From Porticoccus sp. (lineage in GTDB: Bacteria; Pseudomonadota; Gammaproteobacteria; Pseudomonadales; Porticoccaceae): a stretch of 64,000 nt of DNA. Numbering within the stretch: position 1 is the first letter of the stretch; each line of letters begins with the position of its first letter. The notes beneath the pieces were generated by a model that was not told the DNA's origin, made no database searches, and worked only from the letters and a program-made list of their open reading frames with translations. A program made the position numbers and the translations under genes. Positions 1 through 64,000 of the stretch are shown one piece after another. The stretch is from NCBI GenBank assembly GCA_002733125.1, contig NVUM01000007.1, forward strand, positions 1 through 64,000. The letters are read 5' to 3'.

Positions 1-627
<627 letters not shown>

Positions 628-659
628 TTTACTTTTAACTTTACTACTACAGTCATTAG

Positions 660-899
<240 letters not shown>

Positions 900-947
900 G
901 CAACAACAACCCGATTCTTTTTTTAACCCTAGGAACGAGGTGTTGGC

Positions 948-1418
948 GTGAATATTAACCTGACCCTATTCGGGCAGCTGGTTTCTTTTCTGTTCTTTGT
1001 GTGGTTCTGCAAAAAATTTGTATGGGCAGCCATTATCAATGCAATGGAAGAACGGCAGAAGAAAATAGCCGATGGCTTGGATGCAGCAGATCGCGCATCG
1101 CGCGATCTGGAACTGGCCCAAGAAAGAGCCACCGAACGGCTCAAGGAAGCCAAGCAAGAAGCGGCATCCATACTTGAGCAAGCAAATAAGCGTGCTAACC
1201 AGATAGTCGGTGAAGCCAAGGAACAGGCCCGGGCCGAAGGTGATCGTCTCAAAGCAGCAGCTCAGGCGGAAATTGAACAGGACGTTAACCGCGCGAAAGA
1301 AGAGCTTCGTAAAAGGGTTGCCGTGCTTGCTTTGGCCGGTGCTGAAAAAATCTTGCAGGCAAATATCGATGAAAGTGCAAACCGTGCACTGGTCGATAAA
1401 CTTGCAGCAGAGCTGTAA
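948..1418 (+). CDS. atpF: F0F1 ATP synthase subunit b
   Basis: 156 aa, N-terminal TM then long charged coiled coil; operon position. Confidence 0.97.
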
Positions 1419-1430
1419 CCGAGGTTAAAC

Positions 1431-1967
1431 ATGGCTGAATTAAGCACGTTGGCTCGGCCCTATGCAAAAGCGGCTTTTGAATATGCTGCGGAAGCGGGAG
1501 ATCTGCAAAACTGGTCAGATAGTCTTGCTGTAGCCGCTGCTGTAGCACAGCAAAATGTAGTAGAAAAGCTGTTGAGCTCGCCGACTTACACGGCAGCACA
1601 GCAGGCAGAAAAAGTAATCACTGTTTGTGGTGATGCCCTTTCTGGCAAGATGCTGAATTTTATTCGGGTTTTGGCAGACAATCATCGGCTCAAGCTGTTA
1701 CCACAGATATATCAGCAATTTGAGATACTCAAGGCCAACCGCGAAAAAACCGTTGAGGTAAATGTCGTGTCAGCCATGGAGATCACTGCTGAGCAACAAG
1801 AAAAGCTGGCCAGTGCGCTTAGTGCGAAACTGGAACGCACCGTTAATATGCAGATGTCCATCGACAGCACCCTGATAGGTGGTGCTGTGGTACGAGCTGG
1901 TGACACCGTCATAGACGGATCCATACGCGGGCGATTGTCAAAACTCGCCGAAGCATTACATTCATAG
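1431..1967 (+). CDS. atpH: F0F1 ATP synthase subunit delta
   Basis: 178 aa; LARPYAKAAFEYA start and IGGAVVRAGDTVIDGSIRGRLSKL C-terminus. Confidence 0.97.
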   Translation: MAELSTLARPYAKAAFEYAAEAGDLQNWSDSLAVAAAVAQQNVVEKLLSSPTYTAAQQAEKVITVCGDALSGKMLNFIRVLADNHRLKLLPQIYQQFEILKANREKTVEVNVVSAMEITAEQQEKLASALSAKLERTVNMQMSIDSTLIGGAVVRAGDTVIDGSIRGRLSKLAEALHS

Positions 1968-1985
1968 GATTGAGGACCAGAGCAC

Positions 1986-3530
1986 ATGCAGCAACTGAAT
2001 CCATCCGAAATCAGTGAGATCATCAAAGAGCGTATCGATAGCCTTGATGTTTCTTCTGAGGCGCAAAACGAAGGCACGATCGTTTCGGTATCTGACGGTA
2101 TTATTCGCATACACGGCCTTGCCGATGTGATGTACGGTGAGATGATTGAATTCGAAGGTGGTATCTACGGTATGGCTCTCAACTTGGAGAGAGACTCTGT
2201 AGGTGCTGTTGTTCTGGGGGACTATAAAAGTCTGGCGGAAGGTCAGAAAGCCCGTTGTACAGGTCGCATCCTCGAGGTTCCGGTTGGACCAGAGCTGGAA
2301 GGTCGTGTACTTGATGCCCTGGGCAGCCCAATTGATGGCAAGGGCCCGCTCAACGCCAAGATGACGGATGCGCTTGAAAAAGTGGCACCGGGTGTTATCG
2401 ACCGTCAATCGGTGGATCAACCTGTGCAAATCGGCCTCAAGGCAATCGATGCGATGGTGCCGATTGGTCGTGGTCAGCGGGAATTGATTATTGGTGACCG
2501 TCAAATCGGCAAAACAGCGATCGCAGTAGACGCTATCATCAACCAGAAAGATTCCGGCATTAAGTGTATTTATGTGGCGATTGGTCAAAAGGCATCTTCC
2601 GTTGCAGCCGTCGTGCGCAAGCTTGAAGAGCACGGTGCCATGGCCCACACCATTGTGGTAGCGGCAACTGCAGCGGATCCCGCGGCCATGCAATACCTGG
2701 CACCCTTCGCCGGTTGTACCATGGGTGAGTACTACCGCGATCGCGGTCAGGACGCCTTGATTATTTATGACGATCTGACCAAGCAGGCTTGGGCCTATCG
2801 ACAAATTTCTTTGTTGTTGCGTCGTCCTCCGGGCCGTGAAGCCTACCCGGGCGATGTTTTCTATTTGCACTCACGTTTGTTGGAGCGTGCTGCACGTGTT
2901 AGCGCAGCATATGTTGAAAAATTCACCGACGGCGAAGTCAAGGGAAAAACCGGTTCACTAACCGCGTTGCCTGTGATTGAAACCCAGGCGGGTGACGTAT
3001 CAGCCTTCGTTCCGACAAACGTGATTTCGATCACTGACGGCCAGATATTTCTCGAGGCCGACATGTTCAATGCCGGTATCCGCCCTGCCATGAACGCGGG
3101 TATCTCGGTTTCACGGGTTGGTGGTGCAGCACAAACCAAAGTCATCAAGAAACTGTCGGGTGGTATTCGTACCGCACTTGCCCAGTACCGTGAGCTCGCC
3201 GCTTTCTCTCAGTTTGCCTCTGACCTGGATGAAGCTACCAAGTCTCAGCTTGATCACGGTGAGCGTGTTACGGAGCTGATGAAGCAGGACCAATATTCGC
3301 CACAAAGCGTGGCAGAAATGGCCGTGGTGATTTATGCCGCCGACCGGGGTTACCTGAAAGAAGTCGAGGTCAACAAGATTGGTGATTTTGAGCAGGCGTT
3401 GCTTTCCTATATGAAAGCGGAACACGGCGACTTGCTTGATCAAATCAATCAGACCGGTGACTGGAACGACGACCTTGATGCCAGTTACAAGGCTGCGCTG
3501 GATAAGTTCATCAGCACTCAAACCTGGTAA
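1986..3530 (+). CDS. atpA: F0F1 ATP synthase subunit alpha
   Basis: 514 aa, [19 protein letters not shown]-loop, [14 protein letters not shown] start. Confidence 0.99.
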
Positions 3531-3580
3531 TTTCTGATTTGGGCTGACATTGTCGGCCCAAAATGGTGAAAGGCTAAATT

Positions 3581-4441
3581 ATGGCAGTCGGAAAAGAAGT
3601 CAAAACCAAAATCAATAGTATCCGTAGCACACAGAAAATTACCAGTGCTATGGAGATGGTTGCTGCGAGTAAAATGCGGCGGGCCCAGGAGCGCCGTGAG
3701 ATAAGCAAGCCCTACGCTGACAGAATTCGTTCTGTCGTTGGTCATCTCGCGAATGCGAATGTTGAGTACAAACATCGCTACATGGAAGAGCGAGAAATAA
3801 AACGGGTCGGCTTTATTATTGTTTCGACCGATCGGGGTTTGTGTGGTGGTCTGAATACCAACCTGTTCAAAGAAGTTATCAAGTCAATGAAGTCCTGGTC
3901 AAATGAAGGTGTCGAGATTGATCTATGCGCTTTGGGTAACAAAGCAGCGGCTTTCTTTGGCAGTTACGGTGGCAATGTTGTTGCTACCGTTAAAGATTTG
4001 GGTGACCAGCCCTCTGCCAGTGATCTTATTGGGGGCGTAAAGGTGATGCTGGATGGCTACGACAAGGGAGCCATTGATCGCCTTTATCTGGTATCGAATG
4101 ATTTCGTTAATACCATGACCCAAAAACCCGTGGTAGAGCAGCTGTTACCCCTACTGCCAATTGAAGACGATAAGATGAAGCATCACTGGGATTATATCTA
4201 TGAGCCCGATGCCAAGGATCTCCTCGACGGACTTCTGGTTCGGTATATCGAATCCCAGGTTTATCAGGGTGTGGTAGAGAACAAGGCCTGCGAACAGGCG
4301 GCGAGAATGATCGCCATGAAGAGCGCCACCGATAACGCGGGTGATTTGATCAACGAATTGCAGTTGCTTTACAACAAAGCACGCCAGGCGGCAATTACCC
4401 AGGAGCTGTCCGAGATCGTTAGTGGTGCAGCAGCCGTTTAA
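3581..4441 (+). CDS. atpG: F0F1 ATP synthase subunit gamma
   Basis: 286 aa; [26 protein letters not shown] and C-terminal [21 protein letters not shown]. Confidence 0.99.
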
Positions 4442-4467
4442 TACAAGATTTTACAGCCTTAGTTTAA

Positions 4468-5880
<1,413 letters not shown>

Positions 5881-5903
5881 ACGATCAATATAGGCACTAA
5901 GAT

Positions 5904-6335
5904 ATGGCTATGACTGTGCACTGTGACATCGTAAGTGCCGAGCAGTACCTGTTCTCCGGATTGATAGAGCTTCTGGTCGCCAGTGGTTCACAGGGAGAAC
6001 TGGGTATCACCTTTGGTCACGCGCCGCTGTTAACAGACCTAAAACCTGGCCCTGTCCGGATTGTTAAGCAGAACGGTGAAGAAGAGATTTATTACCTGTC
6101 TGGCGGCTATCTCGAAGTCCAGCCCAACAAGGTCTCTATTCTGGCTGATACTGCATTGCGAGCTGATGATCTCGATGAAGCCGCAGCACTGGAAGCCAAG
6201 AAACATGCTGAACAGGCTATGACCAACCAGAGCGGAGAGTTTGATTATTCCCGAGCTGCATCCCAGCTGGCTGCGGCCGCTGCTCAGCTTCGCACAATTG
6301 AACAATTGCGTAAAAAAATGGGTGGAAAAAAATAA
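5904..6335 (+). CDS. atpC: F0F1 ATP synthase subunit epsilon
   Basis: 143 aa; [19 protein letters not shown], operon position. Confidence 0.97.
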
Positions 6336-6358
6336 CTCTTTTTGAAATATCTTTAATG

Positions 6359-6386
6359 AAGGGTGGCTTTTGCCACCCTTTTTTTA
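6359..6386 (+). terminator. Intrinsic terminator of atp operon
   Basis: AAGGGTGGC-TTTT-GCCACCCTT followed by T-run. Confidence 0.9.
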
Positions 6387-6488
6387 TGCTTGATTCTTTC
6401 CCCGTGACAAGTGCAGATACAGGTTGTTTCAAGGTGGCAATCCACAACTGATACTGATTAAATACCTTGATTTACCGAGGAGATATCT

Positions 6489-7868
6489 ATGGCAACGGAC
6501 GTCGTCGTACTGGCCGCGGGCAAAGGGACTAGAATGAAATCCAGTCTGCCAAAAGTTCTGCATTGTTTGGCCGGACGCCCCTTGCTGCAACATGTTGTCG
6601 ATGCCGCGAACAGTCTGCAAACACCTAAAGTTATCATCGTTACTGGTCACGAGTCTGACAAGGTCAGATCGGAAATAAAGGGCACCGGCTTGTGCTACGT
6701 TGAACAGCAACAGCAACTGGGTACAGCACATGCTGTGCAGCAGGCTCTCCCGCTTATTCGCTGTGATGCCACCGTATTGATACTTTATGGCGATGTTCCG
6801 TTAATTCAGCCGGACACGATACAGGCGATGGTAGATCTGGCAGCTGACGGATCATTAGTGCTGTTAACGGCGGTATTGGATGATCCGTCCGGTTACGGGC
6901 GAATTATCAGAAATAGTGCGAAGGACGTGACTGCGATTGTTGAACAAAAAGATGCGACTCCGGAACAGCTCGGCATTCGTGAGGTGAATACAGGCGTACT
7001 GGCGTTACCTGCGGCAAAATTAAAAAACTGGTTACCGGCAATCGATAACAACAATGCCCAGCAGGAGTACTATCTAACAGACATCATAGCGCTTGCCTAC
7101 GAAGATAATTGCAAGATTAAAACCTCGCAACCCCTGTTCCCGGAAGAGATAGAGGGTGTGAATAATCGTAGTCAGTTGAGCCGACTGGAGCGTTACTATC
7201 AGCGGCAGCATTCGGAACGACTGATGATGGCAGGTATTACCATCGCCGACCCGGAGAGACTGGATGTGAGGGGAAAACTGACTATTGGCACAGACAATTT
7301 TATCGATATTAATGTGCTTTTCGAGGGAGATGTAGAGTTGGGTAATAACATCCATATTGGCCCCAACTGTATAATTATTGACAGTTGTATTGGCGACGGG
7401 GTCGAAATCAAAGCGAACAGCGTTGTGGAAGGTAGCGTGATTGGCCCGGGGTGTGTCGTGGGACCGTTCGCGAGATTGAGAGCGGGTACCGAGATGGCTG
7501 AAAATGCCAAAATAGGCAATTTTGTTGAAACCAAAAAATCTATCCTTGGAAAAGGCACAAAAATCAATCACCTTAGCTATGTGGGTGATGCTTCCTTGGG
7601 TGCTAATGTCAATGTTGGAGCCGGCACCATCACCTGCAACTACGATGGTGTGAACAAGCATCAGACCGTGATTGGTGACAATGCGTTTATTGGCTCAAAC
7701 ACCTCACTGGTGGCACCGGTTAATATTGGCAAGGATGCGACAGTAGGCGCGGGCTCCACCATTACATGTAATGTGGCCGATGCTGAGCTGGGTTTGACCA
7801 GAGCGCCGCAGCGGAACATTCAGGGCTGGAAGCGGCCGACAAAAAAGATGAATCCCTCCAGTAATTAA
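6489..7868 (+). CDS. glmU: Bifunctional UDP-N-acetylglucosamine pyrophosphorylase / glucosamine-1-P N-acetyltransferase
   Basis: 459 aa; VVLAAGKGTRMKSSLPKVLH, left-handed beta helix repeats. Confidence 0.98.
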   Translation: MATDVVVLAAGKGTRMKSSLPKVLHCLAGRPLLQHVVDAANSLQTPKVIIVTGHESDKVRSEIKGTGLCYVEQQQQLGTAHAVQQALPLIRCDATVLILYGDVPLIQPDTIQAMVDLAADGSLVLLTAVLDDPSGYGRIIRNSAKDVTAIVEQKDATPEQLGIREVNTGVLALPAAKLKNWLPAIDNNNAQQEYYLTDIIALAYEDNCKIKTSQPLFPEEIEGVNNRSQLSRLERYYQRQHSERLMMAGITIADPERLDVRGKLTIGTDNFIDINVLFEGDVELGNNIHIGPNCIIIDSCIGDGVEIKANSVVEGSVIGPGCVVGPFARLRAGTEMAENAKIGNFVETKKSILGKGTKINHLSYVGDASLGANVNVGAGTITCNYDGVNKHQTVIGDNAFIGSNTSLVAPVNIGKDATVGAGSTITCNVADAELGLTRAPQRNIQGWKRPTKKMNPSSN

Positions 7869-7879
7869 CGGAAAAGTTT

Positions 7880-9709
7880 ATGTGTGGAATAGTTGGGGCA
7901 CAAGCACAGCGGAATGTGACCGGCATCCTGATCGAGGGGCTCAAAAGACTAGAGTATCGCGGTTATGATTCTGCCGGTCTGGCTGTGATTGATCAAAACG
8001 GTGAGCTGCAGTTACGTAAAAACCAGGGCAAGGTGGCGCAGTTGGTTGATCGGTTGGTTGAGCAACCAACCCGTGGCAACCTCGGAATTGCTCACACCCG
8101 CTGGGCAACCCATGGTATTCCCAATGAAATCAATGCTCACCCACATACGTCCGGTGGTGTGGCAGTTGTGCACAATGGCATTATTGAAAATCATGCCGAG
8201 TTGAAGAAAGAGCTGTTGGATCTGGGTTATCAGTTTGTGTCTGAAACAGATACCGAGGTGATTGCCCATCTGGTGAATCACTTGCTGAAAAGTGCCGGTT
8301 CACTCCGTCAGGCAGTGCAAGATTGCCTGACGCGGTTGCGCGGTGCTTATGCGCTGGCAGTGATCAGTACCAGTGAACCCGGATTATTAATTGGTGCCCG
8401 AAGCGGTAGTCCGCTGGTTATAGGTGTCGGTATCGAAGAAACATTTCTGGCCTCTGACCAAATGGCACTGCGCCAGGTAACGGATCGATTTGTGTTCCTC
8501 AAAGAGGGTGATCTGGTTGAATTAAAAGAAGGCGACTATAGCGTTTTTGACAGAACAGGTAGCCTTGTGGAACGTGATATAGACACACTTTCCGGCGGTG
8601 ATGATGTCGCCGACAAGGGGAGTTACCGGCATTACATGATGAAGGAGATATTTGAGCAGCCCGCAGTGCTTGAATCCACCCTGGAGGGGCGTATCAGCCA
8701 AACCCATGTATTGCCGGAAGCATTTGGAAGTCGCGCTGCTGAAATATTTCCCCAAGTAAAAGCCGTGCATATAGTGGCCTGTGGCACCAGTTATCATGCC
8801 GGGCTTGTGGCCCGTTTCTGGTTGGAAGAATGGGCCGGTATTCCCTGTCAGGTTGAGGTGGCCAGCGAGTATCGCTACCGCAAGGTTGTTGTTCCCGCCG
8901 ATACCTTGTTTGTCACGATCTCTCAATCCGGAGAAACGGCCGATACCCTTGCTGCCTTGGCCTCAGCAAAAACATCCGGCTATCTCGCCACACTGGTTAT
9001 CTGTAATGTTGCCAACAGCTCGCTGGTGAGGGAGTCGGATATGGCGTTGATGACCTATGCCGGACCGGAAATCGGTGTTGCATCGACAAAAGCATTCACG
9101 ACTCAGTTAGTGGCCTTGCAATTACTTTGTATCGGCATTGGCAAGAGCCATGGCCTGCCTGAAGAAACAGAGCGATTACTGGTGGAAGCCCTTCGTCAGT
9201 TGCCTCGGCTCTGTCGGGACACACTTTCACTGAATGGCCAGATTGAAGAAATTTTTGAATGTTTTGCAGATAAGCAACACGCCCTTTACCTTGGCCGGGG
9301 TGTGCAGTATCCGGTAGCGCTAGAAGGTGCCCTCAAACTTAAAGAGATTTCTTATATTCATGCTGAAGCCTACCCTTCTGGTGAACTCAAACACGGACCA
9401 CTGGCATTGGTAGACAAGGATATGCCGGTGGTGGCGGTAGCGCCCAATAATGATCTACTCGAGAAATTGAAATCAAATCTACACGAAGTAAAAGCCCGCG
9501 GTGGTCAGCTGTTTGTCTTTGCCGACCTGAATGCCGGATTCGAAAATGAAACGGATGTGACGGTGATTAATCTTCCCCATGTTCCGAAGAGTCTGGAAGC
9601 CGTCATTTATACGATACCACTGCAATTACTCTCTTATCATGTGGCTGTGTTGAAGGGAACTGATGTCGATCAGCCGCGCAACCTGGCGAAGTCTGTCACT
9701 GTTGAGTAA
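7880..9709 (+). CDS. glmS: Glutamine-fructose-6-phosphate aminotransferase
   Basis: 609 aa; MCGIVGA N-terminal Cys, SIS domains, C-terminal PRNLAKSVTVE. Confidence 0.99.
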   Translation: MCGIVGAQAQRNVTGILIEGLKRLEYRGYDSAGLAVIDQNGELQLRKNQGKVAQLVDRLVEQPTRGNLGIAHTRWATHGIPNEINAHPHTSGGVAVVHNGIIENHAELKKELLDLGYQFVSETDTEVIAHLVNHLLKSAGSLRQAVQDCLTRLRGAYALAVISTSEPGLLIGARSGSPLVIGVGIEETFLASDQMALRQVTDRFVFLKEGDLVELKEGDYSVFDRTGSLVERDIDTLSGGDDVADKGSYRHYMMKEIFEQPAVLESTLEGRISQTHVLPEAFGSRAAEIFPQVKAVHIVACGTSYHAGLVARFWLEEWAGIPCQVEVASEYRYRKVVVPADTLFVTISQSGETADTLAALASAKTSGYLATLVICNVANSSLVRESDMALMTYAGPEIGVASTKAFTTQLVALQLLCIGIGKSHGLPEETERLLVEALRQLPRLCRDTLSLNGQIEEIFECFADKQHALYLGRGVQYPVALEGALKLKEISYIHAEAYPSGELKHGPLALVDKDMPVVAVAPNNDLLEKLKSNLHEVKARGGQLFVFADLNAGFENETDVTVINLPHVPKSLEAVIYTIPLQLLSYHVAVLKGTDVDQPRNLAKSVTVE

Positions 9710-9734
9710 CCATTAAAACTGCCTGTCCCCCAGG
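9676..9734 (+). other. Predicted attTn7 (glmS 3' end plus about 25 bp), apparently unoccupied
   Basis: glmS C-terminal codons (DQPRNLAKSVTVE) match the TnsD target region known for Tn7; no transposon ends or tns genes downstream. Confidence 0.5.
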
Positions 9735-9742
9735 CAGTTTTT
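9715..9742 (+). terminator. Intrinsic terminator after glmS
   Basis: AAAACTGCCTG-tcccc-CAGGCAGTTTTT. Confidence 0.88.
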
Positions 9743-9926
9743 GAAGAATGTCCCCTATTCCCCAGCTCTTTCGGGTAGCCCCGGGTTATATCAACCCCCC
9801 CATCTCCCACTAATTGCACTCGGCCCCTGTGTACAAGGTTTAGCTTGTCAGAATCAGTCGGGCCTCTCGTTCCCTGAGTCATGAATCCCGGCAAGTGGCG
9901 TCTGGCAACCAGGCACAATAAAATTA

Positions 9927-9960
9927 GTAATTGATAATCATAATATGATGATAGTATGAT
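9927..9960 (+). promoter_or_regulatory. Sigma70-like promoter (TTGATA-N18-TATGAT) overlapped by a Fur-box-like sequence
   Basis: TTGATA at 9931-9936, TATGAT at 9955-9960; GTAATTGATAATCATAATA (9927-9945) matches 14 of 19 positions of GATAATGATAATCATTATC by hand. Confidence 0.45.
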
Positions 9961-9966
9961 AATGAA

Positions 9967-10153
9967 AAATGAGTTTTATCCAATTCAAAGTTTAATAAGA
10001 CACAACTGCGCCGCCTGAACGAGCAAACTGCAGATGGCGAAAATATTTTTATGGTGTGGGCAGGAAAATAGTCGAACAACACAGGCTGTCTGCCGAAATC
10101 TGTTTTATCTCGTAGCTCGAACCTTTACCCCATTTTTTAATGGGGTTTTTTTT
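9967..10153 (+). ncRNA. Putative orphan sRNA between glmS and hexR
   Basis: Promoter-like sequence upstream, no convincing ORF, ends in a strong intrinsic terminator; TSS position inferred. Confidence 0.35.
10127..10153 (+). terminator. Intrinsic terminator, + strand
   Basis: ACCCCATT-TTTT-AATGGGGT perfect 8-bp stem then run of T. Confidence 0.85.
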
Positions 10154-10178
10154 GGCTGTTTTTTGGTGAAATGCAGAG

Positions 10179-11039
10179 TTAATGATTTTCCAGTGGTTCC
10201 CGCAGCACTTCCAGACCGAGCTGCATTTCCAGCAGATGTTCCTGCAGACGACCGCCTTTATGCTGGGCAACACCAATTGCCAGTACATCGATCAGTACCA
10301 GATGGGCAATACGGGATGACAGCGGCGTATAGATTTGAAAGTCTTCCTTGACGTCGATGGTTAACGGGATATTTGCGGCGTTGGCGACCGGTGAATCAGA
10401 GGGTGCAATGGCGATCACAATGGCACCCCTGCTCTTTACGCGCTCCATGGCATTGATCAATGTTGTGGTCCTGCCGGACTGGGAAATGGCGATGACCACA
10501 TCCCCGGGGGCCATGGAAGCGGCGGACATGTTCTGTAAGTGCGGGTCGGCATAGGCCGCCGCAGAGACCTGTAGGCGGAAAAATTTGTGCTGGGCATCGG
10601 TTGCCACGGCAGCGGACGCGCCAAACCCGTAGAATTCCACCCGGTTGGCTACACAGAGAGCCTGAACAGCCTGATCGAGCATTTTCAGGTCCAATGAATC
10701 ACGAACCTTCAGCAGGGTGTCGACAGTGGAATCGAAGACCTTGAAGGTGTATTCGGCCACAGAATCCTGGTCGGTGACTGCGATCTGCCCGTAGCTCGGG
10801 CTGGACGCCAGTTGTTGTGCTAGGGCCAGTTTGAAATCCTGAAAACCTTCACAGCCCACGGCGCGACAGAAACGCACTACCGTAGGCTCACTGACCTCGG
10901 CTTTTTCTGCCAGATCCACGATTCGCATGCGAATGACATCGGTCAGGTTGGCCAGAATAAATTCTGCTACCTTGCGCTCCGATTTGCGTAAGCTGGGCAG
11001 GCTACTGCTGATAGCCCAGGTGAGTGCAGCAGGCTTCAT
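10179..11039 (-). CDS. hexR: RpiR/HexR-family transcriptional regulator (HTH + SIS)
   Basis: 286 aa; LRKSERKVAEFILAN...VSEPTVVRFCRAVGCEGFQDFKLALAQ, SIS domain; HexR-like box upstream. Confidence 0.85.
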   Translation of the reverse strand: MKPAALTWAISSSLPSLRKSERKVAEFILANLTDVIRMRIVDLAEKAEVSEPTVVRFCRAVGCEGFQDFKLALAQQLASSPSYGQIAVTDQDSVAEYTFKVFDSTVDTLLKVRDSLDLKMLDQAVQALCVANRVEFYGFGASAAVATDAQHKFFRLQVSAAAYADPHLQNMSAASMAPGDVVIAISQSGRTTTLINAMERVKSRGAIVIAIAPSDSPVANAANIPLTIDVKEDFQIYTPLSSRIAHLVLIDVLAIGVAQHKGGRLQEHLLEMQLGLEVLREPLENH

Positions 11040-11067
11040 GGTGATTTCTCCGTAATACGAGCTTTAT

Positions 11068-11082
11068 TGTAAATAATTTACA
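11068..11082. promoter_or_regulatory. HexR-box-like palindrome
   Basis: TGTAAATAATTTACA perfect palindrome (known HexR consensus TGTAATTAAATTACA), 29 bp upstream of hexR start. Confidence 0.65.
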
Positions 11083-11168
11083 GAAAAATGGAATTCTTGT
11101 AGTAAAAACCGGTTGTCGAGCGAACGGATCACCCACCCCGAGCGGGGGTTCTGATAGAATTCACCGCC

Positions 11169-13337
11169 ATGGATGTCACGACAATACTCGATCCCCTAAA
11201 CCCTGCTCAACGTGAGGCTGTTTCCAGCAACGCCAGTCATCTTCTGGTTTTGGCAGGTGCAGGTAGTGGTAAAACCCGCGTTCTTGTCCATCGGATTGCC
11301 TGGTTGATTCAGGTGGAACAGGTTTCGCCCTATTCGATCATAGCGGTCACCTTTACCAATAAAGCGGCAAGGGAAATGCGGGGACGCATTGAAGAACTGT
11401 TGGGTTTCTCCGCCCGGGGAATGTGGGTGGGCACCTTCCACGGGTTGGCACATCGACTACTCAAAATGCATTGGCAAGATGCCGGTCTGCCGGAAAATTT
11501 TCAGATACTGGACAGCGATGATCAGCTTCGGCTGGTTAAACGTCTCTATCAGGGCCTTGGTATTGATGACAGTCGCTGGCCGCACCGACAGGCCCAGTCA
11601 TTCATTAACAACCAGAAAGATGAGGGGCTGCGCAGTCGCGATTTGCAACCAGCCCATGACCCCTATCAGCGAACCATGCAACAGGTTTATGCGGCTTACG
11701 AGGAAGCCTGTGAGCGCGGTGGTATGGTGGATTTTGGAGAACTACTGCTTCGCGCCCACGAACTCTGGCTGAAAAACCCCGAACTCCTGCAGCATTATCA
11801 GCATCGTTTCCGGCATCTGCTGGCGGATGAATTTCAGGACACCAACGCCATTCAATATGCCTGGTTGCGGGTGCTGGCAGGTGATCAGGTACCGGTAACA
11901 GCGGTGGGTGATGATGATCAGTCAATCTATGGCTGGCGCGGTGCCAAGGTGGAAAACATCCGCTATTTTTCCCGCGATTATCCGGCCACCCAGATGGTGC
12001 GACTGGAACAGAATTACCGCTCCAGTAAAAACATCCTCGAAGCAGCCAATGCGGTGATTTCGCGCAACGCCAATCGGTTGGGTAAAAACCTGTGGACGGA
12101 GGATAATGAAGGTGAGGCTATTTCACTTTACGCCGCCTTCAACGAGCAGGATGAAGCCCGTTTTATAGCCGAGCGGCTGAAAGAATGGGTCAATCAGGGC
12201 AATCTGCGCGAAGAATCCGCCATTCTCTACCGCTCCAACGCGCAATCCCGGGTACTCGAAGAAGCCCTGTTGCGCGCGGCCATCCCCTACCGTATCTACG
12301 GTGGACAAAAATTCTATGAGCGTCAGGAAATACGCAATGCCCTCGCCTACTTGAGATTGTTGGTCAATTGTCACGACGACGCCGCATTTGAGCGAGTGGT
12401 TAACACGCCGACCCGTGGCATCGGCGACAAAACAATCCAGGAGTTGCGTGAGTTGGCCCGCGAAGAAGGCATGTCGCTCTGGCGAACAGCCGAGCATGCC
12501 ATCGCTGCCGGTCGCTTTTCGGGCCGGGCCAGTAATGCTTTGGAAGCCTTCCTGAAATTACTGGTAAAACTGGGCGAAGAATCTGCGGGATTGTCGCTAC
12601 ATGAATTGGTAGACCACATTATTGAAGGGAGTGGATTGATTGATTTCCATCGCCGGGAAAAAGGGGATCGCGGTGAATCCAGAGTGGAAAACCTGCAGGA
12701 ACTGGTGATCGCCTGTCGGTCCTTTGAACCGGAGGAAAAGGAGTTGCCACCCTTGCCACAATTTCTCGATCGGGCTGCTTTGGATGCCGGAGACCGGCAG
12801 GCAGATGTCGGGGAGGATGCGGTGCAACTGATGACATTACACTCGGCCAAAGGGCTTGAATTTCCATTGGTCTTTCTGGCGGGTATGGAAGAAAACCTTT
12901 TTCCCCACCGGATGTCTGCCGAGGATCCTGATCGACTTGAGGAGGAGCGGCGGCTGGCCTATGTGGGGATAACCCGGGCGATGCAAAAACTCTACCTCAC
13001 CTTTGCCGAATCCCGTCAGCAGTATGGCATCGAAAACTATAACCGCGTATCTCGCTTTGTCCGGGATATTCCGGCCAATCTGGTGGAAGAGGTTCGGTTG
13101 CGCGCCCAGATTAAGCGCCCTACCAGCTATGCCCGACAACCGGCAATGAATCTCAGTGATAGCGGTGAAGACACGGGCCTCTCTCTGGGGCAGCGGGTTC
13201 TGCATCCTATTTTCGGCGAGGGTGTCGTCATCAATTTCGAGGGCAATGGTGCACATGCCCGGGTACAGGTTAATTTTGATAAAGAGGGGACTAAATGGCT
13301 GGTTTTGGCCTATGCCAAGCTAAGTCCGGTTACCTGA
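11169..13337 (+). CDS. uvrD: DNA helicase II
   Basis: 722 aa SF1 helicase: LLVLAGAGSGKTRVLVHRIAWL, VTFTNKAAREM, ADEFQDTN; near-identical layout to E. coli UvrD N-terminus. Confidence 0.97.
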   Translation: MDVTTILDPLNPAQREAVSSNASHLLVLAGAGSGKTRVLVHRIAWLIQVEQVSPYSIIAVTFTNKAAREMRGRIEELLGFSARGMWVGTFHGLAHRLLKMHWQDAGLPENFQILDSDDQLRLVKRLYQGLGIDDSRWPHRQAQSFINNQKDEGLRSRDLQPAHDPYQRTMQQVYAAYEEACERGGMVDFGELLLRAHELWLKNPELLQHYQHRFRHLLADEFQDTNAIQYAWLRVLAGDQVPVTAVGDDDQSIYGWRGAKVENIRYFSRDYPATQMVRLEQNYRSSKNILEAANAVISRNANRLGKNLWTEDNEGEAISLYAAFNEQDEARFIAERLKEWVNQGNLREESAILYRSNAQSRVLEEALLRAAIPYRIYGGQKFYERQEIRNALAYLRLLVNCHDDAAFERVVNTPTRGIGDKTIQELRELAREEGMSLWRTAEHAIAAGRFSGRASNALEAFLKLLVKLGEESAGLSLHELVDHIIEGSGLIDFHRREKGDRGESRVENLQELVIACRSFEPEEKELPPLPQFLDRAALDAGDRQADVGEDAVQLMTLHSAKGLEFPLVFLAGMEENLFPHRMSAEDPDRLEEERRLAYVGITRAMQKLYLTFAESRQQYGIENYNRVSRFVRDIPANLVEEVRLRAQIKRPTSYARQPAMNLSDSGEDTGLSLGQRVLHPIFGEGVVINFEGNGAHARVQVNFDKEGTKWLVLAYAKLSPVT

Positions 13338-13354
13338 CCATTAAGGAAAAGACT

Positions 13355-14452
13355 ATGAAAGCGCCTATCTTGTCGGCAATCCTGTTATTGGCCCTTGTGG
13401 GTTGTGGTGGCGACCCTGACGCTGCATCTCCAGATGGTAAACAGCAAGTCACCCAGAAAACCTACCAGTGGAAAATGGTCACTACATGGCCAAAAAACTT
13501 TCCCGGCCTGGGTATGGCCGCTGAAAATTTTGCCGAGCTGGTGGAGCGTATGAGCGGTGGTAGGCTCAAGGTAAAGGTCTATGGCGCTGGTCAGTTGGTG
13601 CCGGCTATGGAGGTCTTCGATGCTGTTTCACAGGGTACCGTTGAAATGGGGCATGGGGCTTCCTATTACTGGAAGGGAAAATCTCCGACCACAGCGCTTT
13701 TTACGACCATTCCCTTTGGCCTCAATGCACAGGAAATGAATGGCTGGTTACACTACGGTGGCGGTATGGCGCTGTGGCGCGAGCTTTATGAACCCTTTAA
13801 CCTGATACCTCTGGCAGCGGGCAATACCGGTGTACAGATGGCTGGCTGGTTTAATCGTGAAATCAACTCCCTGGCAGATCTCAAGGGATTGAAAATGCGG
13901 ATACCGGGTTTGGGCGGTGAGGTGATCAGCCGCATGGGCGTGGAGGCGGTTAATATCCCCGGCGGGGATCTCTATATCGCGATGCAAACGGGTGTGATCG
14001 ATGCCACCGAGTGGGTGGGACCTTACAATGATCTGGCATTTGGTTTTCATCAGGTGGCCAAGTACTACTATTATCCGGGTTGGCACGAACCGGGCCCGAC
14101 ACTGGAGTTGATGGTGAACAAACGGGCTTTTTCCTCCCTGCCAGATGATCTCCAGGCCATTGTCGAGGGAGCTGCGCGAGCGATTAATCAGGATATGCTG
14201 GACGATTACACCGCTCGTAACAACGGTGCGTTAAAGGAATTGGTGGAAACTCATGGTGTCGAGGTGCGACCGCTACCCGATGAAGTTCTGGCGGAGCTGA
14301 ATCGTGTCACCGATCAGGTTCTGGAGGAAATTGCCAACAAGGACCCCCTGTTCAAACGGGTTTACGAATCCCAGAATGCTTTCAAAACCGGTGTGATGGA
14401 TTATCACAAAATCTCGGAAGAAGCGTATTATCGTGCCCGGGAGCTGAAATAG
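13355..14452 (+). CDS. TRAP transporter solute-binding lipoprotein (DctP/TakP-like)
   Basis: Lipobox LVGC after signal peptide (ATG at 13355); TTWPKNFPGLGMAAENFAELVERMSGGRLKVKVYGAGQL typical of DctP family. Confidence 0.88.
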   Translation: MKAPILSAILLLALVGCGGDPDAASPDGKQQVTQKTYQWKMVTTWPKNFPGLGMAAENFAELVERMSGGRLKVKVYGAGQLVPAMEVFDAVSQGTVEMGHGASYYWKGKSPTTALFTTIPFGLNAQEMNGWLHYGGGMALWRELYEPFNLIPLAAGNTGVQMAGWFNREINSLADLKGLKMRIPGLGGEVISRMGVEAVNIPGGDLYIAMQTGVIDATEWVGPYNDLAFGFHQVAKYYYYPGWHEPGPTLELMVNKRAFSSLPDDLQAIVEGAARAINQDMLDDYTARNNGALKELVETHGVEVRPLPDEVLAELNRVTDQVLEEIANKDPLFKRVYESQNAFKTGVMDYHKISEEAYYRARELK

Positions 14453-14472
14453 CCGGTTGTCCCGGCGGAACA

Positions 14473-15573
14473 TCAAAGGGGCTGCGTAAAGGCCTCTGGT
14501 TCCGGCTGATCGTCGAACTGTTCCTGAAATGCCTCAACGCTGTCTGAGGCTTTCCCCAGGGTGGTAAATTCCGCAATATGAAAGAGCGCTTCACCCTCGT
14601 TCACCAGGGGTATCTGCGATGCTGCGATAACAATGCCATCACTGCGTGATTTCAGTGGTTTTTCCGGGCCACCGAATGGCGAAGCGAGATAGGCCAGTAC
14701 CTGGCCCTCTTTGACCCGTTGTCCCAACTTGATTTTACTGATTACGATGCCATCCCGCTCCGCCCGCAGCCAATAGCTTCGACTGGCCTTTACCGGTACC
14801 AGCTTGCGAGGGGCCTGATCTGTTCGGGCCGGCAACATGCCAAGATGACGCATGACCGACATGATGCCCCGCACACCGGCTTTTATGGCAGGTTCGTCAA
14901 AACGCAATGCTTCTCCGGCTTCATAGAGTATGACAGGGATACCCAGCTCGGTGGCGGCGGCACGCAGTGAACCATCCCTGACTTTGGCATCCATAAAAAT
15001 GGGCGCACCAAATGCCTCTGCCATACCCAGTGCAGCGGGGTCATCAAGATCACCGCGAATTTGTGAAAGATTCTTGCGATGGATGGCGCCGGTATGAAGG
15101 TCGATAACGTGCGTGCAGTGACTGAGCAGTTCCGTATGAATCAGGTTGGCCAGGCGGTTTCCCAGCGGCCCTCGGGGAGAGCCGGGAAAACATCGGTTTA
15201 AATCCCGTCGATCCGGTAAATAGCGGGACTGTTGGATAAAACCGAACATATTTACAATTGGCACAATCAGCAATGTACCTGACAACCGGCGAAGTAAGCG
15301 CTTGCCAACAATACGACGGCAAATTTCGATGCCGTTAATTTCATCCCCGTGAATCGCTGCGCAAACCAATAGCACCGGCCCGGGTTTGCGGCTGTGGATG
15401 ACCTCGACCGGCAAGTCGATGGGCGTGTCTGTATACAGGCGTGCAGCGGGGATGGACAGCAATCGGGTCTCCCCGGGATTGATGACCTCGCCTGCCAGTT
15501 TCAGGGGTGATCTGCTCAAAACAGCGATCCCTCTAGCCCTGTCCGCGGGTTTTTGTGCGGGATTGCCGGGCAT
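14473..15573 (-). CDS. Succinylglutamate desuccinylase/aspartoacylase-family (M14) deacylase
   Basis: [17 protein letters not shown] (Zn-binding HxxE), [18 protein letters not shown] motifs. Confidence 0.88.
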
Positions 15574-16438
15574 TTTTTTCCATGAATTGAATGATATTGC
15601 CAGCTACGTCCTTGCCGGTGGCCGTTTCAATGCCCTCAAGGCCCGGCGATGAATTTACTTCCATCACCAGTGGCCCGTGGTTGGAGCGAAGAATGTCCAC
15701 CCCCGCCACATTCAGCCCCATGGTTTTGGCGGCGCGAACAGCAGTGGAGCGCTCCCCTGGAGAAAGCCTTGCCAAAGTCGCCGTACCGCCCCGGTGCAGA
15801 TTGGAGCGAAATTCTCCCGGCTGGGCCTGTCGCTGCATGGCTGCGACCACCTTGTCACCAATGACCAGGCAGCGAATGTCGGCACCACCGGATTCCGAGA
15901 TATATTCCTGAACCATAATGTCGGCTTTCAGGCCCATAAACGCTTCAATCACGCTTTCCGCCGCCTTGCGGGTTTCCGCCATCACCACACCGATACCCTG
16001 GGTGCCCTCAAGCAGTTTGACCACCAGCGGTGGTCCGCCCACCATATCAATCAGATCGGGAATATCGCTCGGTTTGTTGGCATAACCGGTGACGGGCAGA
16101 CCAATCCCCTTGCGCGACAACAATTGCAGGGAGCGCAATTTATCCCGGGAACGGGTGATGGCCACGGATTCATTCAGTGGATAAACCCCCATCATTTCGA
16201 ACTGACGCAATACGGCCGTACCGTAAGTGGTGACCGACGCGCCGATGCGTGGAATCACAACGTCAAAGGCCGGCAGCTCCACGCCTTTCACATGAATACT
16301 GGGATTTTGGATATTGATGTTCATGTAGCACTTCAACACATCAATAATCCTGACTTCATGACCGCGCTCTATTGCCGCCTCTTTCAGGCGGCGGGTGGAA
16401 TACAAGTCGGCATTGCGGGACAGAATGGCAATTCTCAT
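15533..16438 (-). CDS. rimK: ATP-grasp alpha-L-glutamate ligase RimK
   Basis: 301 aa ATP-grasp; [59 protein letters not shown]. Confidence 0.95.
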
Positions 16439-16905
16439 TTATTTTTTCCCGCTAAAAAGGATGTCTGTGGATCCACAATGAATTTCCCTGCCAGGGCCGA
16501 ACGGCCCAGCAGCATGCGAAATCTCATGGTATCCCGGTTGGTGAGGGTCATTTCTATGGGCCAGCTCTGGGTTCCTAGCACTACAATGGTTTTCATTACA
16601 ATACGTCGCTCACAATGACCCCCGGAGTCAGTGACGACACGCTCATCCACAATGGGTGCTGCGCAGCAGATGCTTTGCGTATTTCTCTGCAGGGGGTGAA
16701 CCCAGATTCTTACCCAGGGTGAACCCCGTTCCGTGAAGGGTTCCAGTCGATGAGCATGCAAACAGGACGTGCGTGCGCCAGTATCCACCTTGGCCTTGAT
16801 CCGGGCAATGCCCAAGTCGGGTAAGGCCAACCATTCCCGCCAACCAATCAACTGCGGCATGCTGTTTTTCCGGGTAACAGCGTTGTCCCTTGATGGATCA
16901 ATCAC
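16435..16905 (-). CDS. ATP-dependent zinc protease family protein (RimB-like)
   Basis: [31 protein letters not shown] retropepsin-like motif; 4-nt overlap with rimK. Confidence 0.88.
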
Positions 16906-17212
16906 TGGCTAACTTCTTTAAAAAAACCTGCATTTCACGCTCGGCCTGAATGTCGCCGGCAGCATGGGCTTTTTCAAGCCCCTTGGTGAAAGACTGTTTT
17001 GCAGCATCCGGCTGCTCAAGTTTGAACTGTGCCCGCCCCAGCAGATTGTAGGCGGCGACATAGTTTTCATCCAACGCCAGACAGCGTTGCAGATGCTCGA
17101 TTGCCTCTGCATGGCGTTTTTCACGGAGACAGGCGCTGCCGAGACCAAATCGAAGCATTGCCGAATCGCTGCCACGGGCGAGCATTTCTTCAAGATTGTC
17201 GACCAGTGTCAT
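16898..17212 (-). CDS. Small TPR-repeat protein
   Basis: [67 protein letters not shown]; overlaps rimB-like start by 8 nt. Confidence 0.8.
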
Positions 17213-17249
17213 TGAAGCCTCTCTGATCAATTGTTTTGTACAAGTGGTT

Positions 17250-18698
17250 TCAACGACGCCAGAACATGGGCGTGAAAAGGACCAGTACGGTAAAAATTTC
17301 CAGTCGGCCGACAATCATGGTGGCCGAGAGTATCCACTTGGCAACAATATTTACATCGCCATAGTGCGCAGCGGTGTCGCCAAGGCCGGGGCCCATATTA
17401 TTGATTGCGGCTGCAGTCGACGACCATGCGGTGAGATAATCAAGCCCAGTCATCTGCAGAAGCAAGACAACTATATAGAAAACTGCCAGATAGACGCCAA
17501 AAAAGGCCCAAACACTGTCGGTTACCCTCTCCGGCACTGTGCGGTTGCGCAGCTTGATAGGAAAGACAGCACTTGGGTGGATCAACCGGTAAATTTCCCG
17601 CAATGTTTGTTTGCTCAGAATCAGCATGCGACCAATCTTGATACCACCGCCGGTTGAACCTGCACAGGCACCAAAGAAAGAGAGAATGACCAGAAAGACT
17701 GGCAAAAAAGTTGGCCAGGCACTGAAATTTACGGTGGCAAAGCCGGTGCTGGTCATGATGGAAACCTGCTGAAAAACTCCATGCAAGAGGCTTTCAGACC
17801 ATGAAAGCGTGTTGCTGAAGTACAAATAGGTGCAACATATTATGCTGGCTCCAAAAAGCAGACTGAGATACATCTTGGCTTCCGGGTTGTGCCAATAATG
17901 GACCACATTGCCCTTGACCCAAGCGTAATAGTGAAGGCCAAAACTGATGCCTGAAATGGCCATAAAGAAAATACAGATAATATAAATAACGTTGTCGTTG
18001 AAATACCCCATGCTGGCGTCGTAGTTGGAGAACCCACCTGTTGCGATCGTTGAAAAGGCATGGGTTATCGCATCAAACAGGTTCATTCCTGCCAGCCAAT
18101 AGGCTATTGAGCAAACAACCGTTAAAAATAGATATACCGCAAATAATGCTTTTGCCGTCTCCGTAATACGAGGTGTTAATTTGTTATCCTTGACGGGTCC
18201 CGGTGATTCCGCCCGGTATAGCTGCATACCGCCAACGCCAAGCATGGGCATGATGGCCACGGCGATGACGACGATGCCGATACCGCCCAACCAGTGTAGC
18301 TGTTGTCGATAGTAGAGAATGGACTTTGGCAGGAGTTCCAATCCTGTAATGACGGTCGCCCCGGTCGTGGTCAGGCCAGAAACAGACTCAAAGACAGCAT
18401 CGGTAATGGATAGGTGAACGGTATCAACCAGAATAAAGGGAAGTGCACCGACCAGACATAGTTCTATCCAGAACATCACCGTGATTAAAAAACCATCGCG
18501 AATTCTCAAATCAGCATTGATTCTGCTAAATGGCAACCACATGAGCATGCCCAGTGAAAAGGTGATGGCAAAAGAGAAAAGAAATGTTCCGTGGGTCTGC
18601 TCCTGGTAAATGCTGGCAATAATAATGGGCGTTAAGAGTGACAGGCTGAAGGCCATCATCATCAACCCGAGGATTTTTGAAACAATTCTGAATTGCAT
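17250..18698 (-). CDS. trkH: Trk system K+ uptake transmembrane protein
   Basis: 482 aa; SGLTTTGATVITGLE, ATGGFSNYDAS, TSTGFATVNF selectivity loops. Confidence 0.97.
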   Translation of the reverse strand: MQFRIVSKILGLMMMAFSLSLLTPIIIASIYQEQTHGTFLFSFAITFSLGMLMWLPFSRINADLRIRDGFLITVMFWIELCLVGALPFILVDTVHLSITDAVFESVSGLTTTGATVITGLELLPKSILYYRQQLHWLGGIGIVVIAVAIMPMLGVGGMQLYRAESPGPVKDNKLTPRITETAKALFAVYLFLTVVCSIAYWLAGMNLFDAITHAFSTIATGGFSNYDASMGYFNDNVIYIICIFFMAISGISFGLHYYAWVKGNVVHYWHNPEAKMYLSLLFGASIICCTYLYFSNTLSWSESLLHGVFQQVSIMTSTGFATVNFSAWPTFLPVFLVILSFFGACAGSTGGGIKIGRMLILSKQTLREIYRLIHPSAVFPIKLRNRTVPERVTDSVWAFFGVYLAVFYIVVLLLQMTGLDYLTAWSSTAAAINNMGPGLGDTAAHYGDVNIVAKWILSATMIVGRLEIFTVLVLFTPMFWRR

Positions 18699-18715
18699 CG
18701 CTTAGATAACCACGG

Positions 18716-20098
18716 TTAGAAGAAGGTGAAACTGACAGCGAATAATTTTTCCACTTCCCGGGTACGGCGTTTGTCGACCACAAAGACAATGGCGTGATCG
18801 TTGTTTTTCACCACCGTGTCGTGATGGGCAATGATGACCTCACCGTCCCGCACCAGCGCCGCCAGAGTGACACCGGGAGGGGATTTGATTTCTTCGATGG
18901 TCCTGCTGACCACTTTGGAGGTTTTACTGTCGCCATGGACGACAATCTCCATCGCCTCGGCCGCCCCCCGGCGAAGTGAGTGCGCTTTAACCGTATCACC
19001 GCGCCGCACGTGACTGAGCAGAATACTGGTGGTGGCCTGTTGAGGGGAGATGGCAATATCAATTTCGCCCCCCTGAACCAGGTCGGCATAAACCGGGTTG
19101 TTGATCAGGGTCATCACTTTGCGGGCGCCCAGCCTTTTCGCCAGCAATGAAGCCATGATATTCACTTCATCGTCATTGGTCAGGGCAAGAAAAACGTCGG
19201 TTCGCTCTATATTTTCTTCGAGTAGCAGGTCCTGATCCGTAGCGGAGCCATTGAGCACAACGGTTTTATCCAGTCGTTCGGAAATGTATTGGCAGCGTTC
19301 CTGCGAAAACTCGATGATTTTGATGTTGTATTGCTTTTCCAGTGCCTTGGCCAGCCGGTAACCAATATTGCCACCGCCGGCGATAACAATCTGCTGGTAG
19401 GGCTTTTCAAGCCTGCGCAACTCACCCATGACCTTGCGGATGTCTTTTTTGGCCGCAATAAAAAATACCTCGTCACCCTCTTCAATTACGGTGTCGCCCT
19501 GGGGAAATATAGGCCGGTCGCGGCGGAAAATTGCGGCGACCCGGGCATCCACTTTGGGCATGTGCTTGCGGAGGAGTCGCAATTCCTGTCCCACCAGCGG
19601 TCCACCCATGAATGCACGAACGGCTACCAGTTGGATCAGACCTTCGGCAAAATCGATAACCTGAAGACTGCCGGGTTGTTCGATCAGACGAAATATGTAG
19701 TCGGTGACCACCTGTTCAGGGGTGATCAGAAAATCCACCGGGCAGTTGGCATCATTGAATAAGCGTTCACGAACTTTATCGTCGGTGTAACTGCGATCGC
19801 GGATACGGGCAATTTTGGTGGGTGTGCGAAACAGGGAATAGGCAACCTGGCAGGATGCCATGTTGATTTCGTCGCTGCTGGTGACTGCCACCAGCATGTC
19901 GGCATCTTCAATCCCTGCGCGGATCAGGACATCCGGGTGAGAGGCCATGCCATTGACGGTGCGAATATCCAGCCGATCCTGGAGTTCTCGCAGGCGACGG
20001 TCGTTCGTATCGATGACAGAAATATCGTTAGCTTCTCCGGCCAGATGCTCGGCGAGTGTTCCGCCCACTTGGCCGGCACCGGTAATGACGATTTTCAT
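18716..20098 (-). CDS. trkA: Trk system K+ transport NAD-binding protein
   Basis: 460 aa, two RCK_N/RCK_C repeats; MKIVITGAGQVGGTLAEHL. Confidence 0.98.
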   Translation of the reverse strand: MKIVITGAGQVGGTLAEHLAGEANDISVIDTNDRRLRELQDRLDIRTVNGMASHPDVLIRAGIEDADMLVAVTSSDEINMASCQVAYSLFRTPTKIARIRDRSYTDDKVRERLFNDANCPVDFLITPEQVVTDYIFRLIEQPGSLQVIDFAEGLIQLVAVRAFMGGPLVGQELRLLRKHMPKVDARVAAIFRRDRPIFPQGDTVIEEGDEVFFIAAKKDIRKVMGELRRLEKPYQQIVIAGGGNIGYRLAKALEKQYNIKIIEFSQERCQYISERLDKTVVLNGSATDQDLLLEENIERTDVFLALTNDDEVNIMASLLAKRLGARKVMTLINNPVYADLVQGGEIDIAISPQQATTSILLSHVRRGDTVKAHSLRRGAAEAMEIVVHGDSKTSKVVSRTIEEIKSPPGVTLAALVRDGEVIIAHHDTVVKNNDHAIVFVVDKRRTREVEKLFAVSFTFF

Positions 20099-20160
20099 AG
20101 CTGGAAATTCCCGTTATTTGATGAATAACCCGGATTTTGGAGAAAAAATAACCAACGCCG

Positions 20161-21465
20161 TTAAGCGATTGCCGTCTTGACCAGACGGGCAAAATAAAAG
20201 CCGTCATGGCCGCCTATCTGTGGCATCAACTGGCGCCCTGCCGATGTTGCCATGCCCGCTTCGGTTACCACTGTTTCGATACGGACAGAACGGTTGTCCC
20301 CGGCGAATTCTGCGATGACCTGATCATTTTCCTGGGCCAGTGTGGAGCAGGTCGCGTAAAGTAAAACGCCGCCCTCTACCAACAGTGGCCACAGTGCCCT
20401 CAACAGGGCTAGCTGCAAGGTGGCCAGCTTAGCAATATCCGTTGGTCTGCGCATTAGTTTCACATCCGGGTGTCGGCGGATAACACCCGTGGCGGAGCAC
20501 GGTGCATCCAGTAAAATCCGATCGAAGGGGCGACCATCCCACCAGCTGGCTGTGTCGGCGGTATCTGCGGCAATCAACTCGGCCTGCAAACCGAGCCGCA
20601 GCAGGTTGTCGGTTACCCGCGCCAGTCGTTCTGCAGCGATATCGATGGCAACGACGTCCCCCTGATTGTTAAGCAGTTCGAGTAGGTGACCGGTTTTGCC
20701 ACCCGGTGCACAACAGGCATCCAGAACGCGCTGACCGGGCCTGGGCGCCAGTAGCTGGGCCGCCAACTGGGCCGCTTCGTCCTGCACGCTCACGTCACCC
20801 TCGGCAAAACCGGGTAAGTTAATAACATCACAGGGTTGCTGCAGGGTGATACCGACATCGCTGAATGGGGTGGGAGATGCTTCGATACCGGCCTCTGCCA
20901 GTGTCGAGAGGTAGTGGTCCCGGCTGCAGCGGATTTGGTTTACCCGCAGGGTCATGGGGGGCTGATGGTTGTTGGCCGCCACCAGTTGCTCCAGTTGCTC
21001 CGGCCAGGCCGCTTGCCATAGGTCAATGAGCCAATCAGGGTGTGCGGTCTGAAATTCACGACGACTCCCCAGCTTGATATCGAGTGAGGTTCGTTCCCGT
21101 AAAAATCGTCGCAGTACCGCGTTGGTAAGCCCTTTGGCCCAGTTTTTTTTCAGGTTCTGACAGGTGGCTACGGCTTCATTGACCGCTGCGTGAGGGGGGA
21201 TCCGGGTTTCCAGTAACTGATAAAGCGAACAGGCCAGGGTTGCCTCTATGTCAAAATCCTTTGCCTTGAAGGGTTTTGCCAGCAATTCTGCTAGGTAAAC
21301 AGACAGGCGCGGGTAGAATCGCAATGTGCCATAACACAGCTGTTGCAACAGCCCGCGATCGCGGTCATCTACTTTGGCCAGGTACTCGGGCAGAAGTGTA
21401 TTGAGTGAGCCCTCACCCCGCAGTACAGACGCGATAATTTTAGCGGTAGCCACCCTGACATTCAT
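20161..21465 (-). CDS. rsmB: 16S rRNA (cytosine-967-C5) methyltransferase
   Basis: NusB-like N-terminus and VLDACCAPGGKTGHLLELL; ATG at 21465 overlaps fmt stop (ATGA). Confidence 0.97.
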   Translation of the reverse strand: MNVRVATAKIIASVLRGEGSLNTLLPEYLAKVDDRDRGLLQQLCYGTLRFYPRLSVYLAELLAKPFKAKDFDIEATLACSLYQLLETRIPPHAAVNEAVATCQNLKKNWAKGLTNAVLRRFLRERTSLDIKLGSRREFQTAHPDWLIDLWQAAWPEQLEQLVAANNHQPPMTLRVNQIRCSRDHYLSTLAEAGIEASPTPFSDVGITLQQPCDVINLPGFAEGDVSVQDEAAQLAAQLLAPRPGQRVLDACCAPGGKTGHLLELLNNQGDVVAIDIAAERLARVTDNLLRLGLQAELIAADTADTASWWDGRPFDRILLDAPCSATGVIRRHPDVKLMRRPTDIAKLATLQLALLRALWPLLVEGGVLLYATCSTLAQENDQVIAEFAGDNRSVRIETVVTEAGMATSAGRQLMPQIGGHDGFYFARLVKTAIA

Positions 21466-22430
21466 ATGCCCATTACCGTACCTGGGGAAAACAGATCGGC
21501 ATGTGCATTGAGCACTTCTCCGGCATGGAGGGGCCTTTTGCCGGGCAGTTGCAGTACTGTAATTAACAGGCACCCCTCTCCGGTTTGTACCAGAATACCG
21601 GATTTATCGGTATGAATGATCGTACCCGGCACCACCTTGCGGTCTTGATTTGGCACCGCGACACCCTTCCAGATACGGATTCGATCTCCCGAGAGCGTGC
21701 TGTAACAGATCGGGAAAGGATTAAAGGCGCGAATTTTCAAAACCAGGGTTTTGACATGCTCACGCCAGTTTACCAGGGCTTCCTGCTTGGTAATTTTTGG
21801 TGCGTAATTGCTCTGCTCGTCATCCTGTTTCTCCGGCACAACCTTTCCCTGTGCAATCTCGTCCAGGACTGTGAGAAGGGCATCGGGGCCGATCATGGCC
21901 AGTTTGTCATGGAGGGTGCCGGCATCATCTTCCGCTGCTATGGGGCAGCGGGCCTTGAGCAGCATATCGCCGGTATCCAGGCCTTCAGCCATCTGCATAA
22001 TGGTTACCCCGGTTTCGGTATCCCCGGCTTCTATGGCGCGCTGAATGGGGGCGGCACCTCGCCAGCGGGGCAACAGCGAGGCGTGGACATTGATGCACCC
22101 ATACACGGGGAGAGCCAACACAGCCTTCGGCAATAGCAGACCGTAGGCCACAACCACCATGATATCGGCACTATAGTTTGCCAGGATTTGTTGTTCCTCT
22201 GCAGCTTTCAGGCTGAGTGGCTGATGAACGGGTATCTGGTGATCGGCAGCCAGCAACTTGACCGGGCTGGCAGTGAGTTTTTTGCCGCGCCCGGCCGGAC
22301 GATCAGGCTGTGTGAATACAGCGACTACCCGGTGGGATGGGCAATCCAGCAATGCTCGGAGGTGTGATGCTGCAAATTGCGGGGTGCCGGCAAATACGAT
22401 GCGCAAAGAGGAATCCTCGGGGTTGACCAA
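21462..22430 (-). CDS. fmt: Methionyl-tRNA formyltransferase
   Basis: 322 aa; RIVFAGTPQFAASHLRALL, HASLLPRWRGAAPIQRAI. Confidence 0.98.
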   Translation of the reverse strand: MVNPEDSSLRIVFAGTPQFAASHLRALLDCPSHRVVAVFTQPDRPAGRGKKLTASPVKLLAADHQIPVHQPLSLKAAEEQQILANYSADIMVVVAYGLLLPKAVLALPVYGCINVHASLLPRWRGAAPIQRAIEAGDTETGVTIMQMAEGLDTGDMLLKARCPIAAEDDAGTLHDKLAMIGPDALLTVLDEIAQGKVVPEKQDDEQSNYAPKITKQEALVNWREHVKTLVLKIRAFNPFPICYSTLSGDRIRIWKGVAVPNQDRKVVPGTIIHTDKSGILVQTGEGCLLITVLQLPGKRPLHAGEVLNAHADLFSPGTVMGI

Positions 22431-22436
22431 CCGGTG

Positions 22437-22943
22437 TCAGTCTTGTTGACGGTGGAGTTTTTCCAGTTTTTGTCTGATTCGTTGCCGCTTGATGGGTGAC
22501 AGGTAATCTACGAAAAGCTTGCCGTCGAGGTGGTCAATTTCGTGCTGGATACAGACAGCCAGCAGACCTTCCGGCTCAAGCACGTAGGGCTGCCCCTCCC
22601 GGTCGAGCGCGCTCAGACGAATATGTTCAGGACGTTGGATGGTTTCATAAAAACCGGGCACTGACAGACAGCCTTCCTGATGTGGGCAGGTAATGTCGTC
22701 CAGTATTTCTACCTGTGGATTGATCATCACAATCGGCTGGTCGCCCTCATCTGATAAATCCATGACCACAATCCGTCTGTCGACGTTGACCTGGGTAGCA
22801 GCAAGGCCAATGCCGTTAGCCTGATACATGGTTTCCAGCATATCGTCCACCAGCGATCTGGTGTTCTGATCGATTTCTGCTACGGGAGCAGCTCTGATAC
22901 GCAGTCGTGGGTCAGGAAATTCAAGGATGTTGAGTATTGACAT
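22437..22943 (-). CDS. def: Peptide deformylase
   Basis: [29 protein letters not shown] motifs; start [15 protein letters not shown]. Confidence 0.98.
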
Positions 22944-23077
22944 TTGTTTGTGACGAGTTTCTAGCAATCTGGCGTAAACCACTGCTAACATAAGGCCAAT
23001 GGAGCGGAATATCACTTAATATAGTCGAGTGGGAAGTATACACATAATCCGGATATAGCACACAGGACGGCCATAAG

Positions 23078-24097
23078 ATGAAAAAAACATTGTTGGGAAT
23101 AGTAGCTGCTTGCGCTATTGCAATTGCCGCCATTGCTGCAGAGGCACCCTTTAATGAGAATGTCCCTGAAAAATATACCGTTAAGAAAGGCGACACCCTG
23201 TGGGATATTTCTGATCTGTACCTGCGGGATCCCTGGTTGTGGCCTGAAATCTGGTACGCCAACCCCCAGATTGCCAACCCCCATCTGATTTACCCCGGTG
23301 ACATCATTTCCATGGTTTATATCGATGGCCGTCCCCGTTTGATGCTGGAGAAGCGTGACCGGCGGGTAAAACTGTCTCCCGAAGTGAAGGTTGTGCCTGA
23401 GTCGGAGGCCATTCCGGCACTGCCGCTGGATATCATCAACAGCTTTCTGACCCGCAATCGTATTGTCACCCAGGAAGAAATCGATGCGGCACCGTATGTG
23501 GTGGCCGGTCATGAGAAAAAGCTACTCTCTGGCTCGGGGGATACGTTCTACGCCCGCGGTTACTTTGACGAAACGCCGACCTATGGTCTGTACCGGGTTG
23601 GTGCGCCCTATGTGGATCCGGTGACCCAGGAAATATTGGGTATACGCGCGCAGGATGTGGGGTCAGCCAAGGTACAAAAAGTGGCCGATGATATAGCGAC
23701 CATGCTGGCGACCCGATCTCTTGAGGAAGTGCGTATTGGGGAGCGGTTGTTACCCCATGAAGAGCGACCACTCAAGTCCATCTTTTACCCCAGCGCCCCC
23801 GAGTCTACGGTGGAGGGTGAGATTATGGCAGTTGAGGGCGGTCTGACCCAGATCGGGCATCTTGACGTGGTGTCGATTAACCGAGGCGAGCGCGAAGGAC
23901 TCGAAGCGGGAAACATTCTGGCCATTTTCAAACGTGGTGAGGAAGTAACTGACTACATCGCCAGGGAAAAAATAAATCTGCCCAACGAGCAGGCTGGTTT
24001 ATTGATGATATTCCGTGCGTTTGAAAAAATGAGCTATGGGCTGGTAATAAAGGCCGAGCGCCCTCTGGCGGTAAACGATATTGTCAAAAACCCCTAG
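23078..24097 (+). CDS. LysM peptidoglycan-binding domain protein
   Basis: Signal peptide, YTVKKGDTLWDISDLYLRDPWLWPEIWYANPQIANPHLIYPGD. Confidence 0.93.
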   Translation: MKKTLLGIVAACAIAIAAIAAEAPFNENVPEKYTVKKGDTLWDISDLYLRDPWLWPEIWYANPQIANPHLIYPGDIISMVYIDGRPRLMLEKRDRRVKLSPEVKVVPESEAIPALPLDIINSFLTRNRIVTQEEIDAAPYVVAGHEKKLLSGSGDTFYARGYFDETPTYGLYRVGAPYVDPVTQEILGIRAQDVGSAKVQKVADDIATMLATRSLEEVRIGERLLPHEERPLKSIFYPSAPESTVEGEIMAVEGGLTQIGHLDVVSINRGEREGLEAGNILAIFKRGEEVTDYIAREKINLPNEQAGLLMIFRAFEKMSYGLVIKAERPLAVNDIVKNP

Positions 24098-24115
24098 CCA
24101 CCGGGGCAACTAAAA

Positions 24116-24141
24116 TGCCGACCTGTGTCGGCGTTTTTTAT
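24116..24141 (+). terminator. Intrinsic terminator after LysM gene
   Basis: TGCCGAC-ctgt-GTCGGCG + TTTTTT. Confidence 0.8.
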
Positions 24142-24182
24142 GAACAAGGGACATCAAACGGGTACAAGGGAGTACCAACTCT

Positions 24183-25280
24183 ATGGACAGGGAGTCCAAA
24201 GCAGCGCTTGTCATGGCTTTTCTCGATGGATGCTCACCTGCTGACAGCGTCAGCTTGTGCCGGTCGGTCGGTTCATTTGTCGAGGCAGCTGCTCAGGCAG
24301 AAGACTATTTTTCCTCCGCGCGCGCCAGTCGGGCGGGAAAGTTTTTCCGAAAAGAACCTAAAAGTCGAGTGGAACGGGAAGATCGGGCAGAGCAAGTGCT
24401 GGATTGGTGCCGGCACAATCAGGTGGCTTGTCTCAATTTGCTCGATCCGGATTACCCTCCACTTTTGCAGGAACTGAGCGTTCCTCCACCCCTGTTGTTT
24501 ATTCGCGGTGATGCGCAACTGCTGTCCATGCCACAAATCGCCATTGTTGGTAGTCGCAATGCCAGCCCGGGTGGATTGGGCAATGCCCGGGCCTTTGCCA
24601 CCGCTTTGGCGGCCAGCGGTTTTGTGATCACCAGTGGTCTTGCGTTGGGCATTGATGGGGCGGCCCATGATGGCGCCCTGCAAACGGGCAAGACCATTGC
24701 TGTGCTGGGGACCGGTCTGGATGTGACCTACCCTCGCCGACACGGTGATTTGTATCGGCGGATAATTGATCAGGGTGGTGCGGTCGTCAGTGAGTTTTTG
24801 CCAGAAACACCACCCCTCGCGGGCAATTTTCCCCGGCGCAACCGGATAATCAGTGGTCTGAGTCTGGGCATTCTGGTGGTTGAAGCGGCATTGAAGAGCG
24901 GGTCGCTGATCACTGCCCGGTACGGTCTGGAACAGGGACGTGAAGTATTTGCGATTCCCGGTTCAATCCACAGTGCCTTCAGTAAAGGCACCCATCAGCT
25001 GCTCAAGCAGGGCGCCACCCTGGTGGAATCAGCCGCAGATATTGCAGAGCAACTGGGTGGTCTGCTGGCCTGTATAGCACCTGACATTAAAACAGGCCAG
25101 CAGCCGCTGACAGAGGTCAGACATATCCTGCTGGAAGCCATGGGATTCGACCCGGTTGATATGGATGTCCTTGTGCAGCGTACGGCCATGTCAGTGAATA
25201 CGTTGACACAGGAGCTGCTGTTGCTGGAACTGGAAGGCGCTATTGCCGCCGGACAGGGAGTCTATCAGCGGTTGCGCTAA
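24183..25280 (+). CDS. dprA: DNA processing protein DprA
   Basis: IAIVGSRNASPGGLGNARAFA, SGLALGIDGAAHDGAL, NFPRRNRIISGLS. Confidence 0.97.
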   Translation: MDRESKAALVMAFLDGCSPADSVSLCRSVGSFVEAAAQAEDYFSSARASRAGKFFRKEPKSRVEREDRAEQVLDWCRHNQVACLNLLDPDYPPLLQELSVPPPLLFIRGDAQLLSMPQIAIVGSRNASPGGLGNARAFATALAASGFVITSGLALGIDGAAHDGALQTGKTIAVLGTGLDVTYPRRHGDLYRRIIDQGGAVVSEFLPETPPLAGNFPRRNRIISGLSLGILVVEAALKSGSLITARYGLEQGREVFAIPGSIHSAFSKGTHQLLKQGATLVESAADIAEQLGGLLACIAPDIKTGQQPLTEVRHILLEAMGFDPVDMDVLVQRTAMSVNTLTQELLLLELEGAIAAGQGVYQRLR

Positions 25281-25355
25281 TAGATAGCCTTTCTCATGGG
25301 GTCCATGCAGTTATGAGCAACAAACCCTCCCGTTAACTGGTGCATTTTATTGCGA

Positions 25356-25399
25356 AATCCCCCAGGTTCCGGTAGCCTGCCGCGTTTCACTGGGGGATT
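25356..25399 (+). promoter_or_regulatory. Perfect 10-bp hairpin sequestering purE Shine-Dalgarno
   Basis: AATCCCCCAG (25356-25365) / CTGGGGGATT (25390-25399), ending 6 nt before ATG at 25406; SD = GGGGGA. Confidence 0.6.
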
Positions 25400-25405
25400 A
25401 AAAAA

Positions 25406-25912
25406 ATGAACAAACCCTTTATTGCCATCCTGATGGGTTCGGACTCGGATCTGCCAGTCATGGAAGCCAGCTTTGAAGTGCTCAAAAAGTTCGAGGTGCC
25501 CTTCGAAGTTAAAGTATCGTCGGCGCATCGAACGCCAGAGGCAACGCACCGTTATGTAAAGGATGCCGACCAGCGGGGCTGTGCAGCCTTTATATGTGCT
25601 GCGGGAATGGCGGCGCATCTGGCGGGTGCCGTTGCAGCCAATACTCTCAAGCCTGTGATTGGGGTGCCTATCAACTCATCACTGGATGGCCTTGATGCGC
25701 TGCTCTCAACGGTGCAAATGCCCGGTGGCATTCCGGTTGCTACCGTGGCAATCGGCAAGGCAGGTGCAAAGAACGCAGCCTATCTGGCAGTCCAGATAAT
25801 TGGTGTCAGTGATGGTGTGTTGCACCAGAAGCTGCTGGATGAGCGAGCAGATAATGCCCGCGCCATTCTGGAAAAAGACGCGGCATTGCAAGAGAAGCTG
25901 AAAAGCCTCTGA
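25406..25912 (+). CDS. purE: N5-carboxyaminoimidazole ribonucleotide mutase (class I PurE)
   Basis: 168 aa; [42 protein letters not shown]. Confidence 0.97.
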
Positions 25913-25923
25913 GCCGCCTCTCC

Positions 25924-26481
25924 ATGGGCAATTATCGTATAATCAGGGCGGTGGATTGCCTGCGTGGCGGGGGGGTGATGGCCTACCCCACAGAGGCAGT
26001 GTGGGGCCTCGGTTGCGACCCGTATTCAGAGGCAGCCGTCATGCGCCTGTTGGCGCTCAAAAAACGCCGTCGGGACATGGGGCTCATCGTGATCGCCGCC
26101 TCAATGGCACAGCTGGAACCTTTTTTGGCAGACATGCCGGCGTCTGATCGCCAGCGACTTGCGGCCAGTTGGCCGGGACCTCAAACCTGGTTGGTACCCA
26201 ACAACGGTTGTGCACCAAGCTGGGTTACCGGTGGCAGGGAAACCTTGGCTCTACGTGTGACGAACCACCCTGTGGCTGCGGCACTTTGTCGTGCTTACGG
26301 GACCCCCCTGATTTCCACGTCGGCCAACCCGCACGGCTTTAGGCCGGCCATGTCTTTGTTAAAGCTGAATCTTTATTTCCATGGTCAGCTTGATTATGTA
26401 CTGCCCGGCCCGTTGGGCGGCCTGACATCTCCGACACCAATCAAAAATCTGAAAACCGGAGAAGTGATTCGGGGCAGCTGA
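25924..26481 (+). CDS. tsaC: Threonylcarbamoyl-AMP synthase (Sua5/YrdC family)
   Basis: 185 aa; GGGVMAYPTEAVWGLGCDP, LISTSANPHG. Confidence 0.95.
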   Translation: MGNYRIIRAVDCLRGGGVMAYPTEAVWGLGCDPYSEAAVMRLLALKKRRRDMGLIVIAASMAQLEPFLADMPASDRQRLAASWPGPQTWLVPNNGCAPSWVTGGRETLALRVTNHPVAAALCRAYGTPLISTSANPHGFRPAMSLLKLNLYFHGQLDYVLPGPLGGLTSPTPIKNLKTGEVIRGS

Positions 26482-26556
26482 TATGTCCGGTCTTTACATG
26501 GCTGGCAAGTTGTCAATGACAGGTCGGCCTATCACACTGTGTATTATGTGACCTAA

Positions 26557-27480
<924 letters not shown>

Positions 27481-27503
27481 GTTATACAAAATGGAAGACC
27501 AGC

Positions 27504-28352
27504 ATGACTGATCGTTACGCCGTTTTTGGCAATCCTGTGGAGCACAGTAAGTCTCCGCAAATTCACCGGGCCTTTGCTGCCCAGACAGGCGAAGCGATTG
27601 AATACGACAAACAATCTGTGGCGCCAGATGACTTTTATCGCGCTACGGACACTTTTTTTGCAGAGGGTGGCAAGGGTCTTAACATCACGGTGCCATTCAA
27701 GCAGGAGGCCTATGGTTATGCTGCAAGGCTGACGAATCGTGCCCGCCATGCGGGTGCAGTTAATACCCTGGCCCTGCAGAACGATGGCACGGTATTGGGG
27801 GACAACACCGATGGCATCGGTATGGTCAGAGACCTGCTCGAAAACCTCAACTGGCAGATCAAAGGCAGGAAAGTGCTGGTTCTCGGTGCCGGTGGTGCAG
27901 TGCGCGGGATCCTTGAGCCCCTGCTGGAGCAATTGCCACAGCATGTGGTCATTGCCAACCGCACACTCGCCAAGGCGCTGCAACTGGCTAAGGGTTTTGC
28001 GGAAATGGGTTACTTGCTCGGTTGTGACTATGAGATGCTCGAGGGTCAGCAGTTTGACCTGATCATCAATGGCACCAGTGCCAGCCTTGCAGCACAGCTA
28101 CCGCCCCTCCCCGATGGTCTACTGGCAGACCAGGCCTGTTGCTACGACATGATGTACGCGGCACAGCCAACGGTATTTATGAGCTGGGCCAAACAGCAGG
28201 GTGCCGCCGGTGTTGCCGATGGGCTGGGCATGCTGGTCGAACAGGCGGCGGAATCCTTTCGGCTCTGGCGTGGTATCAACCCAAACACTGCGCCGGTTAT
28301 TGCCGAAATTCGCCAGATGCTGATGGACCAGGCCTGTTCGGACACCCCATAA
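27504..28352 (+). CDS. aroE: Shikimate dehydrogenase
   Basis: YAVFGNPVEHSKSPQIH, NITVPFK, VLGAGGAVRGILEPLL. Confidence 0.97.
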   Translation: MTDRYAVFGNPVEHSKSPQIHRAFAAQTGEAIEYDKQSVAPDDFYRATDTFFAEGGKGLNITVPFKQEAYGYAARLTNRARHAGAVNTLALQNDGTVLGDNTDGIGMVRDLLENLNWQIKGRKVLVLGAGGAVRGILEPLLEQLPQHVVIANRTLAKALQLAKGFAEMGYLLGCDYEMLEGQQFDLIINGTSASLAAQLPPLPDGLLADQACCYDMMYAAQPTVFMSWAKQQGAAGVADGLGMLVEQAAESFRLWRGINPNTAPVIAEIRQMLMDQACSDTP

Positions 28353-28367
28353 AACATTTTTGCAGCC

Positions 28368-28937
28368 CTATTCTGCGCCATTGCGCCCGTCATCAGTCTG
28401 CTCGGCGAGATACTGATCTTTGAGTTTGACGTAGTTTCCGGGGGAGTAGGAAAAGAACGCTCGCTCTTCGGTAGAGACCGGCCTCAGTAACCGGCAGGGA
28501 TTGCCCACATAGAGGTTGCCGCTTTCCAGATGCTTGCCGGGCGGCACCACTGTGCCGGCGCCGATAATCACCTCATCCTCTACTACGGCACCATCATTGA
28601 TAATGGCGCCATTGCCCACCAGAATGTAGCTGCCGAGAGTACAGCCGTGAAGAATGGCGCCGTGGCCAACAATCACGTTTTCGCCGATAGTCAGTGGCCA
28701 GCCGCCGGGGTTGAAATCGCTTGCATGGGTAATGTGCAATACGGCGGTATCCTGAATATTGGAGCGATTGCCTACGGTAATGCGATGCATGTCGCCGCGA
28801 ATTACGGCCCCGGGCCACACTGAGACATCATCGCCGAGGGTGACACTGCCAATCACAGTCGCTGCCGGATCAATGTAAACTCGTTCGCCGAGGGTGGGTA
28901 AAACACCTTTATAGGGTCGGATATTCTCTGTCATCAT
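28368..28937 (-). CDS. Gamma-carbonic-anhydrase-like hexapeptide-repeat protein (YrdA family)
   Basis: GDDVSVWPGAVIRGDMHRITVGNRSNIQDTAVLHITH, GHGAILHGC. Confidence 0.92.
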   Translation of the reverse strand: MMTENIRPYKGVLPTLGERVYIDPAATVIGSVTLGDDVSVWPGAVIRGDMHRITVGNRSNIQDTAVLHITHASDFNPGGWPLTIGENVIVGHGAILHGCTLGSYILVGNGAIINDGAVVEDEVIIGAGTVVPPGKHLESGNLYVGNPCRLLRPVSTEERAFFSYSPGNYVKLKDQYLAEQTDDGRNGAE

Positions 28938-29070
28938 GACTCCTGCGCTGACTAATGGATCTAGAGCGATATAATACGTTGCCAGATGGCTGGCTTATAG
29001 CCGTTGTAGCGATCTGGTATAACGATTGGTTGTATTTTTTCACTTGTCCCCAACCTGAAGGCCTTTCTCG

Positions 29071-29310
29071 ATGTTTAAAGCTGACAAGCGTTTTATTGCA
29101 GGTGCGGTCTGCCCGCGCTGTAACCAGATGGATAAACTGGTGGTTTTCAATGAGAATGGCAAGGATTTCAGGGCCTGTGTCAGCTGTGATTTTCGAGAGC
29201 AGATGTATATACATGGTGCCCCCCGAGAACTGGAAACCCGGGTTAATCTTTCCCCCGAGGAAAGACAGGTTGGCGTTCAGACAGTGAAGCTCGTCGATCC
29301 CAAAAAATGA
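29071..29310 (+). CDS. yheV: YheV-family putative zinc-ribbon protein
   Basis: 79 aa; KRFIAGAVCPRCNQMDKLVVFNENGKDFRACVSCDF, two CxxC. Confidence 0.8.
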   Translation: MFKADKRFIAGAVCPRCNQMDKLVVFNENGKDFRACVSCDFREQMYIHGAPRELETRVNLSPEERQVGVQTVKLVDPKK

Positions 29311-29325
29311 CGAATCCTACCGGCA

Positions 29326-29979
29326 TCAGTGAATCAGTAATTGCCCCGATCCGTTAAACAACAGATTGACCGATAAATTGTCGATCAGACAGGGCCACCG
29401 CTGTAGATCACTTGCCCACCGGTTGCTGCGGTCCTCCCGGCACGCCTCGGGAACAAACACCAGATCTTTTTGTTGCAGCTCATCCACGATCAGATGAACA
29501 GCGCTGTCGAGTTGATTGGCGAAAGGTTCGCCAATCAGGTGATGGATGATCAGGTTTGAACGAGTCATATCCATCGGCACCAATGGCATGTTGTAGCCCG
29601 AGATAAACCGGTCATTGACCTCCTCGACCAGTCGATGGGCGAGATAGGATTCACCCATAAGAGAATTGAGTCCTTCGTGACCGGCAACCAATGCTGGCGG
29701 TTTCATGAAAAACTCCCTGGCAGTGCAAATCACCGGTTCTATGTAGTCGATCAGTCCGTATTCATCTGCGATGGCATCTACCGCATCAATAAATTCAGGC
29801 ACCTGATCTATATAGTGAATAATAAAATTGAGAAGTGCTGGAATGATGTTCTCGGACGGCAACTGGATGGACTTGTGGAGTGCGTTGACGCGGGTCCTGA
29901 GCAATGTGGCAAGCTGACCGGTTGCCCTTTCGTGCGTCTTGGCGGCGGCAATAGCCTGGCGAATAATTACAGTATCCAT
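29326..29979 (-). CDS. Hypothetical protein, ~217 aa
   Basis: Long ORF filling the gap between yheV and a MATE gene; no family recognised by eye; ATG at 29979 (ORF track start is a TTG). Confidence 0.7.
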   Translation of the reverse strand: MDTVIIRQAIAAAKTHERATGQLATLLRTRVNALHKSIQLPSENIIPALLNFIIHYIDQVPEFIDAVDAIADEYGLIDYIEPVICTAREFFMKPPALVAGHEGLNSLMGESYLAHRLVEEVNDRFISGYNMPLVPMDMTRSNLIIHHLIGEPFANQLDSAVHLIVDELQQKDLVFVPEACREDRSNRWASDLQRWPCLIDNLSVNLLFNGSGQLLIH

Positions 29980-30050
29980 AGTCAAAAGTTAGCTGAGCTG
30001 GATAAAAAGGCAAAGAACATCTCGCTATAAGCCGCGCTACTTTTTGTTCA

Positions 30051-31379
30051 TCACCATGTTTGAGTGATCCACTGGCCGCGTTTGCTGAACAGGGCGAATA
30101 GCCATGCCATCTGAACACTGCGTGCCGCTAAAAAGGCGAGATAGGCTAACCACAACCCATGATTGCCGAGCGAGGCTGAGAAATACCACAGTGGAAAAAA
30201 AACCAGAAAAGACGCCATCAGCATGCTGTCCTGCATCGCACGGGTTTTGCCACTACCGATGAAAATACCGTCCGCCATAAAGCAAATAAGGCCGACCAGT
30301 GGCATGGCTGTCAGCCAGGGCCAATAGATTTTCACAGCAGGTAAAACCTCTGGTAGGTTCGTAATCGCGCCAATAATGATGTCCGGGAAAAATGCATAAA
30401 TGAGGGTAGCGATCAAGGCGATGGCCAGACCCCAGGCGGTAGTAATCAGACAAACGCGGTAAAAGTCTTTGAGGTCTTTCTTGCCGATGGCGTGCCCGGC
30501 AAGTGACTCGGCGGCGTGCGCAAACCCATCCTGTGTAAACGCCACCAGTAGTACTAGCTGCATCAGGATGGCATTGGCCGAGAGAATAACATCGCCCTGC
30601 CGTGCACCCTGGGCAGTGAAAAAAGTCATGATAAATACAAGGCAGGCCGTGCGGACAAGCAGATGACGGTTAGCCCTGAACAGCTCGCGATATCTGGACC
30701 ATTGTGTCAGTTGCATTGACCTGATCGGTGTTTTGAGCTGGCGTATGGTGACTGTCACCAGCAGCAGTGCGAGTGCCAAACCGAGATATTCCGCGGTTAA
30801 GGAGGCCCATGCCGCTCCGGCACTGTTCAGTTTCATTCCGACTATGAATAGAAAATCAAAACCAACATTGGTGAGATTGACGAATAGCATAAGGAGCAGC
30901 GTGGTGCCGGCTCGCTGCAGCCCGAGCAGCCAGCCCATCGCACAGAAGGTGGCGAGGGTGGCGGGAGCAGCCAGAATGCGAATCTGGCAGTATTCCATGG
31001 TCAGTGGTCTGGCTGCAGCGGACGGTTTGATCAGATCGAGAATCAGGGTGAGGAGGGGTTGCCGCAACAGGATCAACAGGATCCCTAGGGTGAATGCTAT
31101 CACCAGAGACTGAGCCAGCACTTCAATGCAGCGGGATGTATCTCCGGCACCCCAGGCCCTGGCGGTTACGCCGATAGTGCCCATCCGCAGAAATCCAAAT
31201 AACCAGAACAGCATGGTCAGTACGCTACTGCCCGCAGCCACGGCAGCGAGAAAACGGGCATTTGCCAGATGACCGAGAATCGCGGTATCAACGAGGCCCA
31301 GGGTCGGGATACTGATGCTTGCCAGGGTCATAGGCAGGGCGATCACTAAAACTTTTTGTTGGATAAGCGGTGATTTCAT
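30051..31379 (-). CDS. MATE-family efflux transporter (DinF-like)
   Basis: 442 aa, 12 TM; LGLVDTAILGHLANARFLAAVAAGSS, GAGDTSRC. Confidence 0.92.
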   Translation of the reverse strand: MKSPLIQQKVLVIALPMTLASISIPTLGLVDTAILGHLANARFLAAVAAGSSVLTMLFWLFGFLRMGTIGVTARAWGAGDTSRCIEVLAQSLVIAFTLGILLILLRQPLLTLILDLIKPSAAARPLTMEYCQIRILAAPATLATFCAMGWLLGLQRAGTTLLLMLFVNLTNVGFDFLFIVGMKLNSAGAAWASLTAEYLGLALALLLVTVTIRQLKTPIRSMQLTQWSRYRELFRANRHLLVRTACLVFIMTFFTAQGARQGDVILSANAILMQLVLLVAFTQDGFAHAAESLAGHAIGKKDLKDFYRVCLITTAWGLAIALIATLIYAFFPDIIIGAITNLPEVLPAVKIYWPWLTAMPLVGLICFMADGIFIGSGKTRAMQDSMLMASFLVFFPLWYFSASLGNHGLWLAYLAFLAARSVQMAWLFALFSKRGQWITQTW

Positions 31380-31568
31380 TTTGTCCCTGGACGGTTAAAG
31401 AGGCCATTCTGCCAGAAAAAGCATTCATTCTTTGGGCGGAATAGTCTGGAGCGGTACGGAAAGAATCTGGTATACTCGCCCGGTTTTTCGGGTCCAGAGA
31501 GGCTGTTTGACTCTCGCAGGATGAAATTCATAACTAGAAACAATAACTTATTGACTGGAGATAGGGCG

Positions 31569-32717
31569 ATGTCAAGAAGAGCACGTATGCTTTTCGCGCT
31601 GCTGCTAGCCCCTGCGATGTTCTTGGCCACTTTTGGCAAAGCATTGGCAGATGATGCACAGCGTTGGGCTGTCAATATGCCCAAGGGGGTAACCCCTGTG
31701 AGCAACGCAATCTACGATATTCACATGATCATTTTCTGGATCTGCGTGGTGATCGCGGTTGGCGTATTTGGCGTGATGTTTTACAGCATGTATGCACACC
31801 GCAAGTCCAAGGGTGCCGTTGCTGCAAACTTCCATGAAAATACCACAGCTGAGATTGTCTGGACCGTAATTCCAGCCGTTTTGCTGATCGTTATGGCGAT
31901 TCCGGCAACCAGCGCGCTACTACAGGTGTATGATGCCAGTGAAGCCGAGATGGACATCAAGGTCACCGGTTATCAGTGGAAATGGCAGTATGAGTATCTT
32001 GGTCAGGATGTCTCCTTCATGAGCGAACTGGCCACGCCCGAATCTGAAATCTATAACACAGCGCCTAAGAGCCAGTATTACGTTCAGGAGGTGAGTGAAC
32101 CCCTGGTGATACCGGCCAATACCAAGGTGCGTTTCCTGATAACGGCAAAAGACGTGATCCACTCCTGGTGGTTGCCTGATCTCGGTGTCAAGAAAGATGC
32201 TATCCCCGGTTTGGTCAACGAAACCTGGGCCTATGTCAATGAACCGGGTATCTACCGTGGAGCCTGTACCGAACTTTGTGGGCAGGGTCATGCCTTTATG
32301 CCGGTTGTGGTCAATGTGCTTGAAAAAGAAGCCTATAATTCCTGGCTGGCAGAGAAAAAAGAAGCCGCTGCCGCAGAACGTGAACTGTCCAAAAAAACCT
32401 TCACGATGGACGAGTTGATGGCTCAGGGGAAAGAGGCTTACGATCGCTCTTGTGCTGCCTGTCACCAGGTGAACGGTCAGGGTATCGCCGGTGTATTCCC
32501 CTCAATGATTGGTGGTGCTATAACCACTGGCGACATTACTTCACATATCGATATCGTGGTGAATGGTAAAGCGGGAACCGCGATGCAGGCTTTCGGTGGT
32601 CAGTTGTCAGAGGTGGATATTGCTGCGATTGTTACCTATGAGCGCAATGCCTGGGGTAATAATACCGGTGATGTCGTGCAGCCCATCGATATTCTCAAAC
32701 ATAAGCAAGGCCAATAA
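31569..32717 (+). CDS. coxB: Cytochrome c oxidase subunit II with C-terminal cytochrome c domain (caa3-type)
   Basis: CuA motif CTELCGQGHAFM; C-terminal SCAACHQ heme c motif; signal peptide; GGAG SD before ATG 31569. Confidence 0.96.
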   Translation: MSRRARMLFALLLAPAMFLATFGKALADDAQRWAVNMPKGVTPVSNAIYDIHMIIFWICVVIAVGVFGVMFYSMYAHRKSKGAVAANFHENTTAEIVWTVIPAVLLIVMAIPATSALLQVYDASEAEMDIKVTGYQWKWQYEYLGQDVSFMSELATPESEIYNTAPKSQYYVQEVSEPLVIPANTKVRFLITAKDVIHSWWLPDLGVKKDAIPGLVNETWAYVNEPGIYRGACTELCGQGHAFMPVVVNVLEKEAYNSWLAEKKEAAAAERELSKKTFTMDELMAQGKEAYDRSCAACHQVNGQGIAGVFPSMIGGAITTGDITSHIDIVVNGKAGTAMQAFGGQLSEVDIAAIVTYERNAWGNNTGDVVQPIDILKHKQGQ

Positions 32718-32731
32718 AGGAGGATTAAGTC

Positions 32732-34285
32732 ATGGCACACGGTCCCGCAAAAGGTATTGGCCGCTGGCTATTTACCACGAACCACAAAGACATCGGTACG
32801 ATGTACCTATGGTTTAGTTTTGCCATGTTTCTGTTGGGTGGCTTTTTTGCCATGGTGATTCGTGCCGAGCTGTTCCAGCCCGGTATGCAACTCGTCAAAC
32901 CCGAATTTTTTAACCAGATGACGACAATGCATGGGTTGGTAATGGTATTTGGTGCCATCATGCCGGTATTTGTCGGCTTGGCAAACTGGATGATCCCGAT
33001 GATGATTGGGGCACCGGATATGGCGTTGCCGAGGATGAACAACCTCAGTTTCTGGATTCTACCCTTTGCCTTTCTGATGCTGACCTCCACCCTGTTCATG
33101 GATGGCGGTGGTCCCAACTTTGGTTGGACATTCTATGCACCGCTGTCGACAACCTATGCTCCTGATTCGGTGAATTTCTTTATCTTTGCCATTCATATCA
33201 TGGGCGCTTCTTCGATCATGGGCTCCATTAATATTATTGCTACCGTGCTGAACATGCGCGCACCTGGCATGACATTGATGAAAATGCCGATGTTCGTCTG
33301 GACCTGGTTGATTACCGCATTCCTTCTGATTGCTGTGATGCCGGTACTGGCGGGTGCTGTGACCATGATGCTGATGGACATCAATTTTGGCACCAGCTTC
33401 TTTAATGCAGCGGGTGGTGGTGACCCGGTATTGTTCCAGCACGTGTTCTGGTTTTTTGGTCATCCCGAGGTATACATCATTATCCTGCCGGCCTTTGGTG
33501 TGATTTCACACATCATTCCGACCTTCAGTCGCAAGCCATTGTTTGGCTACAGCTCCATGGTGTATGCAACAGCATCCATCGCCTTCCTGTCGTTTATCGT
33601 ATGGGCACACCATATGTTCCTGGTGGGAATGCCAGTGGGTGGGCAGCTGTACTTCATGTATGCCACCATGCTAATTGCCGTGCCTACGGCCGCCAAGGTG
33701 TTCAACTGGATCAGCACCATGTTCAGGGGCTCCCTGTCCTATGAAACACCGATGCTGTTTGCCATAGCATTTGTGATTCTGTTTACCATCGGTGGCTTTA
33801 CCGGCTTGATGTTGGCCATTGCGCCTGCGGATGTCCAATATCACGATACCTACTTCGTGGTGGCCCACTTTCACTACGTGATGGTTGCCGGCTCGTTGTT
33901 TTCTGCCACCGCCGCTGTCTATTATTGGCTGCCCAAGTGGTGTGGACGGATGTACAACGAAACGATGGGCAAGGTGCAGTTCTGGATTTCGTTCATTGGT
34001 TTCAACGTGACCTTCTTCCCCCAGCACTTCCTGGGTCTAGCTGGCATGCCTCGTCGTTACGCCGACTACGCACTGCAGTTCTCTGACTGGAATATGATTT
34101 CCAGTATTGGTGCCTTCATCTACGGTGCCGCCCAGCTGTTGTTCCTGTTCAACGTTGTTCGGACCATCAGATCTGGCAAACCCGTGAGTGAACCAAAAAC
34201 CTGGGAAGGTGCAGAAGGTCTGGAGTGGACTGTTGCCACGCCAGCTCCTTATCACACCTTCAGTACAGCGCCGGTCGTCAAATAA
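32732..34285 (+). CDS. ctaD: Cytochrome c oxidase subunit I
   Basis: 517 aa; TTNHKDIGTMYLWFSF, FWFFGHPEVYIIILPAFG, HDTYFVVAHFHYVM. Confidence 0.99.
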   Translation: MAHGPAKGIGRWLFTTNHKDIGTMYLWFSFAMFLLGGFFAMVIRAELFQPGMQLVKPEFFNQMTTMHGLVMVFGAIMPVFVGLANWMIPMMIGAPDMALPRMNNLSFWILPFAFLMLTSTLFMDGGGPNFGWTFYAPLSTTYAPDSVNFFIFAIHIMGASSIMGSINIIATVLNMRAPGMTLMKMPMFVWTWLITAFLLIAVMPVLAGAVTMMLMDINFGTSFFNAAGGGDPVLFQHVFWFFGHPEVYIIILPAFGVISHIIPTFSRKPLFGYSSMVYATASIAFLSFIVWAHHMFLVGMPVGGQLYFMYATMLIAVPTAAKVFNWISTMFRGSLSYETPMLFAIAFVILFTIGGFTGLMLAIAPADVQYHDTYFVVAHFHYVMVAGSLFSATAAVYYWLPKWCGRMYNETMGKVQFWISFIGFNVTFFPQHFLGLAGMPRRYADYALQFSDWNMISSIGAFIYGAAQLLFLFNVVRTIRSGKPVSEPKTWEGAEGLEWTVATPAPYHTFSTAPVVK

Positions 34286-34302
34286 CAGGAAAATAAACGG
34301 AC

Positions 34303-34857
34303 ATGTGGGCCAACCCAACCAGACCACTGATATTCAAACTGCTTGTCGGAGTGGTCTGCATGTTCCTGTTTGCCCTGTTTGTCATGCCGCCGCTGTACGA
34401 CATGTTCTGTGAGGTCACCGGTATTGGTGGCAAAACATCGGGCCCTTATGTGGCCTCTGAAGCGGGTATTGATAGCAGCAGGACAGTCAAAGTGCAGTTC
34501 GTTGCTACGAACAATGCCGCTATGTCCTGGCAATTTTCGCCTAAGGTATATGAGGTGGTGGTACATCCAGGAGAAGCGACTGAGGTGGTGTTTTATGCGA
34601 AAAACAGCACGCATCGGGATATGGTTGCCCAGGCAATTCCCAATGTTACACCCTTTAATGCAGCGTCCTATTTCCATAAGACCGAGTGTTTCTGCTTTAA
34701 CCAGCAACCACTGAAAGCGGGTGAAGAAGCCGATTTACCGTTGGTGTTTATAGTGGATCGTGATCTGCCCAGGGCGATTAAGACAATCACGCTGTCCTAT
34801 ACCCTTTTTGATATAACGGATCGTGTGAACGACGGTTCAGTAGCAAAATTAAACTGA
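34303..34857 (+). CDS. ctaG: Cytochrome c oxidase assembly protein (Cox11/CtaG)
   Basis: KTECFCFNQQPLKAGEEADLPLVF Cu-binding CFCF motif. Confidence 0.96.
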   Translation: MWANPTRPLIFKLLVGVVCMFLFALFVMPPLYDMFCEVTGIGGKTSGPYVASEAGIDSSRTVKVQFVATNNAAMSWQFSPKVYEVVVHPGEATEVVFYAKNSTHRDMVAQAIPNVTPFNAASYFHKTECFCFNQQPLKAGEEADLPLVFIVDRDLPRAIKTITLSYTLFDITDRVNDGSVAKLN

Positions 34858-34903
34858 TGATAAGAACCGACCCACCAGGGTTGGCGTTGATGGAGAAAAA
34901 GTA

Positions 34904-35809
34904 ATGTCTACAGAGAGCAGCTATTACGTTCCTGAACAAAGTAAGTTGCCTGTACTGGCGGCACTGGGGATGGGTCTGATGGCCTATGGTGCCGGGAGTT
35001 GGGTGCAGGGTGGTTCGGCGCTGGTGTTACTGGCTGGTGCGGTTGTGATGGTGTTTACCCTCTATAACTGGTTCAGTACTGTTATCCATGAAAATATGGC
35101 GGGAATGAACAGTGCGCAGCTCAAGCGCTCCTACGTATGGGGTATGAGCTGGTTTATTTTTTCTGAAGTGATGTTCTTCGCCTGTTTCTTTGGCGCCCTG
35201 TTTTATGTGCGCGTACTGGCACTGCCCTGGTTGGGTGGCGAAGGTGGTCATGCAGGCAACGATTTACTGTGGGAAGGCTTCGAGCCCGCCTGGCCTCTGA
35301 TGACTACGCCCGATATGGCCGTCAATGGCGAAAATGCCCAATTCATGGGTCCTGATCAGCATATGAGTTTTCCCGGTTGGGCCAACCTGCTGGGGTGGTT
35401 GCCACTGTGGAATACGATTGTTCTACTGTCTTCAAGTGTAACTGTACACATTGCTCACACCGCACTGAAAAACAGTAATCGCGCAAAATTCAATTTATGG
35501 TTGGGAATCACTGTTCTTCTTGGCGCCATCTTTATTGTGCTTCAGATAGAAGAATACATTCACGCATATCAACATATGGGGCTGACTCTGGAGTCAGGCA
35601 TTTACGGAACAACGTTCTTTATGCTCACGGGATTCCACGGCGCTCACGTGACCATGGGGACTATCATGTTGCTGATAATGTTCTTGCGTGGGCTCAAGGG
35701 CCACTTTAGTCCCGACGATCAGTTCGGGTTTGAGGCAGCCTCCTGGTACTGGCACTTTGTTGATGTGGTCTGGGTCGGGTTGTTTATTTTTGTCTACGTA
35801 CTTGCCTGA
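34904..35809 (+). CDS. ctaE: Cytochrome c oxidase subunit III
   Basis: 301 aa; FFMLTGFHGAHVTMGTI, ASWYWHFVDVVWVGLFIFVYV. Confidence 0.98.
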   Translation: MSTESSYYVPEQSKLPVLAALGMGLMAYGAGSWVQGGSALVLLAGAVVMVFTLYNWFSTVIHENMAGMNSAQLKRSYVWGMSWFIFSEVMFFACFFGALFYVRVLALPWLGGEGGHAGNDLLWEGFEPAWPLMTTPDMAVNGENAQFMGPDQHMSFPGWANLLGWLPLWNTIVLLSSSVTVHIAHTALKNSNRAKFNLWLGITVLLGAIFIVLQIEEYIHAYQHMGLTLESGIYGTTFFMLTGFHGAHVTMGTIMLLIMFLRGLKGHFSPDDQFGFEAASWYWHFVDVVWVGLFIFVYVLA

Positions 35810-35832
35810 TACAGTATTTTTTGGGCTGCAAT

Positions 35833-35867
35833 AAAAAAGCGGCCAGGGTTTCCCTGGCCGCTTTTTT
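35833..35867. terminator. Bidirectional intrinsic terminator
   Basis: AAAAAAGCGGCCAGGG-TTT-CCCTGGCCGCTTTTTT between convergent ctaE and a DUF2909-like gene. Confidence 0.93.
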
Positions 35868-35888
35868 CTCACTCTGTAGAAGAAAAAC

Positions 35889-36143
35889 CTATGGATGCAT
35901 TTGCGGAGCGACCCGCTCGGGGTGCAGTTGGCGATCCCAGGGGGCTTTGCTGGTGAGTTGGCCGGAATAGATGCCCCAGACAATTGTCCCCACCAATGCA
36001 ATAGCCAGTATTACTCGTACGCCGAGAGCATAAAGGGTTCTTTTACTCGGATTGCCGACGTCTTTCATCAGAAAAACCAGCGCACTACTCAAGCTGATAA
36101 GAACTGCAATGAATAAAAAGACAATGATGATTTTGAGTAACAT
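35889..36143 (-). CDS. Twin transmembrane protein (DUF2909-like)
   Basis: 84 aa, two TM helices, LSSALVFLMKDVGNPSKRTLYALGVRVILA; found in cox clusters. Confidence 0.8.
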   Translation of the reverse strand: MLLKIIIVFLFIAVLISLSSALVFLMKDVGNPSKRTLYALGVRVILAIALVGTIVWGIYSGQLTSKAPWDRQLHPERVAPQMHP

Positions 36144-36183
36144 TAAAGTGGCCCCGATATTCAGAGAATTTATTTAAACACAG

Positions 36184-36963
36184 ATGCCAGTTGAACCGCA
36201 GCAGCAAGCTAAAATTTCCTTCCAGTGGCAGTGGAACTGGAAAATATTGCTATTCGCGGGCATTTTTTTTCCAATCACAGTTAGCCTCGCCTTCTGGCAG
36301 CTGGAGCGTGCCGATGAAAAGCACGCGCTGCTGGAAACCTATCGACAGAAAAAGATTGCAGCACCTGTTTCCATAGCTGAGGCGATGAGATTTTCTGATC
36401 AACAGTATGTTCGTGTTCATCTTGAAGGTGAATATGATAACCGGTCTCCTCTGTTGATAGACAATCAGGTTCGCAACGGGCGTCCGGGTTATGAAGTTAT
36501 CAGTCCGTTTGAATCCTCTCGGGATGGCTGGTTTTTGGTGAACCGGGGTTGGTTGCCGGGGGGGCTTGATCGCAGTGTTTTGCCCGATGTAGGTGCGGTG
36601 TCTGGCAATGTCACCCTGGTAGGTTACCTATATCGCTCCCCCGGCAAACAGCTGATGTTGGGTGAAGATAAGTGGAGAGAGGGTGAAGGACCGAAAATCA
36701 TTCAGAATGCGGCACCGAAAAAAGTCTCGGAAAAATTGGCCATCCCTTTTTATGATTATACGCTGCGGCTCGATGCAGGCATGCCGGGAGCGCTTGAAAC
36801 CGGGTGGCAGGTAGTGAATGTGGTGCCGGGGATGCACACGGGATATGCGTTTCAGTGGTCGGCATTATCCATAGCGCTGCTCCTCCTGACTTTATTCGCC
36901 AACTCAAATCTTGGTGCTGTCCTAAAGCATCGCAAGTCATATACACGTAAAAAAACGGAGTAA
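36184..36963 (+). CDS. SURF1-family cytochrome oxidase assembly protein
   Basis: 259 aa; SLAFWQLERADEK, FLVNRGWLP, GYAFQWSALSIALL. Confidence 0.93.
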   Translation: MPVEPQQQAKISFQWQWNWKILLFAGIFFPITVSLAFWQLERADEKHALLETYRQKKIAAPVSIAEAMRFSDQQYVRVHLEGEYDNRSPLLIDNQVRNGRPGYEVISPFESSRDGWFLVNRGWLPGGLDRSVLPDVGAVSGNVTLVGYLYRSPGKQLMLGEDKWREGEGPKIIQNAAPKKVSEKLAIPFYDYTLRLDAGMPGALETGWQVVNVVPGMHTGYAFQWSALSIALLLLTLFANSNLGAVLKHRKSYTRKKTE

Positions 36964-37592
36964 TGGTAATGACCGAGAATCGGGCCCAGCCAGGTTACTG
37001 GCCAATATTGATCATGATCGGAGTTTTGTCCGGGGTTATTGTGGCCGGTTTTCTGCTGTTTCCGAAAACGTCTGATGAGCGAAATAGTTTATTGGCTCGT
37101 CTGGGGACAACCAATTTTGGGGAGTTTGTAGTCCCGGCCGTATCCATGACGGATCTGAACCTAGAGACGGGGGATGGCAAGCCCTGGGTATTTTCCGAGC
37201 AAAAAATAAAATGGCGCCTGATTATTCCTGGTGCCGGAAAATGTATTGATGAATGTCGTGAGTTACTTCATACCACCAGGCAGGTTCATATCAGTCTGGG
37301 AAAATACAGCCGCCGTTTCGAGCGGGTCTACATCGCGTTGGATGAGGAAATTGATTCGGAAACAGAGCGTTATATGGAGGAACACCCCTATCTGACTGTT
37401 GTTCATGGCAAGCAGGACGAGCTGGAATTATTATTGAAAGCCACCAATGCACCACTGTTCACAGAGGGCGAACCTCTAAGGGCCTACTTAGTGGACCAGG
37501 AGGGATTGATCATGATGTCGTACACCTTGGCCAATGCTGGCAAGGAGTTGATCGAGGACATAGAGCACCTGATGAAATACTCGCCCGGCTGA
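36963..37592 (+). CDS. Membrane-anchored protein of cox cluster with thioredoxin/SCO-like layout
   Basis: One N-terminal TM, GAGKCIDECRELLHTTRQVHISLGK (CxxxC), lies between surf1 and ctaA. Confidence 0.65.
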   Translation: MVMTENRAQPGYWPILIMIGVLSGVIVAGFLLFPKTSDERNSLLARLGTTNFGEFVVPAVSMTDLNLETGDGKPWVFSEQKIKWRLIIPGAGKCIDECRELLHTTRQVHISLGKYSRRFERVYIALDEEIDSETERYMEEHPYLTVVHGKQDELELLLKATNAPLFTEGEPLRAYLVDQEGLIMMSYTLANAGKELIEDIEHLMKYSPG

Positions 37593-37684
37593 AAGCATTT
37601 GCCAGATCAAAGAACGTTGCCAGTTCGCCACTTAAGTCATGGTGTTTTGGTGAAGTAAATAAACCACCTCGTGTACGGTAATTG

Positions 37685-38716
37685 ATGTCCGCAAATCCCT
37701 CCAAAAAACGCCAGGCCGGGTTCAGATTGGCTGTAACCGCCACTGTCTTGTCGGTGGTCGTTTTGCTACTTGGTGTTTTTACCCGCTTGACGGATGCCGG
37801 GTTGAGTTGCCCCGACTGGCCGGGCTGCTATGGCCATTTTTCATGGCCGAGCAATGCCGATGCTATTGCACGAGCCGAACGGCTGTATCCCGACAACCTG
37901 GTCGAATACCAGAAAAGCATGGTCGATATGGTTCACCGGTATGCAGCGGCTGTGCTGGGTTTGTTGGCGATTGCACTGGCTGTTATCTCCTGGTTGCGCA
38001 GGGAAGATGAAGGCTACCCTTTTCGGCTGCCAACATTTATTTTGTTCCTGATAGTCTGGCAGAGCCTGTTTGGCATGTGGTCTGTCACATTAAAATTGTG
38101 GCCACAGATTGTGACGCTTCATCTACTCACTGGCATGGTGACTTGTTCGCTGTTATGGTTACTCACCCTCCGCCTGAGTGGTCGCGAGTGGCGACTTTCT
38201 CCGGAAGTAATGGACCGGTTGGGCAGCGTTAAATCCTGGTTGCTGGCGGTGGTAATCGTAACCCTGTTACAGATATTTCTAGGGGGGTGGACGAGCGCCA
38301 ATTATGCTGCTTTTGCCTGTGTCGAGTTTCCCACTTGTCAGGGTGAATGGTGGCCCGACATGGATTTCAAAAACGGTTTTAATCTAATGCAAACGATCGG
38401 ACCCAATTACTTGGGCGGGAAACTGGAAAGTGAAGCGCGAGTAGCCATTCATGTCATACATCGCCTGGGTGGTTTGATCCTTGGGTTGTTAATCATTGGT
38501 TTTGCGGTGCGACTGTTCACAATTAAAAGTACTCGGTTTCGCTGCATGGGGCTGATAACACTGGCAGTTTTGACCGTGCAGATTGCCCTCGGGGTCAGTA
38601 ATATTTTTCTGATGTCACCACTGCTTATGGCATTGATGCATCACTTGGCAAGTGTCCTGTTGCTGCTGGTATTGGTCACGATCGCTGCCAGAACCTGGAC
38701 AGCCAGGCTGGAATGA
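37685..38716 (+). CDS. ctaA: Heme A synthase (COX15/CtaA)
   Basis: LGVFTRLTDAGLSCPDWPGCYG, MVHRYAA, VIHRLGGL. Confidence 0.96.
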   Translation: MSANPSKKRQAGFRLAVTATVLSVVVLLLGVFTRLTDAGLSCPDWPGCYGHFSWPSNADAIARAERLYPDNLVEYQKSMVDMVHRYAAAVLGLLAIALAVISWLRREDEGYPFRLPTFILFLIVWQSLFGMWSVTLKLWPQIVTLHLLTGMVTCSLLWLLTLRLSGREWRLSPEVMDRLGSVKSWLLAVVIVTLLQIFLGGWTSANYAAFACVEFPTCQGEWWPDMDFKNGFNLMQTIGPNYLGGKLESEARVAIHVIHRLGGLILGLLIIGFAVRLFTIKSTRFRCMGLITLAVLTVQIALGVSNIFLMSPLLMALMHHLASVLLLLVLVTIAARTWTARLE

Positions 38717-38734
38717 CAGGTACAGGAGTTTTAA

Positions 38735-39646
38735 ATGATAAATGAATCAGGGGTCGAGATGGAAAAAGCGGTCTGGCGCGACTATCTGGAGCTCACAAAA
38801 CCCAACGTAGTGGCATTGATGATCCTCACTACAGTGATTGGTATGTTTCTCTCGGTGCCGGGGATGGTGCCAGTCAATGTGCTGATTTTAGGTAACCTCG
38901 GTATTGCTCTCTGCGCCGGGGCTGCCGCCGTGGTTAACCATGTTGTGGATCGCCAAATCGATACCAAAATGGCCAGGACGGTCAATCGTCCGGTGGCAAA
39001 GGGTCGTGTCGAACCGGTTCAGGCTATGGTATTTGCCACTGTGCTCGGCCTGTTGGGCATGGCTATCCTGTTGGTCTACATTAACCCGCTCACTGCCTGG
39101 CTGACGCTGGCATCGCTGGTGGGCTATGCCGGTGTCTACACTCTGTTCCTGAAACGCGCCACACCTCAGAATATTGTAATAGGAGGTTTAGCGGGTGCTG
39201 CTCCCCCGCTGCTGGGCTGGACGGCGGTAACCGGTGAAATCCACGGACATGCACTGCTGCTGGTGCTGATTATTTTTGCCTGGACACCACCGCATTTCTG
39301 GGCGCTGGCAATACACCGCAAGGACGAATACGCCAAGGCGGATATTCCAATGCTGCCGGTTACCCACGGTGAAAAATACACCAAGCTACATATTCTCCTG
39401 TACACCCTGATGTTGCTGGTAATCAGCGTACTTCCCTTTGTGACCGGAATGAGCGGTTGGCTTTACCTGCTGGGGGCATTGGCGCTCGGGGTCGGGTTCA
39501 TTTATTGGGCCATTGTCATGATGGTCGGCAAAAAAGCCAATGCGGGAATGGATACTTTTAAGTACTCGATCATCTACCTGATGGCGCTGTTTGTGATCAT
39601 GCTACTTGATCACTATCTGATTACGGTCCCCGCATTTTTTCCCTAG
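38735..39646 (+). CDS. cyoE: Protoheme IX farnesyltransferase
   Basis: [51 protein letters not shown]. Confidence 0.97.
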
Positions 39647-39693
39647 CAAGGGGTTTTGAGTAGTTATATTCAAAAAAAGGTGAGATATCCAAC

Positions 39694-40350
39694 GTGTTAA
39701 CCTCGCAAAAAAATAGGGGCAGCGTGAAGCTGACGGTTACGGTATTGGTTGTTTTTGTTGCGCTGGTGGTTGCTGGTTTTGCCTTCAAACTGAATCAGCC
39801 TCGTGTCCTTAGCCAACAGGAACTACAGGCCAATGGTGCCGTTTTGCTGGATACACCCCGCCAGTTCAGCGAATTTCAGTTAACCGACCATCGGGGCGAA
39901 GTATTCGACAAAAACAGTTTGAAAGGAAAGTGGTCACTGCTGTTTTTCGGATTCACCCACTGTCCCGATATCTGTCCCACTGCCATGGCTTCGGCTGCCA
40001 GAATGTACGCCGGTCTTGAATCCGAGGAGCAGGAAAAACTCCAGGTCGTCCTGATTTCACTGGACCCGGAAAGGGATACCACGGATAAACTTGCTGAGTA
40101 TGTGCCCTATTTCAACCCGAAATTTGTTGGTGCCACCGGCGACAAATATGTGTTGCTCAAGCTGGCTACTGAGCTGAATGTCGCTTTTACGAAAGTCGAG
40201 CTGGAAGGTGGTGATTACACTATAGATCACAGTGGTAACATGGTGCTTGTTAACCCCTATGGAGACTACCATGGTTTCCTCAAGCCACCCTTTGAAGAAG
40301 AGCAGATGCGCCTGATTTTGCGCTCGATTATTGCTTCATTTCGACATTAA
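39694..40350 (+). CDS. SCO1/SenC family copper chaperone
   Basis: LLFFGFTHCPDICPTAMASAARM, GTG start. Confidence 0.95.
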   Translation: MLTSQKNRGSVKLTVTVLVVFVALVVAGFAFKLNQPRVLSQQELQANGAVLLDTPRQFSEFQLTDHRGEVFDKNSLKGKWSLLFFGFTHCPDICPTAMASAARMYAGLESEEQEKLQVVLISLDPERDTTDKLAEYVPYFNPKFVGATGDKYVLLKLATELNVAFTKVELEGGDYTIDHSGNMVLVNPYGDYHGFLKPPFEEEQMRLILRSIIASFRH

Positions 40351-40379
40351 CGCCGCTATTTGATAGGTCTTCACTGAGC

Positions 40380-41159
40380 TCACTGCTTTTTAATCAATGA
40401 GAGCAAAAACAGTCCACCGGCACAGAGTACGATCGATGGCCCGGCTGGCGTGTCCAGAAACCAGGAACTTGCTAGCCCGCAAATGACGGCCATACAGCCC
40501 ATGAGGCTGGCCAGTAAGGCCATCTGCTCCGGGGTTCGCGCAAAGCGTCTCGCTGTGGCGGCGGGTATAACCAGTAGCGATGTGATCAACAGAATTCCCA
40601 CGACTTTCATCGCAATGGCAATTTCCAGGGCAATTATCAACATAAAGGCTGATCGAACAGCCGTTACCGGTATACCCTCCACTCTGGCCAGTTCTTCATG
40701 GATGGTGATCGACAGGAGCGGTCTCCAGAGCAGGATCATCAATAAAATCGATGCGGTACCAATACTGTAGATAATCACAATATCTTGCGCTGTAACGGTT
40801 AATAAGTCGCCAAACAAAAGGCTGAGTAAATCCACTTTGACAGAGGGCATCAGCGAGATTGCCACCAGACCAATGGCCAGTGAGGTGTGTGAAAGAATCC
40901 CCAGTAGCGTGTCTGAGGCAAGATTTTGCTGTTGTTGCAATACCACCAGGATTAGCGCCAGTACCAGGCAGACAATGACCACCGACAGGGTTGGGTGAAT
41001 GGAGATCAATAGGGCCAGCGCCACCCCCAGCAGGGAAGAGTGAGCCAGGGTATCGCCAAAATAGGCCATGCGCCGCCAGACAATAAAGGCACCCAGCGGG
41101 CCGGTGACCAAGGCAACCCCCAGCCCTGCCAGTAGGGCGTAAAGCAGGACATCAATCAT
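40380..41159 (-). CDS. znuB: Zinc ABC transporter permease
   Basis: [51 protein letters not shown] at 41159. Confidence 0.96.
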
Positions 41160-41919
41160 GGTGGCCGCCTCCGGAATGGACATTGTCGCCATTATCCTCC
41201 GAGTCATGACTGTGGTCGTGGTGGTGCGTGTAGGGCGCGGTCCGGCTGCCGAAAAGCTCAATAAAAGCCGGGTTTGTACTGACCTGGTCGGGATGGCCGT
41301 GACAGCAGACATGCTGGTTGAGGCAGATAACTTCGTCCGTGGCAGACATCACCAGATGCAGATCGTGGGAGACCATCAGTACGCCGCAATCCAGCCGGTC
41401 CCGGAGTTGTCCGATCAGGCGATAAAGACCTTCCTGGCCGATCACGTCCACCCCCTGAACCGGTTCATCGAGTACCAGTAAATTGGGTTTTCGCAGGATA
41501 GCCCGGGCCAGCAGAGCCCGCTGCATTTCGCCGCCGGAAAGAGATTGCAAGGGCATCTCAATCAACTTCTCAATGCCCACTTCGGCCAGTGCATTGAGGC
41601 AGAGCTGCAAGCTGGGTTCTGCCAGTGACAGAAAACGCCGCAGCGTAATGGGCAGTGTCGGGTCGATATGTAGTTTTTGTGGCATGTACCCGACACGCAG
41701 GCCTGGGGCCCGGGTCACTGTACCGAGATCCGGTTTGAGTAAACTGAGGACAATTTTGACCAGGGTGGTTTTGCCGGCCCCGTTCGGTCCAATCAGTGTA
41801 ATAATCTGCCCCGTTTTGATGGTCAGGCTGACGTCTGATAAAACGCGGTTTCCCCGAAAGGAATGTCCGATGGCGCTGAGTTCGATCAGTGGCGACTTCA
41901 CACCTGGCACTCCGGGCAA
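41152..41919 (-). CDS. znuC: Zinc ABC transporter ATP-binding protein with His-rich C-terminal tail
   Basis: [33 protein letters not shown]; tail [25 protein letters not shown]. Confidence 0.96.
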
Positions 41920-42386
41920 ATACCGACGATTTCAATCACTTTGGATTCCACCTGAAAGTTTGCCCGTCCGGCGGCATGTATGACGGCATGATCCACCTGG
42001 TCGTCGCTGCACTCTGCCGTTGAACCGCATTGCTCACAGATGAGAAAAAAATCACTGTGGTAATTACCGGGAAACGGGCAACCTATGTAGGCGTTCAGGG
42101 ACGAGAGACGATGAATCAGGCCCTGGTCCAGCAGGAACTGAATCGCCCGGTAAACCGTGGGCGGAAAAACACGATGAGCAGATGTTTCTGATTGCGATAT
42201 CTGGTCGACTATTTCATAGGCGCCCAGCGGGCGGTGGCTGGCCCATATGGTTTTCAGAACTGTTTCACGTATCGGCGTGAGCCGGGCTTTTCTGGCATCA
42301 CAAAGCTCCTTGGCACGGCACAGTGCTGCATTGATACAGCGCTTGTGGTCATGGCGGTGATAAGCGATTCGGGAGTTGGTCAGCAT
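41898..42386 (-). CDS. zur: Zinc uptake regulator (Fur family)
   Basis: [43 protein letters not shown]. Confidence 0.92.
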
Positions 42387-42406
42387 TTCTAGTCTCTTCA
42401 GAAAAG

Positions 42407-42424
42407 ATGTTACTTTGTATCGTT
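42407..42424. promoter_or_regulatory. Zur-box-like sequence
   Basis: TGTTACTTTGTATCGTTT; partial match to TGTTATANTATAACATTT by hand, in zur-znuA divergent region. Confidence 0.35.
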
Positions 42425-42459
42425 TATTCTGTAGTTGAGAATACAGTTCAACTCAAATA

Positions 42460-42476
42460 GGTAATATTGATACATT
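42460..42476. promoter_or_regulatory. Zur-box-like sequence
   Basis: GGTAATATTGATACATT; partial match to TGTTATANTATAACATT by hand. Confidence 0.35.
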
Positions 42477-42595
42477 GTTGCATTTATATTTGGTTGCCAC
42501 GGTATGAACCATTTATGGCTCTAGAGCCTGGCAACCAGTATACTTTCAGGGCCTGTAGTTGAATCTCCATTGATGAAACAATATACCAATACATA

Positions 42596-43507
42596 ATGAA
42601 AAAGAAGACATATACACATGGGATCGCCCTGTTGATTGCTGGCGCAATGCTGGCAAACAGGGTCATTGCAGATGAAGTCCCAGAAGTGATCGCTTCCATC
42701 AAGCCCCTCGCTGCCATAGCTGAGGCAATTGCTGGTGAAAGCGTTGTGGTCAAAGTGTTATTACCGGCAAATATCTCACCCCACGACTACTCACTGAAAT
42801 TTTCCGATCTTCGTGCACTAAGGTCTGCCAAGCTGATCATTTGGATTGGTCCACACTTTGAGTCTGTGTTACAGAAACCCCTGGCACAACGGTCTGACTC
42901 GCAGTTACAGATTGCCGAATTAAACGGGCTGATTTGGCCACCGGAACACACTGAAAAAACCCCGGAGCACTCACACGGACATGCGCATGATGGTCTCACA
43001 CGGGATTTACATGTCTGGCTCAATCCGATTAACGGAATCGTGATTGCCCGGGCGATTGCAGCGGAGCTGACCAGGAAATACCCTGCCAAACAGGCCATTT
43101 TTGATCAGAATCTCGAGGCGTTTACCGAGGTGGTTACTCAACTGGACTCAGTGAGCAGGCAGCGGCTTGCGGGTTTGCGCGAACGCGGTTTTATCGTCAT
43201 GCATGATGGCTATAGTCATTTTGTCGCTCATTACGGACTGACGCAGTTGGCTATGATGCAGCTGTCCAGCGGGGTAACACAAGGCATCCGCCACTATGGG
43301 CAAATGTTGGCGCTGGGGCAGCAAGTAGGCTGTGTCTTCAGCGAGCCGCAACTGGACAGTAAGGCCGCCCACCAGTTGGCACAGCAACTGGGGGCAAAAA
43401 GTGCCGAGCTCGACCCCCTGGGTATCCACCTGGATTCAGTAAAGGGGGGTTATCCAGTGCTGATAGAGGGTGTTGTGGACGCGTTTGTCAGTTGCCTGAG
43501 CGAATAG
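42596..43507 (+). CDS. znuA: Zinc ABC transporter substrate-binding protein
   Basis: VIASIKPLAAIAEAIAG, His-rich loop EHSHGHAHDG, DLHVWLNP. Confidence 0.96.
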   Translation: MKKKTYTHGIALLIAGAMLANRVIADEVPEVIASIKPLAAIAEAIAGESVVVKVLLPANISPHDYSLKFSDLRALRSAKLIIWIGPHFESVLQKPLAQRSDSQLQIAELNGLIWPPEHTEKTPEHSHGHAHDGLTRDLHVWLNPINGIVIARAIAAELTRKYPAKQAIFDQNLEAFTEVVTQLDSVSRQRLAGLRERGFIVMHDGYSHFVAHYGLTQLAMMQLSSGVTQGIRHYGQMLALGQQVGCVFSEPQLDSKAAHQLAQQLGAKSAELDPLGIHLDSVKGGYPVLIEGVVDAFVSCLSE

Positions 43508-43512
43508 TGCGG

Positions 43513-44475
43513 TTAATCAGGCAGGGGTATGTAACCGACAATCCGGCGGCGAAGTTTTTCCTTGTATTCAGCCGGATCACGTTTTACTGACAGCGTGTCG
43601 CTGTGCTCGGGAAGGAGTGAGTTTAATAGTCTGGATATCCAGAATCGGGTGGCAGAGAAACATAAAATGTCTTGCCAATACTGATTTTCCACAGCGGTGA
43701 AAGGTCTTTCAATGGCATAGGCGTCCAGCAATGCGCTAGTCAGTTGCCGGTCCAGCTCACCCTGTTGATTACAACACCATTCATTAACTGCCTGGGCCAC
43801 ATCCAGCAGGAGCCAGTCAGTGCAGGCAAAGAAGAACCCCGTCACAGCTTGAAGTTGCGCCCCTCTGAAAATCAACTGGTCGGCAAACAGGCTGCCTATC
43901 AGGGGGCCGGAGGGTAGCACAGGGCCAGCCTCGGCCGTCCGTCTGAATCGGATCAACTGTTCTTTCAGTAACGCAGCATCACCTGCCGACAATTGGTCTA
44001 TCACCTCCTGCGCGGCAAGATCCAGCCATATCAGGCTGCGGGGGTTGCTGTACTGTTCACTGAAGCCTTGGGTACTGGCGTGCATTCTGCCAAGGAACGT
44101 ACCAATTTCCTGGCATATTGAAGGGTTTGGCTGCTCTGGCGCCTGCCCTTCCGGTAACTGAAACAGTAGTGCCGGCGATTCGCCATAGTCGGTCACATGA
44201 TGACCCGAGTGATCGGCAAGACAGGGCGTGACGGGGATTTGCTGCCCCCGGAGGTAATTCACCAATCGAGCTGAGAACGCCAGCCGATCCCTGGCAGCCT
44301 CACCCGCCACCACGAGAAAAAAAAGGTCGCCGGGGGGGCCGACAACACTGAATCTGCAGGTCAGGTGATTCCTGGCTGCATAAACGGCATCAATGTCAGC
44401 GACCAATCTTTCTGGTGAGTATTGAGCAAGAAAATGATTGAGTGTCCGGATATTGGGCAACAGGAACGAAGACAT
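43513..44475 (-). CDS. thrB: Homoserine kinase, APH-type (ThrB2-like)
   Basis: 320 aa APH-fold protein; position between znuA and polA matches Pseudomonas thrB. Confidence 0.75.
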   Translation of the reverse strand: MSSFLLPNIRTLNHFLAQYSPERLVADIDAVYAARNHLTCRFSVVGPPGDLFFLVVAGEAARDRLAFSARLVNYLRGQQIPVTPCLADHSGHHVTDYGESPALLFQLPEGQAPEQPNPSICQEIGTFLGRMHASTQGFSEQYSNPRSLIWLDLAAQEVIDQLSAGDAALLKEQLIRFRRTAEAGPVLPSGPLIGSLFADQLIFRGAQLQAVTGFFFACTDWLLLDVAQAVNEWCCNQQGELDRQLTSALLDAYAIERPFTAVENQYWQDILCFSATRFWISRLLNSLLPEHSDTLSVKRDPAEYKEKLRRRIVGYIPLPD

Positions 44476-44587
44476 GGCGTTAATGATACCTCACGAATTT
44501 CCTGGTTAGATTAGCCGCTTGTTGGCTGGAAAGAAACAATTTGGGGTATGCTTCACCCATTCAAGTCTCTGCTCAAGTTGCCTGCCA

Positions 44588-47308
44588 ATGAATGATAAAA
44601 CACCGCTCGTACTGGTGGATGGATCCTCCTATCTTTACCGGGCTTTCCATGCCTTACCCCCCCTAATGACTTCGGGCGGACAGCCAACTGGTGCCATCAA
44701 GGGGGTTGTTTCAATGATCCGCCGCCTGTTGAAGGACTACCCGGGAAGTCCTTTGGTGGTGGTTTTTGATGCCAAAGGAAAAACCTTTCGCGACGAACTC
44801 TTTGAAGAGTACAAGTCCCACCGTCCCCCTATGCCCGATGACCTGAGGAAACAGATTGAACCGATCCATCAAATTATCCGTGCCATGGGGTTGCCGCTAC
44901 TGGTGGAAGAGGGCGTGGAAGCAGACGATGTCATTGGCACGCTCGCGCTGCAGGCTTCGAAAAACCGGACACATGTGGTTATTTCCACCGGTGATAAAGA
45001 CATGGCTCAACTGGTTTCCGAGCAGATTACGCTGGTCAACACCATGACTGAAACCGTCATGGACCGGCAGGGGGTAATCGACAAATTCGGCATTCCACCA
45101 GAATTGATGATTGATTATCTGGCGCTGGTTGGCGATAAATCAGACAACATTCCCGGCGTTCCCGGGGTTGGTGAAAAAACAGCGCTGGCCATACTGCAAA
45201 ATCTGGGTGGTATGGATGCTATATACGGCAATCTGGAGGCGGTTGCCGAGCTCGATTTCCGCGGCGCCAAAAAAACACCAGCAAAGCTTGCCGAGAACCG
45301 GGACCAGGCATTTCTTTCCTACCAGCTGGCGACCATTAAAACCGATGTGCCTTTGACGGTGACCTTGTCGGAGCTGAGTAATGGCTTACCCGATAATGCT
45401 GCTCTGCTCCACTGGTTTCGTCAACTGGAGTTCAAGGGCTGGGTTGAGGAATTACTTGCTGCGAGTGAAAGTGACGACGATTTGCCATCGTTAGTGGCTG
45501 ACAAAGACTACCAGGTGGTTCTCACTCAGCAGCAACTCGATCAGTGGCTACAGAAGTTGGAGCAGGCTGAATTGGTCGCCTTTGACACGGAAACCACCAG
45601 CCTCGACTACATGCAGGCCAGTATTGTCGGCGTCTCCTTTGCAATTGCCGCGCATCAGGCGGCCTATGTCCCCCTTGCCCACGACTATCTGGGTGCACCC
45701 CGGCAACTTGATCGGGATACGGTGCTGGAGCAACTGAAGCCGTTGCTCGAGTCACCAAAACTCGCCAAGGTAGGCCAAAATCTCAAATATGACATGAGTG
45801 TACTGGCCAATCACGGTATTGCCATGCAGGGCATACGCTTCGACACCATGCTTGAATCCTATGTGCTGGATTCCACTGCAACACGGCATGATATGGATAG
45901 CCTGGCATTGAAGTACCTCGGGGAAAAAACCACCCACTTTCAGGATATAGCTGGCAAAGGTGTCAGTCAGCTCACCTTCAACCAGATTGCCATTGAGCAG
46001 GCCGCTCCCTATGCGGCAGAAGATGCGGATATCACCCTGAGGCTTCATGAAACACTCTGGCCAAAATTGCAGGATATAACCGGGCTGGCGCATGTTTACC
46101 AGTCCATTGAAATGCCATTGGTGCCTGTTCTGTCAAGAATAGAAAGAAATGGAACAAAAGTAAGTGCTGATTTACTTCGGAAACAAAGCGATCAGTTGGG
46201 TGAACGCATAGCGGCGTTGGAGCAGCAGGCTTTTGAGTTGGCGGGAGAAGAATTCAATCTGGCCTCACCAAAACAGCTCGGCTACATTCTCTTTGAAAAA
46301 CTGAAAATTCCGGTACAAAAGAAAACGGCCAAGGGCGCCGCTTCCACCAAAGAAGAAGTGCTGCAAGAGTTGGCGCTGGATTACCCGCTGCCGAAATTAC
46401 TGCTTGAGCATCGCAGCCTCAGCAAGCTCAAGTCCACCTATACCGATAAGCTGCCTTTGCTCGTCAATCCTGCCACGGGGCGAATTCATACTTCCTATCA
46501 TCAGGCGGTAACGGCAACAGGCCGGTTGTCTTCCTCAGACCCGAATTTACAGAATATTCCCGTGCGTTCTGCAGAGGGACGCCGCATTCGCCAGGCATTT
46601 GTAGCCACAGAGGGTTGCAAGATAGTGGCGGCTGATTATTCGCAAATCGAGTTGCGAATCATGGCCCATCTCTCGGGAGATCGCGGATTAAAAGCGGCTT
46701 TTGAACAGGATCTCGATGTGCACAGCGCCACCGCGGCAGAAGTCTTTGGTGTTGAGCTGGCCTCAGTGACTGGAGAGCAACGGCGCAGTGCCAAGGCGAT
46801 CAATTTCGGGTTGATCTACGGCATGTCTGCCTTTGGTCTGGGCCGCCAGTTACACATTGGACGGAATCAGGCCCAGGAATATATCGACCTGTATTTCGCC
46901 CGCTACCCCGGAGTACAGGCCTACATGGAGTCCACGCGAAAGCGGGCAGCCGAGCAAGGCTATGTAGAGACACTGTTTGGCAGACGCTTGTATCTGCCCG
47001 AAATCAGAGCCAGTAACGGGATGCGCCGACAGGCGGCAGAGCGCACTGCGATCAACGCCCCGATGCAGGGGACAGCGGCCGATATCATTAAACTGGCAAT
47101 GATCAGCGTCGATCAGTGGTTGGCAGATAAAAAGCTCAACGCCAGGATGATTATGCAAGTGCACGATGAACTGGTCCTGGAGGTTCCCCAGGCTGAACTG
47201 GAGGACGTGTTGTCTGGCCTCAAGACTCGCATGAGCAATGCCGCCCGGCTCGACGTACCGCTGGTTGTCGATGTGGGTGTCGGTGATAACTGGGATGAGG
47301 CACATTGA
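44588..47308 (+). CDS. polA: DNA polymerase I
   Basis: 5'-nuclease [17 protein letters not shown]; 3'-5' exo [11 protein letters not shown]; pol motifs [25 protein letters not shown]. Confidence 0.99.
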
Positions 47309-47383
47309 GCGGTTTGGCACTTTATCAAACCGAAAAGGCCATACAATTCTGAGGCCAAAGAAGAAATTTTTTCAAGCTGGGTG

Positions 47384-47411
47384 GGAACTCAAGCCATAAA
47401 TTACTGACTAA
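47384..47411 (+). promoter_or_regulatory. Sigma-E/AlgU-like promoter of sRNA copy A
   Basis: GGAACTC - N16 - ACTAA, matched by a second copy 190 bp downstream. Confidence 0.5.
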
Positions 47412-47417
47412 CCTTAC

Positions 47418-47521
47418 GAGCAAGCAAAGATTGCTTTGTTCTCCCCAAACTAAATGCAAAGCTCGTTAATCCCCAAACAACAGCAAAGCACGCCCTGATC
47501 TCAATGGTCAGGGTTTTTTTT
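47418..47521 (+). ncRNA. Putative sRNA copy A in the polA-engB (Spot 42/ErsA) locus
   Basis: TTCTCCCCAA, TAAATGCAA, CCCCAA, CAACAGCAAAGCA blocks and terminator CCCTGATCTCAATGGTCAGGGTTTTTTTT; duplicated at 47607. Confidence 0.75.
47493..47521 (+). terminator. Intrinsic terminator of sRNA copy A
   Basis: CCCTGATC-TCAAT-GGTCAGGG + 8 T. Confidence 0.92.
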
Positions 47522-47573
47522 GTCCTGTTAGCGCCACGAAAAAGGCCCTGAATAAAAAACTTCTTACCAGAAT

Positions 47574-47601
47574 GGAACTTTTCATAGGCAGGAGAGACAA
47601 A
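47574..47601 (+). promoter_or_regulatory. Sigma-E/AlgU-like promoter of sRNA copy B
   Basis: GGAACTT - N16 - ACAAA. Confidence 0.5.
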
Positions 47602-47606
47602 TCAAT

Positions 47607-47706
47607 ACAAGCAACATTGCTATTTTCTCCCCAAGTTAAATGCAAGGTTTGTAAACCCCAAGCAACAGCAAAGCATACCCTGATCTCAATGGTCAGGGTT
47701 TTTTTT
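47607..47706 (+). ncRNA. Putative sRNA copy B in the polA-engB (Spot 42/ErsA) locus
   Basis: Diverged tandem duplicate of copy A with identical 29-nt terminator block. Confidence 0.75.
47678..47706 (+). terminator. Intrinsic terminator of sRNA copy B
   Basis: CCCTGATCTCAATGGTCAGGG + 8 T, identical to copy A. Confidence 0.92.
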
Positions 47707-47730
47707 ACACGGCTTATCTTCGAAAGAGGG

Positions 47731-48342
47731 TTATTGGTCGGTCAACCAGGATTGAATCACCAGTTTTAATTGCTCGATGCCGGCTTTCTTCAGCGATGAA
47801 AAGGTTTGTACTGTCACCTCATCCCCGAAACCGGCTTTGGCCAGCTCGCGTTTGACCGTCAGAAGTACCGTTTTAGCGGGTCCATTGTTCAATTTGTCCG
47901 CTTTGGTGAGCAATAGATGAACCGGCATGGCAGACTGTGTGGCCCAGCCGATCATCTGCCAGTCATATTCCTGCAATGGATGGCGAATATCCATCAGCAT
48001 CACAAGGCCTCTCAGGGATCGGCGTTGTTGCAGATATTCGGCAAGGTTGCGATCCCACGCCTGTTTCATGGCCTTCGGTACTTTGGCAAAGCCGTAACCG
48101 GGCAAATCCACCAGGCGACAGTTTTCGGTCAGGGAAAAAAAGTTGAGCAACTGTGTGCGGCCCGGTGTTTTGCTGGTCCGGGCCAATTTGCTATTGTTGG
48201 TAAGGGTATTGATGGCGCTGGATTTCCCGGCATTGGAGCGTCCGGCAAACGCAACTTCCCTGCCGACATCCTCCGGGCATTGCCAAACAGTCGGGGCGCT
48301 GATGAGAAATTGAGCCTTGGTAAAAGAGATTTCTTCTGACAT
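47731..48342 (-). CDS. engB: Ribosome biogenesis GTPase YihA/YsxC
   Basis: [39 protein letters not shown]. Confidence 0.98.
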
Positions 48343-48474
48343 ATGGAAAAGCCTTGGTGGAGTAACCTGATATCAAGTATTAAGGTCGGAGGGGGTTTGG
48401 TATATAATGCCCCCGCTTTTTAGAAGGCAATAAGAATGTCCCATTGTAGCGGAATGCAGAGAGCGGATTAACCA

Positions 48475-49113
48475 ATGAAAAAAATGATTCTGACAGTGAC
48501 TGCCCTACTCACAACGGCCCTTGCTGCCCCTTTTGCCCTTGCGGCAGGGGACGCTGCCGCCGGCCAGGCTAAAACAGCGATGTGTGCTGGCTGTCATGGT
48601 GCCGATGGCAACAGTGCCATGGCGACCTTTCCGAAGCTGGCTGGCCAAGGTGAGAAGTATCTGACCAAGCAACTGCAAGATATCAAAGCGGGTGATCGTG
48701 TGATACCTGAAATGACCGGCATGCTGAGTAACGCATCTGAACAGGACCTGCAGGATATGGCGGCCTATTATGCGTCCAAGACCATTCAAATGGCCGGCGC
48801 CAAAGAAACCGCTCTCGACCTTGGTGAGCGCATCTACCGCGGAGGCAACATCGAAACTGGTGTGCCAGCCTGTACCGGCTGCCACTCCCCGGCGGGTAAT
48901 GGTAACAACCCTGCGGGTTATCCGGCATTGGGCGGTCAGTTTGCGGAATATACTGCCAAACAGCTACGTGCCTTCCGCACTGGTGCCCACGATCCCGCTA
49001 ATTCGGCAGCCCGTACCAATGACGGTGACTCGCAAATCATGCGAGGTGTCGCTGCCCAGATGAATGATGTTGAAATCGAAGCGGTGTCGAATTTCATCTC
49101 CGGATTGAAATAA
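48475..49113 (+). CDS. Cytochrome c4 (diheme)
   Basis: Signal peptide; two heme motifs CAGCHG and CTGCHS. Confidence 0.95.
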   Translation: MKKMILTVTALLTTALAAPFALAAGDAAAGQAKTAMCAGCHGADGNSAMATFPKLAGQGEKYLTKQLQDIKAGDRVIPEMTGMLSNASEQDLQDMAAYYASKTIQMAGAKETALDLGERIYRGGNIETGVPACTGCHSPAGNGNNPAGYPALGGQFAEYTAKQLRAFRTGAHDPANSAARTNDGDSQIMRGVAAQMNDVEIEAVSNFISGLK

Positions 49114-49220
49114 ACAGCAGTATGCCCGGTATCTGACCGGCATTTTTAATGTTGTGAGTGGAACCTGTCCGCTCTCTGTGGTCTATGCAGGGTAATTCAA
49201 TCAGTCTAAAGGAAAAGCCA

Positions 49221-49865
49221 ATGCGTAATCAGCTGTCGACTCTTATAGTATCCGTCGCGATGATGGTCTTTGCTGTGTCTTCCGCCCAGGCAGAAGACCC
49301 CTACAAAGCAGGCGTCCATTACGAGGTGCTGGCCGAAGCGGTTGCCACCAGTAACCCTGCCAAAATCGAGGTGGCAGAGGTGTTTTGGTACGGCTGTAGC
49401 CACTGCTATACTTTTGAACCCGTGCTGAACACTTGGACTCAGGCGTTACCCGACGATGTAGAGTTTGTCCGCGTTCCTGCGATTTGGCACCCGACTATGC
49501 GTCTCCACGCCAAGGCCTATTTCACTGCCAAAGCCATGAAAGTCCTTGATCAGATCCATGAACCTGTTTTTGAAGCAATGAATCTCAAAAAAGCCAAACT
49601 GAAAACAGAGGATGAAATCGCTGACCTGTTTGAGGCCAATGGTATAGATCGCGCACGATTCACCAAGGTCTTCAACTCGGCAGGCATCGATATGGCTGTT
49701 GATCTGGCAGCTAAAAAACAGGAGCGTTACAGCACCCAGGGCACACCCGAAATGGTCGTGAATGGAAAATACCGGATCTCCGGTCGCGATAATGGTGGCA
49801 ATGAGGGTATGCTGAAGGTGGCTTCCTATCTTATTCAACAGGAACGCTCGTTGATGGGTCAATAA
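49221..49865 (+). CDS. dsbA: Thiol:disulfide interchange protein DsbA
   Basis: VEVFWYGCSHCYTFEP-type active site, signal peptide from ATG 49221. Confidence 0.95.
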   Translation: MRNQLSTLIVSVAMMVFAVSSAQAEDPYKAGVHYEVLAEAVATSNPAKIEVAEVFWYGCSHCYTFEPVLNTWTQALPDDVEFVRVPAIWHPTMRLHAKAYFTAKAMKVLDQIHEPVFEAMNLKKAKLKTEDEIADLFEANGIDRARFTKVFNSAGIDMAVDLAAKKQERYSTQGTPEMVVNGKYRISGRDNGGNEGMLKVASYLIQQERSLMGQ

Positions 49866-50038
49866 CGAACGCTCAAGTCCATTGCGTTATTCACCACTGA
49901 TAGGTACTTTCTTGTTGTTGTACAGCGAAAGGTCTGACCCAAATATTATTTAGTGGCTTCTATTTAGTAGTGGCTTTGTGCAGTGGTCAATCTCACTTAA
50001 AATGTCCCGCTTCTTTTCACCTTCCAGGCAGATCAATC

Positions 50039-51154
50039 ATGAAACCGACTCAAAAGCCGGCCAACCCAAACTTTTCTTCCGGGCCTTGCAGCAAGCGTCC
50101 GGGCTACGATGTGTCCAGACTGGATCTTGCTACCCTTGGACGATCGCACAGAGCAGCTATTGGCAAGGCCGCACTACAGCGGGTATGTGAGGAAACGGCC
50201 CAGGTTCTGGGCTTGCCAGAGGGTTATCGGGTGGGGGTGGTGCCTGCATCAGATACCGGGGCAGTTGAAATGGCGCTCTGGTCGATGCTGGGACCCCGTC
50301 CGGTTGACGTATTTTCCTGGGAGTCTTTTGGACAGGGTTGGCTGACGGATATCGTCAAGCAGCTGAAACTCGAACAGGTCAATGATTACGGCGCCGATTA
50401 TGGCAAGCTGCCGGATCTAGATCTTGCCGATCCCGTACACGATATTGTGTTTACCTGGAATGGCACTACTTCCGGTGTCAAAGTCCCCCATGCAGACTGG
50501 ATCAGTGATACCCGTGAGGGTTTGACCATTTGCGATGCCACCTCTGCAGTATTTGCCATGGAGATGCCCTGGCAAAAACTGGACGTGGTCACTTTCAGTT
50601 GGCAAAAAGTACTCGGTGGTGAAGGTGCCCACGGAATGCTGATTCTGAGCCCCAGGGCAGTTGAGCGATTGGAAACCTATACACCACCCTGGCCACTACC
50701 GAAGATTTTCCGCATGACCAAAGGCGGCAAGTTGATTGAAGATATTTTCAAGGGTGCAACCATCAACACGCCCTCGATGCTCTGTGTGGCAGATTATCTC
50801 GATTCGCTGGATTGGGTTAAGTCTATCGGTGGTGTGCAGGCAACGGTTCGACGGTCAAACGACAATCTTGCGGTTATTGAACAGTTTGTCGCGACCCATG
50901 ACTGGATAAGCTTCCTGGCGGAAGACCCGATCAACCGATCAAGTACCAGTATCTGCCTGACTTTGTCGCTTGAGGTCGATCAGGTAAAACAACTGGTTAA
51001 ACTACTCGATGCGGAAGGCGTGGCCTATGACATTGGCGCCTACCGGGATGCTCCTGCCGGTTTGCGTATCTGGGGTGGTGCGACCGTCGAAAAAACGGAT
51101 CTCGAAGCACTGATGCCCTGGATTGAATGGGGTTATCGGGAAGTTTCCCGTTAA
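50039..51154 (+). CDS. serC: Phosphoserine aminotransferase, Methanosarcina/alphaproteobacterial type
   Basis: [40 protein letters not shown]. Confidence 0.9.
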
Positions 51155-51188
51155 TGATCGGTATAAGCAGCGTTGCGTGAGAAAAACC

Positions 51189-52358
51189 ATGTTTAAAGTG
51201 CGGACCTATAACCAGATTTCTGCCAAAGGACTGGACCGTTTTCCCAGAGAAAACTACGAAATAGCCAGTGAATTTTCACAGCCAGATGCGATTTTGCTGC
51301 GCAGCCAGAAACTGCATGAAGAAATCATTGCCGAGAGCGTCAAGGCGGTGGCTCGAGCCGGTGCTGGAGTCAATAATATTCCGGTGGCTGAGTATACCAA
51401 GCGCGGCATCGTGGTATTTAACACCCCGGGTGCCAATGCCAATGCGGTCAAGGAGCTGGTAGCTTCCGCGTTATTTCTCGCTTCCAGAGATATTTTTGGC
51501 GGAATGAATTATGTGCAAGGGCTCACTGCCATCACGGATGATGCCGAGATGTCGAAACTGCTGGAGAAACAGAAAAAGCAGTTCGCCGGCTGTGAAGTGG
51601 CTGGCAAGACCCTGGGTGTCGTCGGCCTCGGTGCCATCGGTGCGTTGGTGGCCAATATGGCTCTTGAGCTCGGCATGAACGTGGCCGGCTACGATCCGGC
51701 AATTTCTGTGGAAGCGGCCTGGCGCCTGTCCAGGCGGGTTCAGAAAGTAGAAAACCTGCAGAGTCTGCTGGCCTGCTCCGATTTCATTTCCCTGCATGTG
51801 CCTGCCATGGAGGCAACCCGTCATCTGATCAATGCTGAAGCTCTGCGCTGTGTCAGGCCCTCTGCCATCCTGTTGAATTTTGCCCGGGAGGAAGTGGTCG
51901 ACCTGGCAGCGATCACGGCGGCCTTGGATGAAAAGCGTCTGGCGAAGTATGTCACCGATTTTCCGGTGCCGACGCTGCTCGGCCGCAAGGATGTACTCTG
52001 CATGCCGCATATCGGTGCCAGTACCGAAGAGGCTGAAGAGAACTGTGCCATGATGGCTGCCGATCAGCTCATGGATTATCTGGAAAATGGCAACATTCGC
52101 AATTCGGTGAATTTCCCGAACACCAAAATGGCTAGAAATGGTGGCTATCGAATCACGTTCTGTAACGAGAATGTGCCAAAAGTATTAGGTCATGTGCTGT
52201 CTCTGCTGGCGGATCGAGACATGAATGTTATCGACATGGTCAACCAGAGTCGTGATGGCATCGCCTACAACATTATTGATGTTGCCACCCGGCCAACTAA
52301 CGACCTGCTCAAAGCCATTGCCGGTGTTGAAGGTGTGGTGGCAGTTCGGTCTATCTGA
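51189..52358 (+). CDS. serA: D-3-phosphoglycerate dehydrogenase (short, ACT-containing)
   Basis: GVVGLGAIGALVANMALELGM, FPVPTLLGRKDVLCMPHIGASTEEAE, C-terminal ACT-like domain. Confidence 0.92.
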   Translation: MFKVRTYNQISAKGLDRFPRENYEIASEFSQPDAILLRSQKLHEEIIAESVKAVARAGAGVNNIPVAEYTKRGIVVFNTPGANANAVKELVASALFLASRDIFGGMNYVQGLTAITDDAEMSKLLEKQKKQFAGCEVAGKTLGVVGLGAIGALVANMALELGMNVAGYDPAISVEAAWRLSRRVQKVENLQSLLACSDFISLHVPAMEATRHLINAEALRCVRPSAILLNFAREEVVDLAAITAALDEKRLAKYVTDFPVPTLLGRKDVLCMPHIGASTEEAEENCAMMAADQLMDYLENGNIRNSVNFPNTKMARNGGYRITFCNENVPKVLGHVLSLLADRDMNVIDMVNQSRDGIAYNIIDVATRPTNDLLKAIAGVEGVVAVRSI

Positions 52359-52401
52359 GCGGGTTTCAGTAATACACCTGATAGACCCTTTTTAACGATT
52401 G

Positions 52402-55053
52402 CTACAGGTCGATCCACTCAACCTCTCGGTCAATCTTATCGAGCAGTGCTGAAACTGATGCCAATGATCCCGTCTTGATCTGTTGGTGAAGGTGCCTCAC
52501 CAACTGTTCCAATGTCGCCAGTTTGAAAACACCGGCGATACCCAACAATTGGTGAATCTGTTCGCGCAGCTCGGCAAGGTCGTCATCGGCCACGGCCTGA
52601 CGTGCTTTTTTCAACAGGTCTCTGACTTCCTGACGGAATAGATTTACGGAAACGTCCCCTTCTTGAGACGATGGGACTGGTACCTCTGTGGGCGGTCTGA
52701 TGCTGAGTAGTTTGCAGATGTTGGCAAGCAATTCATTTTCATTGAGTGGTTTGAGTTGCAAACCGTTTGCCCCGGCATCAAACAGCGCTCTTTCCTCCTG
52801 CTGAAGTATATCGGCTGTCAGGGCCAGGGCCGGAATCCGTGCATTGGGATTATTGCTGCGTCGCAGAGCTATCAGGGTGTCAATGCCATTTTTTTGGGGC
52901 ATGTGTATGTCCACCAGCAACAGGTCAAAGGTGTCATGTTGGCAAGCCGCGAGGGCTTCGTTGCCGTTGTTTGTCAATGTGCAGTAGGCCCCCATCTTGC
53001 TTAGCAAAGTATCCAGTAACAGACTGGTGAACTGGTTATCCTCGGCAATTAGGATATTCACACCATCAAGGAGTTGGCTATTTACCGGTGCAATGGCGAT
53101 CAGGTCCTGTGACGGGCCATTTTCATTCAATGAGCGGTGGAGCTCTGACAGCGGTGGTGGCATTGATAGAAATGCGACCGGATTGAGTTCTGCCCGTTCC
53201 TTGGCGTTGAATTGCTGGTAAAAATTCAGCTGTGATGCTGTCAGAATCAGCTTGGCCCTGGTTGCATTGCGCAACTGCACCATGAGTTTCGGGAGATCAT
53301 CCCTGGCACCCTGCGGGGCAGGTATGCAGACAATAACCCGGTCGCTGTCCTCAAGATGTAATGTGGTATTCAGCAAATGGTCGTAATCGGTGACGAGAAT
53401 ATCGTTTACCCCGAATCGTTCCAGAGCGTGCCTGAGTGCCAGTGTTGTAAATTCATTACAGCTGGCAATTACCACCTTGCAGGGCCTGATTTTCCAGCTA
53501 GGCTGGGTCTCACTGAGTGGCAGTGGTAGCGTTATACGGAAGGTGGAGCCCCTGCCCTCCCGGCTCTCCAGGTCTATGTCTCCCTCCATCAAATCAACCA
53601 GACTTTTGACAATAGAAAGTCCCAGTCCGGTTCCGCCATAGTGGCGGGAAATGGAGGTGTCTGCCTGGGTAAAGGCATTAAAGAGCAGGCCTTGGGCGTC
53701 GGCGGAAATACCGATACCGGTATCCAGCACTTCGATAATAACGGCTTGTGCCGGATTGGTTTTCAGGGAGATGAAAACCCCACCCTGTTCGGAGAACTTG
53801 ATGGCGTTCGCGATCAGATTGCTCAGAATCTGCTGTAGCCGGATCATATCTCCCACCCGGTGCAACAACACATCGGGTGCATAATCCACCGCGATACAAA
53901 GGCCCTTGTGTTGGGCCTGGGGAGAAAACAGGGCACTGACCTGCTCTATACATTCTGCCAGATCTATTGGCTGCTGCTCGAGCTCAACGGTATTGGACTG
54001 GAGTTTTGAACAAGCGAGAATATCGTCAATCAGCGTCAGTAGCTGGAGTGCTGATTGATCAATAATCTGGCAGTAGTGACGGTCTGTTTCGGACATGACA
54101 CTGACATCCAGTAAGTGTACAAATCCCTGGATGGAGGTAATGGGAGTACGCAGTTCATGGCTCATCCGTGCCAGAAAGTCACTCTTTGACTGATTTGCTG
54201 TTTCCGCTTCCTGCCGTGACAATTCCAGTTCACGGTTCTTTCTTTGCAGGCTCTGGAGGGTATCCTGTAACTGGCTGGTAGCGAGATTAATCCGATATTC
54301 AAGATTTTGTTTGCCTTCGGTAATTGATTCCGCCAGTTGGTTGATGCCGCTCGCGAGAATGGCAAGCTCGTCGCGGGTTCCGGTTTGGGCCCTGATGCTC
54401 AGGTTCCCGCGGGCCATTTTTTTTATGACGGCGGTGAGGTGCTGAATCGGAGCAATCAACCCCAGACTCAGATAGTAGGTCAGTACAAAGGCAATAATCA
54501 GCCCCAGAAGGGATAGCCAGAGAGAGGTAAAAATAATCTGACGCTGCTTCTGGTGCAAACGGGCCTGATCAATCGCGACGATAACCCAGCCGATCAGTTC
54601 ATCATCGACCACCTGCGTGGCTTCTTCCTCGTAATCACTGAACTCAACACCCACCAGATAAACGGGTTTCTTGAAGTAGACGTGATTATCCAGCTGCAAG
54701 GGTTTTTTGTCCGGTGAGGAGCCCAGTGCTGCCGTGGGTATATCCCCGGAATTCAGGACCAACTTCTCTGTGCGGTCTATAAAAGCGACACCGGATACGT
54801 CGGGCAGGCGAATGGCCGCCGCCGATGTGTTTGCGAGTAACTTGATGTTCCGTGAGTAGAGCGGTAGATCCGAAATCGTCGCCAGGTAATCCGATGTTAT
54901 ATCTCCGGATTGATAAAGGTTTTCTGACAGATCACTCCGCCGGGCATCAATCGTGTAGAGCGTCAGCAACGTGATGGTTAACAGCAACGGGAAAAGTGCC
55001 ACCATAAGAAACCGCTGATGAATCGACTTGCTGAGCAATGGGCCTTCAATCAT
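52402..55053 (-). CDS. BarA/GacS-like hybrid sensor histidine kinase (HAMP-HisKA-HATPase-pseudoREC-REC-Hpt)
   Basis: 883 aa; FLARMSHELRTPITSIQGF, GTGLGLSIVKSLVDLMEGD, LLLVDIHMPQKNG, IHQLLGIAGVFKL Hpt. Confidence 0.94.
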   Translation of the reverse strand: MIEGPLLSKSIHQRFLMVALFPLLLTITLLTLYTIDARRSDLSENLYQSGDITSDYLATISDLPLYSRNIKLLANTSAAAIRLPDVSGVAFIDRTEKLVLNSGDIPTAALGSSPDKKPLQLDNHVYFKKPVYLVGVEFSDYEEEATQVVDDELIGWVIVAIDQARLHQKQRQIIFTSLWLSLLGLIIAFVLTYYLSLGLIAPIQHLTAVIKKMARGNLSIRAQTGTRDELAILASGINQLAESITEGKQNLEYRINLATSQLQDTLQSLQRKNRELELSRQEAETANQSKSDFLARMSHELRTPITSIQGFVHLLDVSVMSETDRHYCQIIDQSALQLLTLIDDILACSKLQSNTVELEQQPIDLAECIEQVSALFSPQAQHKGLCIAVDYAPDVLLHRVGDMIRLQQILSNLIANAIKFSEQGGVFISLKTNPAQAVIIEVLDTGIGISADAQGLLFNAFTQADTSISRHYGGTGLGLSIVKSLVDLMEGDIDLESREGRGSTFRITLPLPLSETQPSWKIRPCKVVIASCNEFTTLALRHALERFGVNDILVTDYDHLLNTTLHLEDSDRVIVCIPAPQGARDDLPKLMVQLRNATRAKLILTASQLNFYQQFNAKERAELNPVAFLSMPPPLSELHRSLNENGPSQDLIAIAPVNSQLLDGVNILIAEDNQFTSLLLDTLLSKMGAYCTLTNNGNEALAACQHDTFDLLLVDIHMPQKNGIDTLIALRRSNNPNARIPALALTADILQQEERALFDAGANGLQLKPLNENELLANICKLLSIRPPTEVPVPSSQEGDVSVNLFRQEVRDLLKKARQAVADDDLAELREQIHQLLGIAGVFKLATLEQLVRHLHQQIKTGSLASVSALLDKIDREVEWIDL

Positions 55054-56021
55054 TTTGCTGCCTGCTCCTGCTTTTGGATGCTCATATAAAGCGTATTGTC
55101 TGACGGCAGGGATATACCCAGTGATCGTGCTATGGCTGGGTTGGTGGATATACTGAAATAGCGGGGATACTGAGGCTCACCGAGGGTGCTTTCCGGATTG
55201 CGCAACCATTGACTGATGTGTTCACCTGCCTGTCTGCCAATGTCGTCAGGCGAAGAAAAAATAGAGGCCAGTGCCCCTGCGACGGTATAGGCCTTTGAGA
55301 AGCCGATAACCGGGACCTTTTGTTGAAAGCTGAGGTGGAGAATCCACTTGGCGATTGCCCGGTTAAGAACAGCCTGATCCGGCAGGGCAATAAAGAGGTC
55401 GGTACCGCTGACCACGGGACGCAGCACCGACACAGGGTTGTCCTCCCGGTCGAGGTAGCCGTGTTTGAGAACCAGGCCACGTTCAGCGGTAAGTGTCTCC
55501 AGCTCTGCCTCCAATCCCCTGGAGACGGGGCCAAATATGGTGCTGAACCGAGTAGCTTCCGGTTTTAGTAATGATGCGAGTGTAATCACCCGGCTGAGGG
55601 GTTGATCCAGAAAAATTGCAGAAGCCCGGCGCGCTGGGGCTTTATTGTGGGCTGACCAGGCAGATTCATAGGCATTTTTTGGGGTGAAAATACTGAGCAC
55701 AGGTATGTCTCCTCCCCAGTTAACGACCTCGCGAGTTGCATAGCTTCCAATAGCAACAATGAGTTGATAGGGGGGATACTGACGCTCTGGCAGCGTGGTT
55801 TTATGGAGGTTAATGATACTGAAGCCGGAGTTTCCCGGCAGCGTTTTGTTGACCGTGTCCTGGAGTGAGTCGGCGGTTTCAAGGTAATAGGAGGCGTCGC
55901 TGGATAACAACAATAAGATGTCTGCCTGAGTTACTGGGCACATCAAAAGGGAAAGGACAAGGAGTCCATTGGTGGAGAGGGTTGCAAAGATACCTTGTTT
56001 CCTTACCGGTCGCTTCAACAT
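55050..56021 (-). CDS. Periplasmic ABC-type substrate-binding-like protein
   Basis: Signal peptide, type I periplasmic binding protein layout; 4-nt overlap with kinase. Confidence 0.8.
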   Translation of the reverse strand: MLKRPVRKQGIFATLSTNGLLVLSLLMCPVTQADILLLLSSDASYYLETADSLQDTVNKTLPGNSGFSIINLHKTTLPERQYPPYQLIVAIGSYATREVVNWGGDIPVLSIFTPKNAYESAWSAHNKAPARRASAIFLDQPLSRVITLASLLKPEATRFSTIFGPVSRGLEAELETLTAERGLVLKHGYLDREDNPVSVLRPVVSGTDLFIALPDQAVLNRAIAKWILHLSFQQKVPVIGFSKAYTVAGALASIFSSPDDIGRQAGEHISQWLRNPESTLGEPQYPRYFSISTNPAIARSLGISLPSDNTLYMSIQKQEQAAK

Positions 56022-56109
56022 GTATTCCCTAAGTAACGCTGCTATTGAGCGTAAGACCTTTCATCCCCCAGTCGCTATGATTTTGTCTGGAGCAACAAGG
56101 TCAAACACA

Positions 56110-58206
56110 TCAAAAATTCAGTACGAGACGTAAAAAAAGTCTGGTTTCAAAAACATTGTTTTGAGCATGCTCCATATAGTCACCCCCCAGGTTTTGTCCG
56201 ATAAGTGACAGGTTTCCAGTGCTTGAACCCACAGTAAAATCATAACCCAGATGGGCGTCTACCCGGACAAACTGTTCTACAGGGTTACCATCACGCCAAT
56301 CCGCTGCGGTCATATGGTAGATATTGATGCCTGAGGACCAGCCTGCAGGAAATCGCTGAAACAGCAGCAGGCCCGCTGTATGTCGCGGAGCGCGTTCGTC
56401 ATGATCCTTAATCTGAAAGTAGGGTTCATAGCGGGAGATATAAAAACTGTCCACATCCCGATAGCTGTAGTGGGCATTGATCAGAGTGCGCTCGGTGGGC
56501 TGGTAGCGGAGTTGTAGTTCCGCTCCCCGCGTTACCCAGCGACTGTTATTGTCGCGAACTGATATGGTTTCATCCAGACCGAGCGATGGAATACCCAGAT
56601 CGGCAGGTGCCTGGTAGGTATCGATGCCATCTTTAACAGATTCTCGAAACAGCCTGACATCAAAGGTCAGTCCCTGTGTGGGTAACTGGGCCAGATAGCC
56701 CAGTTCAAGGCTTTTCAGTCGCTCTTCCTCGACATTTTCAGCAGATTTCCGAATCGCCTGGACCAGTATCTGGTCGGCGAGAATATCCACATTCAGCTCC
56801 CGGGCCTCACCCAGTGAGGGGGAGCGCCGACCAATGGCATAACCTATGCGAAGCGTATGGGAAGGATTGATGTGGTAATTGGTGCCGACACGGCCGGATG
56901 CAATCGTGTCCACCAGGACGTTGTTTTCGATCATCAGACCGGCATTCATGGTCCAGTGGGAACTGGCCTCCCACTCCAGGTGCCCGAAGAGTCGGCGACT
57001 GGTCAGTGATTCATCGCCACTATGACCAAACACTGTTTTGCCACTGATATTGTCGTAGCGCAGGCCTGTCCCCCAGGTAGCTCGTAAATCGGTGGTCAGG
57101 TGCAGGCGATGTTCCAGTTCTACGTCGTAGCGCTCTGAATCAATGCCCTGAAAGCCGACGATATAGTGTTGATCTTCAATATCCAGGGTCGGGTCAATCA
57201 TCTGAAAAAAGCCCGGCACCTGTTCCGGAGTAATGGTGAATCCGAGTTCCTCCGACAACAGCTTGGAAACCAGCCCCTGGTTGATATAGTTCTCACCCTC
57301 AATTCGGTTGTGATACAAATGGATTTGCAGCCCGTCGCCGTTGACCAGATCCCGGTTCCACTTCAGGGACTGGTATTGGTTTTTGAACTGGACCCCAGCA
57401 TACTCCGCCGGGCGGTCGGCATCACCCCAACCAGAATTGTTGTGTGTGTACCCGGCTTGCAGGTCGAATGTATCTGTAATATTCGGGGTGAACATAGCGC
57501 GGAGGTTCAGGGCCAGCATTTCCCTGCCGTCCTTCATTGACCCCCGGTTGTCTCCGGAACTTACCGGTGGGAAGCCGTCGTTATGCTGGTAATTAAAACT
57601 GACACGGTAATCCAGCTTGTCGGCATTACCGCTGTAGCGAACAGTGGTTTCCCGGGTTTGCTGGTCTCCTGCTGTCACGCCGACCTGCCAGCCACGCTCC
57701 TGCACAGGTTTGCGAGTTATGATGTTTACCGCGCCCAGAAATGCATTGGAGCCGAAGGCCGGGGCATTTGATCCCCGCACAATCTCAATATGGTCAATAT
57801 CCTCCAGACTGATACCCAGAGAGCCCCATTCAGTATTGGCAAACACCGGGTCATAGATGGGCCGGCCATCGACCATGATTTCCAGGTGGTTCGGAAACTC
57901 GCGGCCAAAGCCGTGATAACCGATACCGTAGCGATTGCCATTGATATAGTAGGACTCGAAGCCGGGCACCAGGCGAAAGACATCGACCCAGGTCATGGCG
58001 CCGGAAGCCTTGATCAATTGTTGGTCGATAATGGTGACACTTGCGGGAACCTGGTTCAGGGGTTGAACCATCCGCGCCACGGAGGAAACCGATGGTAACT
58101 CACCGAGCATATCCTCTTCAGTAATGAACGTGGACTTGGGTTGACTGAGAACCAGCTGGCTGAAGAGTAAGCCCGTTACTGTCAGGCTCAGTGTGGCGCG
58201 AGACAT
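56110..58206 (-). CDS. TonB-dependent outer membrane receptor
   Basis: 698 aa; plug domain VPASVTIIDQQLIKASGAMTWVDVFRLVPGFESYYING...IEIVRGSNAPAFGSNAFLGAVNIITRKP; C-terminal F. Confidence 0.93.
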   Translation of the reverse strand: MSRATLSLTVTGLLFSQLVLSQPKSTFITEEDMLGELPSVSSVARMVQPLNQVPASVTIIDQQLIKASGAMTWVDVFRLVPGFESYYINGNRYGIGYHGFGREFPNHLEIMVDGRPIYDPVFANTEWGSLGISLEDIDHIEIVRGSNAPAFGSNAFLGAVNIITRKPVQERGWQVGVTAGDQQTRETTVRYSGNADKLDYRVSFNYQHNDGFPPVSSGDNRGSMKDGREMLALNLRAMFTPNITDTFDLQAGYTHNNSGWGDADRPAEYAGVQFKNQYQSLKWNRDLVNGDGLQIHLYHNRIEGENYINQGLVSKLLSEELGFTITPEQVPGFFQMIDPTLDIEDQHYIVGFQGIDSERYDVELEHRLHLTTDLRATWGTGLRYDNISGKTVFGHSGDESLTSRRLFGHLEWEASSHWTMNAGLMIENNVLVDTIASGRVGTNYHINPSHTLRIGYAIGRRSPSLGEARELNVDILADQILVQAIRKSAENVEEERLKSLELGYLAQLPTQGLTFDVRLFRESVKDGIDTYQAPADLGIPSLGLDETISVRDNNSRWVTRGAELQLRYQPTERTLINAHYSYRDVDSFYISRYEPYFQIKDHDERAPRHTAGLLLFQRFPAGWSSGINIYHMTAADWRDGNPVEQFVRVDAHLGYDFTVGSSTGNLSLIGQNLGGDYMEHAQNNVFETRLFLRLVLNF

Positions 58207-58420
58207 AACGTGCTCCCGGGAGAATTGGCATAATCTTTTTGTAGGGGCATATTCTAAGTCCCTGATGCGGGGATATCAGCTGTTTATTGCTGCCCGGATA
58301 AAGAAAACTCCTGTAAACCTTATTATCTGGTTGCATGGCACGGTAGTAGTGTCAATCCAATAGCAGCAGTAGGCCCTGATCCGGGCTAGAATGCCGGGTT
58401 ATGATTGAGGAGAGTAACTG

Positions 58421-59056
58421 ATGTCGCTGGAAGATAGCCGTCGTGAATACCAGTATGGACGCTTGCGCAGGGAGTCACTTAAGGCGTCTCCCTTTGAGCA
58501 ATTCAACCTGTGGATGGAGCAGGCCATCCACTCGGATTTATCCGATCCTACGGCGATGTGTCTCGCGACGGTCAACGCCGAGGGTAAACCCTGGCAACGC
58601 ACCGTATTGTTAAAGGGCATGGATGAGAGAGGATTGATGTTCTATACCAACCTGGGTAGTCGCAAAGCCAGAGAGATGTCAGGCAACCCGAATGTCAGCC
58701 TCATTTTTCCCTGGATGCGGATGGATCGGCAGGTGATTGTGGGCGGGCAGGTGGAAAGACTCACGAAAACCGAAGTTCTTAGCTATTTCCTCAAGCGCCC
58801 ACGGGGGAGTCAGCTGGCAGCCTGGGCCTCGCAGCAGAGCAGCCGGCTCAGCTCCCGGCAGGCACTGGAAACCCAATTTATACAAATGAAAGAGAAGTTT
58901 GCTGCCGGCGAGATACCGGTGCCGGATTTTTGGGGCGGGTACCGGGTGGTGCCCAGCGAATTTGAATTCTGGCAGGGTGGAGAAAACCGTCTGCATGACC
59001 GTTTTCAATACCTGAGATCCGAGAATGGTTGGACAATTTTGAGGTTGGCACCATGA
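58421..59056 (+). CDS. pdxH: Pyridoxamine 5'-phosphate oxidase
   Basis: 211 aa; PTAMCLATVNAEGKPWQRTVLLKG, FWGGYRVVPSEFEFWQGGENRLHDR. Confidence 0.98.
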   Translation: MSLEDSRREYQYGRLRRESLKASPFEQFNLWMEQAIHSDLSDPTAMCLATVNAEGKPWQRTVLLKGMDERGLMFYTNLGSRKAREMSGNPNVSLIFPWMRMDRQVIVGGQVERLTKTEVLSYFLKRPRGSQLAAWASQQSSRLSSRQALETQFIQMKEKFAAGEIPVPDFWGGYRVVPSEFEFWQGGENRLHDRFQYLRSENGWTILRLAP

Positions 59057-59085
59057 CTGATTCCGTGCCGGGACAGTTCCCACAG

Positions 59086-59114
59086 AAAAAACCTGGCATT
59101 AGCCAGGTTTTTTT
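59086..59114. terminator. Bidirectional intrinsic terminator
   Basis: AAAAAACCTGG-CATTAG-CCAGGTTTTTTT between convergent pdxH and rho. Confidence 0.9.
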
Positions 59115-59127
59115 ATGCCGCTTGGGA

Positions 59128-60387
59128 CTATTTGCGTTTCATGGACAGGAAAAACTCATCATTGGTTTTGGAGTCTTTCAGTTTATCGATGAGAAATTCA
59201 GTGGCATCCGAGTCTTCCATGCTGTGGAGGAGTTTGCGCAAAATCCACACCCGTTGCAGTTCCTCTTCACCCATTAACAAATCTTCGCGACGGGTGCCGG
59301 AGCGGCGGATATTGATAGCGGGATAGATACGCTTCTCTGCCATTTTCCGATCCAGGTGCAGCTCCATGTTGCCGGTGCCCTTGAATTCCTCATAAATGAC
59401 TTCGTCCATCTTGGAGCCGGTTTCTACCAGCGCTGTGGCGATAATGGTAAGACTGCCACCCTGCTCGATATTTCTGGCAGCACCAAAAAAGCGCTTGGGT
59501 CGTTCCAGGGCGTGAGCATCCACACCCCCGGTCAGCACTTTGCCCGACGAAGGCTGGACGGTGTTGTAAGCCCGGGCCAGCCGGGTTACCGAGTCGAGTA
59601 GAATGACCACATCTTTTTTGTGTTCCACCAGTCGCTTGGCTTTTTCGATAACCATTTCAGCGACCTGTACGTGTCGTGAGGGCGGTTCATCAAAGGTGGA
59701 GGCAATCACTTCACCGCGCACAGAGCGCTGCATTTCAGTCACTTCTTCCGGACGTTCATCGATCAGCAACACCATGATGTAACACTCTGGGTTGTTGCGG
59801 ATGATGGACTGGGCGGTGTGCTGCATGAGAATGGTTTTACCGGCTTTTGGCGGAGCTACGATAAGACCGCGCTGGCCTTTGCCAATGGGTGAAACCAGGT
59901 CGATAATTCGGGGGGTCAGGTCTTCGGTAGAGCCATTGCCTGCTTCCAGTACCAGTCGCTCATCGGGAAACAGTGGTGTGAGGTTTTCAAACAGAATTTT
60001 GTTGCGGGCATTTTCCGGCTTGTCAAAATTGATTTCGTCGAGCTTGAGCATGGCAAAGTAGCGCTCGCCCTCTTTGGGCGGCCGAATTTTGCCGGAAATG
60101 CTGTCCCCGGTTCGCAGGTTGAACCGGCGGATCTGGCTGGGGGATACATAAATATCATCCGGGCCCGCCAGGTAGGAACTGTCGGCGGATCTTAAAAAAC
60201 CAAAGCCGTCGGGGAGGATTTCAAGGACGCCGTCTCCGTAGATGTCCTCGCCACTTTTGGCATGCCGTTTGAGAATACTGAAGATGACATCCTGCTTGCG
60301 TGAGCGGGCCAGATTGTCCAGGCCGATTTCCTCGGCAAGTTTCAGTAGTTCATCGATGGGTTTAGTCTTGAGCTCGGTCAGATTCAT
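59128..60387 (-). CDS. rho: Transcription termination factor Rho
   Basis: [45 protein letters not shown]. Confidence 0.99.
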
Positions 60388-60604
60388 AAATACAGACATA
60401 GTAATAATTGTTGTTAGGATTTGAGGCAGGCTGACAACCGGCCGAAAATTATCTTTGGTGTCCTGGAAGGGCTAAATGGGGTTTTTTGGTAAGGTCTCTC
60501 GCCTGGGAGTTCGGCGGGAACAGTCGCAGTATAGGGGGGCCTACTCTAAAGCGCAACAATCTGAGTGGCTGCGCAAAAGGCACGCCACTCAGTATGGTGA
60601 TTGA

Positions 60605-60931
60605 TCAGAGACCGGCTTCAATGAACTCAACCAGCTGGGTTTTGGACAGAGCCCCGACCTTGGTGGCTTCAATGTTGCTGTCCTTGAACAGGATCAAGGT
60701 CGGGATACCGCGAACATTGAATTTTGCCGGTGTCTCGGGGTTTGAATCCACATCCACCTTGCAAATCTTGACCTTGCCAGCATATTCGTTTGCCAATTCA
60801 TCCAGAATAGGTGCAATCATCTTGCAGGGGCCGCACCATGCAGCCCAGAAATCAACGAGTACCGGCAAGTCTGATCCAAGCACTTCGCTTGCGAAACTGG
60901 CATCGGTTACGTGAACGATGTTGTCGCTCAT
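60605..60931 (-). CDS. trxA: Thioredoxin
   Basis: 108 aa; [16 protein letters not shown]. Confidence 0.99.
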
Positions 60932-61088
60932 TGGGGATCTCCAGAGTAATGTGAATTAAATCGTAAGGGGGTAGAATTGTTACAAATCATAACACCCGTT
61001 CCGGGCAGGTAACAAATCTTCCGGACGGCGATCTGATGGTGCCGACTATAGTGCCGGTAGCCTTACTAAACCACAAGGAAAACCCGCA

Positions 61089-62600
61089 TTGCAAAATTCC
61101 GTGGCAAATGGCCAGGGCAAGACGCTGGCAGCGATTGACCTCGGCTCAAACAGCTTTCACATGATTGTTGCCCGGGTGACGCAAAACGAAATGCGACCCG
61201 TGGAGCGTTTTGGCGGCCGGGTCCAGCTGGGTGCCGGCATGAAGTCAAATCGATTGGCCCCGGAGGCCATAGAGAGAGGTCTGGCCTGCCTAGCCCGTTT
61301 TCGTCAGGCCCTGGATACACTGCAGCCGGAACAGGTTCGAATCGTGGGAACCAACGCGCTGCGCGCTGCAAAAAATGCCCCGCTATTCATCAGGCAAGCG
61401 GAAGCAGTGATGGGTTATCCGGTGGAGGTGATTTCCGGTCGTGAAGAGGCCCGGCTTGTCTATCTTGGGGTGGCGCACACCCTTGCCGATGACGACAACT
61501 CCCGCCTAGTGGTGGATATCGGTGGCGGCAGTACGGAATTTATTATCGGCCAGCGCTTTGAAGCCAAATTGCGTGAAAGTCTGCATATGGGTTGTGTGAC
61601 CTACCGTGATCGATACTTCCGACAGGGGAAAATCTCGCCGAAACGTTTTGAAAAAGCCTACCGCGCTGCATATCAGGAAGTGCTGAAAATCCGTAAGGCC
61701 TATAAAAACCATGGTTGGGATAACGGGGTGGGTTCCTCGGGTACCATGACCAGTATTGAAAAGCTGATTATTGACAAGGGCTGGGCGGAGGAAGGTATCA
61801 GTGCGGCCAACCTGGGGCGTTTGAAGAAGTTGCTGTTGCAATATAAGGACATCAATTCACTGTCAGAATTATCGGGTTTGAGCGAGCGCCGGCGTGGGGT
61901 GATTGTGTCGGGTGTCGCCATCACCTGTGCCATTTTCGACGCCTTGAATATTCAGCAAATACACACTTCCAGCGGTGCCCTCAGGGAGGGGGTCATCTAT
62001 GAAATCATGGGCCGGTTCGAACACGAGGATGTCCGGGAACGCAGCGTGATGGCGCTGATGTTGCGATCGGAAGCAGATCAGCAAAATGCGGATCAGGTGG
62101 AGTCCATGGCCACCCTGTTATTCGATGCCGTGGCCGATGACTGGCAGCTGGACGAGTCTGACCGGGCGCTGCTCTGCTGGGCGGCCAGATTGCATGAAGT
62201 GGGTTTGAGTATTGCACACAGTCAGTTCCACAAGCATGGGCAATACCTTATAGAGCATTCTGATCTGGCGGGTTTCAGTAAACAGATGCAGCGGGAGCTG
62301 GCACTTCTGGTTCGCAGTCACCGGCAAAAGTTTCCGGCGGGTGAATTTGTCAGTTACGAAGCCGGGCAGCGCATCCGCTTAAAGCGTCTCTGTATTCTGA
62401 TGCGATTGGCCGCGCTGTTTAAGTATGTGACACCTGTGGAGGGAAAACCGATGTTTGCCACGAAGGTCAAGGGGTCGGAAGTCACGCTGTTCTTTGATGC
62501 CGATTGGCTGCAGCGCCACCCGCTGACCAGCGCAGCATTGGCATCGGAGCAACGGTATCTGAAGAAAATCGGTTTTCAGCTGAAGTTCAGCAGTCGCTGA
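61089..62600 (+). CDS. ppx: Exopolyphosphatase (Ppx/GppA family), apparent TTG start
   Basis: AAIDLGSNSFHMIVARV, VDIGGGSTEFIIG, C-terminal HD-like region. Confidence 0.95.
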   Translation: MQNSVANGQGKTLAAIDLGSNSFHMIVARVTQNEMRPVERFGGRVQLGAGMKSNRLAPEAIERGLACLARFRQALDTLQPEQVRIVGTNALRAAKNAPLFIRQAEAVMGYPVEVISGREEARLVYLGVAHTLADDDNSRLVVDIGGGSTEFIIGQRFEAKLRESLHMGCVTYRDRYFRQGKISPKRFEKAYRAAYQEVLKIRKAYKNHGWDNGVGSSGTMTSIEKLIIDKGWAEEGISAANLGRLKKLLLQYKDINSLSELSGLSERRRGVIVSGVAITCAIFDALNIQQIHTSSGALREGVIYEIMGRFEHEDVRERSVMALMLRSEADQQNADQVESMATLLFDAVADDWQLDESDRALLCWAARLHEVGLSIAHSQFHKHGQYLIEHSDLAGFSKQMQRELALLVRSHRQKFPAGEFVSYEAGQRIRLKRLCILMRLAALFKYVTPVEGKPMFATKVKGSEVTLFFDADWLQRHPLTSAALASEQRYLKKIGFQLKFSSR

Positions 62601-62601
62601 G

Positions 62602-64000
62602 CTAATCCGCCAGCTTCTCCAGCAATTCCTGTTGGGCGGCGTAGCGGGTGGTCCCTTGAGCGGGGTGGTTGAGCAGATATTGCCCGTCGGGCTGCAGTAC
62701 CCAGCTCTGGCAATTGTCTGTGAGATAGCTTTGCAGTTCGTTGCGTATTCTCGCCTGTAACCGGCCGCTCAGGATGGGGAAACAGATTTCTACCCGATGC
62801 ATCAGGTTGCGCTCCATTGCATCGGCGCTGGCACAGTAAATATGCGGTGAGGCGTTGAGAAAATAATACACCCGTGAGTGTTCCAGAAAGCGTCCGATGA
62901 TGGAGCGTACCTGGATATTCTCGGATACGCCGGCAATCCCCGGTCGCAGACAACACATCCCGCGAACGATCAGATCAATTTTGACCCCGGCATTGCTTGC
63001 TTCATACAGCGAGGTGATAATTTTTGATTCGGTCAGCGCATTCACCTTGATGATGATGTGGGCTTCCCTGCCCTGCCGGGCGGCTTCAGCCTCCGCTTCG
63101 ATCAGCCGCACCAGATTTTTTTTCAGTGTAAAAGGGGCGCTGAACAGGGTCTTGATGCGTTCTGCCTTGCCCATTCCCGTGAGCTGCTGGAAGATTTTAT
63201 GCACATCGCTGCACAGATCCGGGTCAGCCGTCAGCAGGCTGTAATCGGTATACAGGCGGGCGTTGCCCGAGTGATAGTTGCCTGTACCCAGATGCACATA
63301 GCGACGCAACTGGTTGTTTTCCCGGCGGACAATCAGGAGTGCCTTGGCGTGGGTTTTATAGCCAACCACGCCATAGGTGACCACGGCACCTGCCTCCTGC
63401 AGGTGGGTTGCCAATTGAAGGTTTTCCTCCTCATCAAACCGGGCTCTCAGTTCAATGACGACCGTCACCTCTTTACCGGCTCTGGCGGACTCCAGTAGTG
63501 CATCGACAATTTCAGACGAGGCGCCGGTGCGATAGAGTGTCATCTTGATCGAGAGCACGGCACTGTCCCTGGCGGCCTGGCGCAGCAGATCAATGATCGG
63601 GGTAAATGACTGAAACGGATGGTGCAGCAGGATATCCTCCTTTCGCACCCTATCCAGAATGCTGTTGTCCGACAGTCGCAATGTTCTGGGAATGGAGGGA
63701 ATCATGAGAGGAAACAGTAGATCAGGACGATTCAACATCTGCCGCAGTTGCATCATCCGCCCGAGATTCACCGGGCCATCCACCCGATAGAGCTCGTCCT
63801 CACCGAGGTTGTACTCCCGCAATAAAAAATTCACCAGCTCGGCCGGACAGTTCTGGTCCACTTCCAGCCGCACGGCGCTACCAAAACGTCGCGAGTGCAG
63901 TTCGCCGCGAAGCGCCCTGGCAATATCTTCCACTTCAGCCGCATTCAGGTCGAGGTCAGCATCGCGGGTAATGCGAAACTGGTAGCAGCCGGTCGCGCTC
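62602..64000 (-). CDS. ppk: Polyphosphate kinase 1 (N-terminus beyond window)
   Basis: [33 protein letters not shown] catalytic His; reading frame continues open to base 64000 ([13 protein letters not shown]). Confidence 0.97.

Follow-up and report, generated by a model that had tools for sequence, protein, structure and literature searches.

Two tandem sRNA-like genes with sigma-E-type promoters between polA and engB in Porticoccus

What is encoded in the gap between polA and engB, a place known in other bacteria for small RNA (sRNA) genes, in the marine genus Porticoccus? In the window, as we call the whole 64,000-nucleotide stretch of Porticoccus sp. DNA that was analysed, polA (DNA polymerase I; 44588–47308, + strand; Pfam PF00476, PF02739 and PF01612) and the gene of the EngB/YihA/YsxC GTPase (47731–48342, − strand; TIGR03598, 243.8 bits) converge on a gap of 422 bp; past engB follow a cytochrome c gene and then a gene for a DsbA-like protein. 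An earlier note, made from the sequence alone, had proposed two sRNA genes in this gap, each with its own sigma-E-like promoter. The explanation that we favour, with a probability of about 0.72, is that the units belong to a new family of C-rich sRNAs that act in trans, are driven by sigma-E and have been duplicated.

Two terminated units and their predicted fold

Both unit sequences quoted in the earlier note are present base for base, and the sequence bears out two discrete sRNA-like genes in the polA–engB slot. Unit A (47413–47521) and unit B (47601–47706) lie on the + strand, sense to polA, which reads toward both. Each is about 105 nt long, with a predicted RNA of about 100 nt that would begin on the + strand at about 47417–47420 in unit A and about 47606–47609 in unit B. 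The covariance model built from the units, R1, scores them at 103.9 and 113.2 bits, respectively, each sequence being itself in the model. Each unit ends in an intrinsic terminator (47492–47521 and 47677–47706, + strand), found by a terminator scan and showing compensatory changes across relatives, and the 29-nt terminator block (from CCCTGA to GGGT8) is identical in both, as had been claimed. The resemblance of the two units extends over 90 of 109 aligned positions; against 1000 shuffles that kept dinucleotides, it reaches z = 18.6 for the whole unit and z = 12.7 without the terminator, and therefore goes well past the terminator. The 64 kb contain the block TTCTCCCCAA just twice (0.13 expected), at 47439 and at 47625, a distance of 186 bp. 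Judged by sequence, A and B are paralogs.

In the RNAalifold consensus of 19 units, a first hairpin of the form AGC-RAYRTT-GCT is separated by an open stretch, which contains CUCCCCAA, from a second hairpin, and the terminator comes last; in unit A the first hairpin (AGC...GCT) occupies 47423–47435 on the + strand, as placed by the consensus and by pair counts. The putative C-rich seed, UUCUCCCCAA, lies in the open stretch at 47439–47448 in unit A, where it was called from the conserved core of the Porticoccus units (alignment A1), and at 47625–47634 in unit B, where it was called from its occurrence in the sequence (both + strand); unpaired probabilities entered both calls. The core is the same in both copies, and over 25 units the C-rich stretch has a mean unpaired probability of 0.86, compared with 0.50 for the units as a whole. 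Relative to shuffles, folding is better in unit A (z −3.3) and moderately so in unit B (z −2.2). Under the three-helix fold, 96.0% of cells are paired and 17 cells are changed on both sides, values that none of 500 shuffles equalled and that lie far above slid controls; 39 sequences, aligned by fitting to the model, gave the same outcome. Double changes are strongest in the terminator, and hairpins 1 and 2 are nearly invariant in Porticoccus, showing more double changes only in the wider, model-fitted alignment. A possible long-range pairing of the 5′ arm with GCUUG was set aside, since its register differs by eye in unit A.

These pairing data also bear on a possible coding role of the units, as genes of small peptides or as leader ORFs, for which a 65-aa frame that crosses unit B (47572–47769) and an ATG inside the TAAATGCAA block might speak. 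This we regard as highly improbable: insertions in unit B of two relatives (2 nt in G005, 1 nt in G011) shift the 65-aa frame, in unit B the frame opened by the TAAATGCAA ATG runs for four codons before it stops, not every unit retains the block, and the changes follow RNA pairing.

Conservation, copy number and evolution in the Porticoccaceae

Across six close genomes, mean identity is 95.4% for promoter A, 97.1% for unit A, 95.5% for promoter B and 96.2% for unit B, whereas the spacers reach 51.6% (polA side), 81.8% (between the units) and 77.0% (engB side). The earlier note had named a case in which terminators alone are maintained; this case is excluded, because the terminator-free bodies, at 95–97%, are nearly as conserved as the whole units. 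The same numbers weigh on the view that the conserved elements do no more than terminate transcription of polA (and engB), or are a processed 3′ UTR of polA, with no independent sRNA gene. A strong terminator does end each unit, and polA reads toward both, as such a view would have it. Yet the bodies and promoters stand out from the spacers, the similarity of A and B lies far above chance without the terminator, each unit has a promoter motif of its own, and the terminators are without a T tract on the engB strand; we therefore consider this view improbable and retain that of two sRNA genes.

The region was found by DNA search in most of Porticoccus, and R1 matched 14 of the 17 genomes sampled from Porticoccus and 58 of 113 from the Porticoccaceae. 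As for the proposed comparison of copy numbers in relatives, whole units are conserved beyond this genome, usually with at least two in Porticoccus. The lineages in question belong to the Porticoccaceae, not far from the Cellvibrionales-type genomes named in the earlier note. R1 finds exactly two copies in the window's genome, both in the polA–engB gap. Two units are present in twelve genomes (G000, G002 to G007, G009 to G011, G013 and G015), although in G010 they sit at the ends of two contigs, so that the count is a minimum; G008 and G016 have three. G001 and G014, with genomes of 1.2–1.3 Mb, each carry one diverged unit behind GAACTTT...TCTAA, which the R1 genome scan did not detect; G012, whose contig ends in engB, was left out of the gap reading. 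As in multicopy (sibling) sRNAs, there are thus two units in the window's genome and two or three in most Porticoccus genomes. In other Porticoccaceae genera one copy in the same slot is usual, as it is the rule per genome in genus g10, and all 15 of the R1 matches extracted from other genera adjoin polA or engB.

Several of these gaps hold further elements. In six gaps from other genera (L048, L050, L055, L016, L018 and L151), the first unit matches R1 or the broader model R2, weakly in L048 and L050, and a second unit of another type follows, with its own GAACT promoter and a stem-loop that contains CUCCUCCCCCUCUUGG or a similar sequence. In L050 this second type recurs as a shortened third copy. 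The gap L052 (G020) has three repeats of the terminator segment GCCCCAACCGTTTTGGTCTGGGGC with its surroundings, as if a single unit had been partly duplicated in tandem, and in L049 (G023) a long inverted-repeat block (GAGACTCGCTGTGAA...), possibly a mobile or repeat element, precedes the single unit. In Gilvimarinus (L077, L078 and L080), the polA–engB gaps hold C-rich, terminated units of other sequence together with one or two promoters of the sigma-E type, as do those of Neptuniibacter, Marinobacterium, Osedax symbionts and Simiduia (L084–L105); these units are candidates for further undescribed sRNA families.

How have the two copies evolved? In the window's clade, orthologs are 96% and 95% identical and paralogs 80%, so each copy has been conserved as an ortholog of its own; this fits maintained differences, and is compatible with different functions without implying them. 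In G007, the two copies are 94% identical to each other, and in a tree of the units, which has many open forks, grouping is mainly by subclade and by position only within subclades. Taken together, the tree and the identities fit a history in which duplication recurred, or gene conversion acted, and both copies were then stably kept. The earlier note had suggested sub-functionalisation, in which the copies differ in targets or induction. Although compatible with our main explanation, and in line with the gap between ortholog and paralog identities and with conserved differences between the promoters, this is doubtful given the shared seed core, the near identity of the copies in G007 and the clustering by subclade, which would also suit a dosage role. 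Under our preferred explanation, the copies would have arisen by tandem duplication within Porticoccus and, since promoter type and core were both kept, probably add up in their effect on common targets, any differences outside the core being secondary.

Short units unlinked to polA were also seen: two flank a BLUF photoreceptor gene in G003 (contig C108; L183, about 642–745 and 1501–1606), one lies by a glutamine synthetase gene in G005 (C28; L213, about 1002–1100, minus strand) and one is in G010 (C9; L214, about 1505–1602, minus strand). They are about 66–75 nt long, with a GAACTT-type promoter, a CUCCC(C) core and a terminator. They score 26–35 bits with R2, and chance matches on the antisense strand scored up to about 27 bits with R1, so that the weaker ones rest mainly on promoter and CUCCC core as judged by eye. 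The R1 scan of the window's genome found no unlinked unit.

Sigma-E-type promoters and the sigma-E system

The RpoE/AlgU-type promoter that had been proposed ahead of each unit is upheld by motif match and conservation. Promoter A (GGAACTC-N16-ACTAA; 47384–47411, + strand) has GAACTC rather than GAACTT and so deviates at the sixth −35 base, while promoter B (GGAACTT-N16-ACAAA; 47574–47601, + strand) has, in ACAAA, a weaker −10 form than the ACTAA of promoter A and of most relatives; in G011, the −10 element of promoter B is ACTAA. The pattern GGAACT-N16-18-CWAA matches both promoters and one further site in the 64 kb (0.6 expected). On a wider scale, GAACT-N15-18-NC[AT]NA occurs in the sense of polA in 61 of 75 distinct polA–engB gaps across the order, a set whose members lack phylogenetic independence, a few of them being nearly identical, compared with three for the reversed control; the Pseudomonas loci of the sRNA ErsA are among the gaps with the motif. 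Genome-wide, GGAACTT-N15-17-CTAA is not enriched over the control in 17 Porticoccus genomes, and the promoter call therefore rests on position and conservation; 13 among the 31 matches listed from this search belong to the polA–engB locus.

The window's genome encodes RpoE (314 bits; cut-off 236), RseA_N and MucB_RseB domain proteins and Hfq, with rpoE, rseA and rseB together; upstream of rpoE, no auto-promoter was recognised by eye. ErsA is strictly dependent on sigma-22 by experiment (PMC7565897). This dependence, the promoter in 61 of the gaps and the RpoE/RseA/RseB system of the genome make sigma-E control of units A and B likely. With a promoter of its own, a defined 3′ terminator and probably no translated frame, in a genome that has the sigma-E system, each unit shows the sequence features of sigma-E-dependent sRNAs.

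Relation to known sRNAs and probable function

ErsA regulates the algC, oprD, amrZ and anr mRNAs in Pseudomonas. The earlier note placed the units in the ErsA/Spot 42 slot; position and promoter type stand, and membership in either family is not supported. With ErsA/Pseudomon-1 (RF01719) the units share the place and strand between polA and engB, a GAACT-N16 sigma-E/AlgU promoter, C-rich segments, a terminator and an outline of several helices with an unstructured stretch (PMC8575079), whereas sequence and profile similarity is undetectable, ErsA is about 132 nt long rather than about 100 nt, and the Pseudomonas gaps that were read hold one copy rather than the two to three of Porticoccus. Spot 42 (spf, RF00021) shares the slot but is under cAMP/glucose control (CRP-repressed, glucose-induced), in contrast with the sigma-E-type motif here. 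The recommended Rfam comparison came out negative: neither RF01719 (gathering score 50 bits) nor RF00021 matched the window at its gathering score or at E values up to 10, while RF01719 recognised five Pseudomonas loci in the same library at 122–134 bits. In the reverse direction, R1 had no match in the Pseudomonas loci and R2 reached at most 14.7 bits (E about 1.5). Matches of other Rfam families at E values of 0.1–5 (Thr_leader, Hrs1) were dismissed as far below gathering scores and largely terminator-based.

Could the units nevertheless be sequence-divergent members of ErsA or Spot 42, with the regulons of those RNAs? Slot, strand and promoter geometry are the same as those of ErsA, and so is the outline of a hairpin, an unstructured stretch and further hairpins. 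The failure of the models in both directions makes such membership unlikely, even though an origin in common may lie too far back for them to pick up, and on present sequence evidence the units are analogues of ErsA by place, promoter and architecture, not demonstrated members of its family.

Other systems offer parallels for copy number and mode of action. A second sRNA gene beside Spot 42 has a precedent in VSsrna24 of the Vibrionaceae, which is about 60 nt long, limited to that family and expressed oppositely to Spot 42 (PMC3295665). The sX13 RNA of the Xanthomonadaceae, compared here by description and not by sequence, lies downstream of polA and pairs, through C-rich motifs, with G-rich ones close to start codons; it differs in being a single gene that works without Hfq, and in the accessible part of its description no sigma-E-type promoter is mentioned (PMC3771888). 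LhrC1-5 of Listeria monocytogenes are multicopy and induced by cell-envelope stress, and their CUCCC sites, in loops and single strand, block the Shine-Dalgarno sequence; they differ in coming from an unrelated organism, in their LisRK two-component control and in needing no Hfq (PMC4132741).

By likeness to sX13 (PMC3771888) and LhrC (PMC4132741), the C-rich stretch most likely base-pairs with G-rich translation-initiation regions. Under envelope stress, RNA polymerase with RpoE (sigma-E/AlgU) would start each of the two paralogous units from its own promoter, and each RNA of about 100 nt would stop at its own intrinsic terminator. In the folded RNA, UUCUCCCCAA would be exposed on a single strand between the 5′ hairpin and a second hairpin, in which another CCCC is often presented; the terminator with its U tail would follow. 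Pairing of the C-rich stretch, probably helped by Hfq, would repress the paired mRNAs as part of the envelope-stress response. The genome has hfq, and the units have a U tail and an exposed C-rich stretch, but Hfq may not be required, as the likewise C-rich and polA-linked sX13 works without it (PMC3771888). A search of the window's genome for TTGGGGAG-N2-12-ATG gave eight matches, including the antisense of unit B, compared with six in the control, which is chance level and leaves no visible enrichment of full-seed targets. A duplex scan with crude gene calls, covering the 5′ regions of the window's genes, TonB receptors, rpoE and hfq, found no convincing envelope or outer-membrane target; its best match, purE (25406), was discarded as a self-complementary, terminator-like hairpin.

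Place and promoter type are already known from ErsA. The units are very probably genes of a small regulatory RNA, and this RNA would form a new sequence family, with tandem copies in a known kind of sRNA locus and no Rfam family match; in the open-access literature we found no paper on Porticoccus sRNAs and no description of duplication into two to three copies. Most of the sampled polA–engB gaps have a sigma-E-type promoter, usually ahead of a terminated C-rich unit, with RNA sequences that differ beyond recognition between families. Tentatively, and short of an even chance in our estimate, the gap may be a fast-evolving nursery of sigma-E-controlled C-rich sRNAs in the Pseudomonadales and their neighbours, in which the promoter slot is retained while its RNA changes: by replacement, by duplication (to two or three units in Porticoccus, with a second unit of another type in sister genera) and by copying to other parts of the genome (as in G003, G005 and G010). 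This would give Porticoccus a multi-gene sigma-E RNA regulon. With one, two or three tandem copies and a conserved core, the Porticoccus genomes form a natural series in which additive dosage versus division of labour can be tested within one marine genus.
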